64,000 bases of DNA. It comes from Isosphaeraceae bacterium. Its GTDB lineage: Bacteria; Planctomycetota; Planctomycetia; Isosphaerales; Isosphaeraceae. This document shows, in pieces, positions 1 through 64,000 of this stretch. Below the pieces are notes generated by a model. It did no database searches. It was not told where the DNA came from and saw nothing but the letters and a program-made list of their open reading frames with translations. The DNA lies in contig JAJPJC010000188.1 in the NCBI GenBank assembly GCA_021324445.1, positions 1 to 64,000 on the forward strand, in the 5' to 3' direction. The translations under genes and the position numbers were made by a program. Every line of letters starts with the position of its first letter. Position 1 is the first letter of the stretch.

Positions 1-472
1 CCGCACAGGGAGTTTGCGCGCCACGCCCGCTTCAGTCCCAGCGCACCGCGCGCCACCTTCGGAGCAACTGGCCATCGCTCCCAGGCAAATTTTCAGAGGA
101 ACCCAGCTCTCAAACGGGAGGCCATCGGGAAACCCCAGGACGGACCCACCTCCAGAACGGCCGCACCGGGGAGGAATCGCCAGCCGCGCCCCTCTCCCAA
201 GCCAAGGCGACCGACGAGGGGAATCCACGGCGCGTCGAGGCCACTCGACGAGCGCCCATCCTTGACCCCGGGTTGAATTCGTGTTGAACTACGGAGCGCT
301 GCCGGCAACGTTCCGTTGTGGCGAGGTCTCCGGACCTTGCCACTGGACCGACCGAAGGTCTCCTCGGGTGCCGGCGGTTGGGAGGCCCTCGGTCCGGCCC
401 ACGGCGGGGTCTGGCGATCCGCGCCGAACGACGGATGTCTCGTCTTCTGACCACCGACCCTGAGGAAGACCC
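1..472. other. Non-coding leader region before the DegT gene
   Basis: No convincing gene is seen here. The open frames in both strands have no recognisable domain and no ribosome binding site. The stretch contains two GC-rich palindromic elements listed separately (320-342 and 403-425). The last bases before 473 carry a GAGGAAG ribosome binding site for the downstream gene. The promoter of that gene should lie here, but I cannot pick out convincing -35 and -10 boxes. Confidence 0.6.
320..425. repeat. Two small palindromic dispersed-repeat elements
   Basis: At 320-342 a short palindrome is centred on GGTCTCCGGACC with partly matching GC arms. At 403-425 a 23-base stretch, read on the minus strand, matches 7639-7661 inside the PSD1 gene at 20 of 23 positions. 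The shared core gives RGSPDPA when translated. This looks like a dispersed palindromic repeat family, but only a few copies are visible in this window. Confidence 0.45.
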
Positions 473-1801
473 ATGCGTAAACTCCAATCCAGGCGGACCT
501 TCTTGGGTGGGATTTCCGCGGCCGCGGCGGCGATCGGTCTGACGGAGCGGCCTGCCACGGCCGGGGGCGACCAGCCGCTGGCGATCCTGGGAGGCAAGCC
601 GGTCCGCCGGCACGGGTTCAGCCACTGGCCGATCATCGGTGAGAACGACGAGCGGGCCTGGATGGAGGTCCTTCGCAAGGGCCGGTGGTGCCGTATGAAC
701 GGAGACTACGCCGACCGGTTCGAGCACGAGTGGGCGCGAATGCTGGGCGCCCCGCACTGCATCGCGGTGGCCAACGGCACCAGCGCGTTGATCACGTCGC
801 TGGGCGTGCTGGGGATCGGGCCGGGGGATGAAGTCCTGGTGCCACCCTACACGTTCGTGGCCACGATCAACGCGGTCCTGGTCCACCACGCCCTGCCTGT
901 CTTCGTCGACATCGACCCCGAGACCTTCCAGATCGATGCCCGCCTGCTCGAATCGGCGATCACCGAGCACACCGCCTGCATCCTGCCGGTCCACATCGGC
1001 GGCTCGGCGGCCGACCTGGACACGATCCTGGCCGTCGCCGCCAAGCACAAGCTGCCGGTCGTCGAGGACGCCTGCCAGGCCCACCTCGGCGAGTGGAAGC
1101 ATCGCAAGCTCAGCACACTAGGCGACCTGGGCTGCTTCAGCTTCCAGGCCTCGAAGAACCTCAACTCGGGCGAGGGGGGCGCCATCCTCACCCACGACGA
1201 CCGCCTGGCCCAGGAGTGCCGCAGCTTCCAGAACAATGGCCGCGGCACCGGCGGCGTCGCCTACGCCCGCAACGGGGCCAACCTCCGCATGACCGAGTTC
1301 CAGGCCGCGCTGATCGCCCAGCAGCTCACCCGGCTGGAGGAGCAATCCCGCCGCCGCGAGCAGAATGCCGCCTACCTTACCACGCTCCTCCGCGAGATCC
1401 CCGGCATCACCCCGGCCCGCATGTACGACGGCTGCACCCGCAATGCCTATCACCTTTATATGCTGCGCTATGATCGCTCCCACTTCGAAGGGCTCCCCCG
1501 GTCCAGGTTCCTGAAGGCCCTCAGCGCCGAGGGAATCCCCTGCTCGGGAGGCTACAGCCCGCTCTACCAGGAGCCCTTCCTGAAGACCACGCTCCAATCC
1601 CGCGCCTTCCAGGCGATCTACTCTCCCAAGCGACTCGCCGATTATCTCGAGCGGATCCATTGCCCGGCCAACGACCGGCTCTGCGAAGAAGCGGTCTGGT
1701 TCACGCAGACGATGTTCCTCGGCCCCAGGTCCGACATGGACCAGATCGCGGAGGCCGTCCGGAAGATCCAGAAACACGCGGGCAACCTCGCCCGGGCCTG
1801 A
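473..1801 (+). CDS. Exported DegT/DnrJ/EryC1/StrS-family aminotransferase-like protein
   Basis: A 442-residue member of the PLP-dependent fold-type I sugar aminotransferase family (DegT/DnrJ/EryC1/StrS). The family usually aminates nucleotide-linked keto-sugars in the cytoplasm. Here the N-terminus has a twin-arginine-like leader (QSRRTFLGG, then an Ala-rich segment, residues 5-30), so export is likely and the substrate is unknown. The [11 protein letters not shown] stretch holds the PLP-binding lysine at residue 228, and [11 protein letters not shown] gives the aspartate that contacts the PLP ring nitrogen. The start is set by a GAGGAAG ribosome binding site just upstream of ATG. Length is slightly above the usual ~380, accounted for by the leader. 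Planctomycetes carry several such Tat-tagged DegT proteins; their role is not established. It stands alone, with no sugar-nucleotide genes nearby. Confidence 0.85.
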
Positions 1802-1816
1802 GCTGGGAAGGGAAAC

Positions 1817-2147
1817 GAACCACAGATGAACACAGATTATTACCCCGGCCGGAAAGAGCCTCCTACGAGCCCGAAGCGCCAGCGAGGGAATTCTCCTACG
1901 AGCCCGAAGCGCCAGCGAGGGAATTCTCCTACGAGCCCGAAGCGCCAGCGAGGGAATTCCGGGGAGGGCCAGCCACTCACTCGCTGGCGCTTCGGGCTGC
2001 TATTCTGACCTTCTTCCTGGCCCGGGTAATAACACAGATCGCGAACGAGTCGTTGCGGATGTTGAGGCAGCACGCGATACGGCAATGCCCGAATGCGCCT
2101 CCGGCACACATCTTATCGCTTACTCTATCTGTGTTAATCTGTGGTTC
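1817..2147. repeat. MITE-like nested inverted-repeat element
   Basis: The 331-base stretch is bounded by 21-base inverted repeats (1817-1837 and 2127-2147, 20 of 21 matching). An inner, imperfect inverted repeat lies at about 1836-1855 and 2015-2033, around TTATTACCCCGGCC and its complement. Inside are three 33-base direct repeats (1861-1959), and an inverted 18-base copy of their core at 1981-1998. No transposase or target-site duplication is visible. It sits between two genes pointing toward each other (ends at 1801 and 2159). It is best read as a non-autonomous repeat or composite palindromic element. Confidence 0.7.
1861..1959. repeat. Three perfect 33-bp direct repeats
   Basis: Units at 1861-1893, 1894-1926 and 1927-1959 are identical and each ends in GAATTC. 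Since 33 is divisible by three, the repeat keeps frames open and yields spurious periodic peptides (SYEPEAPAREF in one frame, SPKRQRGN in another). The core AGCCCGAAGCGCCAGCGA recurs inverted at 1981-1998, so the array can fold back on that copy. Confidence 0.9.
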
Positions 2148-2158
2148 CATTCCGTCTC

Positions 2159-3106
2159 TCACACGTCGCACAGTGTCACGGCTTGCCGCAATCCCTCGAA
2201 CGGGTCGCGGGTGGGGATGAATTCCTGGCCGACGTGGCCCTGATAGCCGATCTCAAGGAGGGCCTCCATGATCGGCCGGTAATGGATCTCCTGCTTGTCG
2301 TCGAGCTCGCCCCGGCCCGGGTTCCCCGCGGTGTGCACGTGGGCGATGAGATCGCGGTGCTGGCGGATGCGGCTGATGATGTCGCCGTCCATGATCTGCA
2401 CGTGGTAGATGTCGAAGAGCAGCTTCAGGCTGGGCGAGCCCACGCGCTTGATGATGTCGACGCAATACTCGGTGTGGTCGCCCTGGTAGCCGGGATGCCC
2501 CTTCATGGGATGGCTGCTGACCCGCGAGTTGAGCATCTCCAGGCAGAGCGTGATGCCTTTCTTCTCGGCATGTCCTACGATCTGTTTGAAGCCCGCCACG
2601 CAGTTGTCGGCGCCCACGTCGTCGGGGATCCCCTCGCGCATCCCGGTGAAGCAGATGACGTTCTTGAACCCATGCTCGGCGCAGGCGTCGATGGCGTCGC
2701 GCGTGGCCTTGAGCACCCGGCCGCGATACTTGGGGTTGTTGAAGCCCTTGACGAAAGGCGGGTCCGGGCTCATGTCCACGGTCCCGATCGCGCACGCGAG
2801 GCCCTCCTGCTTCAGCAGGGGGAAGAACTTGGGCGCGATCAGCTCGATGCTCACGCAGCCCAGTTGCTTGGCGACCTTGATCGCCTGGGGCATGTCCCAA
2901 TGCTTCTCGAAGCACCAGTAGACGATCGACTGCTTGATCCGTCCGTTCTTGACCGCACGCTCGGCCGACGAGGGCTCTTGCCCCGGCGCCGGGATCCCCA
3001 TCGCCGCGACCGTCGCGCCGGCCACCGCGGCGCCCGCCGTCTGCTTGAGCATCCCGCGCCGACTGCTCCGTCCCGGCTCATCATCCCATCGCGTCGCACG
3101 ACCCAT
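2159..3106 (-). CDS. Exported sugar-phosphate isomerase/epimerase (hydroxypyruvate isomerase-like TIM barrel)
   Basis: A 315-residue protein of the xylose-isomerase-like TIM barrel superfamily, closest in feel to hydroxypyruvate isomerase. The N-terminus has a twin-arginine-like leader (SSRRGMLKQ, then an Ala-rich stretch to about residue 43), so it is probably exported. Likely metal-binding residues are E190 (CLEMLNS), D232 (LLFDIYHVQ), H258 (HVHTAGNPGR) and E295 (GQEFIPT), the set expected for this fold. The start has a CGGAGA ribosome binding site upstream. Such Tat-tagged barrels are common in planctomycete genomes with unknown substrate. The gene ends close to the inverted-repeat element and is divergent from the transporter at 3306, so the ~200-base gap at 3107-3305 should hold both promoters. 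Confidence 0.85.
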   Translation of the reverse strand: MGRATRWDDEPGRSSRRGMLKQTAGAAVAGATVAAMGIPAPGQEPSSAERAVKNGRIKQSIVYWCFEKHWDMPQAIKVAKQLGCVSIELIAPKFFPLLKQEGLACAIGTVDMSPDPPFVKGFNNPKYRGRVLKATRDAIDACAEHGFKNVICFTGMREGIPDDVGADNCVAGFKQIVGHAEKKGITLCLEMLNSRVSSHPMKGHPGYQGDHTEYCVDIIKRVGSPSLKLLFDIYHVQIMDGDIISRIRQHRDLIAHVHTAGNPGRGELDDKQEIHYRPIMEALLEIGYQGHVGQEFIPTRDPFEGLRQAVTLCDV

Positions 3107-3305
3107 GGCTGGTTGTCTCCGGTTGCAGGGGATTGGTTCCTGTCGGCCCGATCGATCCGATCACGATACGCCAGCCGCGTTCAGTTTTCGAGATGCCTTC
3201 GGCTCGCGAGCCAGATTCGCCCCGGCGGTGTCCGACTTGGCAAGGCCGGTACAATGGTTCGTCCAACCCAATCGCCTGAGGAAAACTGGAGAGGAATCGC
3301 CCGAG

Positions 3306-4898
3306 ATGGAGACGCCGAGCCAAGAGGCGACACTCGACGGAAATGCCGAAATTCCAGGGGGAAGCGACTCGGCCCTCGCGGGTCGCCGGATGGTGACCGC
3401 GGCGCTGTTGGTGGCGATGATGGTCACCGCGATGGAGCAACTGGTCGTCTCGCCGGCCATGCCGACGATCATCGCCGTGCTGCGGGGGTTCGACATCTAC
3501 CCCTGGGTGATCTCGGCCTACCTGCTGGCCGCGACCGTGAGCACGCCGATCTATGGGAAGCTGGCGGACCTCTTCGGCCGCAAGCGGGTGCTGCTCTTTG
3601 GACTGGTGCTCTTCAGCCTGGGCTCGATCCTCTCGGGCACGTCGATGTCGATGGGGCAGTTGATCGCGATGCGGACGCTCCAGGGTCTGGGCGCCGGCGC
3701 GGTCGGGCCGATCGTGATCACCATGCTCGGCGACTTGTTCACGCTGCACGAGCGGGCGCGGGTCCAGAGTCTCTTCAGCGCGGTCTGGGGCCTCTCGAGC
3801 GTGGCCGGTCCGATCCTGGGCGGCTACTTGACCGACAACGTCGGTTGGCGATGGGTCTTCCTGGTAAGCGTCCCGTTCGCGGTGGTGGCGATCTTCCTGC
3901 TGGCCTGGTATGTGACCGAACCCCAGGTGCAGCGGCAGGTCGCGCCGATCGACTGGGCCGGCGCGGGATTGCTCACCGCGGGTCTGTCCGCGCTGCTGCT
4001 GGTCGTCCTGGACGGCTCCCAGCATGGAGTGAGGATCACCGCCGGTCTCCTGATGGCGTCGGTCGCACTCCTGGTCCTGTTCGTGATCCGCGAGCACTTC
4101 GCCGCCGATCCGATCTTCCCCATCGACCTCATGACCCGGCCGGCGATCGCCGCGTCGCTGGTGGGGAGCTGCCTGATCGGCGGCATCCTCTTCGGGATCG
4201 ACACGTACATCCCGCTGTACATTCAGGGGGTGCGGGGGGGCGACGCGCGCTGGGCCGGCCGCGCGTTGATGCCCTTATTCCTCTCGTGGGCGATCAGCGT
4301 GGCCGTGGCCGCCCGGGCCGTGGTGCATCGCGGGTTCCGTTTCGGCGCTCTGGTCGGTTCGACCTTCATCACGGTCGGCACGCTCGGCCTGGTGCTGGGT
4401 GCTCTGGTTCCCGAGTGGTCGCGCACCTGCTTCGTCATCGGCTTGATCCTCACCGGCATGGGGATGGGCCCGACCTCCTTGAGCTTCATCCTGGCCGTGC
4501 AGCACGCAGTGACCTGGGGCCAGCGGGGTGCCGCGACGGGGGCCGCTATTTTCCTCCGCACGATCGGCGGCGCGATCGGGGTCGGCCTGCTCGGCGCCAC
4601 CCTCGGCTGGGAGCTGGCGCATCGACTGGCCGGGGCCGGGGTCTCGGGGATCGACGTCACCGCCGCACTCCGGCCCGAGACTCATGCCCTGCTCAGCCCC
4701 GACCAGCTTGCTGTCGTCCAGGCGCAGTTGGGCCACACGCTCCGCGACGTCTATCTCCAGATGGCCGTGCTGGGGGTCGGCTCGGTGGTCTGCTCGCTCT
4801 GGCTCCCCGGCCGGAAGGAGACCCTCGCCGCCGCGGCCGGCCCGGCCGAGGACGAACTCGCCGACGAAGGGCTCGCCGTGGCGGCGTCGGAGCTGTGA
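3306..4898 (+). CDS. MFS drug-efflux transporter, DHA2 (EmrB/QacA) type
   Basis: A 530-residue inner-membrane proton-driven exporter of the major facilitator superfamily, DHA2 group with 14 predicted membrane segments. The loop-2/3 signature GKLADLFGRKRVLLFG (motif A) is present. The DHA2-like region GLGAGAVGPIVITMLGDLF and the later SLFSAVWGLSSVAGPILGGYL (motif C) also fit. The frame is open well upstream, but the start at 3306 is preferred. It follows GGAGAGGAAT and gives a short polar N-terminus before the first membrane helix. Substrates cannot be told from sequence; QacA and EmrB relatives export hydrophobic drugs and cations. No regulator gene lies next to it. Confidence 0.9.
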   Translation: METPSQEATLDGNAEIPGGSDSALAGRRMVTAALLVAMMVTAMEQLVVSPAMPTIIAVLRGFDIYPWVISAYLLAATVSTPIYGKLADLFGRKRVLLFGLVLFSLGSILSGTSMSMGQLIAMRTLQGLGAGAVGPIVITMLGDLFTLHERARVQSLFSAVWGLSSVAGPILGGYLTDNVGWRWVFLVSVPFAVVAIFLLAWYVTEPQVQRQVAPIDWAGAGLLTAGLSALLLVVLDGSQHGVRITAGLLMASVALLVLFVIREHFAADPIFPIDLMTRPAIAASLVGSCLIGGILFGIDTYIPLYIQGVRGGDARWAGRALMPLFLSWAISVAVAARAVVHRGFRFGALVGSTFITVGTLGLVLGALVPEWSRTCFVIGLILTGMGMGPTSLSFILAVQHAVTWGQRGAATGAAIFLRTIGGAIGVGLLGATLGWELAHRLAGAGVSGIDVTAALRPETHALLSPDQLAVVQAQLGHTLRDVYLQMAVLGVGSVVCSLWLPGRKETLAAAAGPAEDELADEGLAVAASEL

Positions 4899-4969
4899 CG
4901 GCTGGGATCGGCCTGGCTGTCTGGTATCATCAGTCTGGAGCGGCGAACTCGCTCGGGCGGAGACCAACC

Positions 4970-5755
4970 ATGCCGATCCACGGCTGGACACGAGTGCACG
5001 CCGGAACCTTCCACCACTTTCACCACTCGTGGATTGAGGAGATCGCACGCGCCTTGAATCGCGGTTTGCTCCCCCGCAGCTACTACGCCATGTCCGAGCA
5101 GATCACGGGGGGTCTGGGCCCGGATGGACTGACCTTGAATCTGCCGGTGCAGGGCTCGCTCGCGGCGGAATCCGCCCCCGACGGCATCGCGCTGGCCGCG
5201 GCGCCGCCGAAGGTCCGGTTCCGCGCCCGGGGCCAGATTGACATCTATGCGAGGAAGGCGAAGGCGGTCGTCATTCACCACCGCAGCGGTCACCGGGTCA
5301 TCGCGATGGTGGAGCTCGTCTCGCCGGGGACCAAGGGGAGTCAAACCGAGCTGAGTACCTTCGTCCAGAAGGCCGAGCAGGCCCTGCGGGGCGGCGTCCA
5401 CTTGCTGGTTGTCGACCTGTTCCCCCCGACCCCGCGCGACCCGCGCGGCATCCATCGGGCGATCTGGGGCCGCGATTGCGAGGGAGACTTCGCCTTGCCT
5501 GACGACAAGCCCCTGACCTGTGTCTCCTACGTGGGTTTCCCCATCCCGGAGGTCTTCCTCGAGCCAGTGGCCGTGGGCGATGCTCTGCCCGATAGGCCCT
5601 TGTTCCTCACGCCGGAGGTCGACGTCCCCGTCCCCCTCGAGGCCACCTATCGATCGGCCTGGGAGGCCCTGCCGGAGGTCTGGCGCGAGGTCCTCACCGC
5701 TCCTCCCGCGAATGGCCGCAAGAAACCCGGGCGGGGGCGGAAACGGAAGGAATGA
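4970..5755 (+). CDS. DUF4058 family protein
   Basis: A 261-residue protein whose opening (MPIHGWTRVHAGTFHHFH) and body (LLPRSYYAMSEQ, then an IDIYARKAKAVVIHH segment and a VAMVELVSPGTKG-like nuclease-fold region) match the DUF4058 family, abundant in Planctomycetes and Cyanobacteria. The function is unknown. The region around residues 85-135 resembles the core of restriction-endonuclease-like folds, but I cannot assign catalytic residues with confidence. The frame is open much further upstream; ATG at 4970 is chosen because the conserved family N-terminus starts exactly there. It lies 71 bases after the MFS gene, possibly co-transcribed. Confidence 0.8.
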   Translation: MPIHGWTRVHAGTFHHFHHSWIEEIARALNRGLLPRSYYAMSEQITGGLGPDGLTLNLPVQGSLAAESAPDGIALAAAPPKVRFRARGQIDIYARKAKAVVIHHRSGHRVIAMVELVSPGTKGSQTELSTFVQKAEQALRGGVHLLVVDLFPPTPRDPRGIHRAIWGRDCEGDFALPDDKPLTCVSYVGFPIPEVFLEPVAVGDALPDRPLFLTPEVDVPVPLEATYRSAWEALPEVWREVLTAPPANGRKKPGRGRKRKE

Positions 5756-5876
5756 TCGAGGCTGGTCCCGGCCGGCTCGCGGCTCGCTCCACCCTACGCC
5801 GGCCGCCGGTAGTTTGATAGAATCTCCGCTGTTCGAACCGTCCCCAGGACTGTCCGTTCGATGAGGGTGAGGTATC

Positions 5877-8246
5877 ATGCCGAAGCCGACTCCCCGCCGA
5901 CGGCTTGGCCGCACGGTCGGCCTTCTCCTTCCACTCCTGATCGGGCCGATGCTCGGGATCGCCCCGGCCTGGGCGGCCGATCCCGCCGATCCGGACGGGG
6001 TCCGGCTGTACCGGGAGAAGATCGCGCCTGTCCTGAAGGCGGAATGTTACCGGTGCCACTCGGCCGAGGCGGAGAAGCTCCGGGGCGGACTCCGCCTCGA
6101 CGTGCGCGAGCGGCTCCTCGAGGGGGGCGACTCCGGTCCGGCGGTCGTCCCCGGCAAGAGTGGCGAGAGCCTCTTGATCCACGCCATCCGGCACGAGGAC
6201 GGCCTGGCGATGCCGCCCAAGAAGCCCAGGCTCCCCGGGCAGACCATCGCCGACTTCGAGCGGTGGATCAACGCCGGCGCGCCCTTCGCCGTCGCCGGGG
6301 AATCGTCGCCGACGGACAGTTCCCCGATGCAGCAAGCCCGGACCCACTGGGCCTTTCAGCCGGTCAAGAAGCTCGCCCCGCCACCGGTCCACGATGCCGC
6401 TTGGGTCCGCAATCCGATCGATGCCTTCATCCTCGCCAGGCTGGAGCAGCGCCGGTGGCAGCCGGCGCCGCCGGCCGGGCGGGGCGAGTGGCTCCGGCGC
6501 GTCAGCTTCGACGTCACCGGTTTGCCGCCGTCACCCGAAGAGATCGAGGCGTTCCTGAACGATCCCTCACCCGAGGCGGAGGCGCGGGTCGTCGATCGCT
6601 TGCTCGGCAGCCCCCACTACGGACAGCGTTGGGGACAGCACTGGCTGGACGTGGTCCGCTTCGCCGAGACCGAGGGCTTCGAATACGACCGCCATATTCC
6701 CGATGCCTGGCGCTACCGCGACTATGTCATCAGCTCCTTCAACCGGGACAAGCCATTCGATCGGTTCGTGGCCGAGCAGATCGCCGGTGACGAGATCGGG
6801 CCGGGGGATCCCGAGTGTCAGACGGCATCGATCTTCCACCGGCTCGGCCCGGTGCGGCGCAATGCCGGCGACGCGGATATCGTCCTGAGCCGCAACGAGG
6901 TCTTGACCGAGCGCACCGACATCATCGGCACGGCGTTCCTGGGCCTGACGATCGGTTGTGCGCGCTGCCACAACCACAAGCTCGAGCCGATCCCGCAGAA
7001 AGACTACTACCGGCTCCAGGCGTACCTGGCGGCCACCGAGGAACACAATCTCCCCTTCGGCCCGGGAGGCGATTACCGGGCCTGGGAGGAGAACAGCACC
7101 AAGATTCGCCGCGCGATCCAGAAGCTTCAGCGGCAGGCCCAGCGCGCCATGGGGAAGGAACGCGAGCGCTTGAACCAGGCGATCGAATCCCTGGAGGACC
7201 AGATCCCGCCCCCGCCGGCGACGATCCCCGCCACCACGAACGACTTCGCCCATCGGACTCCCATCCATGTCTTGAAACGAGGCGTCTGGGAGAACAAGGG
7301 CGAGCCGGTCGGTCCCCGACCCTTGAGCGTGCTGGTTTCGGACGACTTGCCCGAGCTGGCTGCCGACATCACCGATCCCCGCACCCGGTTGGCCCGATGG
7401 CTGGCAGCCCCGGACAATCCCCTCACCGCCCGCGTGATCGTCAACCGGCTCTGGCACCATCACTTCGGCATGGGCCTGGTCAAGACGGTCAACGACTTCG
7501 GGACCAAGGCCGATCGTCCCAGTCATCCGCGGTTGCTCGACTGGCTGGCCGCGACCCTGGTCGAGAACGGCTGGCGGCTCAAGCCGATCCACCGCCTCAT
7601 CCTCCTGAGCAGCACCTACCGGCAGTCGAGCCGCGTTGGGCGCGGGTCTCCTGACCCCGCCCACCGCGAAGCCCTGCGCGACGACCCCGAGAATCGGTTG
7701 TTCTGGCGCTTCGCGCGCCGGCGACTCGAGGCGGAGGAGATCCGCGACGCGATGCTCGCGGTCTCGGGACGATTGAACGCCCGGCTCGGCGGTCCGAGCG
7801 TCATGGTGCCGGTCGACCCGGAGATCGTGCAGCTCCTCTACAAGCCGTCGCAATGGCAGGTCGCCCGCGACGCGACCGCACACGATCGTCGCTCGATCTA
7901 CCTGATCGCCAAGCGGAACCTGCGGCTCCCGTTCCTGGAGACGTTCGACGCCCCGGCCCTGTTGACGAGCTGCCCGCGCCGCGAGTCGAGCACCCACGCG
8001 CCGCAGGCGCTGGAGCTGCTCAACGGCCGGCTCTCCAACGACCTGGCGGCGGCCTTCGCCCGCCGCCTCGAAGCCGAGACCGGCGGCGAACCGGAGCGCG
8101 TGGTCCCGCGCGCCTACCTGCTGGCCCTGGGGCGGCTCCCCACTCCGGCTGAGCGCGCACTCGCGCTCGAGTTCCTCCGCGAGCAACCGCTCCGAGAATT
8201 CACCCTGGCCCTGTTCAACCTCAATGGGTTCCTCTATGTTCCCTGA
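5877..8246 (+). CDS. PSD1-type cytochrome c protein (PSCyt1-DUF1549-DUF1553)
   Basis: A 789-residue exported protein of the planctomycete cytochrome group. A signal peptide (residues 1-33, ending AWA) is followed by a class-I cytochrome c-like domain with one haem motif, CYRCH at residues 57-61. Then comes DUF1549 (about 165-370, with the LPPSPEEIEAF segment and the LDVVRFAETEG segment). It contains a second CxxCH at ARCHNHKLEPI. DUF1553 follows (about 460-770, VNRLWHHHFGMGLV, TYRQSS). The role is unproven; these proteins are thought to be periplasmic and are usually paired with DUF1501, as here. The ribosome binding site is GAGGGTGAGG. An insertion relative to relatives (residues ~588-597, RVGRGSPDPA) coincides with a dispersed palindromic repeat at 7638-7664. 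The last codons overlap the next gene. Confidence 0.9.
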   Translation: MPKPTPRRRLGRTVGLLLPLLIGPMLGIAPAWAADPADPDGVRLYREKIAPVLKAECYRCHSAEAEKLRGGLRLDVRERLLEGGDSGPAVVPGKSGESLLIHAIRHEDGLAMPPKKPRLPGQTIADFERWINAGAPFAVAGESSPTDSSPMQQARTHWAFQPVKKLAPPPVHDAAWVRNPIDAFILARLEQRRWQPAPPAGRGEWLRRVSFDVTGLPPSPEEIEAFLNDPSPEAEARVVDRLLGSPHYGQRWGQHWLDVVRFAETEGFEYDRHIPDAWRYRDYVISSFNRDKPFDRFVAEQIAGDEIGPGDPECQTASIFHRLGPVRRNAGDADIVLSRNEVLTERTDIIGTAFLGLTIGCARCHNHKLEPIPQKDYYRLQAYLAATEEHNLPFGPGGDYRAWEENSTKIRRAIQKLQRQAQRAMGKERERLNQAIESLEDQIPPPPATIPATTNDFAHRTPIHVLKRGVWENKGEPVGPRPLSVLVSDDLPELAADITDPRTRLARWLAAPDNPLTARVIVNRLWHHHFGMGLVKTVNDFGTKADRPSHPRLLDWLAATLVENGWRLKPIHRLILLSSTYRQSSRVGRGSPDPAHREALRDDPENRLFWRFARRRLEAEEIRDAMLAVSGRLNARLGGPSVMVPVDPEIVQLLYKPSQWQVARDATAHDRRSIYLIAKRNLRLPFLETFDAPALLTSCPRRESSTHAPQALELLNGRLSNDLAAAFARRLEAETGGEPERVVPRAYLLALGRLPTPAERALALEFLREQPLREFTLALFNLNGFLYVP
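7638..7664. repeat. GC-rich palindromic repeat inserted in the PSD1 coding sequence
   Basis: A palindrome centred on GGTCTCCTGACC lies inside the DUF1553 region and stays in frame. It matches the element at 403-425 (minus strand) at 20 of 23 positions. The peptide it encodes interrupts the usual TYRQSS...DPENRL spacing. This suggests a repeat that moved into a gene without breaking it. Confidence 0.5.
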
Positions 8247-9672
8247 CGCCGGCTCTTGTCCTCATGTCCGCCCGACACGCACGCGCCGCGAGTTCATCCG
8301 CGACGGGTTTTGTGGGTTCGGCGGCCTCGCGCTGGCCGCGATGCTCGACCAGGAGCAGCTCCGTGCCGGCACGGTCGATCCCCTGGCTCCGAAGCCGCCC
8401 CATCATGCCGCCAAGGCGCGCGCCGTCATCTTCCTCTTCATGGCCGGCGGCCCGAGCCACCTGGAGACCTTCGACCCCAAGCCGCTGTTGAACCAGCTCC
8501 ATGGGCAGCCCCGGCCCAAGGAGTTTGGCGAGGCCAAGTATCAGTTCGTCCGGAAGAACGCCAGGCTGCTCGGCACCCGGCGCACGTTCCGGAAGTCCGG
8601 GGAGAGCGGCGTCGAAGTCTCGGACCTGTTCCCGCAGCTTGCCGGCTGTATCGATGACATCGCCGTGATCCGGTCCTGTCACGGCGACATGGTCGTCCAC
8701 TCGGCCGCGCAATACGAGCTCTTCTCCGGGCGGCTGGTCCCGGGCTTCCCCAGCATGGGCTCCTGGGTCTGCTACGGACTGGGGTCGGAGAGCAACTCCC
8801 TGCCGGCCTACGTGGTGATGCCCGACCCCAAGGGCGCCCTCGAGGCCGGCCAGCCGATGTACATGCACGGCTTCCTGCCGGCCGTCTATCAGCCGACGAT
8901 GTTCCGCCCCGGCAATCGCCCGGTCCTGAACCTGGAGCTGCCGGCCGGCGTCCGGCTGGACCAGCGCCGGCGCACCTTGCGGCTGATCCGCGAGCTGAAC
9001 GAGGCGACGCTCGACCCCGACGACCACGAGTTCCACGCGCGGCTGAACGCCTACGACCTGGCCTTCCGCATGCAAACCGAGGCGCCCGAGGTCCTGGACC
9101 TCTCGCGGGAGCCTCGGGAGACGCTCGACCTCTACGGCGTCGGCGTCGAGCCCACCAACGACTACGGCCGGCGCTGCCTGCTGGCGCGCAAGCTGGTGGA
9201 GGACGGCGTCCGCTTCGTCTGCGTGGTCTCCGGCGGCGGGCCGGGGAACATGCAGTGGGACGCGCACAACGACATCGAGGAGAACCACCGCCGCAAGGCG
9301 GCCGAGACCGACAAGCCCATCGCCGGGCTGCTCAAGGACCTGAAGCGCCGCGGCCTGCTCGAGAGCACGCTGGTCCTCTGGGGCGGCGAGTTCGGACGCT
9401 CACCCGAGGCGGAATCCGGCCGGGGCCGCGACCACCACAATATCGGGTTCACCATGTGGATGGCCGGCGGCGGCGTCAAGGGCGGCCAGGCCGTCGGCGC
9501 CACCGACGCCATCGGGCTGCGAGCCGTCGAGAAACCCTATCACTTCCGCGACGTCCACACCACGATCCTGCACCTGCTCGGCCTCGACCAGCACAAACTG
9601 ACCTATCCCCACCTCGGCCGCAACGAACGCTTGACCTTCGTCGAGGGGAAGGTCATTCAGGAGGTCGTGTGA
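8224..9672 (+). CDS. DUF1501 protein (alkaline-phosphatase/sulfatase fold)
   Basis: A 482-residue DUF1501 protein, a family built on the alkaline-phosphatase/sulfatase fold and abundant in Planctomycetes. The N-terminal TRREFIRDGFCGFGG segment is a twin-arginine-like leader. Family landmarks are present: FLFMAGGPSHLETFDPK, PSMGSWVCYGLGSESNSLPAYVV, STLVLWGGEFGRSPE and GRDHHNIGFTMWMAGGG. The start is 8224 or the second ATG at 8236; either overlaps the stop of the PSD1 gene (8246), so translation is probably coupled. PSD1 and DUF1501 pairs recur in planctomycetes and are assumed to act together on an extracytoplasmic substrate, but no activity is established. Confidence 0.9.
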   Translation: MGSSMFPDAGSCPHVRPTRTRREFIRDGFCGFGGLALAAMLDQEQLRAGTVDPLAPKPPHHAAKARAVIFLFMAGGPSHLETFDPKPLLNQLHGQPRPKEFGEAKYQFVRKNARLLGTRRTFRKSGESGVEVSDLFPQLAGCIDDIAVIRSCHGDMVVHSAAQYELFSGRLVPGFPSMGSWVCYGLGSESNSLPAYVVMPDPKGALEAGQPMYMHGFLPAVYQPTMFRPGNRPVLNLELPAGVRLDQRRRTLRLIRELNEATLDPDDHEFHARLNAYDLAFRMQTEAPEVLDLSREPRETLDLYGVGVEPTNDYGRRCLLARKLVEDGVRFVCVVSGGGPGNMQWDAHNDIEENHRRKAAETDKPIAGLLKDLKRRGLLESTLVLWGGEFGRSPEAESGRGRDHHNIGFTMWMAGGGVKGGQAVGATDAIGLRAVEKPYHFRDVHTTILHLLGLDQHKLTYPHLGRNERLTFVEGKVIQEVV

Positions 9673-9679
9673 GGAGACC

Positions 9680-10057
9680 TTATGGAATGGGCAGTCCCTG
9701 TTCGCTGAACGCCTCAGCCCGGTCGGCTTCGCGGGGACCGTTCAACGACGCACCTGCTTCCCGGACATTCGATTCCTGCTGGCCAAGGTGTCGATGCAGC
9801 CAATCGGAGATCGCTCGGATCGTAGCCTTCTCGTGCTCGGACAGAGGACCCGATCCCAGACGGATGATCTCATCAAGGCCGGGGAGAAACCCATCGATCC
9901 AATCGCGAAATCGGGGCCAGTACTCCGGCGGGATGCTCGTCATCAACTCTTCAAGTGGGTCCGTGAGGGCGTAGTCGACGAACCGACCGAACAACTCGGC
10001 TTCAGTAAATTGGTAGAACCTATGAATGCGTAAGAGATTCTTAACGCTTCGATTCAT
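9680..10057 (-). CDS. Small unknown protein, partner of the HELHE protein
   Basis: A 125-residue soluble protein with no family I recognise. It is rich in charged and aromatic residues, and the middle (FGRFVDYALTDPLEELMTSIPPEYWPRFRDWIDGF) looks like an all-alpha domain. It follows the gene at 10106-10603 in the same direction, so the two probably form an operon. A TTG at 10093, 12 bases after that gene's stop, is an alternative start. ATG at 10057 was preferred, although neither has a strong ribosome binding site. A toxin/immunity or other two-component relation is only an inference from size and pairing. Confidence 0.5.
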   Translation of the reverse strand: MNRSVKNLLRIHRFYQFTEAELFGRFVDYALTDPLEELMTSIPPEYWPRFRDWIDGFLPGLDEIIRLGSGPLSEHEKATIRAISDWLHRHLGQQESNVREAGASLNGPREADRAEAFSEQGLPIP

Positions 10058-10105
10058 TTGTATACATCCGTCCAGAAGACTGATGCTTGCCAACTCGGCG
10101 GAAAC

Positions 10106-10603
10106 TCAATCCGGGGCCTTGGATCGTGCCCTCATCGCTTCGACGAGGCGATTGGCCTCATCCCAGGCTTGATCGTGCAGATTGCCCTTCTTGCCCGCAC
10201 GAATGAGTTGGTCGAAATCCCTGGCTCGCATCCATCCACCCGCCTCGGCGAACGCTTCCTTGAGTCCCCGGACTTCGTGGAGTTCATGCGCGAGATGAGC
10301 GACGATCGCCTCATCGCTCAAGAATACGCTCCGGTGCATCGTGATGGAAGCCCGGCCGCCCGGGAAAAGCTCCTCGAAACGGACCATGGCATTGGGATTG
10401 AGTTTCCGCAGAGACAAATAGCATGCATGCGCGTTCGTCCCTGCCAGCTTCTGCTCCTCCTTCGCCCTGAAGATCGTGACGGTCTCATCGATAGGCACCC
10501 CATTCTCGATCGCGATCCTTCGGGCCCTCCGGTGCCCGGCGGGATGGCTTCGGACGATTCGATACTCATGCGCGGGATACTGTGCGGCGCCAGCGACATC
10601 CAT
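10106..10603 (-). CDS. Unknown protein with HELHE motif
   Basis: A 165-residue protein with no confident family. The central part contains IVAHLAHELHEVRGL (about residues 100-114), which includes HELHE. It resembles a zinc-binding HExxH-like helix but lacks the exact spacing, so protease activity cannot be claimed. The rest (GGRASITMHRSVFLSDEAI, then KKGNLHDQAWDEANRLVEAM) looks like a compact soluble domain of the kind seen at the C-terminus of secreted toxins, but here it stands alone. The start is ATG with AAGG upstream. A stop lies 16 codons before it in frame, so the N-terminus is not obviously truncated. It is followed by a small partner gene at 9680-10057. Confidence 0.5.
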   Translation of the reverse strand: MDVAGAAQYPAHEYRIVRSHPAGHRRARRIAIENGVPIDETVTIFRAKEEQKLAGTNAHACYLSLRKLNPNAMVRFEELFPGGRASITMHRSVFLSDEAIVAHLAHELHEVRGLKEAFAEAGGWMRARDFDQLIRAGKKGNLHDQAWDEANRLVEAMRARSKAPD

Positions 10604-10699
10604 GAGAGGGCCTTCGGCACAGGGGCGATCGTGGAGACAGCGGACCGATCATCATTCCACGCCTGGCGGCGAAACGGAAGAGCCGTTTCCAAGGAATCA

Positions 10700-11926
10700 T
10701 CACGGTCGTGCTCCCAGGAACGGCGGTGGCGGCGGGGCAGGGACGGTCGATCGGCCCAGGCGATGCAGGGACTCCTGGGCAGAGGCATCGAGAGGGTTGA
10801 TCGTGATGGCCAGGGTATACCAGCCTCTGGCTTCCGCGAGCAGGCCGGCGTCCTCGCAGGCCGTGCCCAGCTCGGCCAGGTCGCTGACCTGGTTCTCGCG
10901 CTTCGGCGAGCGGATGCGGATGATCAGGTTATAGAGCCGATTGAGGCGCTGCACCCGGTCGAGGTGGATCCTGGCCGCCGCCTCGTCCCCCTTCAAACGA
11001 AGCGCCTGGGCCAGTTGCATGGGCGAGACGCGGTCATAGGGCTCGCCGCTGAGGGCCGCCCGGAAATGCTGGATGGCCCCATCGAGGTCGTGGCGCCGCA
11101 GCGCCATCTCACCGCGAATCCGGGCGATCCGGGGGTGATTCGCGGGCGCCGAGGCCAGCAGCGTTTCGGCCTGGTCGTAGTGACCGAGGTTGAACGCCAG
11201 GTTGATCCGCAGCGCCGTCGCGTCGGGATCGTTGCCGGGGAGTGGCCGGAGGATCCTCTCGATGTACGACTCGACCTCGGGGCGCTCCAGGAGCAGCTCG
11301 ACGACCGCCAGCCGGCTGTACCGGTCCTCGGGGTCGGCCTTGATGAACGCGTCGAGGTCGGCGACGATGTCGGGGTTCCAGTGGGTGAAGTGAGTGAGAG
11401 CCCATGTGAACAGATCGTGATGAGTCAACCGGGTCAACCGGGCGAGTGCCAGGAACTCGGCATCGACCTCGCGGCGGCGGGACTGGATGCCCAGGATGTA
11501 GATCAGTTCCTTGTGTGCCTCGACCAGGTCGGGCTTGACCGCGAGGGCCCGGCGGAAGGCGGCTTCCGCCTTCCTCAAGCGCCGGCGCTGCCGCTCGATC
11601 CGGCCCGCGAGCAAGTGGGCCTGGCCGGCGATCGCGTGGGCGTCGGGGATCCGTCCCAGCGCGGCGAGGGCGTCGTCGAAGCGGCCCTCCGCGGTGGCGA
11701 GCTGAGCGTTGAGCATGCAGTCCAGGGGGCTCGCGGGCCGGATTCCCTGGAGGGTCCTGAGCGCGCCGCGCGCGCGGTCCCAATGGCCGGCGAGGAATGC
11801 GCGCTCGGCCTCGGCCCAGAGCCGGTCCGGGTCGGTGCGTCCGCGGGCCGCCAGCCAGGCGCCTCCGCTGCCTATGGAGACGACCAGGGCCAGCGCGACC
11901 AGACCCCAGACCCGAACCCGTCGCAT
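10700..11926 (-). CDS. TPR-repeat protein with N-terminal membrane anchor
   Basis: A 408-residue protein. The N-terminus (residues 1-25) is a single hydrophobic segment after positive residues, so it is anchored in the membrane or exported. About residues 35-390 show a run of TPR-like helices (WAEAERAFLAGHWDRARGALRTL, AEAAFRRALAVKPDLVEAHKELI, AIQHFRAALSGEPYDRVSPMQLAQALRLKGD). The C-terminus is proline-rich. ATG at 11926 is preferred over 11968 because it has AGGAA upstream and opens directly into the hydrophobic segment. The three genes from 13667 down (DUF1559, lipoprotein, TPR) form a minus-strand operon of a type often seen in Planctomycetes. The function is unknown; scaffolding for an envelope complex is plausible. 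Confidence 0.75.
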   Translation of the reverse strand: MRRVRVWGLVALALVVSIGSGGAWLAARGRTDPDRLWAEAERAFLAGHWDRARGALRTLQGIRPASPLDCMLNAQLATAEGRFDDALAALGRIPDAHAIAGQAHLLAGRIERQRRRLRKAEAAFRRALAVKPDLVEAHKELIYILGIQSRRREVDAEFLALARLTRLTHHDLFTWALTHFTHWNPDIVADLDAFIKADPEDRYSRLAVVELLLERPEVESYIERILRPLPGNDPDATALRINLAFNLGHYDQAETLLASAPANHPRIARIRGEMALRRHDLDGAIQHFRAALSGEPYDRVSPMQLAQALRLKGDEAAARIHLDRVQRLNRLYNLIIRIRSPKRENQVSDLAELGTACEDAGLLAEARGWYTLAITINPLDASAQESLHRLGRSTVPAPPPPPFLGARP

Positions 11927-12007
11927 CGGGACGGCGTTCCTGTCGTGTGGGCGGGAGCCGATCACCATCGCACCCGTCGCATGCTCTCAAGGGGGACTTC
12001 CCGCAGC

Positions 12008-12463
12008 TCAACCCCTCCGCCGTTGACCTTTCTTCGTCAGGTCAAAAGTCGCTGCTTTTTGACTGCTCCCCGCCCCCATCAGGTCGTAATCGATCGTGTT
12101 CTCTCCGGCCTTGACACTGGCGTACTCCTTCATGAGCCCGAGGCCCATGTGCTTCTGGGCAATCTCGCCGCCGAAGGTGACTTGATTGTCCCCGGTGTAG
12201 GTCTTGATCGTGTACCGTCCATCCGGGCCGATCTCGGCGGTCCGCGTGGCCACGATTCGCCCGGAGTTACTAGGATTGAATAGGATGGTCCCTCCCGTGG
12301 CGGGTACGCCCTTGACGGAGACAACCCCGGTGACGGTCGCCTCGTTCAGCGACGTATCGATGCTGGGCTTGCCGTCGCCACAACCCGAGCTCGCGGGCAG
12401 GGTCCACAAGCACATCGTCAGCAAGAAGGCGTTGCGCCGCCGCAAAACGATCATGGCTTCCAT
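12008..12463 (-). CDS. Lipoprotein with Ig/transthyretin-like domain
   Basis: A 151-residue exported protein. Positive residues and a hydrophobic core (RRRNAFLLTMCLWTLPA) end in SSGCGDG, a probable lipobox, so it should be lipid-anchored. The rest (ATVTGVVSVKGVPATGGTILFNPSNSGR, then RTAEIGPDGRYTIKTYTGDNQVTF) is the beta-sandwich typical of the carboxypeptidase-regulatory or transthyretin-like lipoproteins that follow DUF1559 genes in Planctomycetes. The start is ambiguous between 12463 and 12454. It lies between the DUF1559 gene and the TPR gene in one operon. The function is unknown, but its position suggests it works in the envelope with the DUF1559 protein. Confidence 0.75.
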   Translation of the reverse strand: MEAMIVLRRRNAFLLTMCLWTLPASSGCGDGKPSIDTSLNEATVTGVVSVKGVPATGGTILFNPSNSGRIVATRTAEIGPDGRYTIKTYTGDNQVTFGGEIAQKHMGLGLMKEYASVKAGENTIDYDLMGAGSSQKAATFDLTKKGQRRRG

Positions 12464-12578
12464 CCGCCCAAGAAGTTCGATTTCCGGCAGGATCACGCGG
12501 TCCGCGGCCAGGGGATCGGTCCCCGCAACCAGCCGCCGGGAGCGACCGCGGTGCCGCGGCTCCCAACCGTCCAGCCGG

Positions 12579-13667
12579 TCAATACTGATCGGAGGAGAGC
12601 ACCTCGCCGCCGGCCCTGGAGCCCACGGCCCACCACGTCTGAATGTTCACGGTCGCCTTGATGAACTTGACCGAGCCGTCGCAGAACAGGACGTTCACGC
12701 CGCCGGGATGGTGGCTGCTGGCCACGTGGGCGATCTGGAGTCCCGAGCGGCAGCTCCAGGTGTTGGGCGGCATGACATGGATGTAGCGTGTGTTGACCGG
12801 CTGGCCCGTGACCCACGTGGATCCGGAGATGTTGTCATCGTTGCCGTTGACGCTCGCCTGATCTTGGTTGTTGGGCGCCGGCGTCGGTGGGGTCGCCTTG
12901 CAAATCTGGTAGTACGCCTGGGGCGTCGCCTCCTGGGTGTTGGGGACCGCGGGCGGGACCGACAGCGACGCCGTCGGGATGCCCGGGTCGAACGGGGCGC
13001 TGGTGCCGGGGTTGATCGTCGACCCGATCGCCTTGACCCGCTCACTGAACGCGGCCGTGTTGCTCGTTCCATCAGTGATCCCGGCGATATTGACGAAACT
13101 GCCGCCAAAGCCGGGTGGTCCGGTGTCCACGCCGTTCGACGAGTAGATGAACGGCCCGGCGGCCGGCTCGTTCCAGGACGGTGCCCAGGCGTTGCCGCCA
13201 TAGTCGCAGTTGGGGGCCGAGCCGGAATTGGCCATGTAGTTGTTGTGCCCGTCGGGAGAGGTCAGGCGATCCTGGTCCGAGGGGCAGAGGAATCCGGAGA
13301 TCACCCGGTACTCCGCCGTCGTGTTGGCCGGGTTATCGTTGGGCATCGGGGTCTGGCCGAAGGGCTGCGTGTCCACGAAGTTGATCGCGTTGTAGATCGG
13401 CCCTTGCTCGATATAGGGAAGCAAGAGCGTATGGGCCGACCACTCGATCCACCACGGCCCATCCCCCCAGGGCAACGAGTTGATCGCGCTGTGGTAGTTG
13501 TGGACCGCCAGGCCGATCTGCTTGAGGTTGTTGACGCACTGGGCCCGCCGCGCTGCCTCCCGCGCCGACTGGACGGCGGGGAGCAAGAGTGCAATCAGCA
13601 CAGCGATGATCGCGATCACGACCAACAGTTCGATCAAGGTGAAACCGCCGCGCGTGCGTGAACCCAT
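12579..13667 (-). CDS. DUF1559 prepilin-type protein
   Basis: A 362-residue protein with a type IV pilin-like N-terminus: [20 protein letters not shown] just after a short basic leader, with the prepilin peptidase site at G-F. The helix runs into [25 protein letters not shown], then an extracytoplasmic DUF1559 domain ends with the typical H-x9-DG motif ([17 protein letters not shown]) and SSDQY C-terminus. These proteins are numerous in Planctomycetes and their roles are unknown. The frame is open to 13715, but ATG at 13667 is clear from its GGAGGAG ribosome binding site and the short leader. It heads the operon with the lipoprotein and TPR genes. Confidence 0.92.
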
Positions 13668-14080
13668 GATCGCTCCTCCGGGAGAGCCCTTGCGGACGTG
13701 ACGGTCCAGCGTCACGCGCCGCTGCCACGAATTGGGACGAAGAATCTAAGAGAACGAAAGCCAGGGCGATGGAATGGGGGATCGATCCCTCGGGAACGGG
13801 ACCGGAATGTCCCCTCACTTAGAATCAGCCAGTGTCGGGGTATTGTAACGCGAAAAAATCACGGCGGCCTCATTTTCGGTTCTGGCCTGGGCGAGCGGAG
13901 CCCCTTGGCGAACTGGCCGCAGGTCCCGGGCAATCCAGGAGTTCGTTCGGTCGGTGCCGGCGTGGAATCGGGCGACCAGGAGGGATTCCTCCAGGAGTGC
14001 CGGATTACAAAACGACCGGCGCGGCGGAATACTAGAGGGAGTCTTGAGCGGCCAGGGGCGGCTTCTGAGGAGATCCTGCG
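13668..14080. other. Divergent intergenic region between DUF1559 and the sigma-factor gene
   Basis: About 410 bases between divergent genes. No coding frame is convincing. The region must carry promoters in both directions, but no clear consensus boxes stand out by eye. The AGGAGAT at about 14066-14072 is the ribosome binding site for the GTG start of the sigma factor. Confidence 0.55.
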
Positions 14081-14668
14081 GTGTATACGCGGTTGGGGAC
14101 AGGGGCACCGTGTCCGGTGGAGCTGCCGGGGCGCTCGCCCCGGACGAGCGACCAGAAGGCCGAGTTCGCCGCGCGGCTGGCTGAGCACCACACCCAGCTC
14201 TTCAGTTACATCTACTCGCTGGTCCGCGACCTGGATGACGCCGACGACTTGTTCCAGCAGACCAGCCTGGTGCTCTGGGACAAGCTCGACCAGTACGACC
14301 CGGCACGAAGCTTCGTCGGTTGGGCCTGCGGGGTGGCGCGGTATGAGGTCTTGAACTTCTTGCGGGCGCGGAGCCGGAATCGGCTCTATTTCACTGATGA
14401 GCTCAATTTGGCCCTGATCGAGGCCCAGGAAGATCTGGAGCAGGAACAACTCGAGGAGCGGCGCGATGCGCTGGCGGGCTGCATGAAGAAGCTGCGGGAC
14501 CGCGACCTGGACCTGCTGGAGACCTGCTACGGGCGCTCGATCGACATCCGGGACGTGGCCGTGGCGCGGGGCCGGTCGACCCAGAGCATCCACAACTCGT
14601 TGCGGCGGATCCGCCGCGCGCTGTTCGAGTGCGTGCGCCGCTCGCTGGCGCAGGGGGGAATGGCATGA
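14081..14668 (+). CDS. ECF-type RNA polymerase sigma factor
   Basis: A 195-residue sigma-70 family factor of the small ECF type, close to the planctomycete/verrucomicrobial group. Region 2 includes HHTQLFSYIYSLVRDLDDADDLFQQTSLVLWDKLDQYDPARSFVGWACGVARYEVLNFLR. Region 4 includes LRDRDLDLLETCYGRSIDIRDVAVARGRSTQSIHNSLRRIRRALFECV. The start is GTG at 14081, chosen because of AGGAGAT upstream; no ATG start exists in frame. Its stop codon overlaps the ATG of the next gene (ATGA), so the pair is translationally coupled. The FecR-like partner suggests regulation by envelope signals, a common arrangement for ECF factors and their membrane-bound anti-sigma partners. Confidence 0.9.
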   Translation: MYTRLGTGAPCPVELPGRSPRTSDQKAEFAARLAEHHTQLFSYIYSLVRDLDDADDLFQQTSLVLWDKLDQYDPARSFVGWACGVARYEVLNFLRARSRNRLYFTDELNLALIEAQEDLEQEQLEERRDALAGCMKKLRDRDLDLLETCYGRSIDIRDVAVARGRSTQSIHNSLRRIRRALFECVRRSLAQGGMA

Positions 14669-16299
14669 GCGGCAGCGGCCCTACCGGTCTCACCGCCGAA
14701 TTCCTGGACCTTGTGGACGCCTATTGCTCGGGCCTCATCGAGGAACCGGAGCTCCGTCGCCTCGAGGCGTACCTGCTCGAGAGCCCCGCGGCGCGCCGGC
14801 AGTTCGCGGAATACTTCCACCACCACACGGAGCTCCATTTCGCCGTCCGCGCCCGCAGGGCGGCCGATGCCGTCCTCGGTCAGATTGGGTCCCAGCCGAA
14901 GGAGTCCGTGGGCCGGGAGTCGAGCGCCGGCCCGCGGGCCGGCCGCTTCGCCCGAATCGGGGGGTGGGGGCTGGGGCTTGCCGGAACCGCCGCGATTGCT
15001 GCGACGCTGGTCGCCGGGCTGGCCATCGGCCGCCCCAACCGTGCCTCCCGTCCCACGTCTTCGGTCGTCGGCCGATCGACAGGCGGGAACGTCGCCTGGA
15101 TGGTCAACGCCCAGGACTGCCGGTGGGCTCCGACCGGGAACCGGCCCGGTCGGGACATGCAAGCCGGCAAGGAGCTGCGCCTGGAACGCGGCCTGGCCGA
15201 GATCGAGTTCGACTGCGGCGCACGCGTCATCCTCCAGGGCCCCGCCGGCCTCGAGCTGGTCTCGGGGACCACCGCCCGGCTCCTCCAGGGCACCATCACG
15301 GCGCGCGTGCCGGCCCACGCCCGGGGGTTCACCGTCCTGACCCGCAACCACTTCAAGGTCGTCGACCTCGGCACCGAGTTCGGGCTGTCCGTCGACGAAA
15401 CGGGGGCGACCCTCCTCCGCGTCTTCACCGGTGAAGTCGCGGCGTTCCCCCTGGCCTCCACCCGCCCCCCTGCTGCCGGCGTGACCATCCGACAGGATCA
15501 GACAGCCCGGCTCGACGGCAGCACTGTCGCCAGCGCGTCGTCCGGGACGGAGGACCGGCAGGTGAGGTACGTCCGGGCCATCGAGCCGCCGCCGGTCCTG
15601 ACTCCCCGGACCCTCCGGCTGGACTTCACCGGTCCCGTGCCGGGCCCGCTCCTCGACGCCGACGGTCAGGGGATCGGCCTGACCCATCGGCTCCCCGGCA
15701 CCGGCGATGCGTTGCCCCGACACGATCCCCATTTGCAGCTCCGCCCCGATCAGCATGCCCTGGAGCTGACCACCACCCGCAGTGACATCAACACTCAAGA
15801 CCGGATGTCGACCGGCGAATACCTGGGAGTCCGGCTCGCCGACCTGGGTTTCACCGGGACGGAGGACTTCGAGATCTGCGCGACGATCCCCAGCATCCCC
15901 GGGCTGAAGGAGGTTGGTCAGTTCGGGCTCTACGCCGGGTCGAGCAGTAATCGCAACATCCGCGGGGGCTTGATCAGTTGGCCCCAACCGGATACGTATG
16001 GTTTGTTCCTGGTCAACAACTGCGGCGGCCGCGACTCGGACCTCTACGAAGTCGGCCTGACGAAGACCCGTGAAGACCTGCGGCTGACCCTGCGACGCCG
16101 CGGCGGGCAGTACTCGCTGGACGTCGACAACCTCACCCGCCGCAGTTCCACCACGCTCACCATCGCCCACCCCGATTTCCTCGATCGGGAAACCGACCTG
16201 TACGTCGGGCTCTTCGGCGCCAACACGCAGAGCGACGAGTGCAAGACCCTGACGATCCGCGAACTCACAGTCACGGTCTGGGCCGCCTCGAAGAAATGA
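14665..16299 (+). CDS. FecR-like anti-sigma protein with C-terminal beta-sandwich
   Basis: A 544-residue protein. The N-terminus (residues 1-75) is a helical anti-sigma-like domain (YCSGLIEEPELRRLEAYLLESPAARRQFAEYFHHH). A glycine-rich hydrophobic segment (about 100-120) forms one membrane crossing. A FecR domain follows (about 160-290; GARVILQGPAGLELVSGTTARLLQGTITARVP, then a VVDLGTEFGLSVDE stretch). Beyond about residue 310 comes a large extracytoplasmic beta-sandwich resembling LamG/concanavalin-like domains. The ATG overlaps the sigma-factor stop (ATGA), so the two act as a pair. This is the planctomycete version of an ECF/FecR pair in which a sensor domain is fused to the anti-sigma protein. 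The ligand is unknown; a sugar-binding sensor is plausible but not shown. Confidence 0.85.
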   Translation: MSGSGPTGLTAEFLDLVDAYCSGLIEEPELRRLEAYLLESPAARRQFAEYFHHHTELHFAVRARRAADAVLGQIGSQPKESVGRESSAGPRAGRFARIGGWGLGLAGTAAIAATLVAGLAIGRPNRASRPTSSVVGRSTGGNVAWMVNAQDCRWAPTGNRPGRDMQAGKELRLERGLAEIEFDCGARVILQGPAGLELVSGTTARLLQGTITARVPAHARGFTVLTRNHFKVVDLGTEFGLSVDETGATLLRVFTGEVAAFPLASTRPPAAGVTIRQDQTARLDGSTVASASSGTEDRQVRYVRAIEPPPVLTPRTLRLDFTGPVPGPLLDADGQGIGLTHRLPGTGDALPRHDPHLQLRPDQHALELTTTRSDINTQDRMSTGEYLGVRLADLGFTGTEDFEICATIPSIPGLKEVGQFGLYAGSSSNRNIRGGLISWPQPDTYGLFLVNNCGGRDSDLYEVGLTKTREDLRLTLRRRGGQYSLDVDNLTRRSSTTLTIAHPDFLDRETDLYVGLFGANTQSDECKTLTIRELTVTVWAASKK

Positions 16300-16359
16300 T
16301 CGAACGAATTCTAGATCGCCTGGCGACTGGCAACTCAGAAACTCCCGAGACCCGCTCCG

Positions 16360-19300
16360 ATGGCTCGAATGCTCACCCTCGCGACGTCCCTCGGTCTGAC
16401 CATCACGACGATCTCGCTCGGTGCCGTCGGCCCCCCTCAAGCAGTCAGCGGGGACTCCGGGCGCACCCTCAACGTGCTGTTCCTGGGAGATCAGGGCCAC
16501 CACCGCCCGGCCGAGCGGGCCGCCCAACTGATCCCGGTCCTGGCGGGACGAGGCATCCGGGTCACCTATACCGAGAACCTGGAGGACCTGGACCGCCAGA
16601 CGCTGGCGCGGTACGACGCCCTGATCATCTATGCGAACCTCACCCGGATCCGCCCTGCCCAAGAGAAGGCGTTGCTCGAGTACGTCGAGGGGGGCGGCGG
16701 ATTCGTGCCGCTCCATTGCGCCTCGTACTGCTTCCTCAACTCGGAGAAGTACATCGCCCTGGTCGGCGCCCAGTTCCTGCGCCACGACACGGGGCGATTC
16801 GAGACCAGGACCGTCGACCCGTCCCACCCGATCATGAAGGGCTTCCAGCCATTCCGCACCTGGGACGAGACCTACGTGCATCACAAGCACAACGACCAGG
16901 ATCGCCACGTCCTCCAGGTCCGCCCGGAGGGTCAGGGCGAGGAGCCCTGGACCTGGGTCCGGACCCAGGGCAAGGGGCGGGTCTTCTACACGGCCTACGG
17001 CCATGACGGGCGGACCTGGCAGAACCCGGGATTCCACGACCTGGTCGAGCGCGGCATCCGCTGGGCCGCCCACAAGGGTGAAGTCTTCGACAGCCGCGGT
17101 CGCGTGGCCGCAGGACTCCCCCCGTTCTCCTACGACGAGTCGCCGGTCGACATCCCCAATTACCTGCCGGGCCGGCAATGGGGCACGCAGGGCGAGCCGA
17201 TCCGCCGGATGCAGCGACCTGTCGGGCCCGAGGAGTCGATGCGGCATCTGGTCGTGCCTCGGGGCTTCGAGCCGCGGCTGTTCGCCGCCGAGCCCCAGAT
17301 CCATAAACCGATCTGCATGACCTGGGACCACCGCGGCCGGCTCTGGATCGCCGAGACCCTCGACTATCCCAATACCAAACACCCCAGCGCCCCGGGCCGG
17401 GATCGGATCACGGTCTGCGAGGACACCAACGGCGACGGCCGCGCCGACTCGTTCCGGGTCTTCGCCGAGGGGCTGAACGTCCCCACGAGCCTGCTCTGCG
17501 CCGACGGGGGATTGATCGTGCTCCAGGCGCCCGAGACCCTGTTCTTGAAGGACACTGACGGCGACGGCCGGGCCGACCTGCGCAAGGTCTTGTTCACAGG
17601 CTGGGGCACCAGCGACACGCACGCCGGCCCGAGCAACCTGCGCTGGGGCCTGGACAACTGGATCTGGGGGATTGTCGGCTACTCCGGCTTCCGCGGGACC
17701 GTCGGCGGCGAGCGGCACCGATTCGATCAGGCGTTCTACCGGTTCAAGCCCGATGGTTCCAAGCTGGAGGTCCTCCGGAGCACCAACAACAACTCGTGGG
17801 GAGTGGGCTTCAGCGAGGATGGGCTGGTCTTCGGCTCGACCGCCAATGGGTGCCCGAGCGTCTATCTGCCCATCCCCAACCGTTACTACGAGGCCGTCCG
17901 CGGCCTCGCGCCTCACGTCTTGACCAACATCGCTCCTTCCTATGAGTTCTTCCCCGTGACCGACCGGGTCCGCCAGGTGGACTGGCACGGGGGGTTCACG
18001 GCCGGGGCCGGGCACGCCCTCTACACCGCGCGGACCTACCCGCCCCAGTACTGGAACCAGACCGCCTTCGTCGCCGAGCCGACCGGCCACCTCGTGGCCG
18101 CCTTCACGCTCGGGCGCCGCGGCAGCGACGTCGCGGCGTACTACGGCTGGAACCTGCTGGCCAGCGACGACGAATGGACGGCGCCCATTGCAGCGGAAGT
18201 CGGCCCCGACGGCCAGGTCTGGGTCATCGACTGGTACAACTACATCGTCCAGCACAACCCCACGCCGCGCGGCTTCAAGACCGGCCGGGGCAACGCCTAC
18301 GAGACGCCGCTCCGCGACAAGACCCACGGGCGAATCTATCGGGTTGTCTTCACCCAGGCTCCTGCCGGTGTCCAGCCGGTCTTGGATCCCGGCGATCCCC
18401 AGGGGCTGCTGGCCGCGCTGGGGCAGGACAACCAGTTCTGGCGGTTGCAGGCGCAGCGGCTGCTGGTCGAGCGGGGGAAGACGGACGTCGTCCCCGCCTT
18501 GATCGAGCGGGCCAAGGATCGCTCGGTCGACGCGATTGGCCTCAACACCGGGGTGATCCACGCGCTCTGGGCCCTCCACGGACTGGGCGCGCTCGACGGC
18601 TCGACCCCGACGGCGCGGGACACGGCGACGGCTGCGCTCAAGCATCCCTCGGCGGGGGTGCGGCGCAACGCGGTGCAAGTCCTGCCGCACGACGCCGCAT
18701 CGGCCGGGGCCGTCCTGGCCGCGGGACTGCTGGCCGACCCCGATGGGCAGGTCCGCCTGGCGGCCCTGCTGGCCCTGGCGGATCAGCCGCCGTCGGCCGA
18801 AGTCGCGGGCGCGCTGGCCGACGCCCTCCGGAAGGGGCTGGTCCACGACGACCGATGGCTGGCGGACGCGGCGACCACCGCGGCGGCCCGCAACGACCTC
18901 GGCTTCCTCAAGGCGATGGTCGCCCGCGCCGGCGGCCGGCGCCCCGAACCGGAGGTGCTGCGGATCGTCGAGCGGGTGGCCGAGCACTGGGCCCGCGGCG
19001 GTCCCACCGATCAGGCCGGCGCCCTCCTGGTCGCCCTCCGCGGCGGCGAGCCCGCCGTCGACGAGGCCGTACTGCGCGGGCTGGCCAAGGGGTGGCCCAA
19101 GGACCGGCCCGCTCAGCTCGATCCTGCGACAGCCGAGGCAGTCCAACAGCTTGCCCTGGAACTCCCCTCGGCGGCCCGGGGGCAGCTCGGCCGGCTGGTG
19201 GGCCACTGGGGCAGCGGAATCCTCGACACCCTCAACGCCCAGATGGCTGGATCGCTCCTGGCGGCTGCCCAGGACGGCTCGCTCCCCGACCGGCGGCGGA

Positions 19301-20718
19301 TCGAGGCCGCCAAGCAACTGGTTGAACTCCGCGCGTCGAGCGACGAGATCGCGCGTCAATTGCTGGCCCTGATCAGCCTGCGCACACCGCCGGAGCTGGC
19401 CACTGGCCTGATCGATGCCGTCTCGGCCGGGTCGGCGCCGGGGGCGGGAGCGGCGCTTCTGGAGCGGCTGCCGTCCTTGACGCCGGCATCGCGGGCCCAG
19501 GTCATCCGGGTCCTGCTCCGCCGCGCCGACTGGACCACAGCCCTGGTCACGGCGTTGGAGCAGAACCAGCTCCGTGTCTCCGAGCTGGCGCTGGACCAGC
19601 AGCAATCCCTGGCCGGCCACCCCAATCCGGCGATCGCCCGCCGCGCGCGGCGGCTGTTCCAGCGCGGGGGCGGACTCCCCGACTCCGACCGACAGAAGGT
19701 CGTTGAACGACTCCTGCCTCAGGTCCGGGACGGCGGCGACCCGGTCCAGGGTAAGCTCGTCTTTGACCAGCAATGCGCCAAGTGCCACCGCCATGGCCAC
19801 GAGGGCGGCCAGGTCGGTCCCGACCTCTCGGGCGTCGCCGCCGTCCCGCGCGATGAACTCCTGGTTCATATCCTCGACCCCAGCCGCTCCGTCGAGGGCA
19901 ACTTCATCGCGTACACGGTCGCCACGACGGACGGCCGCGTGATCACCGGTCTCCTGGCCGCGGAGACCCGGACCACCGTCGAGCTGCTCGACGCCGACGG
20001 CAAGCGCCAGGTGGTCCTCCGTGAGGACATCGACGAGATGGTCGCCTCGAAGAAGTCGCTGATGCCCGAAGGGTTCGAGAAGCAGCTCACGCAGGCCCAG
20101 TTGAAGGACCTCCTGGCGTTCTTGACCCATCGCGGCAAGTATCTCCCGCTGGATCTCCGCAAGGCGGCCACGATCGTCAGCACCCGCGGCATGTTCTACG
20201 ACGCCGACGCGACGCTCGAGCGCCTGATCTTCAGCGACTGGTCGCCCAAGAGCGTCGACGGCGTGCCGTTCTTGCTGGTCGACCCCCGCGGCGACCGCAA
20301 CCCGAACGTGATCTTGCTCCATGGGCCCCAGGGCCAGTTCCCGCCCCGGATGCCCAGGGCCGTGGTGCTTCCCTGCCATTCTCCGGCGCGCGCGATCCAC
20401 CTCCTCAGCGGCGTGAGCGGCTGGGGCTACCCCGGCGGGAGCAAGGGCTCGGTCTCGATGATCGTCCGCCTCCACTACGCCGACGGCTCCGTCGAGGATC
20501 ATCCCCTGGAGAACGGGGTCCATTTCGCCGACTACATCCGCGTCGTCGACGTCCCGGGTTCGAAGCTCGCCTTCAAGCTCCGCGACCAGCAACTCCGCTA
20601 CCTGGCCGTCTACCCCAAGAAAAAGGAGACGATCGATCGCCTCGAGCTGATCAAGGGTCCGGACCAGACCGCGCCCATCGTCGCGGCCGTCACGGTCGAG
20701 GTCGGCAACGGCGAGTAG
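16360..20718 (+). CDS. ThuA-PVC-HEAT-cytochrome c multidomain exported protein
   Basis: A 1452-residue exported protein. After a signal peptide (1-30) comes a ThuA domain (about 35-245, LNVLFLGDQGHHRPAERA and GFVPLHCASYCF). Next is the PVC-type membrane-bound dehydrogenase domain, a beta-propeller of the kind named Psru_4371 (about 300-660, FEPRLFAAEPQIHKPICMTWDHRGRLWIAETLDYPN, then TNGDGRADSFRVFAEGLN). A HEAT-like helical region follows (about 680-1110). A class-I cytochrome c domain (about 1125-1265) has the haem motif CAKCH at 1139-1143 and GGQVGPDLSGVA. A final beta-rich domain resembles an NPCBM/galactose-binding module. Such proteins are thought to be periplasmic sugar or carbohydrate oxidoreductases, but none has a proven substrate here. 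It lies 61 bases after the FecR gene and is likely under the same control. Confidence 0.88.
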   Translation: MARMLTLATSLGLTITTISLGAVGPPQAVSGDSGRTLNVLFLGDQGHHRPAERAAQLIPVLAGRGIRVTYTENLEDLDRQTLARYDALIIYANLTRIRPAQEKALLEYVEGGGGFVPLHCASYCFLNSEKYIALVGAQFLRHDTGRFETRTVDPSHPIMKGFQPFRTWDETYVHHKHNDQDRHVLQVRPEGQGEEPWTWVRTQGKGRVFYTAYGHDGRTWQNPGFHDLVERGIRWAAHKGEVFDSRGRVAAGLPPFSYDESPVDIPNYLPGRQWGTQGEPIRRMQRPVGPEESMRHLVVPRGFEPRLFAAEPQIHKPICMTWDHRGRLWIAETLDYPNTKHPSAPGRDRITVCEDTNGDGRADSFRVFAEGLNVPTSLLCADGGLIVLQAPETLFLKDTDGDGRADLRKVLFTGWGTSDTHAGPSNLRWGLDNWIWGIVGYSGFRGTVGGERHRFDQAFYRFKPDGSKLEVLRSTNNNSWGVGFSEDGLVFGSTANGCPSVYLPIPNRYYEAVRGLAPHVLTNIAPSYEFFPVTDRVRQVDWHGGFTAGAGHALYTARTYPPQYWNQTAFVAEPTGHLVAAFTLGRRGSDVAAYYGWNLLASDDEWTAPIAAEVGPDGQVWVIDWYNYIVQHNPTPRGFKTGRGNAYETPLRDKTHGRIYRVVFTQAPAGVQPVLDPGDPQGLLAALGQDNQFWRLQAQRLLVERGKTDVVPALIERAKDRSVDAIGLNTGVIHALWALHGLGALDGSTPTARDTATAALKHPSAGVRRNAVQVLPHDAASAGAVLAAGLLADPDGQVRLAALLALADQPPSAEVAGALADALRKGLVHDDRWLADAATTAAARNDLGFLKAMVARAGGRRPEPEVLRIVERVAEHWARGGPTDQAGALLVALRGGEPAVDEAVLRGLAKGWPKDRPAQLDPATAEAVQQLALELPSAARGQLGRLVGHWGSGILDTLNAQMAGSLLAAAQDGSLPDRRRIEAAKQLVELRASSDEIARQLLALISLRTPPELATGLIDAVSAGSAPGAGAALLERLPSLTPASRAQVIRVLLRRADWTTALVTALEQNQLRVSELALDQQQSLAGHPNPAIARRARRLFQRGGGLPDSDRQKVVERLLPQVRDGGDPVQGKLVFDQQCAKCHRHGHEGGQVGPDLSGVAAVPRDELLVHILDPSRSVEGNFIAYTVATTDGRVITGLLAAETRTTVELLDADGKRQVVLREDIDEMVASKKSLMPEGFEKQLTQAQLKDLLAFLTHRGKYLPLDLRKAATIVSTRGMFYDADATLERLIFSDWSPKSVDGVPFLLVDPRGDRNPNVILLHGPQGQFPPRMPRAVVLPCHSPARAIHLLSGVSGWGYPGGSKGSVSMIVRLHYADGSVEDHPLENGVHFADYIRVVDVPGSKLAFKLRDQQLRYLAVYPKKKETIDRLELIKGPDQTAPIVAAVTVEVGNGE

Positions 20719-20723
20719 GAGCC

Positions 20724-20765
20724 GGCTCCGTCCGGCGATCCCCGGCGCAGCCGGGGGACGGAGCC
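20724..20765. repeat. Intercistronic cruciform/hairpin
   Basis: A 10-base inverted repeat (GGCTCCGTCC at 20724-20733; GGACGGAGCC at 20756-20765) encloses a second hairpin (CCCCGGC at 20740-20746, GCCGGGG at 20750-20756, loop GCA). It lies directly after the stop at 20718. There is no T-run, so it is not a classic rho-independent terminator. It could stabilise the upstream message or partly terminate transcription. Confidence 0.6.
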
Positions 20766-20787
20766 CCCTCCTCCAGGAGACTTCCCC

Positions 20788-23700
20788 ATGAATCCGCCGA
20801 GACTCGGCCCGCTCCTCTTCGGTTTCGCGCTGCTTCTCTGGTCCTTGGGCAGCCTCGCGACCCTCGGCAGGGCCGACGCGCCGTTGAACCGGCAGGGGGA
20901 GCCGGAGGCCGGCGCCGATGAGGACTTCGCTCCTCCGCCCGGGGATCCCTGGTCTGGGCCCCAGCCCCAGCAGCGGGCGCCCCGGCCCAACGCGTTCGAC
21001 AGGCTGGTCTTCAAGGCTCGGATCGCGCCGCACTGGTTCCACCACGACTCCCGGTTCTGGTATCGCAACGACCTCCCCGGCGGGGCCAAGGAGTTCATTC
21101 TGGTCGATGCCGACCGCGGCACGCGTGCGCCGGCCTTCGACCACGACAAGCTCGCCGCCGCCCTCTCGAAGGCGGTTGAGGGCCAAACGTACCGAGCGGA
21201 CCGCCTCCCCTTCGACGATATCGAGTTCCTCGACGACGCGCAGGCGATCCGCTTCCGACTGGGAAACGCGACCTGGATGTGTCGGCTCGATTCTTATAAG
21301 TGTTCTCGGATCAGGGCCAGCGCGACGGCGCCCGCGCGCTCCTCGGCCGAGGAGACGAGGGGCGTGAATCCGGCACGGCGATCTGGGGGCCCGCAAGATG
21401 ACGCGGGTTGGCAGGGCCCCGGCCGGGGGTGCGTCCTCGCGCCCGACGGTCGGTCGCTGGCTTATGTCCACGACCAGAACGTCTTCGTCTACTCCCTGGG
21501 CAACCTCTTCGGGGCGACTCAGCTCAGCCGGGACGGCAAGGCGGGCCTGGCCTACGAGCGGCTCTCGTGGTCGCCCGACTCGAAGACTCTCGCGGCCTTC
21601 CGCGTCGAGCCGGGCGATCGCAAGGATGTTTACTTGATCCAATCGTCGCCCCCGGGCGGCGGCCGAGCCAGGCTCCGGTCACGCCCCTATCCCCTGCCCG
21701 GCGACAAGTTCCCAGCGTATGAGCTCAACCTCTTCGACGTCGCTGCCAAGAAGACCATCAAGCCTCAGGTCGACCGGATCGACTACGAAACACCGCGACT
21801 CCACTGGGACAAGGATGGGCGACACGTCACCTATGAAAAGATCGACCGTGGGCACCAGCGCTACCGGCTGATTCGGATCGATACGTGCACCGGCGAGGCT
21901 TTCAACCTCATCGACGAGAAGAGCGACACCTTCATCTGGACCGCCCATCGGGAGGCCGTGGGACTGAGTACCGTCACCTGGCTGGATGGGTCGGATGAGC
22001 TCCTCTATGCTTCCGAGCGCGACGGTTGGCGGCACCTCTACTTGATCGACGCCAGGACCGGTGTGATCAAGAACCAGGTCACGAGGGGGTCGTACGTCGT
22101 CCGGGGCATCGACTTCATCGACCAGGCGAAGCGCCAGGTCTGGTTCCGCGCCGGCGGCAAGAATTCGAGCCAGGATCCGTATTTCGTGCACTCTTACCGC
22201 GTGAACTTCGACGGGACCGGCCTGGTCGCGCTGACCGACGGCAACGGAAGCCACTCGGTCCAGTATTCGCCGGATCGCCGCTTTCTCATCGACACCTACA
22301 GCCGCGTGGACCAGGCCCCGGTCCACGAGCTGCGGCGAACCTCCGACGGGAAGTTGGCCTGCAAGCTCGAGGAGGCTGATATCACGGCGCTGAAAGCCTC
22401 CGGCTGGCAGCCTCCGGAGGTGTTCGTCACCAAGGGCCGCGATGGCCAGACGGACATCTGGGGCATCATCTGCCGGCCCAAGGACTTCGATCCCCACAAG
22501 GTCTACCCGGTCATCGAGCAGATCTACGCTGGCCCGCAGGGCTCCTTCGTTCCCAAGACCTTCAGCGCGGCCCGGCGGTTCGCCTCGCTGACGGACCTGG
22601 GCTTCATCGTGGTCCAGATCGACGGCATGGGTACGGCCAATCGCTCCAAGGCGTTCCACGACGTGTGCTGGCACAACCTCAAGGATGCCGGCTTCCCGGA
22701 CCGCATCCTCTGGCATCAGGCCGTGGCCCGGAAATACCCGTACTACGACCTGGCCCGAGTGGGGATCACCGGCGTCTCCGCGGGAGGGCAGAATGCGACG
22801 GCCGGCGTGCTGTTCCATCCTGAGTTCTATCAGGTTGCGGTCTCCGCCTGCGGATGCCACGACAACCGGATGGACAAGGCTTCGTGGAACGAGCAGTGGA
22901 TGGGCTACCCGGTCGGGCCCTGGTATTCCGAGTCGTCCAACATCGACAACGCCCACCGGCTCCGCGGCAAGCTGCTGCTGATCGTTGGGGAGATGGACAC
23001 GAACGTCCCGCCCGAGTCGACGATGCGGCTGGTCGACGCCCTGATCCAGGCCAATAAGGACTTCGAACTGCTGGTCGTCCCCAACGCCAACCACGGCATG
23101 GGCGGGGCCTATGGCCAGCGCCGGATGCACGAGTTCTTCGTGCGCCACCTGCTGGGGGACGGCGCGAAGGAAGGCAGTCCAGGACCGCGACGCGACGAGT
23201 CCACGACGCGGGTGCTTGCCGACAACCGAGCCGGAGCCGTGCGCACGCCCAAGGTCGAACATCCCCGCCTGTCCCTGGACCTGGCGGACCTCAACGGCGA
23301 CCGGAGCGAGCTCCGCGGCGCGATCGAGCGCTACGAGGCCGACCGGGGCAGCCTGATGCGGTCCGCGCCGCCGCCGGTCTCGCCGCGGCGTGACGAGCGG
23401 GTCCGCGACTTCACCGAGCAATGGCTCGACCGGATCGGTTCGCTGGATTTCGACCGGCTCAGCCAGGACGGCAAGGTCGATTACCTCCTCCTCAAGAACC
23501 ACCTGGCCCACGAGCTGCGGCAGCTGGACCTCCGTGCCAAGCAGCGCGCCGAGACAAATCCGCTGGTCCCCTTCGCGCGGACGATCCTCGAACTGGACGA
23601 GGCGCGTCGGGCGCTCGAGCCCAGGGACTGGTCGAAGGTCGCCGGAGACTTGACCCGGCTGACCAAGGAGATCACCGAGGCGCGGCGCGCGCTGGAGCGC

Positions 23701-25068
23701 GAGGTTCGAGGGAAGTCCGGTCCAAAGCGGACGACCGCCAACCGCGCGCTGACGGCCGTCGAGGGCTTGCGGGGCACCCTGCGCGGCTGGTTCGGCTTTT
23801 ATGACGGCTATGATCCGCTCTTCACCTGGTGGATGCAGGAGCCGTACAAGGCGACCGACCAGGCCCTCCAGGGGTACGCCGGCTTCCTCCGCCAGCGGTT
23901 CGGCGCCTCGGACGCGGGCTCGGCGCAGGACTCGGGATTTGGACCGGGTCGCCGCCGAGGGGGTGGCCCCGGAGGCGGCGGACCGGGACCAGGCTCGGGC
24001 CGGGAGGAGTCGCCCGGCCCAGCTCTCCAGAGAGACCAGGAGATCGTCGGCACCCCGATCGGTCGCGAGGCCCTGCTCAGCGAGCTGAAGTCCGAGATGA
24101 TCGCCTACTTACCGGAAGAGCTGATCGAGCTGGCGCGCCGGGAGCTCCGCTGGTGCGAGGACGAGATGAAGAAAGCCGCACGGGCGATGGGCCTCGGCGA
24201 CGACTGGCGCGCCGCCCTCGAGCACGTCAAGACGCGGCACGTCGAGCCCGGCAAGCAACCCGCCTTGATCCGCGATCTGGCGCTCGAAGCCATCCATTAC
24301 GTGGACGCGCACGACCTGGTGACGGTGCCCCCGCTCTGCCGCGACTCGTGGCGCATGAGTATGATGTCGCCCGAGCGCCAGCTCGTGAACCCGTTCTTCC
24401 TCGGCGGCGAAATGATCATCGTGTCCTACCCCACCAACACGATGCCGCACGAGGCCAAGATGATGAGCATGCGAGGCAACAACATCCACTTCGCCCGCGC
24501 CACCGTCTTCCACGAGCTGATCCCCGGGCATCACCTTCAGGGGTACATGACCGCGCGCCACAAGACGTACCGCCGCCTCTTCAACACGCCCTTCTGGACC
24601 GAGGGCTGGGCCCTCTACTGGGAGCTGCTCCTCTGGGATCGCGGGTTCGCCAAGTCGCCGGAGAACCGCATCGGCATGCTGTTCTGGCGGATGCACCGCT
24701 GCGCGCGGATCATCTTCTCCCTGGGCTTCCACCTGGAGAAGATGTCCCCACAGGAGTGCATCGACCTCCTGGTCGACCGGGTTGGCCACGAGCGGGACAA
24801 CGCCACGGCGGAGGTCCGCCGCTCGTTCACGACCTCTTACGGCCCGCTCTACCAGGCGGCCTACCTGCTCGGCGGCCTCCAGCTCCGGGCCCTCCACCGC
24901 GAGCTGGTGGAATCGGGCAAGATGACCGACCGCGCGTTCCACGACGCCATCCTCAAGGAAAACGCGATCCCGATCGAGATGGTGCGGGCCCTCTTGACCA
25001 ACCAGGCCGTCACGTCCGACTACGCGCCAAGCTGGAAGTTCTACGGGTCGATCGCCGCCCGGAAGTGA
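20788..25068 (+). CDS. Fused S9 prolyl-oligopeptidase and DUF885 metallopeptidase
   Basis: A 1426-residue exported protein joining two peptidase families usually encoded separately. Signal peptide (1-32); a dipeptidyl-peptidase IV-like beta-propeller (about 100-540, containing [21 protein letters not shown] and [21 protein letters not shown]). The S9 catalytic domain follows, with S664 in GVSAGGQ, D737 in [10 protein letters not shown] and H769 in NANHGMGG. After about residue 810 begins a DUF885 domain (about 830-1420) with the metal-binding [10 protein letters not shown] at 1242-1251 and a second key block [14 protein letters not shown]. All recognisable catalytic residues are present in both halves. 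The joint is a linear ORF with no frameshift or stop, so it is a real fusion. The ribosome binding site is AGGAGA. It would cleave peptides in the periplasm with two different mechanisms. A glycine-rich linker at about 1050-1075 separates parts of the DUF885 half. Confidence 0.92.
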
Positions 25069-25142
25069 GTCCTGCTCGCAGTGGCAGACAGACATGACAT
25101 GACTGCCCCACATCAGGCTCAGCAAGACATCCGGAGCACACG

Positions 25143-26503
25143 ATGCCACTCTCGCGCAGGGCGGCTCTGAAGGCCCTTGGCGCCTCGGGCGCGACCCCGG
25201 TCCTGGGCTCATCCGCAGATGCCGGTCAGCCCGCGGCGCTCCGCGTCGCGGGGCGGCCGGTCGAGGTCGCGATCACTCCCATCGACCCTCACATGGTGCG
25301 CGTCAGCGTCGTCGGGCTGAAGGAGGGCCGCCTGGAGCCAATCCCGTCCGACGGGTCACTGGTCCACCAGGACTGGGGCTCGCCGCTGCTCCGCCTGACG
25401 AAGCATGGCGAGACTCACGCCATCTCCCGTGGGGACGACTGGCGGCTGTCGGCATCGACCGAGCCGATCACGGTCCGCGTCGAGGCGGCGGATCGGCGTC
25501 TCATCCAGCAGGTTCACGTCGATGGCGAGACGGGCGGGTTTGTCTTCCACCTGGGCGACGGGCCGGTGCTGGGGCTCGGCGAGGGCGGCCCGCAGTTCGA
25601 TCGCCGCGGCTCGGTCGATCGGATGCGGAGTGGCCAGGGGGGCTACCGGCTGCGGACCCACGGCGGGCGCGTGCCCGTGCCCTGGCTGATCGGGACCGCC
25701 GGCTGGGCGATGTTCGTCCATCAGCCGGCCGGGACGTTCGATTTGACCGGGGCGGAGGGCCGGTTCACCCCGGCCCGCCCCGCGGCCGCGCTGCCGCTGG
25801 ATCTCTTCCTCGTGACAGCCCGCGACCCCGCGCGGGTGATGGCCGCGCTGGCGCGCTTGACCGGTCACGCGGAACTGCCCCCGCTCTGGTCGCTCGGCTA
25901 CCAGCAGTCCCATCGCACCCTGGCCAGTCGCGAGGAGGTGCTCGCCGTCGCCAGGACCTTTCGGGAGAAGAAGCTCCCTTGCGACGTGCTGATCTATCTC
26001 GGGACCGGGTTCTGCCCGTCGGGCTGGAACACCGGCCACGGGTCGTTCACCTTCAACCCGCCGGTTTTCCCGAACCCAGGCGATGATCGACGAGCTGCAC
26101 GCGATGCACTTCCACGTGGTGCCTCGCGTGGTCATCCGCTCGAAGTCGCTCCGCGGGAGCGTCCGCGATGCGTTCGGACCAGGGCGCGAGGACGAAGACC
26201 ATGCCGCTGCATACTGGCAGGCGCATCGCCGGGGAAGGTCCCCTGACGATCCACGTCTATCCGGGTGCCGATGGCCGCTTCCTCCTCTACGAGGACGACG
26301 GCGTCTCGTTCGCATACCGTCGCGGAGACTGGATGGGCATCGAGCTCGGCTGGGAGGACCAGCCCCGCCGGCTGACGCTCCGCCTCGCCGACGGCTCGCG
26401 CATGCGTCCTCCTTCGGAGCGCCGCATCGAGGTGCAACGGGTGGGCGAGACGTCCACGTCCTCAGTCGCCTTCCAGGGAACACCACAGGTGGTCTCCTGG
26501 TGA
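25143..26503 (+). pseudogene. Degraded GH31 alpha-glucosidase-like gene with central deletion
   Basis: The remnant shows an N-terminal twin-arginine-like leader (SRRAALKALG) and the GH31 N-terminal beta-sandwich and first catalytic-domain elements (VFHLGDGPVLGLGEGG, WSLGYQQSHRTLASREEVLAVARTFREKKLPCDVLIYLGTGFCP). Near 26080, after FNPPVFPNP, the frame shifts by one, and the alternative frame continues the family with MIDELHAMHFHVV. At about 26215-26230 the sequence jumps to a third frame that encodes the C-terminal DUF5110-like beta-domain (GPLTIHVYPGADGRFLLYEDDGVSFAYRRG) ending at 26503. Most of the catalytic domain, including its nucleophile and acid/base region, is absent. This is therefore a pseudogene made by a frameshift and a large internal deletion. 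It lies just after the fused peptidase and may once have been part of the same operon. Confidence 0.85.
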
Positions 26504-26541
26504 GGCCCGGGAAGGATTACGACCCGTTGAGGGGTTTCGAG

Positions 26542-26985
26542 ATGAGTTTGTCCGTGGTGGCCCATCATCCTGATCCTGGCCTGCCCGTCGTTCCTGCCAG
26601 CCGAGACGGCACCGCCGTATCAAGAGGACTTCCCGCCCGCGGAATTCCAGGCACGCTGCAAGGCGGTCTTCGACCAAATCGGCGATCACGCCGTCGCGAT
26701 CATCGCCGGCGTGCCCAGGGCGAATGGGTTCCTGGTCCCGCGCCAGTCCAACGAGTTCTACCATCTTTGCGGGATCGAGACGCCGCACGCCGATCTCCTC
26801 CTGGATGGGAGGGATCGCCAGGCGAGGCTGTTCCTCCCACCGCGCGACGCCCGGCTCGAGAGGGCCGAGGAGAAGGTCCTCTCAGCCGCCGACACCGAGA
26901 ATTTCACCGAGTTCCTCCCGTCCGAGCTCGGCGACATCGAGCAGCTCGTGGGCCGCGGCGGGATGCTCCAGCAATTCCCCCGTTC
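26542..26985 (+). pseudogene. Truncated Xaa-Pro aminopeptidase remnant
   Basis: From about 26563 the second plus frame reads WPIILILACPSFLPAETAPPYQ, a signal-peptide-like stretch. The aminopeptidase P N-terminal domain follows (EFQARCKAVFDQIGDHAVAIIAGVPRANGFLVPRQSNEFYHLCGIETPHADLLLDGRDRQARLFLPPRDARLERAEEKVLSAADTENF). The only ATG (26542) is in a different frame, so a frameshift separates start from body. Homology stops near 26985; the metal-binding catalytic domain is missing and is replaced by the DUF86/HEPN gene on the opposite strand. An intact M24 family member lies elsewhere at 60838. Together with the preceding GH31 remnant this forms a 1.8-kb decayed block next to a toxin-antitoxin module. 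Confidence 0.8.
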
Positions 26986-27037
26986 AGCGAATCGAACGGA
27001 GATCCGGGACAGCGCGCTTGAAGACCAGCCGTCCTGC

Positions 27038-27382
27038 TCAGGGCTGGTCCCGATGCTTGAAAGCCTCGAGGGCTCCCAGCAGTTCCGGGATCTTCCGCTC
27101 GACGGTGATCCAAACGATGTCGAGATCGACTCGGTAGTAAACGTGCGAGATCCAGTCCCGCATTCCGGCAATCTTCTTCCATTCGATGCCTGGCATTCGA
27201 GCGCGGGTGGCCTCTGACAGAGTTTTCGCTGCTTCGCCGATGACCTGGATATTCCGCAAGACCGCGTCGAGGACCATTTCCTGTTCGGCCAACTGCTCCT
27301 TGGTCAGGCCCGATGTGTAACGGATGATCTTCTCGCAGCAGCCGATGAGATCGTCGATCCGATGCTCCTCTTTACGAGACAT
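27038..27382 (-). CDS. hepT: HEPN-domain (DUF86/HepT-like) toxin
   Basis: A 114-residue HEPN protein of the HepT type, the toxin of the HepT-MntA system. The catalytic-type motif is RDWISH (R75 to H80, R-x4-H), followed by VYY, so the H-x-Y pair (H80, Y82) is present. In studied systems that tyrosine is AMPylated by the partner nucleotidyltransferase to silence the toxin. The N-terminus (KEEHRIDDLIGCCEKIIRYTSGL) and the QVIGEAAKTLSE core fit the family. The start overlaps the upstream mntA gene by 11 bases, an order consistent with the pair. HEPN members of this type are RNases acting on RNA, including tRNA in tested cases. Activity here is inferred from motifs only. Confidence 0.88.
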   Translation of the reverse strand: MSRKEEHRIDDLIGCCEKIIRYTSGLTKEQLAEQEMVLDAVLRNIQVIGEAAKTLSEATRARMPGIEWKKIAGMRDWISHVYYRVDLDIVWITVERKIPELLGALEAFKHRDQP

Positions 27383-27665
27383 GGATGGCCTCGTCGTCGA
27401 TTTCCGAAAGCATGTCGGGCCGCAGACAGTTCGGGGTCAGGAGATCGACTCGACGGCCGAATAGGTCCTCCAGATCGAGCTTCAGGCCCATGAAGCGGTC
27501 GAAGTCGGCCGTCCCCTCGAACGTGACGAGGATGTCCACGTCGCTCCCCTCCCGATCGTCGCCCCGAGCCATCGAGCCGAAGACGGCCAGCGACTCTAGC
27601 CGGTACTTCTTCCGCAAGGTGGGTGCCTCCGCTCTCAGGCGGTCAAGAATGGCCACTCGGTCCAT
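27372..27665 (-). CDS. mntA: MNT-domain nucleotidyltransferase antitoxin (MntA-like)
   Basis: A 97-residue minimal nucleotidyltransferase. The active-site signature GSMARGDDREGSDVDILV (GS-x10-D-x-D: S31, D42, D44) is intact, so it should be catalytically competent. The family antitoxin adds AMP to a tyrosine of its HEPN partner and blocks it. The frame is open further upstream. ATG at 27665 (MDRVAILDRL) is preferred because it follows CGGAGAT and begins the family core; 27713 is an alternative. It ends inside the toxin start (11-base overlap), giving coupled translation. The pair sits next to two pseudogenes, typical for mobile toxin-antitoxin loci. Confidence 0.88.
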   Translation of the reverse strand: MDRVAILDRLRAEAPTLRKKYRLESLAVFGSMARGDDREGSDVDILVTFEGTADFDRFMGLKLDLEDLFGRRVDLLTPNCLRPDMLSEIDDEAIHVS

Positions 27666-27841
27666 GGCGGCATCTCCGGTTACCAAAGTGAACTCACCCC
27701 CCTCCTCAGACATTAGACCACCACCAAGAGGTTCGTGAACAGAGGCCAGAGCGCGTGCTTCTCCAGGCCGGCGAGCGGGGAACCGACTACCAGTTGACGC
27801 GACCGATCGATCACGACCGGGAAGGAAACTCCATCGTGTGG

Positions 27842-28477
27842 TCACGGGAACAGCACGGTTTGTCGCCGGCCGAAGTCATGGCCCAGAATGACGCGGCAGA
27901 TCGCCTCGGCAATCTTCGCCCCGCCGGCCGCCGACGGCTCGATCGGGTTGGCGAAGTCGGCAATCTCCGAGCACACCGCCCGCAGGTCGAGCACCGGGAC
28001 TTGGAACGGGCGGGCGTTGCGGATGATGCAGTCGTTGAACAGGCCCAGCGCCGCCACCGCCTCGCGCTGGAAGATCTCGTCCGGGGAGCATGGGTTGTAG
28101 ATCGTGCAGACCGCCGCCGGCAGTCCCCGGTCCTGGATCGCATGCAACAGCCGCCGGTAGTCGTCCTCGAATCGATCCCGGCTGTCCGCGAGCAGGCGCA
28201 GCCCCTCGCCCACGGTCGTGACGGTCTCATCCAGGATTCCGACCTGGAAGAGCACGTCATTCCCGCCGGCGCTCAGGACCAGGAGGCTCGCGTCGGTGGG
28301 CAGTCGCTCGAGCTGCCGATGCACGTCGTTGATGACGCTGCCGTCCCGCGCGAGCAAGGTTGCCCGCCACCCTTGTGGCAACCGGTTCCCCACCTGGTCG
28401 ATGACCGCTGGGCGACCGGGGACATAAGCGGCGTTGTCGAGGATCGAGTCCCCCAGGAGGATGAGATGTTGGCTCAC
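27842..28477 (-). CDS. SGNH/GDSL-family hydrolase
   Basis: A 211-residue hydrolase of the SGNH fold. Block I is GDSILDN with the nucleophile S11. The later SAGGNDVLF gives the G and N oxyanion residues. The usual C-terminal D-x-x-H is not seen; the equivalent region reads DFANPIEPSAAGGAKIA, with Glu where His is expected. The start is GTG at 28477. No signal peptide is evident, so it is probably cytoplasmic. Substrate class (esterase, lipase or acetyl-esterase) cannot be assigned. It lies downstream of a membrane protein gene in the same direction. Confidence 0.75.
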   Translation of the reverse strand: MSQHLILLGDSILDNAAYVPGRPAVIDQVGNRLPQGWRATLLARDGSVINDVHRQLERLPTDASLLVLSAGGNDVLFQVGILDETVTTVGEGLRLLADSRDRFEDDYRRLLHAIQDRGLPAAVCTIYNPCSPDEIFQREAVAALGLFNDCIIRNARPFQVPVLDLRAVCSEIADFANPIEPSAAGGAKIAEAICRVILGHDFGRRQTVLFP

Positions 28478-28597
28478 GGAGTTGACCCCTGGCTGCTCTG
28501 TACGGAGTGCTCCTGTCCCAGCCCGATGCCCGACCCGCGGAGACTCCCCGTAGCGCGGGCCGAAATCGAGCCGGAACCTCGATGGAAGTCCAGGTGC

Positions 28598-29071
28598 TCA
28601 CGGCAGCCCGTCGAGGTCCGGATCCCAGGTGCCACCCCAACGTTTCGCCGCCTTGCGGACCCGGCCCAGCAGCGCGGAAGAGACCCAGAACGCCCCTCCC
28701 GCGATGATCCCGGCGGCGAGACCGAGGCCGGCCATAAGAAGTAACCCACTCCCGATTTCATAAATAAATTTATAAAATGTCCTGTGATCGGTTGCTGCCG
28801 CCATGGGCAAGCGGATCATGGCGACAGCGATGGCCACCGATGGACCGCAAGCGAGCGACAGCCAGCTCAGGTTGGCGGCCTGAACGGCGGCCGCCGCCCG
28901 CTTCTGTGCGGCACGGAACGGCCCGCCCCTGAGGTACGACGCGATGAACCGGGCGAAGAAGAACCCACCGACCGCAATCAAAGTGATCCCGAAGAGGAAC
29001 AACGCGATCGAGGTGAACCCGAGGAGGATCACGAGGAAAAGGTCAACCGACATCAGGCCAGCAAGCCCCAT
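28598..29071 (-). CDS. Small multi-pass membrane protein of unknown function
   Basis: A 157-residue protein with no recognised family. Four hydrophobic segments are visible (about residues 8-30, 62-80, 104-128 and a weaker internal one). A basic stretch (YLRGGPFRAAQKRAAAA) lies between the first pair. The tail is polar (GRVRKAAKRWGGTWDPDLDGLP). The start is ATG with GAGAGGAAG upstream. It precedes the SGNH hydrolase in the same direction, about 120 bases away, so they may be co-transcribed. The codon pattern and ribosome binding site support a real gene. Confidence 0.65.
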   Translation of the reverse strand: MGLAGLMSVDLFLVILLGFTSIALFLFGITLIAVGGFFFARFIASYLRGGPFRAAQKRAAAAVQAANLSWLSLACGPSVAIAVAMIRLPMAAATDHRTFYKFIYEIGSGLLLMAGLGLAAGIIAGGAFWVSSALLGRVRKAAKRWGGTWDPDLDGLP

Positions 29072-29460
29072 GGCAATCTTCCTCTCACGCGCAGGAAGCA
29101 GCGCGGCGCAACGATCATCCTAACCCTGGATCAACAAGCCAGCAACGGATGGACTCGGGCCCAAGCTCGTCTCCGGCGGCCGTCGACGAAACGATGCTGC
29201 CGATTTGGGGCTCTGCTTCCTTGCACGCCCCGGTGATTCCCAGTAAAACAAAGCCTCGACCCGAGGAGGTGGGGGAACGGCGTTGGCCCCTGTCATCGCT
29301 GACCCCCTGACCCGAGGGCTGCTGGACGTGCGAGGCCGCGAGGAGTTGCCAGGGCGTCTCCTCCAGGGGTCGATCCAGCAGCCTCGGTGATGACTCCAGA
29401 GACTCGATCATCCCAACCTGCCGCGAGGTCGCGGCACCGCTCGAACCAGGAGGTCGACCG
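29072..29460. other. Intergenic region
   Basis: Nearly 390 bases between divergent genes. No coding frame with a recognisable domain, no long repeat and no tRNA are visible. The only clear signal is the AGGAGGT ribosome binding site ending about ten bases before 29461. Confidence 0.55.
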
Positions 29461-30327
29461 ATGCCCAAGCAACCGAAAGTCGACGAGGCCGCGCAACTGG
29501 CCGAACGGATGCTCCAGGTCCTCGACGCCCAGCGATCGTTCGGGGGTGATGCCTATCCCCCGACGCTGCGGCACCTGGGTGAGCTCTGCGACGGGGCACC
29601 GTCGCACGACCTTATCGTCCAGGCGGCCACCAAGAAGGCGTTCACCACCAAGGCGGTCGTGACCGAGAAAGAGGACAAGAAGCCCTCGCTCGACTCGCCG
29701 GTGTATTTCAAGGAGGACGTGCCGAAGCGGGAGGAGGTGCTGGCCAGGAGGATGCTCAAGGTCCTGGAGTCCCAGCGCCGCCTTGGGGGCGCGGCCTATC
29801 CGCCGACCCTGCGGCGGCTGGCCCAGCTGTGCGACGTCCACGGCTCCGACGCTCGCGTCCCCAAAGCCGTGGCCCACGCGATCCTGGCCGATCGGGCCCT
29901 CGTGGTCGCCAAGGCCGGCCAGAAGCCCAGCCTCGAGGCGCCGGTCGTCTTGAAAGAGGATCTCGAGGAGAGCCTCTCACCCATCCTGCCGGCGTTGCTG
30001 AGGTTCGCGTTGAGCCCAGTGATCACTTCCACCAAGGGGAAGCAGATCGAGACGGCCGCGTTCAGCCAGACAGACGTGTCGAAGCGGTTGATTCCCGACT
30101 TACGGGAACGCCTTGAGGCAGCGCTGGAGCGAGGGATCGCCGGGCAGGACTTGCCGCCAGGCGTAGCCTGGATTACGGTCAAGGGCGCGCCGCTCCTCTT
30201 CCTGGCGGAAAACCTGAGACCCGGAGCGCCGTTAGCGACGACGGCCGAGGATCGCGAGCTGGTTTCGGCTTCCTCCCCCGGTGAGGCGACCTTGACCACT
30301 TCCGCGCCGCCGGCCCCGGCACGATAG
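29461..30327 (+). CDS. Unknown protein with an internal tandem duplication
   Basis: A 288-residue soluble protein of no recognised family. It consists of two similar modules of about 75 residues: the first at about 10-85 (RMLQVLDAQRSFGGDAYPPTLRHLGELCD) and the second at about 93-170 (RMLKVLESQRRLGGAAYPPTLRRLAQLCD). Each is followed by a basic segment and a short K-P-S-L-x-x-P-V block. The remaining ~110 residues form a third part (LSPILPALLRFALSPVITSTKG, then DLRERLEAALERGIAGQDLPPG). The duplicated block looks like a helical DNA- or nucleic-acid-binding fold, but this is a guess. The ribosome binding site AGGAGGT is strong. It lies alone. Confidence 0.7.
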   Translation: MPKQPKVDEAAQLAERMLQVLDAQRSFGGDAYPPTLRHLGELCDGAPSHDLIVQAATKKAFTTKAVVTEKEDKKPSLDSPVYFKEDVPKREEVLARRMLKVLESQRRLGGAAYPPTLRRLAQLCDVHGSDARVPKAVAHAILADRALVVAKAGQKPSLEAPVVLKEDLEESLSPILPALLRFALSPVITSTKGKQIETAAFSQTDVSKRLIPDLRERLEAALERGIAGQDLPPGVAWITVKGAPLLFLAENLRPGAPLATTAEDRELVSASSPGEATLTTSAPPAPAR

Positions 30328-30666
30328 AGGAGTACCCGCTGGTCCGAGGCCCCTCACGAGGAGTCTTCGCGATTCGACCGGCGGGCGTAGACCAAAGCGA
30401 TCGGGTCTGCCAGGGCCGTTTCTGGCCCTCGGTGGGCCCGCCGACCCCGCCTGAGCGTCAGTTTCCTCAGAGCTGTTCAAGGGCGACGCCCCCTCACGCG
30501 TCCGGGCAGGGCGCGTTACGATGAGGGAGGTCGTCCGGGGGGATCGTTGGAGCCTGAAGCCAGAGGTCTCGTTCGGCGAATCCCCATCCTTCACGCGGTG
30601 CATTCCCACGAGCTCGGCCCAAGGACTCGCCGCCGGCAGGTCCAGGTCCTTCGACCGCAGTCTTTC
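30328..30666. other. Intergenic region before the YfhO-like gene
   Basis: About 340 bases. A small hairpin (AGGGCC at 30412-30417 and GGCCCT at 30424-30429, six-base loop) lies after the upstream gene but has no T-run, so termination is uncertain. Nothing else is recognisable. Confidence 0.5.
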
Positions 30667-33600
30667 ATGCGTCCTCTTTCGACCTTCACCCTCATTTCGG
30701 CTTGCTTCGCTGGGTTGTTCCTGACTTGCTACGCCCCGGTGTTGTTCCAGGATCGCCAGTTCGGCTTCCGTGACGCCGCACACGTGTATTATCCACTGTA
30801 TCAGCGGGTGCAGCAGGAGTGGGAGCAGGGGCGTTGGCCGCTGTGGGAGCCGGAGGAAAATGGGGGGATGCCGCTGGTGGGGAATCCGATCGCGGCGGTC
30901 CTCTATCCCGGCAAACTGATCTACGCCGGACTCCCCTATGCCTGGGGAGCCCGGATTTACGTCGTTGCCCACACCGCGCTGGCATTCGCGGCCATGCTGG
31001 TTCTGATGAAGTCGTGGGGCACCAGTTGGGTCGGATCGGGGTTGAGCGCGCTGGCCTATGCCTTCGGTGCGCCGCTCGTGTTCCAGAGTTGCAACGTCAT
31101 CTACCTGGTGGGCGCCGCGTGGCTGCCGCTGGGGTTCCAGGCGGTGGATCGCTGGGTTCGCCTGGGCCGGCGCTGGGGGCTGCTGGAGCTGGCGGTCGTA
31201 CTGGCCATGCAGATGCTCGGGGGCGACCCCCAGTCGGCCTATCTGCTAGGTCTCTCCGCCGCCGGTTACGCGGTCGGGCTCGCCCTGGCGCGTGCCCGAG
31301 CGAATCGTAGGGCGACTGCCTCAGGAGCGGACGGGCCGTTGCGGCGAGATCGCTCGCGTCGCTGGTTCTGGGTTCCACTGGCCCTGTTCGGGTTTGTCTC
31401 GTGGTTCGCCCTGACGGTCTATCTGGCCCAGTGGCTCCCCACGGTCCGTCCCCCCAAGAAAGACCCGCCCACGCCGCCGATCCCCTGGATGCCCTGGATG
31501 CCGATGATTGTCAATGCCGCCTGGGGACTGGCCGGCCTGGCGTTCCTCGTTTACTGGCGGAAACGCGGCCGGCGGTTCGCCCTGGGAATCACCGGGCTGG
31601 GATTGGTCCTCTCGGCGGCCCTGGCCTCCGCGCTCTCCGCCGCCCAGTTGTTCCCGGTCATCGAGTTCATGCAGCAGACCGTCCGCGCGGCGACGGCGGG
31701 TCCTCATGACTTCTATCCGTTCAGCATCGAGCCCGCTCGTCTGGTGGAATTCGTCTGGCCCAACATCCTGGGCGTTCCGTTCAACGGCAACACGTACTGG
31801 TATGACATGATCCGGCTGCCGGGCGTCCGTCAGAAAATCTGGGTGCCGTCGCTCTACCTGGGCGGTGGGACGCTCGTGCTGGCGTTGAGAGCGCTGGCCT
31901 TCCGAAAGGGAGGGCCGCCGCGCGTCTGGCTGTCGGTCGTCGTGGTGGTCAGCTTGCTGGCGAGCCTGGGCCCGTACACCAGCCCGATCTGGATGGCTCG
32001 CGTTCTGGCAACACGGTCAAACCAGCCCGGGCTTCACGCCCTGACCCGCGGCCTCGGCCCGCTCGACGCGGAGAACTGCCCACCGATCCGGCTGGACCGA
32101 TTCCTGCGTGACGGCGACGGCGGCGTCTACTGGTGGCTGGCGACCGCTCTGCCGGGATTCCGGCAGTTTCGCTTCCCGGGCAAGCTGGTCACCTTCACGG
32201 TCCTGGGACTCACCGCCCTGGCCGGACTGGGCTGGGACGGCCTCGCCACGGGACCGACCCGCAGGATGACCGCGCTGGTGCTTGCGTTCCTGGGTTTGAG
32301 CGTCATCGTGCTGGCGGGAGTCCTGATCGAGCGATCGACGATCCTCACGGCGTTTCGGGGATTCCGGGTCCGGTCGCTCTACGGCCCCTTTGATCCTGAC
32401 GGCGGTTACGCCGCGCTGGTCCGAGGACTGGTGCACGCGTTGATCGTATTCGGCCTGGGATGGATCGCGATTCGGCTGGTCCGGACCCGCCCCCTCTGGG
32501 CGGGTGCGATCGCCTTGATCGTGGTGTCCACCGACCTGGCCGTGGCGAACGCGCGTTACGTCCTGACCATTCCCCAGGCCGTGCTGGAGACCCGGCCCGA
32601 GGTGCTTCGGGCCATCGAGGACGCCGAGCGTTCCCAACCCGCACCCGGGCCGTACCGCATCCACCGTTTGCCCGCGTGGGAACCTCTCTCCTGGCCGTCG
32701 ACACCCTCAACCCATCGCGTCGAAGAGCTCGCGACCTGGGAGCGAACCACGTTGCAGCCGAAATACGGCATCACCCTCGGAGTCGAGTACACTCACACCT
32801 TGGGAGTTGCCGAGCTGTACGGTTATGGGTGGTTCTTCGGCGCCTTTCGCCGGACCGTCGAGACTCCGGAGATGGCTCATGCCTTGAATGTGGCGATCGG
32901 CCGGAAGGTGGTTTACTTTCCTCGTCGTGGATTCAACCTGTGGAACACGCGCTACTTCGTGGTTCCCGTGGACGCCCAGGGCTGGAACCACGAATTCCGT
33001 GGGTATGCGTCGTTCCTTCTCGGCAGCGAGGTGGTCTATCCCAATCCGGACCGATTCCGGGGCCCGGAGGGTGCCCAGGCGTACAAGGACTGGGTCGATC
33101 ACCACGATTTTCAGGTCCTTCGCAACCGGCAGGAGGCCCCGCGCGCCTGGGTGGTCCATGAGGCACGGATCTGCCGGCCAGTCCGGGGTCTGAGCGAAGA
33201 CGATCGACAGGACGCGATCCAGGAGATGATCTACGCCGATGATCCGCTCTGGCATGACCCGAATCGGCAGGCCTTCGACCCTCTGACCCTGGCCTGGGTG
33301 GAGAGCGATCGACACGAGGAGCTGGCTGCCATCCTGCGGGGTGGCCGGCCGTCGAGAACCGAGTCGGTCAAGGTCACCTATCCCAGCCCGCAACGAGCCG
33401 AGCTGGAGGCCACCCTCGAATCGCCCGGGCTGGTCGTCCTGGCGGATGTGTATTATCCCGGCTGGGAGCTCACCATCGACGGCACGCCGGCGCCCATTTA
33501 CCGAGTGAACCGCATGATGAAGGGGGCGGCCGTGCCCGCGGGCAAGCATCGCCTGGTCTACACCTATGCGCCGCGTTCGTTCCGGATCGGACGGGTCGTC

Positions 33601-33699
33601 TCGCTGCTGGGGCTCGGGGTCATGGCCGTGCTCGGAGTGACCTTCACCCTCCGGCCCGTCGATCCGGTCCTCCTGACTCATCCCCAACCCCGCCGGTGA
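30667..33699 (+). CDS. YfhO-like polytopic membrane protein
   Basis: A 1010-residue integral membrane protein. It opens with a hydrophobic segment (FTLISACFAGLFLTCYAPVLFQ) and then the family block FRDAAHVYYPLYQRVQQEWEQGRWPLWEPEENGGMPL. About a dozen membrane helices follow, up to about residue 610. A large extracytoplasmic domain comes next, including a typical YfhO end with PGLVVLADVYYPGWELTIDGTPAPIYRVNRMMKGAAVPAGKHRLVYTY and a final helix. Members are linked to glycosylation of wall polymers in Firmicutes; in Planctomycetes the role is unknown. The frame is open upstream through a TTG at 30547, but ATG at 30667 opens directly at the hydrophobic segment. Its 3' end overlaps the convergent DUF1810 gene by 56 bases. 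Confidence 0.85.
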   Translation: MRPLSTFTLISACFAGLFLTCYAPVLFQDRQFGFRDAAHVYYPLYQRVQQEWEQGRWPLWEPEENGGMPLVGNPIAAVLYPGKLIYAGLPYAWGARIYVVAHTALAFAAMLVLMKSWGTSWVGSGLSALAYAFGAPLVFQSCNVIYLVGAAWLPLGFQAVDRWVRLGRRWGLLELAVVLAMQMLGGDPQSAYLLGLSAAGYAVGLALARARANRRATASGADGPLRRDRSRRWFWVPLALFGFVSWFALTVYLAQWLPTVRPPKKDPPTPPIPWMPWMPMIVNAAWGLAGLAFLVYWRKRGRRFALGITGLGLVLSAALASALSAAQLFPVIEFMQQTVRAATAGPHDFYPFSIEPARLVEFVWPNILGVPFNGNTYWYDMIRLPGVRQKIWVPSLYLGGGTLVLALRALAFRKGGPPRVWLSVVVVVSLLASLGPYTSPIWMARVLATRSNQPGLHALTRGLGPLDAENCPPIRLDRFLRDGDGGVYWWLATALPGFRQFRFPGKLVTFTVLGLTALAGLGWDGLATGPTRRMTALVLAFLGLSVIVLAGVLIERSTILTAFRGFRVRSLYGPFDPDGGYAALVRGLVHALIVFGLGWIAIRLVRTRPLWAGAIALIVVSTDLAVANARYVLTIPQAVLETRPEVLRAIEDAERSQPAPGPYRIHRLPAWEPLSWPSTPSTHRVEELATWERTTLQPKYGITLGVEYTHTLGVAELYGYGWFFGAFRRTVETPEMAHALNVAIGRKVVYFPRRGFNLWNTRYFVVPVDAQGWNHEFRGYASFLLGSEVVYPNPDRFRGPEGAQAYKDWVDHHDFQVLRNRQEAPRAWVVHEARICRPVRGLSEDDRQDAIQEMIYADDPLWHDPNRQAFDPLTLAWVESDRHEELAAILRGGRPSRTESVKVTYPSPQRAELEATLESPGLVVLADVYYPGWELTIDGTPAPIYRVNRMMKGAAVPAGKHRLVYTYAPRSFRIGRVVSLLGLGVMAVLGVTFTLRPVDPVLLTHPQPRR

Positions 33700-34168
33700 C
33701 CTTCCCGACCTCGGGTGCGTGGCCGAGCAACTGGAGTGTCTTGGCGTCACGCTCCCCCCGATAGTACTTCTCGAGCAGACGGTCGAACGCCGAGCCCGGG
33801 GGCATCACGCTCGCGAACAGGGTCGCGCACGACCTGAGTTTCAAGTCGTCGGGAGAGCCGAAGATTTCCCTCGCGGAGCGACCCTCGACGCCGAGGACCG
33901 CCTCGGCGCACGCGAGGAGCCTCGGTCCGAGGATGGGATGATCCAGGTACGCCCTGGCCTCCTCGACACTCTTGATCGAGTAGTACTTGGAGGTCGAGCT
34001 GAACGCCAGCCCATCGATTTGCGGGAAGATGTACCACATCCAATGGGTGCGTTTCCGGCCGCTCCGGATCTCCGCGAGTGCTCGCTCGTAGTCGGCCGCC
34101 TGCGCGCGCACGAAACGATTCAGGTCGTACGGGTCGTCCGAGCTGCGCGAGTCCGTTGAGTTCGTCAT
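33644..34168 (-). CDS. DUF1810 family protein
   Basis: A 174-residue protein of the DUF1810 family. The conserved blocks are RKRTHWMWYIFPQIDGLAFSSTSKYYSIKSVEEARAYLDHP, then LGPRLLACAEAVLGVEGRSAREIFGSPDDLKLRSCATLFA. Function is unknown; the name calpastatin in databases is misleading. The start is well supported by AGGAGG. The last 56 bases overlap, convergently, the 3' end of the YfhO-like gene (33699), so the C-terminal tail (VTGGVGDESGGPDRRAGG) lies inside the neighbour's coding strand and may be an extension. Confidence 0.85.
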   Translation of the reverse strand: MTNSTDSRSSDDPYDLNRFVRAQAADYERALAEIRSGRKRTHWMWYIFPQIDGLAFSSTSKYYSIKSVEEARAYLDHPILGPRLLACAEAVLGVEGRSAREIFGSPDDLKLRSCATLFASVMPPGSAFDRLLEKYYRGERDAKTLQLLGHAPEVGKVTGGVGDESGGPDRRAGG

Positions 34169-34225
34169 GCCCGCCTCCTGACGGCGATCAATTCTGCCCG
34201 GTGGCCCAGTTGCGCCCCAGGAATC

Positions 34226-34675
34226 TTACACACTCGCCGGATCGACCACAACCACACCGGGTCCGAATGCCGCCATGGGAACGAAGTGTGCAAGGTTGAA
34301 CGTCAGGAGGTGCGTCACCCCGTGAACATGACACACGGCAACCAGGCGGGCGTCATGGAGCCGCTTGCCGATCACGCCCAAGGCACCCACCCGAGACTTC
34401 CATGCCGGGTAGACGTCCGGCGTCTCCGCCAGCAGAGGGAACCGCGCCTGGAACGTCGCTGCCTGAGTCTCCGCGTCCACGGTCGAAAGCCCCAAGCCGT
34501 TCACGGCCACGGGGCGGGTGGCGACGTTGCGGAACTCGACCAGGACCTGCGGTGTGATGGTCAGCACCTCGCCGCGCCGATGCAATTCCAGCACAGCCCG
34601 CGCCGCAACGGCGTGCAGGGCGTCCGTCGCGTTCGCCAAGCGAGCCAGGATGGTGGTATCGATCAGGTAGGCCAC
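34226..34675 (-). CDS. vapC: PIN-domain (VapC-like) toxin
   Basis: A 149-residue PIN-domain protein, the ribonuclease toxin of a VapBC-type pair. Acidic residues expected in the active site are D6 (YLIDTTIL), E47 (VLVEFRN) and D108 (KRLHDARLV). The last acidic position is replaced by N127 (LTFNLAHF), which is tolerated in some PIN proteins. The start is GTG at 34675, sharing its last base with the TAG stop of the upstream antitoxin (TAGTG). Overlap of this kind indicates coupled translation. Its target, probably a tRNA or rRNA, cannot be told from sequence. Confidence 0.82.
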   Translation of the reverse strand: MAYLIDTTILARLANATDALHAVAARAVLELHRRGEVLTITPQVLVEFRNVATRPVAVNGLGLSTVDAETQAATFQARFPLLAETPDVYPAWKSRVGALGVIGKRLHDARLVAVCHVHGVTHLLTFNLAHFVPMAAFGPGVVVVDPASV

Positions 34676-34923
34676 TAATCGTACAGCGCTTCGCTGCTGA
34701 GAGCCGAGTCAGGAAGAGACACGCCACAGTGCCGCGCCGCCGCGAGTAGACCTCGTTCCCACTCATCCCGGGGCTCCAGCGCAGCCGCAGCGAGGAAACG
34801 CCCCCGCAGGGCGTTGACAGCCAACACTTCAGGGGCAACCCCCTGCCGGCGGGCCAGTTCGTTCAGGGCTGCCTCCAGCTCGGGGTCGAGAGTGATGACC
34901 AGAGCCTGGCCCTTTGCGTCCAG
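34675..34923 (-). CDS. Small antitoxin of the VapC-like toxin
   Basis: An 82-residue frame just upstream of the PIN gene, ending SSEALYD before TAG. The first part (DAKGQALVITLDPELEAALNELARRQGVAPEVLAVNALRGRFL) has the beta-strand plus two helices expected for a ribbon-helix-helix or similar DNA-binding antitoxin. Its tail (ALEPRDEWERGLLAAARHCGVS) would wrap the toxin. No ATG, GTG or TTG exists in frame nearby; CTG at 34923 is the closest possible start, with AGAGGA just upstream. The frame is open further into the end of the DUF1501 gene. The start is therefore uncertain, but length, position and the TAGTG overlap with the toxin make the gene likely. Confidence 0.6.
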   Translation of the reverse strand: MDAKGQALVITLDPELEAALNELARRQGVAPEVLAVNALRGRFLAAAALEPRDEWERGLLAAARHCGVSLPDSALSSEALYD

Positions 34924-34942
34924 ATCCTCTGGACCTGCTACC

Positions 34943-36430
34943 TCAAGCCAGGATCGATTTGACGACTTTGCCGTGGACGTCGGTCAGGCGGTAATCCCGG
35001 CCCTGGAACCGGAAGGTCAGCTTGGTGTGCTCGATCCCCAGGAGGTGGAGGATCGTCGCGTTGAGGTCGTAGACTTCGACTGGGTCGGCGACGATGTTGT
35101 AGGAGAAATCATCGGTCGCGCCGTGGACCGATCCGGGCTTGATCCCGCCGCCGGCCAGCCAGACGGTGAAGCAGCGCGGGTGATGGTCGCGGCCGTAGTT
35201 GGTGGCGGTGAGCTGGCCCTGGGAATAGACCGTCCGGCCGAACTCGCCGCCCCAGATGACCAGGGTGTCCTCCAGCAGACCACGCTGCTTCAGGTCCCGG
35301 ATCAACGCCGCGGAGGGCTGGTCGGTGTCGCGGCACTGGGCGCGGATCTGGTTGGGCAGGTCGCCGTGCTGGTCCCAGCCCATGTGATAAAGCTGGATGA
35401 ACCGGACCCCGCGCTCGGCCAGGCGGCGGGCCAGCAGGCAGTTGGCGGCGTAACTGCCGGGCTTGTGGACGTCGGGTCCGTACATCTCGAGGGTCGCCTG
35501 CGGCTCGCGCGAGAGGTCGGTCAGCTCCGGGACCGACTGCTGCATGCGGTAGGCCAGCTCGTACTGCGAGACCCGGGTGAGGATCTCCGGGTCGCCGACC
35601 TCGGCATGGTGGAGGTCATCCAACGCGGCGATCTCATCGAGCATCTGGCGGCGGGTCGGCTGCGAGCAGCCGGCGGGATTGGCCAGGTACAACACCGGCT
35701 CCTTGCCGCCGCGGAGCTTCACGCCCTGGTACCGGGTGGGCAGGAAACCGCTGCCCCAGAGGCGGTCGTACAGCGGCTGGTCGGTCCGGCCGCGCGACAG
35801 GAGCACGACGAACGCCGGCAGGTCCTGGTTCAGGCTCCCCAGTCCGTAGGCGACCCAGGAGCCCATGCTGGGCCGCCCCGCGAGCTGTGAGCCGGTCTGG
35901 ACGAACGTGATCGCCGGGTCGTGGTTGATCGCCTCGGTCACCATCGAGCGGATGATCGTGATGTCGTCGACGATCTCAGCGGTGTGGGGCAGGAGCTCGC
36001 TGAGCCACGCCCCGCTCTGGCCATGCTGCGCGAACCGGAAGATCGACGGGGCGACCGGCAGACTCTTCTGGCCCGAGGTCATCGTCGTGATCCGCTGGCC
36101 CATCCGCACCGAAGCGGGCAGCTCCATGCCCCGCTTGCTCTGGATCGCCGGCTTGTAGTCGAACAGGTCCAGCTGCGACGGTGCGCCCGATTGGAACAGG
36201 TAGATCACCCGCTTGGCCTTCGGGGTGAAGTGCGGCAAACCGGGCAGACCATCGGACGCCCCGGGTCCGGCGGCACCAGGCCCGTGAGGCTTCGACGCGG
36301 CGACGTCGGCCCGCGCGGCGGCGCCGTCGTCCTGGAGCAGCGAGCCGAGGGCGAGAGCACCCAGCCCGACGCCGGAACGCGCCAGGAAGAGCCGGCGATT
36401 CATCTCTTGTGCGATCTGCAACTGGTCCAC
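34943..36430 (-). CDS. DUF1501 protein with twin-arginine leader
   Basis: A 495-residue DUF1501 protein. The Tat-like leader ([22 protein letters not shown], residues ~10-31) is followed by [61 protein letters not shown] and [22 protein letters not shown] at 36493 overlaps the PSD1 stop, but GTG at 36430 is preferred. It carries AGGAGG seven bases upstream and begins the family-typical [14 protein letters not shown] palindrome (36448-36473) lies in the intergenic spacer, which argues against the longer form. It is the third gene of a ceramidase-PSD1-DUF1501 operon and, as elsewhere in Planctomycetes, should act with the PSD1 cytochrome outside the cytoplasm. Confidence 0.9.
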
Positions 36431-36447
36431 GGCTGTCCTCCTCGTCG

Positions 36448-36473
36448 GGAGGTCAGGCTTTAGCCTGACCTCC
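36448..36473. repeat. Perfect 12-bp palindrome (GGAGGTCAGGCT family)
   Basis: Arms GGAGGTCAGGCT and AGCCTGACCTCC are separated by TT. It sits in the 59-base spacer between the PSD1 and DUF1501 genes. The same core recurs at 59443-59518. It may be a dispersed palindromic repeat that stabilises or modulates the polycistronic message. Confidence 0.8.
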
Positions 36474-36489
36474 GGGAGCGTCTTTCGTG

Positions 36490-38886
36490 TCATTCCAGGG
36501 TAATGGTCTCATCCAGGTTGAGGATGACGCCGGCCGTCGCGGTGTAGGCCGCCAGATCGACCGGGTCGATCCGTGGGTCAATCGGGCTCTCGCCGTGGCG
36601 GATCAATTGCAAGGCGGCCTCGTGCTGGGCACGGTAGGCGTTGCGATAGCGTTCCAGCCCGCGGCACAGGACGGCCAGCTCGGCCGGGGTCGGGGTCCGG
36701 GCCGTCGCGCGGCGGAACGCGAAGGTGATCCGCTCCTCGGCTGTGCAGCCGCCTTGGAGCAGCATCCGCTCGGCCAGGCACCGCGCGGCTTCGACATAGG
36801 TGACGTCATTGAGCAATTCCAGCGCCTGGAGTGGAGTGTTGGTCCGGGCGCGCTTCACCTGGCAGGTCTCGCGGCTGGGGGCGTCGAAGGTAGCCAGGAT
36901 CGGATGGGGCACGGTCCGCTTGCGGTAGACGTACAGGCTGCGGCAGTAGAGCGCCGGCCCCTTGTCCTGGATGTACGGTCCCTCGCCCGCGCCGCCGGCC
37001 AGCTCCTCCCACAGGCCCGCGGGCTGGTAGGGCTTGACCGACGGCCCGCCGATCCGGTGGGCGAGCAACCCGGCGATGGCCAGGGCGTTGTCGCGCACGA
37101 CCTCGGCCGAGAGCCGGAACCGCGGCCCGCGGGCCAGCAGGCGATTCTCGGGGTCGCGGGCCAGCAGGGCGCGCGACGCTCGCGACGACTGGCGATACGA
37201 CGCGCTGGTGACGATCAGCCGGTGCATCGCCTTGAGGTCCCAGCCGGTGCGGATCAGCTCGGTGGCCAGCCAATCGAGCAGCTCGGGGTGCGACGGCGGC
37301 TCGCCCTGGATGCCGAAGTTCTCGGCCGTCTTCACCAGGCCCGTGCCGAAATGGTGCTGCCAGATCCGGTTGACCGCGACCCGCGCCGTCAGGGGATTCT
37401 CCGGCGCGACCAGCCAGCGCGCCAGGCCCAGCCGGTTGCGGGGCGCGCCCGGCGGCAGGTGCGAGAGGCACGAAGGCGTATCCGGCTGCACCGGCCGTGT
37501 CTTGTCGGGCTGGTCATACTGGCCGCGCTTCAACACATAGGTCGGCCGCGGCTGCGGTGTGTCCTCCATCACCATCACCGAAGTGATCCGCTGTTCGTAC
37601 TCGGCCTTCTCCTTGTTCAGCACGTTCCGATGCTTCGGGGTGCCGTACGCCCTGGCCACGGCGATCGCCAGGTCGAACTCGCGGAGGCGGTCGCGATCCT
37701 TCGGCGTCGGCATCACGATCATCGGCGGCACGTTCCCCTTCTGCTCGGTGTAGACCCCTTTCTCGTTGACGCTGTTGAAGAAGCCGAGGAACTGGTAGAA
37801 CTCGGTTTGGGAAATCGGGTCGTACTTGTGGTCGTGGCACCGGCTGCAGCCCATCGTCAAGCCGAGGAAGACCGTGGAGGTGGTTTCGACCCGGTCGACG
37901 GCATTCTCGATGCGCCACTCTTCGTCGATCGAGCCGGCCTCGGTGACGGTGCGGTTGTTGCGGTTGAAGCCGGTCGCGATCCGCTGCGCCTGCGTGGCGC
38001 CGGGGAGCAGGTCGCCGGCGATCTGGTCGATCGTGAACCGATCGAAGGGCTGGTTGGCATTGAACGCGGCGATCACCCAGTCCCGCCAGGGCCACATGGT
38101 CCGGGCGAAGTCGTTCTGATAGCCGTTGGTGTCGGCGTAACGGGCCCCGTCCAGCCAGTCCATGGCCATGCGCTGACCGTACTCGGGCGAGGCGAGCAGG
38201 CGATCGACGAGTGCCTCGTAAGCGCCGGGCGAGCCATCGGCGAGGAAGGCCTCGACTTCGGCCGGAGTCGGGGGAAGCCCGGTCAAGTCGAGAGAGACGC
38301 GGCGGATCAACGTGGTTGGCTCCGCCTCCGGTGAAGGGGTCAACTTCTCGGCCTCGAGGCGGGCGAGGAGGAATGCGTCGATCGGGTTCCGGGGCCAGAT
38401 CCGGTTCCGAACGGCCGGAGGTGTCCCGCGGCGCGGCGGCTCGAAGGCCCAGTGCTGGCTCCAGGAGGCGCCCTGGTCGATCCAACGGGTCAAAAGCTCG
38501 ACCTGCCGCGCGGCGAGGGTCTTCCCCGACTTCCGCGGCGGCATCCGCTCGTCCGGATCGTCGCTGGTGATCCGACGGATCAGCTCGCTCTCGCGACTGT
38601 TGCCCGGCACGATGATCGGGTCGTTCTTCCGCAGCGCACTCTCTTTCAGGTCGAGCCGCAGGTCGGCCTTGCGCGTCCTGGCGTCCGGCCCATGGCAGAG
38701 GAAGCAATTCTCCGACAGGATCGGCAGGATCTCGCGGCGGAAGTCGACCGGCAGGGGCGGTGCCGCCCAGGTCGGTGCCGCCGCGACGGCGAGGATCACC
38801 AGAGCAAGGGATCCGATGCGGGAACGGATCCTCGGGCCGTTCAGGGACGCAAGAGAGGGAAAGTCAATCGACGGTTCAGGTCGCAT
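36490..38886 (-). CDS. PSD1-type cytochrome c protein (PSCyt1-DUF1549-DUF1553)
   Basis: A 798-residue exported protein. A signal peptide (ending about residue 42, PTWAAPP) precedes a cytochrome c-like domain with CFLCH at 61-65 and [11 protein letters not shown]1549 follows ([57 protein letters not shown]). A further CxxCH-like block, [13 protein letters not shown], lies near residue 350. DUF1553 comes last ([21 protein letters not shown]). The start is uncertain; a GTG at 39012 overlaps the previous stop (GTGA) but gives a long unlikely leader, so ATG at 38886 before the signal peptide is preferred. It sits between a ceramidase-like gene and the DUF1501 gene. Confidence 0.88.
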
Positions 38887-39008
38887 GCGTCGTTGGGACT
38901 CAAAAGCGGGAGGCAGGGTCGAACAGGAGGGAGGAGGTTCCAGAACCATTATCGAGGCCCCGCCACCTCCCGACAAGAGGGGACGGGAGTCCCATGCCGA
39001 ACAGGAGA

Positions 39009-40412
39009 TCACTTCCGCCGGACCTTCTCGACCACCTGGTGCGCCGCGTTGACGACGATCGACTCGATATCGTCGGCGAACGGAGCGGGCCAGGTGCTGC
39101 CATAGAAGGCTTCGCCGGCCTCGTAGCCACCCTCCTTGAGGACGCGCAGCGACGGGATGTACCCGACCACGTCGTTGGCGTAGGCGGCCACCCAGAGCGT
39201 CTTGCCCTCGCCGCCGAGCTCGCGCTGGAGCCGCAGGGCGTAGTCGACCACGACTTCACCCGAGAGGGCCACCAGCGTCAGCTGGTCGCCCAGCGCGAAG
39301 GCCTGGGCGGCGTAGTAGGGATACTCGGTGGGAATCGGCCGGCCCTGGTCGATGGCCTCGATCATCCGCTGGGCGTGCCGCCGCCGGCCCTGGTTGGGAT
39401 CGTTCTTGAGCGTCTCGTATGAGGCGCGGTCGGTCGGCCCGCCGAAGCGGATTGTCGTCTCGGTGAACGCCGTGCGGAGGGGTCCGGTCAGAGTCATCAG
39501 CCACGCGGGGTGGTCGAGCACGAACTTGACCGCCTGTCCCAGCTCCGCGCCGTGCTCCTTGGCCAGCGCGAGGGTGCCGTACGGGTGCGGGTCGGCGTCG
39601 CCGGCGCAGCCGGTGACGAACATCGCGACGGCTCCGGGGTTGTCGGCTTCGATGCGGTCCTGGGCATACCCGGCGAAATCAGGGTCGATCTTCATCATGT
39701 CGGGGCGGTGGGTCGTGTTGTGGCAGGCGTAGCCGAAGACAACCGCCATCGGCTTGCCGTCGGCCTTCTGGACGCGGAGAATCGGCACGCTCTCATCGAC
39801 GGGACCGGCGGGGTTCTTGCCCAGCCGGATCCCCCGCGGGGTCGGCTCGCGGCGATTGAGGGCGAAGTGGGCGCGACCGACGCCGTAGGCCAGGCGGACC
39901 GGCTCCATCTTGCCCAGCGCCTCGTCGATCACGGTGACGATCTTATCCTCCAGCTCCCGGGTGTAGGCGACATTGTTCTCGAAACCCTCGCGCTGGGGAC
40001 GGCCGGCCCTGTCGCTCCCGGGCGGCTCGGCGGGCGCGGGGCCGGCGTGGTTGTGCGACGCGAACAGCACGAGGTTCTCGCGCGGCAGGCCATGCTTGGC
40101 CTTGACCCGCTCGGCCACTCGGGTCGTGAACGGGCGCCGGAACGAGATGATGTCGCAGGTGACGAAGACCACCTTTGAACCCTGTGCATCGGCCAACGCC
40201 AGCGCCTTGGCTACGAGCGGGTGCGCGACGCCCTGGGACGGCGATGTCCGCGACGCGTAGCCCGCCATCCGGACCGGGGCGGTCGGCGTCGTGTCGACCC
40301 GTGCCACTCCGGCTCGCCAGCCCGTGGATGGCTCAGCGGCATCGAGGTACCCCATACCCAGGAGCACGATACCCACACCCCAAGAGCCCAACCTCTTGAT
40401 GATTCGAGCCAT
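39009..40412 (-). CDS. Neutral/alkaline ceramidase-like protein
   Basis: A 467-residue exported protein with a signal peptide (1-25, GVGIVLLGMGYLDAAEP) and the N-terminal domain of neutral/alkaline non-lysosomal ceramidases. Landmarks are GVARVDTTP, GYASRTSPSQGVAHPLVAKALAL, FASHNHAGPAP (metal-binding H120, H122), FGYACHNTTHRP and GCAGDADPHPYG. The C-terminal Ig-like domain of true ceramidases is absent, and members of this type without it may hydrolyse other amide-linked lipids or unrelated substrates. ATG at 40412 has AGGAGG upstream. The gene is the first of a likely operon with the PSD1 and DUF1501 genes; their stop and start codons nearly touch. Confidence 0.85.
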   Translation of the reverse strand: MARIIKRLGSWGVGIVLLGMGYLDAAEPSTGWRAGVARVDTTPTAPVRMAGYASRTSPSQGVAHPLVAKALALADAQGSKVVFVTCDIISFRRPFTTRVAERVKAKHGLPRENLVLFASHNHAGPAPAEPPGSDRAGRPQREGFENNVAYTRELEDKIVTVIDEALGKMEPVRLAYGVGRAHFALNRREPTPRGIRLGKNPAGPVDESVPILRVQKADGKPMAVVFGYACHNTTHRPDMMKIDPDFAGYAQDRIEADNPGAVAMFVTGCAGDADPHPYGTLALAKEHGAELGQAVKFVLDHPAWLMTLTGPLRTAFTETTIRFGGPTDRASYETLKNDPNQGRRRHAQRMIEAIDQGRPIPTEYPYYAAQAFALGDQLTLVALSGEVVVDYALRLQRELGGEGKTLWVAAYANDVVGYIPSLRVLKEGGYEAGEAFYGSTWPAPFADDIESIVVNAAHQVVEKVRRK

Positions 40413-40446
40413 CTTCTCGCCTCCTGATTTGATCAAGTCATCCCAG

Positions 40447-40932
40447 TCACGACGGATTGTGTGAGGCACCTGACGACATCCGCGATTGGAACATAGGCGC
40501 ATGCCGATTTCTGGCAGCTTCCAGCCAGAGAGCGATCAGACCAAGGACGGCGAAGAGCGGGAGGAATCGCAGCAGTCGGTAGTACACACCATACCACCCG
40601 CTCGCCCACCAGGTCGGGAAGAAGAAGAGAAACCAAAGAACGATCGCCACGAAGTTGGCTCTCGTCCGAGGGACGGAAGCCCAAGACCCGAACAAGAAAG
40701 TCAAGCCATAGAGCACCAAAGGGAGGGCGAAACCGGCGAGTCCCGCAGCGAGCAATCCCATCAGACCGGGACCGACCCACTTGCCGATCAAGCCCTGTCC
40801 TTTCCACCCGGCAATGCCCGCGAGGACCCCCACAAGCAGAGCGCAGACCATTAGGGCAGGCAACGAGTCTGCAAAGCGTGGCTTACCTCTCGACAGTTCC
40901 AAGAGTACCTGCTGAGATTGCGGTGTCGGCAT
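40447..40932 (-). CDS. Small membrane protein of unknown function
   Basis: A 161-residue protein with about four hydrophobic segments (LPALMVCALLVGVLAGIAG, GPGLMGLLAAGLAGFALPLVL, NFVAIVLWFLFFFPTWW, FLPLFAVLGLIALWL) and a polar N-terminus (MPTPQSQQVLLELSRGK). No family recognised. A GGGAG ribosome binding site supports the start. It lies upstream of the ceramidase-like gene in the same direction. Confidence 0.7.
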   Translation of the reverse strand: MPTPQSQQVLLELSRGKPRFADSLPALMVCALLVGVLAGIAGWKGQGLIGKWVGPGLMGLLAAGLAGFALPLVLYGLTFLFGSWASVPRTRANFVAIVLWFLFFFPTWWASGWYGVYYRLLRFLPLFAVLGLIALWLEAARNRHAPMFQSRMSSGASHNPS

Positions 40933-41053
40933 GGCAAGCGCTCCCGTTGGTCAACGGTCTGCCTCTCCTCAGTCCGGCCAGGTATCTCCGATCTCAGGGG
41001 CCCAAGCGAAGCGACAGGGCAGGGAGAACTCCAGTGGTTGAGGTCTCGCTGGA

Positions 41054-41428
41054 TCATGCGGGCAGGTCGGCAAGCGACCACGAAAGCCGCTTCCCCAGCG
41101 CGGCTGCGTAGGTCCGCAGAGTCACGACGGTCGGGTTCGTGATCTTACCGGTCTCGAGCTTGGAGATCGTGGCGCGGTCAATCCCGGTGCGTTCGGCCAG
41201 ATCCGTGAGGCTGAGCCCTTGACGTTCGCGCTCCAGCCGGAGCGCTGCCAAGGCGGCGGCCAGCTCTTCGTCATGCACGAGCGGCGGGTATTCGCGCCGG
41301 TATGCCTCAATGTCGCGGGCCAGCCCTTCTTGATACTCCGCAGTCTGGCGCTGGGCACGCCGCGCGTCGACCGCGGCGCGTTGTGCGGGGGTCAAGTCGG
41401 CATCGCTCAGTCGGCGTCGCTCTGCCAT
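41054..41428 (-). CDS. XRE-family antitoxin
   Basis: A 124-residue DNA-binding protein with an XRE-type helix-turn-helix (RQGLSLTDLAERTGIDRATISKLETGKITNPTVVTLRTYAAALGKRL, about residues 65-115) after a helical N-terminus (RRRLSDADLTPAQRAAVDARRAQRQT). ATG at 41428 has TGAGGA close upstream, overlapping the intended stop of the toxin gene. In pairs of this kind the antitoxin neutralises the toxin and represses its own operon. Confidence 0.85.
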   Translation of the reverse strand: MAERRRLSDADLTPAQRAAVDARRAQRQTAEYQEGLARDIEAYRREYPPLVHDEELAAALAALRLERERQGLSLTDLAERTGIDRATISKLETGKITNPTVVTLRTYAAALGKRLSWSLADLPA

Positions 41429-41439
41429 GATGATGATCC

Positions 41440-41711
41440 TCACGGCTCGATTTCGTAGGCGGTGACGGGGCGGCCACCACAATCCCGGCGTCCTTGTGCC
41501 GTTCATAAACAACGAGGATCGTCTTTCCCGTGGATGTCTCGCCAATTACGGCCGGTCGGCCGCTGCTGCGGCTCTGGATGCTCCGGCTTTGAGAGTCGTA
41601 CAGGACATCCTCGACCTCCTCCTGAGTCAAGCCCTTGCCGGCGACATGCTGGGTGTTGCCCCGAGGGTTGTCTTCGGCGTCCCACTCGACGTAATCGAAG
41701 TCGATCGCCAC
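41440..41711 (-). pseudogene. BrnT-like toxin with C-terminal frameshift
   Basis: The frame opens with GTG (MAIDFDYVEWDAEDNP) and continues with NTQHVAGKGLTQEEVEDVLYDSQSRSIQSRSSGRPAVIGETSTGKTILVVYERHKD, a compact BrnT/RelE-like fold. After KDAGIVV the listed frame runs into a low-complexity tail and stops at 41307. In the neighbouring frame the sequence RPVTAYEIEP* follows and ends at 41440, 11 bases before the antitoxin ATG. A one-base indel at about 41470 is the simplest explanation. The toxin may be non-functional, or the base may be a sequencing error. The adjacent XRE gene is intact. Confidence 0.65.
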
Positions 41712-41821
41712 ACAACCTCTCCACTTAGGTCATCGGTTGTTGAATTTTAGGCCAATCAAACTGATCCGTCAATGATCGTGGTGCCGCCGAACAGCCCGTT
41801 CGAGAACCCGGCCAGACCGGA

Positions 41822-42847
41822 TCATTCCTTTGTTCTCATCGTCGCCCTTCGTGCAAGGGCATTCAGGTCGACGAGGGCCGCCCGATCGCCGGCCGCCTGG
41901 ACCAGGTCCACGATCAGATCGATCGTGCGGAAGGAGGGGTCGACCACGCCCAGGCAGGAGGGGTGGGCCAGGAAGTCGAAGACGGCGCGATGCTCAATCG
42001 CCCAGGTCACGCCGGCTCGGATCGCTTCCAGAAACGACTCCAAGGGCCATCGGCCGTTGCGGAACGCTCCGATGTCGCTGATCGGGCTAATGGGGATTTC
42101 GATCAAGCCCGACGGGTAGACGAACGGCTGGGCCTGCTCCTGGGCGGCGAGGATCCCCGCCATCACCTTCGCGTCGGGCGGCTTCCCCGACGTGTCGGCG
42201 ATCGGGTGCGCCGGGTACTTGCTGCTGACCCAGGTGTACCCCAGCTTCTGGAGCATCTCCTGGATGTCGGGACGGTCGGCCAGGCCATTGGCGAACCCGC
42301 CCGGAGTCCGGAACCCGGCCGGCGCGATCCCCACGCGCTGCTTCAGCGCCAGCTCGGCGAGGCGGATGTTCCCGGCGATGACCTCCGCGGGGGTCTTCCC
42401 CTCGATCAGCCAGGGCGCCCGGCGGAATCGGAACTGGATGTCCTCCGGGCGCTTCGCCAGGACATAGACATGATCGTAAGTGTGATTCCCGACCGGATGT
42501 CCCTGGGCGATGATGTCGCGGAGCCAGCCGACGTCCTCCTGCTCCATGGTCCGGCCGACGGCGAAGAAGTGGATCACGCCGCCGCGGGCCTTGACCCGCC
42601 GCGCGGCCGCGAGGGCGTAGCGCTTGGCCGCGGCGTCGAGATTCCCCTTCTCGTAGTCCCAGTGAGTCTGGTCCCAGGTCGGGAAGTTCCGGCTCATCTC
42701 CAGGTCGAGGGTGATGGCGACCAGGGCCTTCTCGGAAGGGGCTTGAACGGCCAGGGCCCGTGAGGGCGCCGCGGCCGCCAGGCCGGTGGCGGCGGTCGCG
42801 GCGAGGAATCTTCGCCGGGTCGTCGGAGGCGTGTCGTGCGGCGTCAT
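41822..42847 (-). CDS. Exported polysaccharide deacetylase (NodB-like)
   Basis: A 341-residue protein with a Tat-like leader (TRRRFLAATAATGLAAAAPS) and a NodB domain. Motif 1 is AITLDLEM (D48, with E50 in the second position), motif 2 is GNHTYDH (H122, H126), and later blocks include FRTPGGF and VSSKYPAHPIADTSG. It removes N- or O-acetyl groups from polymers such as peptidoglycan, chitin or xylan in related proteins; the substrate here is unknown. Its start overlaps the previous stop (ATGA), so it is co-translated with the two upstream genes. Codon use and spacing look normal. Confidence 0.88.
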   Translation of the reverse strand: MTPHDTPPTTRRRFLAATAATGLAAAAPSRALAVQAPSEKALVAITLDLEMSRNFPTWDQTHWDYEKGNLDAAAKRYALAAARRVKARGGVIHFFAVGRTMEQEDVGWLRDIIAQGHPVGNHTYDHVYVLAKRPEDIQFRFRRAPWLIEGKTPAEVIAGNIRLAELALKQRVGIAPAGFRTPGGFANGLADRPDIQEMLQKLGYTWVSSKYPAHPIADTSGKPPDAKVMAGILAAQEQAQPFVYPSGLIEIPISPISDIGAFRNGRWPLESFLEAIRAGVTWAIEHRAVFDFLAHPSCLGVVDPSFRTIDLIVDLVQAAGDRAALVDLNALARRATMRTKE

Positions 42848-43941
42848 CGGGGTCGGTCGCTCCGTTCAGGCCCGTGCGGAACCGGCACCGGCCGGACCCA
42901 CGAGACCTGGGTGATGAACAAGTTGAGCGCGGCGTAGCAGACCGCCTGGTTGGTGGCATACCGGGGCGTGGGTTGGGCCGGGAAGGTGGCGATGGTGGCA
43001 TCCCCGAGGAGGAACACGTCGAAGTCCCGGGCGAGATTCTTGTAACCGGCGGTCGTCGCGCAGACGCACATGTCCGTGTTGTAGCCGGCCAGCAGGATAT
43101 GCCGCACACCCTCGCGCTTGAGGAAGTCGCGGAGCAAGGGATAGCCCTCGGCGTCGTAGATCACGACGTCGCGCGGGGCGACCTCGATCGGCTTCATCAC
43201 CGGGATGGGCAGCTCCCAGAAGCCTCGGCCTTCGTAACCCGGTCCGGAATCGATGCCGGGGAACTGCTGGAAGTAGTCGAGCGTCGGCGTCTCGGCCGAG
43301 ACGGTCACCGTGGCGGGCAACGCCTGGCCGCGGTAGGGGAAGGACGCCAGCTTGGCCTCAAGTTCCTTCTGTCCCTGCTTGCGGTCGTGGGCGCTGGGCT
43401 GGCCGTGAATCGAGCGATAAAGCTTCTTGCGGATCGGGTCCTCGGTGCCGGGGAGGCTGTAAGCGACCAGCCGGACGCGATCGCGCATCGCCTTCAGGAA
43501 GGGGTTGATGACCGTCGCGGCGTGGTCGAGGACGAGCCGGTTCTTGACGGGCGTGCACTGGAACGCCACGCCGGCCGGCTCGGGCGTGCGCCAGCCCTGG
43601 CCGTCGTCGATGCCCCAGGGGTGGACCACGATCACGGCGGTCCGATCCGCCCGCAGGCGGTTGGGCACCTCGATGATCCCCCGGGCGTTGTAGGAGAACC
43701 GCCAGGCGCGGACCTCCAGGTCGGCACCCGGATCATCCACCAGGGTCGGGGCCTCGAACCGCGCGGCGACCTCGTGCACCGGCTCGACGAACTGGGGGAA
43801 GTCGGCCAGGATCGGCCGGGGGTCCGTGACCGGCTTGAGCCGGTTCTGGTAGATCCGCGTCGACTCCTCGCCGGCGCGGACCAACGTTGTGAGAGCCAGC
43901 GGCAGCAGAAGACAAACGACCCTTGCAACATGGCCGGTCAT
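42844..43941 (-). CDS. Exported isochorismatase-like cysteine hydrolase
   Basis: A 365-residue protein with a signal peptide (1-24) and an isochorismatase-like fold. The catalytic cysteine is C292 in GYNTDMCVCATTAG, with AVIVVHPWGIDDGQ in the place of the usual D-x-Q motif. The usual first aspartate is His here, which may alter chemistry. The N-terminal 75 residues do not match a known module. It overlaps both neighbours by ATGA, between a PVC-type cytochrome and a polysaccharide deacetylase. Hydrolysis of an amide such as nicotinamide or a peptide-like bond is possible, but the substrate is unknown. Confidence 0.75.
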   Translation of the reverse strand: MTGHVARVVCLLLPLALTTLVRAGEESTRIYQNRLKPVTDPRPILADFPQFVEPVHEVAARFEAPTLVDDPGADLEVRAWRFSYNARGIIEVPNRLRADRTAVIVVHPWGIDDGQGWRTPEPAGVAFQCTPVKNRLVLDHAATVINPFLKAMRDRVRLVAYSLPGTEDPIRKKLYRSIHGQPSAHDRKQGQKELEAKLASFPYRGQALPATVTVSAETPTLDYFQQFPGIDSGPGYEGRGFWELPIPVMKPIEVAPRDVVIYDAEGYPLLRDFLKREGVRHILLAGYNTDMCVCATTAGYKNLARDFDVFLLGDATIATFPAQPTPRYATNQAVCYAALNLFITQVSWVRPVPVPHGPERSDRPR

Positions 43942-46900
43942 GGTTGTTCCTTCCGGTTTTCGAGCGGCTGGGGAGCAACGGATCCTCGTGGGCGGCCAGT
44001 CGGCGGCGGATCCCCTTGGAGGAAACTGAACAGGTCCCGCAGTTCCTGGGGACGGAACTCCTTGTACAACGATTCGGGCATCAAGGAAACCTCCGACTCC
44101 TTCACCTCCTCGATGTCGGCGCGGGTGATCCGCGTGCGCTGGCCCTTGGAATCGCAGAGGGTCATCACCTCAGGCGACTGGTCGACGATGAGGCCGCTGA
44201 GGACGCGCCCGTCCTTGGTGGCGACCTGGGACGCCTGGTACTCCTTGCGGACGACTCCGCTGGGGTCGACCAGGCTGACGAGCAGGAAATCGCGGTCCTT
44301 GCGATTGGCGAAGGTCAGGTCGGGTCCGATCGTCTCGCCCTCGCCGTGGAGGCGGTGGCAAGTCGCACAACGGTCGCGGAAGAGGCGATGTCCGCGGGCG
44401 GGATCGCCGGGTCCGGCGCGGAGGTCATTGTTCAAGCGGCGCACCTCGGCCAGCCGCTCCTCGCGCGTCGGCCCATGGCTGGTCCCCCAATGCTTGCGGA
44501 CCATCGCGGCGAGATCCGGCGCCTGGAGGGCGGGGAAGCCGCCGAGCTGGTCGAGCGTCACCTCGGCCGGTGAGAGCTTACCACGGTCGACCTCTGCCAG
44601 GTAGAGGCGCGCCCACGAAGCACGACTCCAGAGCAGCGCGCGCGCCCGGCGCCGCCAGGACTCGGCCTGATGGGGGTAGGCGGCGAGCACGGCCGCGGCG
44701 ATCGAAGGATCCTCGAACCGGCCCAGGGCGGCCATCGCGGCGGATGCGACCGTGCTGGATGCGAGATCGCCGCGGGTGGCCAGGTCCAGCAAGAGCCCGA
44801 GTGATCCCCGGTCTTCGAGCTCTCCCAAAAGGTCGAGCATCGCGAGCCGTTCCGGTTCGCGGGCACGGCGGTCGGCGGCGACGGCGCGCGCCCGCTCAAT
44901 CGCCGGGGCATTCCCCAGCCGGGCCGCCAGGCGGGTCAAGGTCGCGTCGGCCGGCGCGCGCTGGGCGAGCGCGACCAGGGCCGCGGTCAGCCCGGGCGCG
45001 ACGGTCCCCCCACGGCGACCGCGCAGGGCTTCGTCCAGGGCGGCCAGCAAGGCATGGCGCCCCTCATCGGATGGCGCGGAGGCCAGCAGCCGCAGGCACG
45101 CGGCATCCCCCGACGCACTGCCTTCCAAGGCGTACCGGCGGATCAGCCGGCCGAGGATCGTGGTCCGGATCATCGCCGACCGCCAGGCGCCGGAGGACGC
45201 GAACAAGGCCAGGGCGTGATCGCGTCCCTGGACCGCGTGATGCTCGACGGCCCACCAGAGGAGCAGCGGTAGGTGCGGGTCGTCACCGTCGCGGTCGCGC
45301 ACGAGGATGCGATGGGCGACCTCGAGCCCCGGAGTGGGTTCGAGCCGGCGGGCCGTGCAGGCCAGCTGGGCGCGAACGATCACGTTTGGCTCGCGCGCGG
45401 CCCTCGCCACCAGCCGATCCGCGACCCGGCCGGACACCGGCGGCTCGTCCCCCAGCAGGCGGACACACCAGGCCCGGATGTCGGCGTCGGGGTGGTCGAG
45501 CAACCGCCCGGCAGTGCCCTCATCGAGCCCGGCGCAACCGTGGAGGGTCCACAGCGCTTCGAGCGCTGACGGCCCCCGGCCCTCGATCGCAGTGCGGCGC
45601 AGGCCGTCGGCGACGCCCCTGGCCCGGCGCTCGGTCAGCAGGCGACGCGCCTTCCGCCGATACCACACATTGGGGTGATCGAGCCGAGCGACGAGCTCCT
45701 CATCCGTCCGGCTGGCCAGATCGATCGGGGCGCGGGACCGCGGCCTGGCTCCCTTGGCGGTGATGGCGTAGATCCGCCCGTTGGTCCGGTCCCAATCGGC
45801 GTCGGGGTCGGGGTGGGCCGTCCGCCGGTCGTGCCAGTCGGTGACGTAGAGCGTCCCATCGGGGCCGAGTGTCAGGTCGGTGGGGGCAAACCAGGTGTCG
45901 TTGGCCCGCAGGACGTCGCCAACCTGGCGGGCCTGGAAGGTCGAGCCGCGGCGTTCGACCTGGTGCGCGTGGACCGAGTGATCGAGCAGATCGCCGGCGA
46001 TGTAGCGGCCGCGCCAGGCCGGCGGCAGGGCCTCGGCCTGGTAGAAGAGCCCGCCGACGGCGACGTGTCCCCCCTGCACGCCCGCGTGGCGGACGTGATC
46101 GAAGTAACCGAAGGTGTAAGGGTTGTGGAGCGGGCCGTGCTTGCCGAACGACTTCCAGTAGTAGCCGCCCTGGACCCCGTGGAGCATGATGAAGCCGCCC
46201 ACGTTCGTGCTGGCGAAGAGCTGGCCGTGCTCGTCGAAGTCCAGGCCCCACATGTTGCCGCCGCCCTCGCAGAACAGCTCGAACCGGCGGGTCCGGGGGT
46301 GGTATCGCCAGACGCCTTGCTGGAACTCGATGCCGCGGATCTTGGCCGTGACTGTGCTCCCCTGGAGGCCGTAGAGCCAGCCGTCGGGTCCCCAGGTCAG
46401 CGAGTTGGCCACTGAGTGGGCGTCCTCCATGCCGAAGCCGGTCAGCAGCACCTCGGGCGCGCCGTCGGGCCGGTCGTCCCGGTCGCGGTCGGGGTAGAAC
46501 AGGAGATAGGGAGCCTGGAGGACGAAGACGCCGCCGTGACCGAAGGCCAGGCCGCTGGCGAGGTTCAACCCGGCCACGAAATCGCGGGCGCGCTCGGCGC
46601 GGCCGTCGCCGTCGGCGTCCTCCAGGATGGTGATCCGATCGGCGCCCGCCGGCCCGCGCGGCGGCGGCTCGGGGATCCGGTCGTAGGCCGTGCGCGAGTA
46701 GCGATCGACACTCACCCGCTTCAGCCCGGCGGGGTTGGGGTATTGCAGATACTGAATGACCCACAGCCGGCCCCGGTCGTCAAATTCGATCGCCACCGGC
46801 TGACGGACCATCGGCTCCGCGGCGAACAGACGGACTTCCAGTCCGTCGGCGACCGTCATCCGCCCCGACGCCTCCCCGGGGGAATATCCCTGCGCCGCGC

Positions 46901-46964
46901 CCGTCCGGGCGGCGAGAATCAGCAGACCCATCTGGAGGAAGACCGACGCGTACGCTCGACTCAT
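43938..46964 (-). CDS. PVC-type cytochrome c protein with HEAT region
   Basis: A 1008-residue exported protein of the PVC group. Signal peptide (1-24, ARTGAAQ); a membrane-bound dehydrogenase beta-propeller (about 30-420: GLEVRLFAAEPMVRQPVAIEFDDRGRLWVIQYLQYPNP, DADGDGRAERARDFVAGLNLASGLAFG, TWGPDGWLYGLQG). A long HEAT-like region follows (about 430-820). A cytochrome c domain has the haem motif CATCH at 866-870, then GEGETIGPDLTFANRKDRDF. No ThuA domain is present. The start is ATG at 46964. It is the first gene of a tight three-gene operon and probably works outside the cytoplasm with the hydrolase and deacetylase. Confidence 0.9.
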   Translation of the reverse strand: MSRAYASVFLQMGLLILAARTGAAQGYSPGEASGRMTVADGLEVRLFAAEPMVRQPVAIEFDDRGRLWVIQYLQYPNPAGLKRVSVDRYSRTAYDRIPEPPPRGPAGADRITILEDADGDGRAERARDFVAGLNLASGLAFGHGGVFVLQAPYLLFYPDRDRDDRPDGAPEVLLTGFGMEDAHSVANSLTWGPDGWLYGLQGSTVTAKIRGIEFQQGVWRYHPRTRRFELFCEGGGNMWGLDFDEHGQLFASTNVGGFIMLHGVQGGYYWKSFGKHGPLHNPYTFGYFDHVRHAGVQGGHVAVGGLFYQAEALPPAWRGRYIAGDLLDHSVHAHQVERRGSTFQARQVGDVLRANDTWFAPTDLTLGPDGTLYVTDWHDRRTAHPDPDADWDRTNGRIYAITAKGARPRSRAPIDLASRTDEELVARLDHPNVWYRRKARRLLTERRARGVADGLRRTAIEGRGPSALEALWTLHGCAGLDEGTAGRLLDHPDADIRAWCVRLLGDEPPVSGRVADRLVARAAREPNVIVRAQLACTARRLEPTPGLEVAHRILVRDRDGDDPHLPLLLWWAVEHHAVQGRDHALALFASSGAWRSAMIRTTILGRLIRRYALEGSASGDAACLRLLASAPSDEGRHALLAALDEALRGRRGGTVAPGLTAALVALAQRAPADATLTRLAARLGNAPAIERARAVAADRRAREPERLAMLDLLGELEDRGSLGLLLDLATRGDLASSTVASAAMAALGRFEDPSIAAAVLAAYPHQAESWRRRARALLWSRASWARLYLAEVDRGKLSPAEVTLDQLGGFPALQAPDLAAMVRKHWGTSHGPTREERLAEVRRLNNDLRAGPGDPARGHRLFRDRCATCHRLHGEGETIGPDLTFANRKDRDFLLVSLVDPSGVVRKEYQASQVATKDGRVLSGLIVDQSPEVMTLCDSKGQRTRITRADIEEVKESEVSLMPESLYKEFRPQELRDLFSFLQGDPPPTGRPRGSVAPQPLENRKEQP

Positions 46965-47611
46965 CGGATGATCACCCTCGATTCAAAAAGACGGCCGCTG
47001 GCTCGTGAGCCGTTCCTCAAGGCCGCCCGGTCGTCTCGGTCCATCGGATTGATCACCCCATTCGAATGCAGCCCGGTCAAGTCGGGAGTCCGTACCGGAA
47101 GCAGTGGGGCGGACTGCCATTTTAGCAGGTGGACGGGGATGGCACCGTTTTCTCATCCCGGGTGCGCAGAGCATGCCTGAGAAGGTCAACCCAGGCGACC
47201 GCACGGATCCGTTCCCGCCTGATCCTCGGGGAGGAACGGGTGCGCTCACCGCCTCAAGACCCCCGGCCGGGGTGCACGACCCGGCCGCGACCGGCTTGTA
47301 CTCTTGTACTAAGTTGAGAAACCCTCCCGCAAGTCACGTCACATCACGTCACAGCCTTACGCTGCTTAGACTTACGTCACGAAACCCGGGAAAAAAAATA
47401 CGTCACGCTCGTCACAGCCTTACGGCGCTTGGACTTACGTCACATCACGGCTTGCGAATCCGTCGCGCGGACGGATTCCGGCGCGGGCTCCCGGTCCCTG
47501 GGGGCGCGGTGACGGCGGGTGTTTCGGGGCCGATCCGGATCAGGCGGCAGCGGGGACGGGGGCTCCCGGCGGCGCTGAGCCCTGATCCAGGAGGGCTGCG
47601 GGCAGGCCCTT
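46965..47611. other. Intergenic region with short repeats
   Basis: A 647-base stretch between pyruvate kinase and the PVC gene, both on the minus strand. No convincing coding sequence. It contains the repeat described at 47333-47443. The promoter of the PVC operon should lie here, but no clear boxes are seen. Confidence 0.55.
47333..47443. repeat. GTCAC-rich direct repeats, period 63 bp
   Basis: Two 34-base copies (47347-47380 and 47410-47443) match at 31 of 34 positions. Contiguous five-base units (GTCAC, GTCAC, ATCAC, GTCAC at 47333-47352) and further CGTCAC/CATCAC motifs flank them, and a run of A (about 47391-47398) lies between. Spacing and repeated short motifs resemble a binding-site array, such as iterons or regulatory boxes, but no replication protein gene is near. 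Confidence 0.65.
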
Positions 47612-49123
47612 TCAGGAGATCTCGCGGACCTCGATCTCATTGTGGGTGGGGTCATCCGGCGACGTGCCGCGGAGGATCACGACGCGGTCGCCGGGGGCGA
47701 CCAGCCCGCGAGCCTGGCACCATTCCTGGATGATGGCGCGTCGCTGCTGGTGATCGGCCAGTTCGGGCAAGGGGTAGGGGGTGACGCCCCAGTACAAGGC
47801 CATGGCGCGGGCCGTCTCGGGGTCGCCGGCCAGGGCCAGGGTCGGGGCGGGGTTGCGCTGCTTCGAGAGCGCCAGGGCCGTGCGACCCGAATGCGTGACG
47901 ACCGCCAGGAGGGCCGCGTTGAGCCGGCGGGAGATGAGGCTGGCCGCCGCGACGACGCTCTCGGTCGTGGGCCGAACCTGTCCGGCCCGCGCCACGACGC
48001 GGGGTTCGCCCGGGCCAGGCCCCGGACGGGGTCGCTCGTCCCCGTGCCAGGGGGCCGGCGACTCCCCGCGGTTGGCAGCGAACTCGTAGCTCTCGGCCTC
48101 GGCGGCGATCCGGCTCATGGTGGCGACCGACTCGACCGGGTATTGACCGATCGCCGTCTCCCCCGAGAGCATCACGGCGTCCGTGCCGTCGAGCACGGCG
48201 TTGAAGACATCGGTGGCCTCGGCGCGAGTCGGCCGGCTGGATGACTCCATGCTATTGAGCATCTGCGTGGCCGTGATCACCGGCACCCGCGCCTCCCGGC
48301 AGGCCGCGATGATCCGCTTCTGCACGGCCGGCACCCGGGTCACGTCCAGCTCGACCCCCAGGTCCCCCCGGGCGACCATCACCGCGTCCGCCTCGCCGAT
48401 GATCGCGTCCAGGTTCAAAAGCGCCTGCCGCTTCTCGATCTTGGCCACGATCCGCGCGCCGATGCGCCTGGACTTCAGCTCCCGGCGCAAAGCCGCGATG
48501 TCCTCCGCCTCTCGCACGAACGACAGTCCGAGGTACTCCACCGGATGCGCCGCCGTCCAGTCCAGATCCGTGCGGTCTTTCTCGGTCAGCGACGCGACAC
48601 TCAAGTTCCCCCCCGGGATGTTGATCCCCTGGTGCGACCGGATCAACCCCGGCAAGGTTACCCTGAGCCGAACCTGGTCGGTGGCCTGCGCGATGACGTC
48701 CATCGCCACCGTGCCGTCCGCGAAGAGCACGGTCTGGCCGACGGCCAGCTCGGCGGGCAACTCGGCGTGGGTCGAGCTCAAGTGGCGGGGATCGCCGGCG
48801 GGGTCCGGCTTGGAAGTCAGGAGGAACTCGGCCCCGTAATCACACGACACCACGCCGCCGGGGATCTCGCCCAGCCGGATCTTGGGGCCGCACAAATCCT
48901 GCAAGATCGCAAGCCGGACATCCAGCTCCTCGCCGATCCGCCGGATCGCCGCGTACTGGGCGGTGTGCTCCGCGTGCGTCCCGTGCGAGAAATTCAGCCG
49001 GAAGACGTCGACCCCCGCCTCGACCATCGCCCGCAGGACTTTGGGATCGCTCGACGCCGGCCCGACCGTCGCCACGATCTTGGTCCGGACTTTCCCGAAC
49101 TGCTCTTTGTGGACGGGCCTCAT
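47612..49123 (-). CDS. pyk: Pyruvate kinase
   Basis: A 503-residue pyruvate kinase, catalysing phosphoenolpyruvate plus ADP to pyruvate plus ATP. Landmarks: TKIVATVGPASSDPKVLRAMVEAGVDVFRLNFSHG at the start of domain A, ILQDLCGPKIRLGEI, VMVARGDLGVEL, ITATQMLNSM, RPTRAEATDVFNAVLDGTDAVMLSGETA. The catalytic lysine is in VAKIEKRQAL. The C-terminal domain (SRRLNAALLAVVTHSGRTALALSKQRNPAPTLAL) is complete. ATG at 49123 is chosen for its AGGAGG and family-typical N-terminus; the frame is open further upstream. A linker of about 30 residues (PAPWHGDERPRPGPGPG) between domains is unusual. It is not clustered with other glycolytic genes. Confidence 0.95.
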   Translation of the reverse strand: MRPVHKEQFGKVRTKIVATVGPASSDPKVLRAMVEAGVDVFRLNFSHGTHAEHTAQYAAIRRIGEELDVRLAILQDLCGPKIRLGEIPGGVVSCDYGAEFLLTSKPDPAGDPRHLSSTHAELPAELAVGQTVLFADGTVAMDVIAQATDQVRLRVTLPGLIRSHQGINIPGGNLSVASLTEKDRTDLDWTAAHPVEYLGLSFVREAEDIAALRRELKSRRIGARIVAKIEKRQALLNLDAIIGEADAVMVARGDLGVELDVTRVPAVQKRIIAACREARVPVITATQMLNSMESSSRPTRAEATDVFNAVLDGTDAVMLSGETAIGQYPVESVATMSRIAAEAESYEFAANRGESPAPWHGDERPRPGPGPGEPRVVARAGQVRPTTESVVAAASLISRRLNAALLAVVTHSGRTALALSKQRNPAPTLALAGDPETARAMALYWGVTPYPLPELADHQQRRAIIQEWCQARGLVAPGDRVVILRGTSPDDPTHNEIEVREIS

Positions 49124-49694
49124 GGTACCTCCTGGATGGCAGGCGGCGGGCGGCGGGTGGCCGGACCAAACCGGTGCGGGCGGCCGAAACAGTGGCACGA
49201 CTCGCCACCGCAACACGAGAAGCTCCCGGGAGTTTAACCTATCCCGCACCGCCGGATCCCGTCGAGGCACTTTTGCTCACGCGGCGCGCGGATGCGTCCG
49301 ATTGGGAAGCTATCTTGAAAGGTGAGAGCCTTGGGGAAAGTGCCGGTTCTCGGATCAGGATGGCCGCAGATTCGCTCGGTTCACGCGGCGGCGCCCGCGA
49401 TTTGGTCATTAGAATGGTATGGGGAGAGTCGGCCCGCTCGAAGTGTCCTGTGGGTGATGGGGTCGCGCCGCCGATCCAACCCGGCCGCCCCGAGGCCGGC
49501 TCGTCGTGGGAGGGTGCCTGGCGGCGGTCTGCCGGGAGTGTCTGCATGATGCAATTGACGACCCTGCTCGAGTTGTGGACAATCCGCCGACAGCCGGGAG
49601 CGTGGGCGGGCCGGTCCACGGGCAAGGGATCCGGCCCCAGTGGACCGGGGACCTCGCCCTGACCCGAATCATCAGGCGGTGGACGGGACCATCG
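49124..49694. other. Divergent intergenic region between pyruvate kinase and an unknown gene
   Basis: About 570 bases. No gene with a recognisable product. Several open frames run through but are not supported. It should hold promoters for both flanking genes. No repeats or hairpins stand out. Confidence 0.5.
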
Positions 49695-51695
49695 ATGAAG
49701 CGAACCTTCGCCGTTGTGGCGTTCCTGGCCTGCTTGGGGGCGCTGTTGAAGCTGGCGGCCAGGCCGATGGTCCCGAGCGGCCCGCCGCCGCGCGCGACCG
49801 TCGGGCCCCTGGCGACCAACTCCGGCGCTGCGGGCCTCACCGATGGGGCCACGACCCGCGCGTTGCTGAGGAAGTATCGCCATGCCGAGCCCCGGGTCCG
49901 CGACCTGGTGGAACGGGTGGCCGATCGGTTTGGGAGAAACGCCGAGGCGATCGAACGGACCGACGGCATCCGCGGCCTGACCCTGCTCGACCGGCTCGAC
50001 CTGGAGGCCCTCTTCCTTTACGAGAAATACCCCACGGAGTTCCACCGGCTGCGCGCGGTGATCGGCGGCGAGGCGGCAGCCGACGTGCTCCTGCACTGGC
50101 GCGAGTATTTCGGCTTGAAGCGCGGCGACGAAACCGATCGAGGCACGCTGGTGGCGGAGCTCTCCACGCTCTCCCCCGCGCAACAGCGGGTCGCGTCGCG
50201 CTATCCCAACGCGCTCCCGTTGATCCTGGCGGATCCCCAGGGCGTCACCGCGATGATCGAGCGGATGGCCGACGATCCGGTGGGGCTGGCCGACGCGCTG
50301 ACGGTGCTGAACTTCGTCAGCCTGGAACCTGGGGCCTCGGACCTCCGGTCGGCCTTGCGGACGTTCGATGATCATGGGCCGATGGCCCTGGAGGCCTTCC
50401 GCCGACAGGGCCTGGAGGGATTCGCTCTGGTCAGCCTGTACGGGCCGGTCCTGGAGGCGGTGGGCGGCGCCCTGCCCTTGGACCAGAGCCTGATCCTGGC
50501 GCGGGTCAACGCGGATTACCTGGACGAGCTGCTGCGGACTCACCGGCCGGAGACCGTGGCCGGGCACCTGCGGCACGTGGCGGCCGCGGGACTGGTGGAG
50601 GCCGTCGGGGGCAGCCCCCAGGCGCTGCGGCTGGTGGTCGAAGAGGGGGAGCCCGGCGAGCGGGCCCTGAAGAAAGCCGGCTGCGACGCGGCCCAGGTCG
50701 TCTTCGGCGATTTCGCCGATTCCACCCTGCGCCGCCAGGCCGTCAACGCCCTGGCAACCCACGGCCTGATGGCCCTGGCGATCCTGGACAAGTATGCCTC
50801 GGACCCCGACTTCCGCGACGTGCTGCGAGCCCATGGTGCCGCGGTCATCCCGCCGATCGCCCAGGCCGACGCGGGGCCCGAGACGCTCGCCTACCTCCAG
50901 GCCAAGAGCCGGCGGTCCTTCACGGAATCGATGGCCCTGGCGGCCCTGTTTGCCGCCGGCGAGAACGGCCAGGCCGTCATCCGGACCATCCGGAATGACG
51001 GCCTGGAGCGCGTCGCTCAGTTGAATGACGGGGTCATCCGCTGTTACCAGTTCCTCCCGCTGTATGACGTGATCCACCTGGGGAATGTCCTGCGCCAGGG
51101 TTATGCACCAACCTCCGGCGAGATGGCCTGGGCCGTGGTCGACGGCTGCTTCGTCGTGGCCGACGTGCTGAGCCTGGCGGCCGTCCAGCCCGAAGGGGTC
51201 CTCGCCGCCGAGGCGATCCGGTCCGAGGTCACAGGCGCGGTCCGCCAGGGGGTGCGATCCGCCGGCCGCGAGCTGGCCGAGACCAGCGGCGAGTCGGCCG
51301 GCAAGGCCCTGACGCGCCACCAGGCCGGCAACGGCCTGGAACAGGCCGCGGCCCAGGGGACCCTGGCCGTCTCGGACCGCCTGGCGCGGTGGTGGACCGT
51401 CCGCTCCGCCGGTGGCGTCTACCAGGTCCTCAGGCGACTCCCCGAAGCCCTGCCCCAGCTCAGCCTGGGCCAGATCACCCACATGGCCGAACCCCTCTGC
51501 GCCAGGGCCGGCATCCGGCTCACGACCTGGCGACCCGTCCGCTTGCTCCGCGAGGGGACCGAGGTCCTCTTCCGCATCCCCCCCGAACGCGGGTTGAAGT
51601 ACCTCGCGGCGCAGACCCTCCAGGCCGGCGTCGGCGTGGTCGGCATCCAGAAGATGGAAGAACATTTGAGGAGTCGGCGCCCGAAATCCTTGTGA
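49695..51695 (+). CDS. Large exported protein of unknown function
   Basis: A 666-residue protein with an N-terminal hydrophobic anchor (MKRTFAVVAFLACLGALLKLAA) and a long alpha-helical body with repeated LLDRLDLEALFLYEKYPTEFHRLRAVIGGEAA-like and LVSLYGPVLEAVGGALPLDQSLIL-like helical segments. Alanine and leucine content is high. A hydrophobic segment (about 460-510, LGNVLRQGYAPTSGEMAWAVVDGCFVVADVLSLAA) suggests a second membrane-associated part. No known family. The frame is open upstream to 49506; ATG at 49695 is preferred because it precedes the anchor, although the ribosome binding site is weak. The GC-balanced codon pattern and length support a real gene. Confidence 0.7.
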   Translation: MKRTFAVVAFLACLGALLKLAARPMVPSGPPPRATVGPLATNSGAAGLTDGATTRALLRKYRHAEPRVRDLVERVADRFGRNAEAIERTDGIRGLTLLDRLDLEALFLYEKYPTEFHRLRAVIGGEAAADVLLHWREYFGLKRGDETDRGTLVAELSTLSPAQQRVASRYPNALPLILADPQGVTAMIERMADDPVGLADALTVLNFVSLEPGASDLRSALRTFDDHGPMALEAFRRQGLEGFALVSLYGPVLEAVGGALPLDQSLILARVNADYLDELLRTHRPETVAGHLRHVAAAGLVEAVGGSPQALRLVVEEGEPGERALKKAGCDAAQVVFGDFADSTLRRQAVNALATHGLMALAILDKYASDPDFRDVLRAHGAAVIPPIAQADAGPETLAYLQAKSRRSFTESMALAALFAAGENGQAVIRTIRNDGLERVAQLNDGVIRCYQFLPLYDVIHLGNVLRQGYAPTSGEMAWAVVDGCFVVADVLSLAAVQPEGVLAAEAIRSEVTGAVRQGVRSAGRELAETSGESAGKALTRHQAGNGLEQAAAQGTLAVSDRLARWWTVRSAGGVYQVLRRLPEALPQLSLGQITHMAEPLCARAGIRLTTWRPVRLLREGTEVLFRIPPERGLKYLAAQTLQAGVGVVGIQKMEEHLRSRRPKSL

Positions 51696-51859
51696 TATCC
51701 TCTCGCGGGAATCTCCCGCACAGGCCAGGCCCACCTCCTTGCACCGCCCCTCGGGCGGCGATATGGTGCCGTTTGCGATGCGGAACGGGCCATCGCCCGA
51801 TCGAGCGACGTGGTGCGCACCGGCTCAGCCGGATTCGCGGATGATTGGGGGGTATCGCC

Positions 51860-52348
51860 TTGAACGAAAGAGCACTGTCGAGGATCCCCTTCCGGGTCCG
51901 GGACGAGCTGATGATCATCAGCATGGCGCGCTGGATGCGGTTCATCGGTGTCATCAAGGTGGTCGGTGGGTTGCTGACAGGCTTCTTCCTCCTGGTCGGC
52001 GTGATCTACCTGGGAGCCGGGCTGAGCACCGACCTGCCAGCCCTGGGCAAGTTGGGCCGGACGGTCGCCGAGAACCGCTTGACCTTCTTCGCCCTGGCCC
52101 TCTTCGCGCTCCTCCTGACGGTGGCGGGGACCTTGCTGGGGTTCGTGCTCTACACCGCGGCCGACGACTTCGAACGCGTCGCCCGCTCCGATGAGGCCGA
52201 CCAGGACTACATCACAGCCGGCGTCCGGCAGCTCAACACGTACTTCAAGCTCAGTATCCTGCTCGGTGTGGCCGCGGTCCTGGTGGGCCTCACCGCCGCG
52301 ATCGGTCTGGCCTCCCAGGCCCAGGTCCAGGTCCAGGTCGGGCTCTGA
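51860..52348 (+). CDS. Membrane protein, paralogue A
   Basis: A 162-residue membrane protein with three or four hydrophobic helices (FIGVIKVVGGLLTGFFLLVGVIYLG, RLTFFALALFALLLTVAGTLLGFVLYT, LSILLGVAAVLVGLTAAIGLA). No known family. The start is TTG at 51860, preceded by GGGGGG; no ATG lies suitably in frame before LSRIPF. It shares its N-terminal LSRIPF motif and its order of helix, long helix and ...TAGVRQLNTYFKL with the next gene, so the two are paralogues. The intergenic gap is only 22 bases and they form one transcript. Confidence 0.65.
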   Translation: MNERALSRIPFRVRDELMIISMARWMRFIGVIKVVGGLLTGFFLLVGVIYLGAGLSTDLPALGKLGRTVAENRLTFFALALFALLLTVAGTLLGFVLYTAADDFERVARSDEADQDYITAGVRQLNTYFKLSILLGVAAVLVGLTAAIGLASQAQVQVQVGL

Positions 52349-52370
52349 GGAGAGAGGAGGTGATCGCATC

Positions 52371-52775
52371 ATGTCAGAGGCACAGGGCATGTCGGAATCG
52401 ACCGGGTTGAGCCGCATCCCCTTCACGACCGAGGCCGAGAGCCAGATCCAGAGCCTGTCGTTCTGGCTGACCGTCGTCGGCTGGCTGAACATCGCCGCCG
52501 TCGTGATCAACGTCATCAACCTGGCGCTGCCGACCCGCAACTTCGGCCACCTGATCAACGGCCTGATCCACCTCCTGGTCGGGACCTGGGCGCTCCAGGC
52601 CGCCCGAGCGTTCCAGGGCGTGGCGACGACCGACGTGGCCGACCAGGCCTACCTGGTCCAGGGCTTCACGAAGCTGCGCGCGATTTTCCTGCTCCAGGGT
52701 GCGATCATCCTGGTCGGGATGGCCTTCGTCGCCGCCGTCCTCCTCTTCTTTGTGTTCACCCCGAGGCTGGGGTAA
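52371..52775 (+). CDS. Membrane protein, paralogue B
   Basis: A 134-residue protein related to the preceding gene. It begins MSEAQGMSESTGLSRIPF and then FWLTVVGWLNIAAVVINVINLALP, a middle GLIHLLVGTWALQAARAFQGVATTDVADQAYLVQGFTKLRAIF block and a final helix. The VADQAYLVQGFTKL stretch parallels EADQDYITAGVRQL in the first copy. Its ribosome binding site (AGGAGGTGAT at about 52355-52364) is close to perfect. No function is known; a small membrane pair working together is likely. Confidence 0.75.
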   Translation: MSEAQGMSESTGLSRIPFTTEAESQIQSLSFWLTVVGWLNIAAVVINVINLALPTRNFGHLINGLIHLLVGTWALQAARAFQGVATTDVADQAYLVQGFTKLRAIFLLQGAIILVGMAFVAAVLLFFVFTPRLG

Positions 52776-53266
52776 CCCCCCGGATGAGGTCGGGCTGGCG
52801 TTCGTCGCGCCCATCCTCCTGCTCTCGCGAGCGGGCACCCGCTGACCACTGGACACACGATCCGGCCAAGGAGTCCGCTCTCCCCAGGGGCCAGCTTCGA
52901 CGCCCCGCCTCGGTCGGCCCCCCCCTGCAATCCGCCAAGAATCCTCGGTCGATTTTTCCACCAGGGGGATTGACGAGGGGTCTTGGTCGAGCCTATGAAT
53001 AAGATTCCAAATACAGCGGCGCGATTCACTCCTCTCCCGTGACTTATCGCCCTCTTCCCTGTCTTTGGTCTCAGTAAGTAAACGAATAAATTCGTTGAGC
53101 GTCCCTGAGATCATCGCGAGCGAGGGTTTCCTGGTGTTCGTTCCCACTTCGACCTCAGTCTGCTGCGGATATCCTTGATGGCGAGGGAATCTCCTCTGGG
53201 CCGTTCTGCTGTCCGCGGACAGACTTCACCAGCGCGTTGATCGTCATTTGATCACTGGAGGTCTTC
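52776..53266. other. Intergenic region with a probable promoter
   Basis: About 490 bases. It contains a sigma-70-like promoter (next entry) and a small hairpin (AGCGGG/CCCGCT at 52830-52843). No coding sequence is recognised. The downstream gene is preceded by GGAGGTC. Confidence 0.5.
52970..52999 (+). promoter_or_regulatory. Predicted sigma-70 type promoter
   Basis: TTGACG at 52970-52975 and TATGAA at 52994-52999 with an 18-base spacer match the -35 and -10 consensus well. It lies 267 bases before the DUF1559 start and may drive that gene. This is a pattern match only. Confidence 0.4.
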
Positions 53267-54388
53267 ATGTCCCGGAAGTCGCGTCACCCTGCGATCCGCG
53301 GTTTCACGCTGATCGAGCTCCTGGTTGTCATCGCCATCATCGGTGTCCTGATCGCCCTGTTGCTGCCGGCGGTGCAGTCGGCACGGGAGGCAGCGCGGCG
53401 GGCCCAGTGCGTGAACAACCTCAAGCAGATTGCCCTGGCCACGCACAACTATGAGTCGGCCTATGGGTCGTTCCCCATGGGAGACTTCCCGACCCGGTTC
53501 GTCGATCCGCTTTGGGGCGGCACGTGCGCGGCCGCCTATCTCTACTCCGCGTTCACCTACATCCTGCCGTTCATGGAGCAGGGCACGGACTACGCCTCCT
53601 ACAACTTCAACGTCCCCTCCGACCTTGCGGGACAAGGCGTCACGGCCGGCTCCAATCCGAACTTCACGGCGGGCTATCAGCTCATCACCTCCTACCTTTG
53701 CCCATCGGATACGCCCTCGTCCCCCGACCAGCTCACGGTCAACTACACGGCGCGGAAGCAGGGGTCGTACGCCGAGAACCGGGGCCGGTGGGAGAACATC
53801 CTCTTTAACTGGGCCGTCAGCTCGTTCCCCGACCCCACTCAGATGTACTACTCGAACTGCAACTATGGCGGAGGCGACGGCATGTTCATGCCCTCGAGCG
53901 TCGTCAAGCTCGCGGATGTGACCGACGGGACGAGCAACACCTTCTTCTACGGCGAGCAGTCCCGGTTCCTGAACGAACCACCCGGGTCGCAGTTCGGCTG
54001 GGTCAACCTGCTGGCCGCCTGGATCGACACCTATGTGAACTGGCCGAGCAACATCTTCGGTCTCACCCCCCCGAACGGGGTCCGGCCCACGGCGGGCGCC
54101 TTCGTCATCCCCGTCCTGAACGCCCCGCTCGACATGACCGGCACCTACGCCAATGCCTGCTTCGCCAACTGTGTCCAACCCCCCGACTGGCTCAGGAACG
54201 CCAACGTGCCTGGTGGGCCCTGCCTGCAACTGGGCCAGTGGGGCTTCCACAGCCTCCACCCCGGCGGTGCCAACTTCGCCTTCGCCGACGGGTCGGTCAA
54301 GTTCATCAAGAGTTCGATCAATCCCATCACCTATCGGGCGCTGGGGACCCGGAACCTCAGCGAGGTGGTCAGCTCCGACCAGTATTGA
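53267..54388 (+). CDS. DUF1559 prepilin-type protein
   Basis: A 373-residue protein with the type IV pilin-like N-terminus [20 protein letters not shown] after a ten-residue basic leader, then [29 protein letters not shown]. The DUF1559 domain ends with [17 protein letters not shown] (H-x9-DG) and SSDQY. It is a close relative of the protein at 12579-13667. The ribosome binding site GGAGGTC is well placed. The next small lipoprotein gene follows in the same direction. Confidence 0.92.
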
Positions 54389-54558
54389 GCCGAACCGCGG
54401 CGGCTGGGCTGGCCGCCGCTGGCGACGCGACCCCCTGGGCCCGGCTCGCCGTCGCGGATCGGGCCCTGCCTGCGCATCAGAATGGTGGTCCGAGGACAGT
54501 CCTGCTGAACCGATGCCGGAGAGGTCGTTCGGATTTTTCCCTCGGGAGCTCGATCTCC

Positions 54559-54750
54559 ATGCGACGATGCCGGTCCCTCTCACTCGCCCTGGTCCTGGGT
54601 GCCCCGATGGCGTTTGGCTGCTCGACCTCGTCCCCGCCACCGGCGGCCGAGCCGGGCAAGCCCGCGGAGCGCCAGGTCATCAAGATCCAGGCTGTGGACA
54701 AGAAAACGGGGAAGACGAGGGCGGTGACTCGGAACGTGCCGCACTTGTGA
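54559..54750 (+). CDS. Small lipoprotein downstream of the DUF1559 gene
   Basis: A 63-residue exported protein. Arg-Arg then a hydrophobic core (LSLALVLGAPMAFGC) ends in an AFGC lipobox, followed by a short proline-rich segment and QVIKIQAVDKKTGKTRAVTRNVPHL. Length and composition match the small lipoproteins found after DUF1559 genes in Planctomycetes. Codon start at 54559 gives the shortest complete signal. The function is unknown; it may anchor to the outer leaflet near the DUF1559 protein. Confidence 0.65.
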   Translation: MRRCRSLSLALVLGAPMAFGCSTSSPPPAAEPGKPAERQVIKIQAVDKKTGKTRAVTRNVPHL

Positions 54751-54928
54751 CGCCGGAACCCGCTCACGGCTGGGGCCGGGGATGCCTCCGGTGGGCCTCC
54801 CGGTCTTTGCCAACTTTTCTCCTCGACAGAGCTGGCGCCGTCGATTAGGCTGGCTCAAGAGTTGCGTCGGATCCCAGAACAGCCGGGGATGACGCACCAT
54901 CCGATCGCCAGACGCGAGGAGGAATCTC

Positions 54929-56161
54929 ATGCGGGACGAGTGTGCGGACCGGACCGGCCGAATCGACCGCCGCGGCTTCCTGGGAACGGGCGCGGGCGCG
55001 CTGGCTGCCGCCGCGGTGCTGGGGGATGGGCCGGCCGCGGCCGCCCAGGCCCCGTCCCGGCCGACCGGGTCGGCCGCGCTGCCCAAGCGGACCCTGGGCC
55101 GCACGGGCGTCGAGGTGACCATCCTGAACATCGGCACCTGGTTGAGTCCCGGAGTCGAGCGGCTCGTCCGCCTGGCCTGGGCCAACGGCGTCCGTTACGT
55201 TGACACCGCCAAGAGCTACGGCTCCGAGCCCATGATCGGCCGCTGGCTCAAGACGGTGCCCGAGGCCCGCAACGAGCTGTTCCTCGTCACCAAGGACCAT
55301 CCCCGCTCGCCCCGGGGGCTCATCCAGCAACTGGATCAACGGCTGGAGGCACTCCAGGTCGATCACGTCGACCTGATCTTCATTCACGCCCTGGGCGACC
55401 ACAACTTCGCGACCGAGGTCAAGTGGCCCAAGAGCAGTGAGTTCAAGGACACCGCCGACAAGATCCGCAAGTCGGGCAAGGCCAAGTTCGTCGGCTTCTC
55501 GACCCATCATCCCCAACGGCATCAGATCCTCCAGGCCGCGGCCGAAGGCGGGTTCGTCGACGTCATCATGCTCATGAACAATCCCTGGTCCGCGCATGAG
55601 GACAAGATGAACCGGGCGCTCGACGCCTGCTACAAACGGGGCATCGGCCTGGTCTCGATGAAGCAAGTCGCCGGCAACACGAACCTGGAGGAGATTGGCC
55701 GGCAGCTCCCGGAGCTCCGGGAGAAGGGCTTGACCCCCTACCAGGCCCTGCTGCACGCCATCTGGACCGACGAGCGGTTCTCGTCGTGCTGCGTCTCGAT
55801 GCGGAACACGGACCAGGTTCGGGAGAACACCGAGGCCGCGCGGACCTTCAAGCCGATGACCCGGGCGGAAATCCATCGGCTGCGCGACGCGTGCATCGCC
55901 GCCGGCCCGACGCTTTGCGCCTCTTGCGACGGCCGGTGCAGCCAGGCCGCCGGCACCACGGCCGAACTGGGCCGCCTGACCCGGTTCCTCACCTATCACG
56001 ACCATCACGGCTACCGCGCCGAGGCGCGGCGGCTCTACGCCGAGCTCGACGACCCGGCACGGCACTGGCACGGCGCCGACCTCGAAGCGGCCCGGCAAGC
56101 CTGTCCCAACAAACTCGACTTCGCCAAGCTCCTGCCGCGCGTCGATGAGGTCCTCGGATAA
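54929..56161 (+). CDS. Exported aldo/keto reductase with C-terminal cysteine cluster
   Basis: A 410-residue protein with a Tat-like leader (IDRRGFLGTGAGALAAAAVL) and an aldo/keto reductase barrel. Expected catalytic residues are D92 and Y97 (DTAKSYG), K122 (LVTKDH) and H153 (FIHALGDH). After about residue 320 comes a cysteine block CASCDGRC (C330, C333, C337) and a further cysteine at C392 (ACPNK), arranged like a 4Fe-4S binding site. The tail (HWHGADLEAARQACPNKLDFAKLLPRVDEVL) resembles the ferredoxin-like C-terminal extension known in a few AKR relatives. It should reduce an aldehyde or ketone outside the cytoplasm; the substrate is unknown. The ribosome binding site is GAGGAGG. The gene stands alone. 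Confidence 0.85.
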   Translation: MRDECADRTGRIDRRGFLGTGAGALAAAAVLGDGPAAAAQAPSRPTGSAALPKRTLGRTGVEVTILNIGTWLSPGVERLVRLAWANGVRYVDTAKSYGSEPMIGRWLKTVPEARNELFLVTKDHPRSPRGLIQQLDQRLEALQVDHVDLIFIHALGDHNFATEVKWPKSSEFKDTADKIRKSGKAKFVGFSTHHPQRHQILQAAAEGGFVDVIMLMNNPWSAHEDKMNRALDACYKRGIGLVSMKQVAGNTNLEEIGRQLPELREKGLTPYQALLHAIWTDERFSSCCVSMRNTDQVRENTEAARTFKPMTRAEIHRLRDACIAAGPTLCASCDGRCSQAAGTTAELGRLTRFLTYHDHHGYRAEARRLYAELDDPARHWHGADLEAARQACPNKLDFAKLLPRVDEVLG

Positions 56162-56170
56162 TTGTCCTTT

Positions 56171-56304
56171 GGTCCGTGGTCCGTGGTCCGTGGTTCGCTG
56201 CCGCGGGCGGACTCGCCTGGTCCGGGAACGCCGAGGCACTCGAAGCCGGGCGACGACGGCGCAGCGGAGCGGCAGCTCCCACCACGGACCTCGGACCACG
56301 GACC
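56171..56304. repeat. Inverted GGTCCGTGG repeats
   Basis: Three overlapping GGTCCGTGG units lie at 56171-56193, and a similar set in reverse orientation (CCACGGACC) lies at 56282-56304. Together they could pair. They flank a GC-rich segment between the AKR and RRM genes. No coding role is evident; this resembles other intergenic palindromic repeats in the window. Confidence 0.75.
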
Positions 56305-56502
56305 GAGAAGAAGAGTCTTGAGTTAGCCACGACGAAGACAGATAGTGGATACTGGCCTGATCGGTCGCCGATCCCTTCGCCGCAGGACGGTGGGTTCCGG
56401 GCACCGGAGGCGCGGCCTTGGCAGCGTGGGACCCGTGAAGGCCGCTCACCGATTCGACCGAAGGGTCAATGGGACAATCGAGCGCGAGTGCGAGTGCGAG
56501 TC

Positions 56503-56919
56503 ATGGCGAAGAACATCTATGTGGGCAACCTGCCGTACGAAACGACCAGCGACGACCTGGTGCAGTTGTTCCAACCCTATGGGTCGGTGATCAGCGCCCA
56601 GGTGGTGATCGACCGGTTCAGCAATCGCAGCCGCGGGTTCGGCTTCGTCGAGATGGCCGATGACGCCGAGGCGCAGGCGGCCATCGACGCCCTGAACGGC
56701 CAGCCCTACGGCAGCCGCCCGCTGACGGTCAACGAGGCTCGACCGCGGACCGATGCGCCGCGGCGCAGCGGCGGCGGTGGCGGCGGTCGCGGCCGGAGTG
56801 GCGGCGGCGGTGGCGGCTACGGCGGCGGCGGTGGCGGCTACGGCGGCGGTGGCGGCTACGGCGGCGGCGGGGACTACGGGCGGGGTGACGACTACGGCCG
56901 GCAGAGAGGGCGCTATTGA
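56503..56919 (+). CDS. RRM RNA-binding protein with glycine-rich tail
   Basis: A 138-residue protein. One RNA-recognition motif (residues 1-80) with RNP2 IYVGNL and RNP1 RGFGFVEM. A C-terminal tail (about 88-138) made mostly of glycine with tyrosine and arginine repeats (GGYGGGGG, GDYGRGDDYG) follows. Such short single-RRM proteins with RGG/GGY tails occur in Planctomycetes and Cyanobacteria and are linked to RNA chaperone roles and cold response in the latter. The ribosome binding site is weak, but ATG at 56503 begins exactly at the RRM. The long poly-Gly stretch is a simple-sequence repeat and may be variable in length. Confidence 0.9.
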   Translation: MAKNIYVGNLPYETTSDDLVQLFQPYGSVISAQVVIDRFSNRSRGFGFVEMADDAEAQAAIDALNGQPYGSRPLTVNEARPRTDAPRRSGGGGGGRGRSGGGGGGYGGGGGGYGGGGGYGGGGDYGRGDDYGRQRGRY

Positions 56920-57062
56920 GACCGCGGCGATCCGGATCGACGGCCTGCAACCCGCCCCGCGCGGATCCGGCCGGCCCTGATCCCGGCTCCTCGATGGAAT
57001 CGCACCCCGATCCCCTGGCGAGGGAGTGGCTGCGCGCGAAGGATGCTCCCGGGGAAGAACCG

Positions 57063-58217
57063 ATGCGGAAATCCACGACGTGGCTCGGGCTGGTCGCTGT
57101 CTTGCTGGGGGTGCTCGGTTCGCCCCAGGTCGCCCCGGGAGCACCGGCGGCCGGCGATCCCAAGAGCCAGGGGAGTGTGGAGCGTATGAACTTCGGGAAA
57201 ACACGGGACGGCACCCCCATCGAGTTGTACGTCCTGACCAATGGGCGGATCACGGCCAAGGTCATGACCTACGGGGCGATTCTCACGGAGCTCCACGTGC
57301 CCGACCGCGCCGGCAAAACGGCCGACGTGGTTCTCGGCTTCGACAATCTGGACGCCTACCTGGCCGGCCATCCCCATTTCGGCGCCACGACGGGATGAGT
57401 CGCCAACCGGATCGCCAAGGCCCACTTCACACTCGACGGCAAGGAGTACTCGCTCGCCGCGAATAACGGCCGGAACACCCTGCACGGCTGGCGCAAGGGA
57501 TTCGACAAGGTGGTCTGGAAGGCTGCGGACGTCTCCGGACCCGCCGGGCCGGCCGTGAAGTTCACCTATCTGAGCCCCGACGGTGAGGAGGGCTTTCCGG
57601 GAAATCTCTCGGTGAGCGTGACCTACACGGTCACCCCTGATGATTCGCTCAAGATCGACTACACCGCGACCACGGACCAGGCGACGCCGGTCAACCTGAC
57701 CAACCACAGCTATTTCAACCTGGCCGGCCCCGCCGCGGGCACGATCCTGGGCCACGAGCTGACGCTGGCCGCCGACCAGTATACCCCCGCCGACGACGAG
57801 CTGATCCCGACCGGGGAGCTCAAGCCCGTCCGCGGCACGCCGCTGGACTTCACCACCGCGACGACCATCGGCGCCCGCATCGACCAGATCCCGGGGAACC
57901 TGGGCGGCTATGATCATAATTTCGTGATCCGACCCGACACCCGGTCGCCGGCCTTCGCCGCCCGGGTCCGCGAGCCCGGCAGCGGGCGCATGATGGAGAT
58001 GTTCACGACCGAGCCGGGCGTCCAGCTCTACACCGCCAACTCCCTCGACGGCACGCTCAAGGGCAAAGGCGGCGTCGCGTACCAGAAGCACCACGGCTTC
58101 TGCCTGGAGGCTCAGCACTTCCCCGACGCGGTCCACCATCCCAACTTTCCCTCAATCATCCTGCGGCCCGGGTCGACCTATACCCAGACGACGACCTACA
58201 AGTTCTCGGCTTCGTAA
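57063..58217 (+). pseudogene. galM: Aldose 1-epimerase with in-frame TGA
   Basis: The reading frame encodes a signal-like N-terminus (TTWLGLVAVLLGVLG) and a galactose-mutarotase body: VMTYGAILTELHVPDRAGKTADVVLGFDNLDAYLAGHPHFGATTG, then VANRIAKAHFTLDGKEYSLAANNGRNTLHGWRKGFDKVVW, LTNHSYFNLAG and [29 protein letters not shown] interrupts the frame at codon 112, where the family has arginine (GATTGR). A single C-to-T change from CGA explains it. The rest of the frame is intact to 58217, so the loss is recent, or the base is a sequencing error, or TGA is read through. The enzyme would interconvert alpha and beta sugars. It lies just upstream of a glucose-dehydrogenase-like gene. Confidence 0.85.
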
Positions 58218-58276
58218 GAGCGCTGGGACCGAACGCGAGCCGGTGCGGAACGCCCCGGAGGGGCGGCGGTCCTTGG

Positions 58277-58295
58277 CCAGGGGTGAAACCCCTGG
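58277..58295. repeat. Hairpin CCAGGGGT-GAA-ACCCCTGG
   Basis: Eight-base perfect arms with a three-base loop in the 106-base spacer between the epimerase and the dehydrogenase genes. No T-run follows, so it is probably not a terminator and may simply stabilise the message. Confidence 0.65.
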
Positions 58296-58323
58296 AGGAC
58301 TTGGATCAGATCAGGTGAGTCTC

Positions 58324-59439
58324 ATGAAAGCCGTTGCCGTCCTGCCGGGCAAACCCAACAGCGTTCACCTGCGCGAGGTCCCGGTCCCGAAGCTGACCGA
58401 TCAGCCCCACCCGCACGTCTGCCGGATTCCCGAGGGCCGGGCCGTGCTGGTGAAGGTGCTCCAGGTCGGCGTCGACGCCACCGACCGCGAGATCAACGAG
58501 GCCCTGTACGGCAATGCCCCGCCGGGCGGCGAGCATCTGATCATCGGTCACGAATGCTTCGGGCAAGTCCTCGAGGTGGGGGAGAAGGTGACCGAGGTCA
58601 AGCCCGGCGATTACGTCTCGTGCACGGTCCGCCGGCCGGGCGGGTCGCTGTTCGATCGGATCGGGCGCAACGACATCACCAGCGAGGAAGTCTACTACGA
58701 GCGGGGCATCAACCTCTGCCACGGCTTCCTGACCGAATTCTTCGTGGACGACGCCGAGTATCTCGTGACGGTGCCCAAGGGCCTGAAGCACCTCGGGGTC
58801 CTGGCCGAGCCGGCCAGCGTCTGCGCCAAGGCGATCGAGCAGGCGTTCCTGGCCCAGCAGCGGCTCCAGGTCTGGGAACCGAGGCGCGCGTTCGTCATGG
58901 GGTCCGGTCAGATCGGGCTGCTGGCCACCATGATGCTCAAGCTGCGCCGGATGGAGGTCCACACGCTGGCCACCACGCCGGGACCACACCGCAAGAGCGA
59001 GATCGTCGAGGCCTATGGCGCCACCTACGTGAGCACCCGGCAGATCTCCATCACCGAGCTGGCGCGGCGGGTCGGTAAGCCAGACCTGATCTTCGAGGCG
59101 ACCGGTCATCCCGAGGTGTGCTTCCGCTCCATGGAGGTGCTGGCGCACAACGGAGCCTTGATCTGGACCAGCATCACCGGCGGCCATCAGGAGGTGAGTC
59201 TCGACGCCGCCAAGATTAACCTGGAATGGGTCCTGGGCAACAAGCTGCTGGTCGCCAGCGTCAATGGCAACCGCCGGCACTTCGAGCTCGGCCTTCAAGC
59301 CCTCTCGCAGGGCGAGCTGACTTATCCCGGGGTCACCCAGCGCATCCTGACACACCCGGTCTCCGGTCTTGATCGCTACAAGGAGATGATGCGGCTGCTG
59401 GAGGAGAAAGAGGCCCTGAAGGTCTTGGTCAACGTCTGA
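58324..59439 (+). CDS. Glucose 1-dehydrogenase-like MDR enzyme
   Basis: A 371-residue medium-chain dehydrogenase/reductase of the archaeal-type glucose dehydrogenase group. The family start [37 protein letters not shown] (metal-binding H and E), CTVRRPGG, and a nucleotide-binding [15 protein letters not shown] are present. The position usually holding the catalytic Cys reads GVDATDREI (Asp), as in several members. It oxidises glucose or related sugars to the lactone with NAD(P). AGGTGAG is the ribosome binding site. Together with the upstream epimerase and downstream PfkB kinase it forms a sugar-oxidation operon. The exact substrate is inferred. Confidence 0.88.
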
Positions 59440-59442
59440 AAG

Positions 59443-59518
59443 GAGGTCAGGCGTTAGCCGGACACGACCCGATCCAGCCAGGAGCCGACGCACGTCCCGT
59501 CAGGCTAAAGCCTGACCT
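59443..59518. repeat. Long inverted repeat (AGGTCAGGC family)
   Basis: GAGGTCAGGCGTTAGCC at 59443-59459 pairs with GGCTAAAGCCTGACCTAC-like sequence at 59503-59518 (15 of 16 over the core). The right arm alone is a perfect palindrome GTCAGGCT/AGCCTGAC at 59499-59516. The same core forms the palindrome at 36448-36473. It sits in the spacer between the dehydrogenase and the kinase. Confidence 0.75.
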
Positions 59519-59533
59519 ACTTCTGGAGTGAGC

Positions 59534-60616
59534 ATGACTGGCTTGGCGATTCGCAAGGATTCGTGCGACCTGGATTTCCTGGCGGTCGGCGCCCTGGTCC
59601 ATCGCCTCGATCCGGGGGTGATCCCGTTCCGGAAGGCGCCTTCGGTCGAGATCCATGTCTCGGGCGGGGAGTACAACGTTGCGGCGAACCTGTCCGATTG
59701 CTTCGGGCTGCGCACGGGCATCGCGACGGCGATGGTGAACTACCCGATCGGCGAGCTGATCCAGGCGCGCGTGCGGGAGACCGGGGTCACGCCCTTTTAC
59801 AAGTGGTTCGAGCATGACGGGGTGCGCGGGCCGAACATGGCGACGGTCTACAGCGACCGCGGTTCTGGGGCGCGGGCCCCGGTCGTCTTCTACAACCGTT
59901 CGAACGAGGCCGGGGCGCTGCTCAAGCCGGGCGACTTCGACTGGTCCGGGATCTTCGCCCGCGGGGTGCGCTGGTTCCACTCCGGGGGAATCTTCGCGTC
60001 CTTGTCGACGACGACCGCTCCGCTGATCATCGAGGGGATGCGGGCGGCCAAGGCCGCCGGGTCTCTCACGTCGTTCGACCTGAATTATCGGGCCAAGCTC
60101 TGGGCGTCGGCGGGGGGCGAGGCGCGCGGCCAGCAGGTGATCCGGGAGATCGCCGGAGACCTCGATGCGCTGATCGGCAACGAGGAAGACCTCCAGAAGG
60201 GACTGGGCATCGCCGGGCCCGAGGTCGCCGCCAAGTCGAAGCTCGATCCCGACACGTTCTTCGCCCTGATCGAGCGCGTGGTCGAGCAGCATCCGAACAT
60301 CAAGCTGGTCGCGACGACCTTGCGCGAGGTGCACTCGACCAACCGCCATGACTGGTCGGCGGTCTTGTGGCTCGACGGCCATCGCTACATGGCCCCCACG
60401 CTCCAGCTCGACGTCCTGGACCGGATCGGGGGCGGCGATGGTTTCGCCGCCGGCTTGATCTATGGCCTGATCACGGGACGATCGCCCGAGGAGTCGCTCC
60501 GCCTCGGCTGGGCCCATGGCGCGCTGTTGACCACCTTCCCCGGCGACGTCACCATGGCCAGGCTGCCGGAAGTCGAGGCCCTGGCCCAGGGCGGCTCGGC
60601 GCGAGTCCAGCGCTGA
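59534..60616 (+). CDS. PfkB-family sugar kinase (KDG kinase-like)
   Basis: A 360-residue ribokinase/PfkB-type kinase. The start region VSGGEYNVAANLSDCFGLRTGIATAM and the catalytic block LDRIGGGDGFAAGLIYGL (D302) are present. TSFDLNYRAKLWAS fits 2-keto-3-deoxygluconate kinases. It would phosphorylate KDG to KDPG in a semi-phosphorylative Entner-Doudoroff route, consistent with the glucose dehydrogenase upstream. No dehydratase or aldolase gene is in the window, so the pathway cannot be confirmed. ATG at 59534 follows TGGAGTGAGC; a GTG at 59528 is possible. Confidence 0.85.
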   Translation: MTGLAIRKDSCDLDFLAVGALVHRLDPGVIPFRKAPSVEIHVSGGEYNVAANLSDCFGLRTGIATAMVNYPIGELIQARVRETGVTPFYKWFEHDGVRGPNMATVYSDRGSGARAPVVFYNRSNEAGALLKPGDFDWSGIFARGVRWFHSGGIFASLSTTTAPLIIEGMRAAKAAGSLTSFDLNYRAKLWASAGGEARGQQVIREIAGDLDALIGNEEDLQKGLGIAGPEVAAKSKLDPDTFFALIERVVEQHPNIKLVATTLREVHSTNRHDWSAVLWLDGHRYMAPTLQLDVLDRIGGGDGFAAGLIYGLITGRSPEESLRLGWAHGALLTTFPGDVTMARLPEVEALAQGGSARVQR

Positions 60617-60618
60617 TG

Positions 60619-60837
60619 GATTCCAGATTCCAGGATTCCAAATTCCAAATATCAGATTCCAAATCCAAGTTTCAAATCCCAAATTCCAAATTGCAAAAGA
60701 AGGATTGCTTCAAGAATATGGGAATCCATCCCGGGCGGCCGGGCGATCCGTAGTTGCATTCGGTGAGGAATCTTGGACTTGCAACTGAAATGAAATCTAA
60801 CCATTGAGGAATCTGGAATTTTGAATCTGGAATTGAT
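60619..60837. repeat. AT-rich ATTCCAAATTCC repeat region
   Basis: From 60619 to about 60705 the sequence is a degenerate run of ATTCCA/TTCCAAAT units with low GC, unlike the flanking genes. A second part near 60800-60835 (GGAATCTGGAATTTTGAATCTGG) is similar in the opposite orientation, so the ends can pair. A GC-rich piece lies between. This resembles the short inverted-repeat elements seen elsewhere in the window. No coding sequence is seen. Confidence 0.75.
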
Positions 60838-61992
60838 ATGATGCTGACCGCCGAAGGATGCACAGCGCGCCGCCAGCGGCTCTGGGATGCCCTACCGCAG
60901 CCGTGTGACGTCCTGATCGTGGGCGACCCATCGCACCTGACCTACTTTGCCGGCTACGTGCCGTCGCCGTTCGTGTTCCGGACGGTCGAATCGGGCGCGC
61001 TGCTGGTGCTGGAGCCGGACCGGGCCATCCTCGTCGCCGACGACCTGCTCGGCCCCTTCCTGGAGCGGGCGCACGCCGAGGAGCGCGTCGCCCCGGCCTG
61101 GTACGACGGCAACCGATCGGCCCCGTACCGCCGGGGCCAGCTCGTCGCCTCGGCCCTGAGCCGGCTGGCGAGCCTGCCAGGGCGTCGCTTCGGCGTCGAG
61201 CTGTCGTGCGTGCCCTCGGGGCTGGTCGAGGGTCTTCGCGGGGCCCGGCCTGGCCTGGAGATCGTCGACATCGGCCCGCTCATCCGGCGGTTGCGGCGGT
61301 CGAAGGATCCGGACGAGGTCGAGACCTTGCGGCGCTCGATGCGCGCCGGCGAGGCGGCCCAGGCCGCGGCCCTGGCCGAGGTCCGGCCGGGAATGACCGA
61401 GCTCGACGCCTTCCTGATCGTCCAGCGAGCCGCCGCCGAGTTCCTCGGTGAGCCGGCGATCGTCTACGGCGATTTTGCTTCGGGGCCCCGGTGTGCGCTC
61501 GAGAAAGGCGGCCCGCCGACGTCGAGGACGATCGAGCCCGGCGACCTGCTTTTGCTCGACTTCTCCGTGGTCGTCGCTGGCTACCGGGGGGACTTCACCA
61601 ACTCGTTCGCCGTCGGCGGCGGGCCGACGGCCCACCAGCAGGAGCTCTTCGAAGCGTGCCTCGCCGCCCTCCGCGCCGGCGAGGCTCAACTCAAGCCCGG
61701 CACGGCGGCCCGCGACGTCGACGCCGCCGTCCGCGGTCATTTCGCCTCCCTGGGACTGGACCAGCACTTCACGTCCCATTCGGGCCACGGCCTGGGTCTC
61801 GGGCACCCCGAGCCGCCGTACTTCGTCCCCGAGAGCGCCGACACCCTCCTGGCCGGCGACGTGGTCGCACTCGAGCCCGGCCTCTACATCGAAGGTGTCG
61901 GCGGCATGCGGTTCGAGCGGAATTACCTGGTCACGGCGGACGGCTTCGAAACCCTCTCGCATCACGAGCTGCGGATCGTCCAGCGTCCCTGA
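60838..61992 (+). CDS. M24-family Xaa-Pro peptidase
   Basis: A 384-residue metallopeptidase of the M24 (aminopeptidase P / methionine aminopeptidase fold) family. A creatinase-like N-terminal domain (about 1-145) is followed by the pita-bread domain. Metal ligands are D241 (LLLLDFS), D252 (YRGDFTNSF), H317 (SGHGLGLGHPE), E346 (ALEPGLY) and E360 (RFERNYLVT), a complete set. It should cleave N-terminal residues before proline in the cytoplasm; no signal peptide is seen. Two ATG codons lie at 60838 and 60841. It is the intact counterpart of the pseudogene remnant at 26542-26985, though not closely similar. Confidence 0.9.
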   Translation: MMLTAEGCTARRQRLWDALPQPCDVLIVGDPSHLTYFAGYVPSPFVFRTVESGALLVLEPDRAILVADDLLGPFLERAHAEERVAPAWYDGNRSAPYRRGQLVASALSRLASLPGRRFGVELSCVPSGLVEGLRGARPGLEIVDIGPLIRRLRRSKDPDEVETLRRSMRAGEAAQAAALAEVRPGMTELDAFLIVQRAAAEFLGEPAIVYGDFASGPRCALEKGGPPTSRTIEPGDLLLLDFSVVVAGYRGDFTNSFAVGGGPTAHQQELFEACLAALRAGEAQLKPGTAARDVDAAVRGHFASLGLDQHFTSHSGHGLGLGHPEPPYFVPESADTLLAGDVVALEPGLYIEGVGGMRFERNYLVTADGFETLSHHELRIVQRP

Positions 61993-62057
61993 CACGCCCT
62001 CGCCCCGTTGTCGTCCGACTCGGCCGGGCGCTAGAATCGGTCGGAGGAGGTGCGGCC

Positions 62058-62340
62058 ATGCCGATCCAGCCCACCCAGGACGAACGCGACTGCCTGGAAC
62101 ACCTTGCCCGGCGCCCGCCCAAGCCCACGCGCCGACAGAAGGCGATCGCACTGCTCCGCCTGGCTGCGGGTGATTCGCCGGAAGAGGCCGCCCAGCACGC
62201 CGGGATCAAGAACGAAGATGTCGCGGCGCTGGCCTCCCAGTTCTCCGAAGCGGGATTGTTGGACCTGCAACGTGAACGACTTCAAACGGGTGCCTGGGCT
62301 GATCGTCTACAGGGTCGAGACCGGCTTGCGGGTCACCTGA
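62058..62340 (+). pseudogene. Small unknown protein with lost stop codon
   Basis: A strong ribosome binding site (GGAGGAGGTG) precedes ATG at 62058. The first ~75 codons (MPIQPTQDERDCLEHLARRPPKPTRRQKAIALLRLAAGDSPEEAAQHAGI) give a basic helical protein of the type annotated as hypothetical in Planctomycetes. After about 62290 the frame continues with low-complexity residues, never ending before 63347, deep inside the next gene. A frameshift or stop loss is likely, so only the first part is trusted. The end given is that of an alternative frame, which stops at 62340. Confidence 0.5.
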
Positions 62341-62452
62341 TCTTCCCGCACAACCGTTCTCAGAATTGCATCACGGGAACGTTCTCGTTATCAGGAGTCC
62401 CTCTTCACCTTTTCCGAAATCGCCACGGTCGCTCGAACCCAACGAGGCTGCC

Positions 62453-64000
62453 ATGGAACTCTTCCGCCTGGTCTGCATCGCGGTGGTGGTCTGCTCGGTC
62501 TTGGCCGTCGGTGTGGTCCGGGGCCGCCGCGACGAAGGACCGGCCGACCGCGAACGGTTCGACACGCTGTTCGCGCAGGGGAATTACAAGGATGCCTATG
62601 TGGGTTACCGGGCCCTGGCCCTCGATCCCAGGACCGAGCCGGATCGCGTCGGGACCGACCTTCAGAAAGCGATCCAGTGCCTCGAGAAGCTGGGGCGGGT
62701 CAATGAAGTCGACACGTTCCGCGAGGCGGTCGTCGCCGTCCACAAGGACAACTGGCGCTTGCTCCAGGCCGCGGCCGAGAGCTACCTCAACGGCGATCAA
62801 CACACCGGCTTCATCGTCGCGGGCAAGTTCCAGCGCGGCCCGCATCGAGGCGGGGGTCGCTGGGTGGGCTCGTATGAGCGGGACCGGTCCCGCGCCTTGC
62901 AACTCCTGGTTCAAGGACTGGATCGCGCGCGGTCGGATCCCGACCGCAGCACGGCGGGCCGTTTCCTTCTCACGCTCGCCCGGGCCCTCATGGGCGACCG
63001 GGCCGAAAGCGATTCCTGGCGGCTCCAGTCGCTCACGCCCCTCGACGCCCTGGCCGATTATGAGGAGAATCTTTACGCCCACTGGGGCGGCCAACAGTCC
63101 CGGGCCCCCGTCGAGCCCGACGGGATGCCGGTCTATTACCGGGTCCCCGAGAGCTTTGCCAGGGCCCAGAACGACGGCCAGCGCTGGCGGTGGGCACTCG
63201 CTCAGGCTGTGGAAGCCGACGCCGGCCTGCTCAACACGGCACGCTCCGCCCAGGCCGATTTCCTGCTCAGCCAGTTCGGCACCCAGACGATCCTGGAGTC
63301 GGAACTCGCCGATGGTTCCCCCGACACCTCTGGACCCTATGCGCTGAACACCCTCAAGGACGACGAGACGATCGCTCGGCTGGCCACCGGCATCAAGCGG
63401 TTCACGCTCCCGGACGAGTTCAACCCCATCAAGATCTACCAGGCGGTCGCCAATGATCCCAAGACCGGGCAGGGCGAAGAGGCCCTGGCCGCCCTCGCGA
63501 CGATCTTCGAGAACCGCCGCCAGCTCGACCGGGCCGCCGAATACCTGCAACGGAGCCGGGACGTCTATGGAGACAAGAACGAGAATGGGAAGACAAAGCA
63601 CCTGGACCAGATCCTCGGTGCCTGGGGGCAATTCGATGGGACCGGTACCCAGCCCGCCGGCCGGGCCGCCACCGTCGACTTCCGCTTCCGCAACGGCCGC
63701 CGCGTCCATTTCCAGGCGCACGAAATCCTTGTCGACAAGCTCCTGAACGACGTCAAGGAATACATCGCTTCCGGACCGCAGCGGATCGACTGGCAGCGGA
63801 TCGATCTCAGCGACATCGGGTCACGCCTGGTCGCCCAGGACCAGCGACAGTACCTGGGGCGATCCGTCGCGCGCTGGGACCTGGACCTGGAGCCGCTGCC
63901 GAAACACCTCGACCAGCGAATCACCGTCACCACGCCCCTCCAGAAAGCCGGCGCCTACCTGGTGACCGCTCACATGGAAGGAGGAAACACCAGCCGGATC
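62453..64000 (+). CDS. Alpha-2-macroglobulin-family protein, N-terminal part
   Basis: A frame of 516 codons running off the window, so the protein is truncated here. After a signal peptide (ELFRLVCIAVVVCSVLAVG) come TPR-like segments (DTLFAQGNYKDAYVGYRALALD, KAIQCLEKLGRVNEVD). A middle region has NLYAHWGGQQ and ENGKTKHLDQILGAWGQFDGTG. The start of the MG-type beta-domain is seen at GAYLVTAHMEGGNTSRI. These proteins are large periplasmic or lipid-anchored protease inhibitors, typically over 1500 residues, often paired with penicillin-binding protein 1C. Here the thioester or bait region would lie beyond the window. The start at 62453 follows GAGG. It overlaps the small decayed frame at 62058. 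Confidence 0.82.
   Translation, partial: MELFRLVCIAVVVCSVLAVGVVRGRRDEGPADRERFDTLFAQGNYKDAYVGYRALALDPRTEPDRVGTDLQKAIQCLEKLGRVNEVDTFREAVVAVHKDNWRLLQAAAESYLNGDQHTGFIVAGKFQRGPHRGGGRWVGSYERDRSRALQLLVQGLDRARSDPDRSTAGRFLLTLARALMGDRAESDSWRLQSLTPLDALADYEENLYAHWGGQQSRAPVEPDGMPVYYRVPESFARAQNDGQRWRWALAQAVEADAGLLNTARSAQADFLLSQFGTQTILESELADGSPDTSGPYALNTLKDDETIARLATGIKRFTLPDEFNPIKIYQAVANDPKTGQGEEALAALATIFENRRQLDRAAEYLQRSRDVYGDKNENGKTKHLDQILGAWGQFDGTGTQPAGRAATVDFRFRNGRRVHFQAHEILVDKLLNDVKEYIASGPQRIDWQRIDLSDIGSRLVAQDQRQYLGRSVARWDLDLEPLPKHLDQRITVTTPLQKAGAYLVTAHMEGGNTSRI

What the first reader, a model, noticed from the sequence alone, without database searches (positions are those of the whole stretch)
1817..2147. 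MITE-like element built from nested inverted repeats around three 33-bp direct repeats
The region has 21-bp terminal inverted repeats (20 of 21), inner inverted repeats and a perfect triple direct repeat whose core also occurs inverted, all in 331 bp. This is far more structure than a random intergenic spacer and implies a mobile or structured element, or a strong long hairpin. It has no gene of its own.
Basis: seen in the sequence. Interest (0 to 1): 0.6.

Follow-up and report, generated by a model that had tools for sequence, protein, structure and literature searches.

The report
Nested mobile repeats, nuclease-linked outer shell
The 331-base stretch is one tiny jumping element that landed inside another, and the outer one belongs to a family of mirror-image repeats, nearly identical from planctomycetes to cyanobacteria, that elsewhere brackets a small DNA-cutting-enzyme gene with which its sequence has changed in step, which suggests a transposase-free kind of mobile element.

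Summary
The repeats are real and far beyond chance, but this is not one MITE. It is a nest. (1) Outer palindrome: arms GAACCACAGATGAACACAGAT / ATCTGTGTTAATCTGTGGTTC, about 139 bp before the insertion. (2) A 190-bp MITE, TTACCCCGGC...GCCCGGGTAA, inserted at a TA inside the left arm; excising it plus one TA restores an arm that stands uninterrupted in another copy. (3) Inside the MITE, a REPIN whose REP core flanks RAYT genes in relatives; one half is locally triplicated (the three 33-bp repeats). All have many genomic copies. The surprise is the outer family. Its 10-bp-periodic arms recur in Cyanobacteria, Bacteroidota, Acidobacteriota, NC10, Nitrospinota, Proteobacteria, Chlamydiae and one archaeal MAG. 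Paired 400-490 bp apart, they bracket a GxxExxY (PF13366) gene, a Cas4-like PD-(D/E)XK nuclease. Different elements use different arm words, and the word tracks the protein tree (7 changes; shuffles mean 18, minimum 13). One empty/filled site pair shows a 27-bp target duplication. The window copy is best read as a gene-less relic of a GxxExxY-linked mobile palindrome. That the nuclease drives mobility is inferred, not shown.

The parts
1817..1837 (+). Outer palindrome, left arm, units 1-2 (GAACCACAGAT-GA-ACACAGAT)
1838..1839 (.). TA, left copy of the target dinucleotide of the inner MITE
   Evidence: sequence
1840..2029 (+). Inner TA-flanked MITE body (shell A), ends TTACCCCGGC / GCCCGGGTAA
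1860..1959 (+). Three perfect 33-bp tandem copies of one half of the inner REPIN
   Evidence: single copy in most other family members
1868..1889 (+). REP core AGCCCGAAGCGCCAGCGAGGGA, copy 1
1901..1922 (+). REP core, copy 2
1934..1955 (+). REP core, copy 3, left arm of the REPIN at the usual spacing (cores start 44 bp apart)
1977..1998 (-). Inverted REP core, right arm of the REPIN
2030..2031 (.). TA, right copy of the target dinucleotide
   Evidence: sequence
2032..2039 (+). Displaced third unit of the outer left arm (ACACAGAT)
   Evidence: uninterrupted in the C83 copy
2040..2126 (.). Centre of the outer palindrome, non-coding, not shared with other copies
2127..2147 (-). Outer palindrome, right arm (two units)

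Best explanation
Nested relics of two kinds of mobile palindrome. SHOWN: an outer palindrome of the ACCACAGAT family sits between two gene ends. A TA-flanked MITE carrying a RAYT-type REPIN jumped into a TA spacer of its left arm, and half of the REPIN is triplicated in tandem. SHOWN elsewhere: the same arms bracket GxxExxY nuclease genes across phyla, arm sequence and nuclease phylogeny agree, and such a gene element is present/absent between sister species, once with a 27-bp target duplication. INFERRED: the GxxExxY protein (Cas4-like fold, E-D-ExK-QxxxY site) recognises the 10-bp-spaced words of its own arms, one word per helical turn, cuts DNA, and the element is copied into the cut during repair. 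Gene-less palindromes such as the window's spread in trans or are deletion relics. The window copy shows no sign of present activity. As RNA or single-stranded DNA it forms a long hairpin that could act at the convergent gene ends, as a by-product.
For: Nesting: outer copies without the insert; inner copies without the outer; TA before 43 of 74 shell-A ends, and on at least one side of 22 of 23 pairs and both sides of 9; excision restores GAACCACAGATGAACACAGATTAACACAGAT, whose 29-bp ACCACAGATGAACACAGATTAACACAGAT stands uninterrupted at G000:C83:2726-2754. REP identity: three RAYT genes in relatives G049 and G048 have the core on both sides or beside them. GxxExxY link: left/right inverted arms at 22 of 28 planctomycete PF13366 genes (score >=13; mismatched-pair median 8, 95% 11) and 20 of 27 in other phyla (8% of mismatched pairs); every arm-bracketed interval of 400-490 bp that encodes a recognised protein encodes GxxExxY; 18 of 20 genomes with solo palindromes encode GxxExxY against 3 of 14 control genomes (Fisher 8e-5). 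Co-divergence: word class changes 7 times on the protein tree, shuffles mean 18.1, minimum 13 of 300. Mobility: G105 filled, G190 empty, 27-bp direct repeat CAGGAAAGTGCAGGAGCTGTTTCGGTA; G081 and G275 filled, G142 without. Nuclease: invariant G, E, D, ExK, Y; model pLDDT 95.6, best PDB matches Cas4 SSO0001, lambda-type exonuclease, Cas4-family ACE1.
Against: Only one of 42 tested GxxExxY elements shows a clear long target duplication, so the insertion signature is not general or erodes fast. Solo palindromes as a set show no common duplication. The AGAT-word gene that would serve the window's arms is not seen in its own genome: its three PF13366 genes have arms of other words, or no clear arms. 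The word/tree agreement could come from vertical co-inheritance or from the arms serving the gene (for example as terminators) without recognition by the protein. Foldseek TM-scores are modest (0.4-0.56). No transposase carrying shell-A ends was found in this fragmented assembly.
Confidence: 0.78

Rival explanations
1. A single composite MITE: the 331 bp is one element with nested inverted repeats that moves as a unit.
For: The arms, inner repeats and core are co-axial and fold into one hairpin.
Against: No other genomic copy has the same combination (only the window matches over the full length; the next match covers 46-217 of 331). Outer and inner families occur apart, and the junction is a TA inside an arm.
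Confidence: 0.04
2. The outer palindromes are not mobile but host-selected structures (bidirectional terminators or mRNA 3'-end hairpins), and the GxxExxY gene is flanked by its own terminators.
For: The window copy sits between convergent genes. Among 90 classified solo copies 24% lie between convergent genes (16% of intergenic bases in the same loci) and 16% between divergent ones (28% of bases). Strong hairpins.
Against: Most copies are not convergent, the arms lie upstream as well as downstream of the gene, distribution is patchy (25 of 199 genomes of the phylum), and presence/absence with a 27-bp duplication was found. The 2-nt spacers are complementary in only 39 of 115 (20.7 expected from composition), which is poor for a helix under selection.
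Confidence: 0.15
3. The arms are ends recognised by an unknown, widely spread transposase, and GxxExxY is a passenger gene (for example a nuclease of use to the host).
For: The target duplication and inverted arms look transposon-like; solo copies exist without the gene.
Against: The 400-490 bp arm-bracketed intervals that could be read held GxxExxY and no other recognised gene; arm words track GxxExxY phylogeny; a passenger would not be expected to do that.
Confidence: 0.25
4. The inner 190-bp unit is not an IS630-type MITE but a REPIN with extended flanks, moved as single-stranded DNA by a RAYT.
For: It carries a REPIN, and other members carry other GTAG-type REP hairpins.
Against: The shell ends are constant while the REP cargo differs, and TA flanks the ends, as in ERIC, RUP and Correia elements (PMC2229807). 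Relatives hold RAYTs for the core, but the own genome has none beside it.
Confidence: 0.3

Closest known systems
GxxExxY protein family (TIGR04256 / PF13366 PDDEXK_3)
   Same: The gene bracketed by the outer arms is a full-length member (E 1e-42), with PD-(D/E)XK residues invariant
   Different: The full-text library returned 2 papers for 'GxxExxY' and 1 for PF13366/TIGR04256; the one passage read does not mention inverted arms or mobility. NCBI's own family note was not available here
ERIC, RUP, Correia elements (TA-targeted bacterial MITEs, PMC2229807)
   Same: Inner element: under 200 bp, terminal inverted repeats, TA at the ends, many copies
   Different: GC-rich, carries exchangeable REPIN cargo, no parent insertion sequence found
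REPINs / RAYT-associated REP sequences (PMC3116915, PMC3733652)
   Same: Two inverted REP cores at fixed spacing (cores start 44 bp apart), core flanking RAYT genes in relatives G049 and G048
   Different: Here packed inside a TA-flanked shell, one half triplicated, and the cognate RAYT not found in the own assembly
YPAL/RU-2 of Yersinia (PMC2229807)
   Same: Small palindromic mobile sequence with target duplications of variable size (3-26 bp)
   Different: Known from Yersinia; no bracketed nuclease gene and no decamer arms described in the review read

Membership tests
TA-targeted MITE (ERIC/RUP/Correia type), inner element | Terminal inverted repeats, no gene, many copies | tested here: met
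TA-targeted MITE (ERIC/RUP/Correia type), inner element | TA target duplication | tested here: met
   Both TA at the window copy with an exact restored target; across copies TA before 43 of 74 ends, both sides in 9 of 23 pairs
TA-targeted MITE (ERIC/RUP/Correia type), inner element | Shared ends with a parent IS630-type insertion sequence | tested here: inconclusive
   No pair of ends around 1 kb apart among the hits listed in the own genome; assembly in 567 contigs
REPIN / RAYT-associated REP | Inverted REP doublet forming a hairpin at fixed spacing | tested here: met
   (44 bp in nearly all shell-A copies)
REPIN / RAYT-associated REP | REP beside a RAYT gene with the HUH motif | tested here: met
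   In relatives: L287, L291, L292; not in the own genome
GxxExxY-linked palindrome (outer) | Inverted 10-bp-periodic arms of octamer words | tested here: met
GxxExxY-linked palindrome (outer) | GxxExxY gene between the arms | tested here: not met
   The window copy has no gene; filed as the gene-less form only
GxxExxY-linked palindrome (outer) | Mobility of the gene form | tested here: met
   One filled/empty pair with a 27-bp duplication, one presence/absence
GxxExxY-linked palindrome (outer) | Protein binds or cuts the arms | not testable with these tools
   Only co-divergence of arm word and protein tree

The most novel reading that the evidence does not exclude
GxxExxY genes with their inverted decamer arms are a class of minimal, transposase-free mobile element (about 0.45 kb), spread over most bacterial phyla: a Cas4-like nuclease recognises word-specific arms, one word per helical turn, nuclease and word co-evolve, and the gene-less palindromes, such as the outer shell in this window, are its MITEs.
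Probability: 0.45. Interest if true: 0.88.

Novelty: new variant of a known kind. Interest (0 to 1): 0.72.

Why it matters
Nearly identical 20-30 bp palindromic arms in planctomycetes, cyanobacteria, Bacteroidota and other phyla need an explanation, and the searches run here found none in print. The GxxExxY link supplies a testable one and gives a candidate role to a protein family present in 18 of 20 genomes tested that carry the solo palindromes. If the nuclease recognises its arms, the varied natural arm words and their matched proteins are a ready-made set of DNA-recognition specificities. For annotation, solo palindromes and REPIN-bearing MITEs explain many palindromic spacers of such genomes.

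Tried and rejected
Single composite element: rejected, since no second full copy exists. A 9-bp AACACAGAT target duplication for the inner insert: rejected, since those 9 bp are successive units of the outer arm and a TA duplication alone restores it. Known structured RNA: Rfam gives only sub-threshold microRNA-like hits on the hairpin, and a gathering-threshold scan of 8 loci holding the outer palindrome gave one hit, a HEARO RNA at the edge of L149, away from the palindrome. Short fixed target duplications (2-9 bp) for the outer family: no general signal; a 4-bp ATTT excess comes from shared flanks in Scytonema relatives. Phage or E. coli carriage: no hits, one viral contig. Orthologous empty site for the window itself: relatives share the downstream gene but not the intergenic region at DNA level. 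Literature by sequence string: nothing on bacterial repeats.

Full report
OBSERVATION. The repeats described are present at the coordinates given: terminal inverted repeats 1817-1837 / 2127-2147, inner inverted repeats 1837-1857 / 2012-2032, and three perfect 33-bp direct repeats 1860-1959 whose core recurs inverted at 1977-1998. Shuffles of the window give no matches to either motif, and the fold is 7 standard deviations below shuffles as RNA and as DNA. The stretch lies between two convergent gene ends.

NOT ONE ELEMENT. Searched whole against its own 10.8-Mb genome, only the window itself matches over the full 331 bp; every other match covers the inner part or an arm. The REP core has 70 places at up to 3 mismatches and the outer arm 18, against 0 for the reversed control patterns. 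Outer copies elsewhere are palindromes of 74-129 bp without the insert. Inner copies elsewhere are mostly 100-126 bp units bounded by TATTACCCCGGC ... GCCGGGGTAATA, also seen with other hairpin cargo: GTCAGGCT REPs or GGACGGGTCTCC REPs instead of the CCCGAAGCGCCAGCGAG pair. These shells are flanked by TA at 43 of 74 ends, on at least one side in 22 of 23 pairs and on both sides in 9.

THE JUNCTION. In the window the insert reads ACACAGAT-TA-[TTACCCCGGC...GCCCGGGTAA]-TA-ACACAGAT. Removing the 190-bp body and one TA leaves GAACCACAGATGAACACAGATTAACACAGAT; its ACCACAGATGAACACAGATTAACACAGAT stands uninterrupted at G000:C83:2726-2754. The inner element therefore most likely inserted at a TA spacer of a pre-existing outer arm. 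The 33-bp triplication is a tandem expansion of one half of the REPIN; 55-bp tandem duplications of the same half occur on two other contigs.

THE REP. In relatives G049 and G048 the core CCCGAAGCGCCAGCGAG lies beside RAYT genes with an NHVHVVV-type HUH motif (L287, L291 on both sides; L292). G049 has 209+198 copies while five other members of its genus have none. None of the eight Y1_Tnp genes of the own genome has this core within 1.5 kb, nor is any similar to the RAYT of L292, so in this genome the REP family looks like a relic. Two of the eight (L112, L116) do carry GTCAGGCT REPs nearby, the cargo of other shells.

THE OUTER FAMILY ACROSS PHYLA. Isolates such as Scytonema NIES-4073, Chlorogloeopsis PCC 6912, Bacteroides xylanisolvens XB1A and Pedobacter soli DSM 18609 make contamination an unlikely general cause. 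The octamers are constant by the search; the 2-nt spacers vary, and the arms continue with a third octamer, mostly ACACAGAT (119 of 230 arms), at the same 10-bp period. In the planctomycete phylum the three-unit arm occurs in 25 of 199 genomes.

LINK TO A NUCLEASE GENE. PF13366 (GxxExxY) genes in planctomycetes carrying the palindromes are bracketed by inverted arms: 22 of 28 reach an inverted-repeat score of 13, where mismatched pairs have median 8 and 95% at 11. The same holds for 20 of 27 genes from cyanobacteria, NC10, Bacteroidota, Nitrospinota, Proteobacteria and others (8% of mismatched pairs). Different loci use different words of the form CRCNRAN (CACAGAT, CACAGAG, CGCAAAG, CACGAAT, CGCCAAG and others) but the same word at both ends. 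Arm pairs 400-490 bp apart held GxxExxY wherever a recognised protein was encoded. Eighteen of 20 genomes with solo palindromes encode GxxExxY, against 3 of 14 control genomes (Fisher 8e-5). On a tree of 44 GxxExxY proteins the last letter of the word changes 7 times; 300 shuffles gave mean 18.1, minimum 13; with the 36 automatically read words alone, 7 against 15.4, minimum 12. The AGAT clade mixes planctomycetes, Pedobacter, Methylomirabilota and cyanobacteria at 48-69% protein identity between phyla.

MOBILITY. In G105 a GxxExxY element follows a sufS-like gene; in the sister species G190 the same site is empty. The element in G105 is flanked by two copies of the 27-bp sequence CAGGAAAGTGCAGGAGCTGTTTCGGTA, the end of that gene, single in G190. 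A second site about 3 kb away is filled in G081 and G275 and lacks the element in G142, without a visible duplication. No other of 42 elements tested has a clear long duplication (the repeat at L299 is arm sequence), and solos show none in common.

THE PROTEIN. GxxExxY proteins keep G, G, E, D, E-x-K, Y, N and F invariant, and Q and a second Y nearly so. The AlphaFold model (pLDDT 95.6) best matches the Cas4 protein SSO0001, lambda-type exonuclease LHK-Exo, the Cas4-family ACE1 and MGME1, all PD-(D/E)XK nucleases; TM-scores are modest (0.4-0.56).

HOW IT MOST LIKELY WORKS. Shown: nesting, family membership, gene link, co-divergence, and one clean insertion with a target duplication. Inferred: the nuclease recognises its arms word by word at one site per helical turn, and cutting and repair copy the element into new sites; gene-less palindromes are its MITEs or relics. 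The window copy is a gene-less, interrupted relic whose strong hairpin may affect the two convergent transcripts, untested here.

NOVELTY. Inner parts are new members of known kinds (TA MITEs, PMC2229807; REPINs, PMC3116915 and PMC3733652). The outer arms and their GxxExxY link were not found in the papers searched; subscription papers and NCBI's family note were not available.

LIMITS. Several arm words were read by eye from the inverted-repeat output. Control genomes were not matched for lineage. Gene context used a crude ORF caller. The window genome is in 567 contigs with 8.5% estimated contamination.

Noticed in passing
L082 (G000:C44:5248-5441): A shell-A unit (193 bp) that carries inside it a palindrome of the GxxExxY-arm kind with word CACGGAA: the two families nest the other way round too.
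   Followed up: no
L003 (G000:C554:7774-7880): A shell-A unit apparently inserted in the loop of a GTCAGGCT/AGCCTGAC REP hairpin.
   Followed up: no
L116 (G000:C230:34482-34694): A RAYT gene in the own genome with GTAG-type GTCAGGCT REPs just past its end and further upstream; the same REP is cargo of other shell-A units.
   Followed up: partly
L029, L053, L054, L057, L039, L044: The same REP core pair also sits inside other shells (CTAGAGCGC...GCGCTCTAG, and a third type), so one REPIN is packaged in at least three different palindromic shells.
   Followed up: partly
L273 (G014:C579:11858-12190): A Y1_Tnp gene bracketed by a 53-bp inverted repeat about 200 bp from each end.
   Followed up: no
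L227 (Nostoc sp. 106C): A 54-bp imperfect direct repeat on either side of a solo palindrome, possibly a long target duplication.
   Followed up: no
L267 (viral contig IMGVR_UViG_3300007072_000003, 1399-1480): The only viral contig found with the outer palindrome.
   Followed up: no
window 56760-56898 and 60618-60697: GGCGGC-type and ATTCCAA-type tandem repeats in the window.
   Followed up: no
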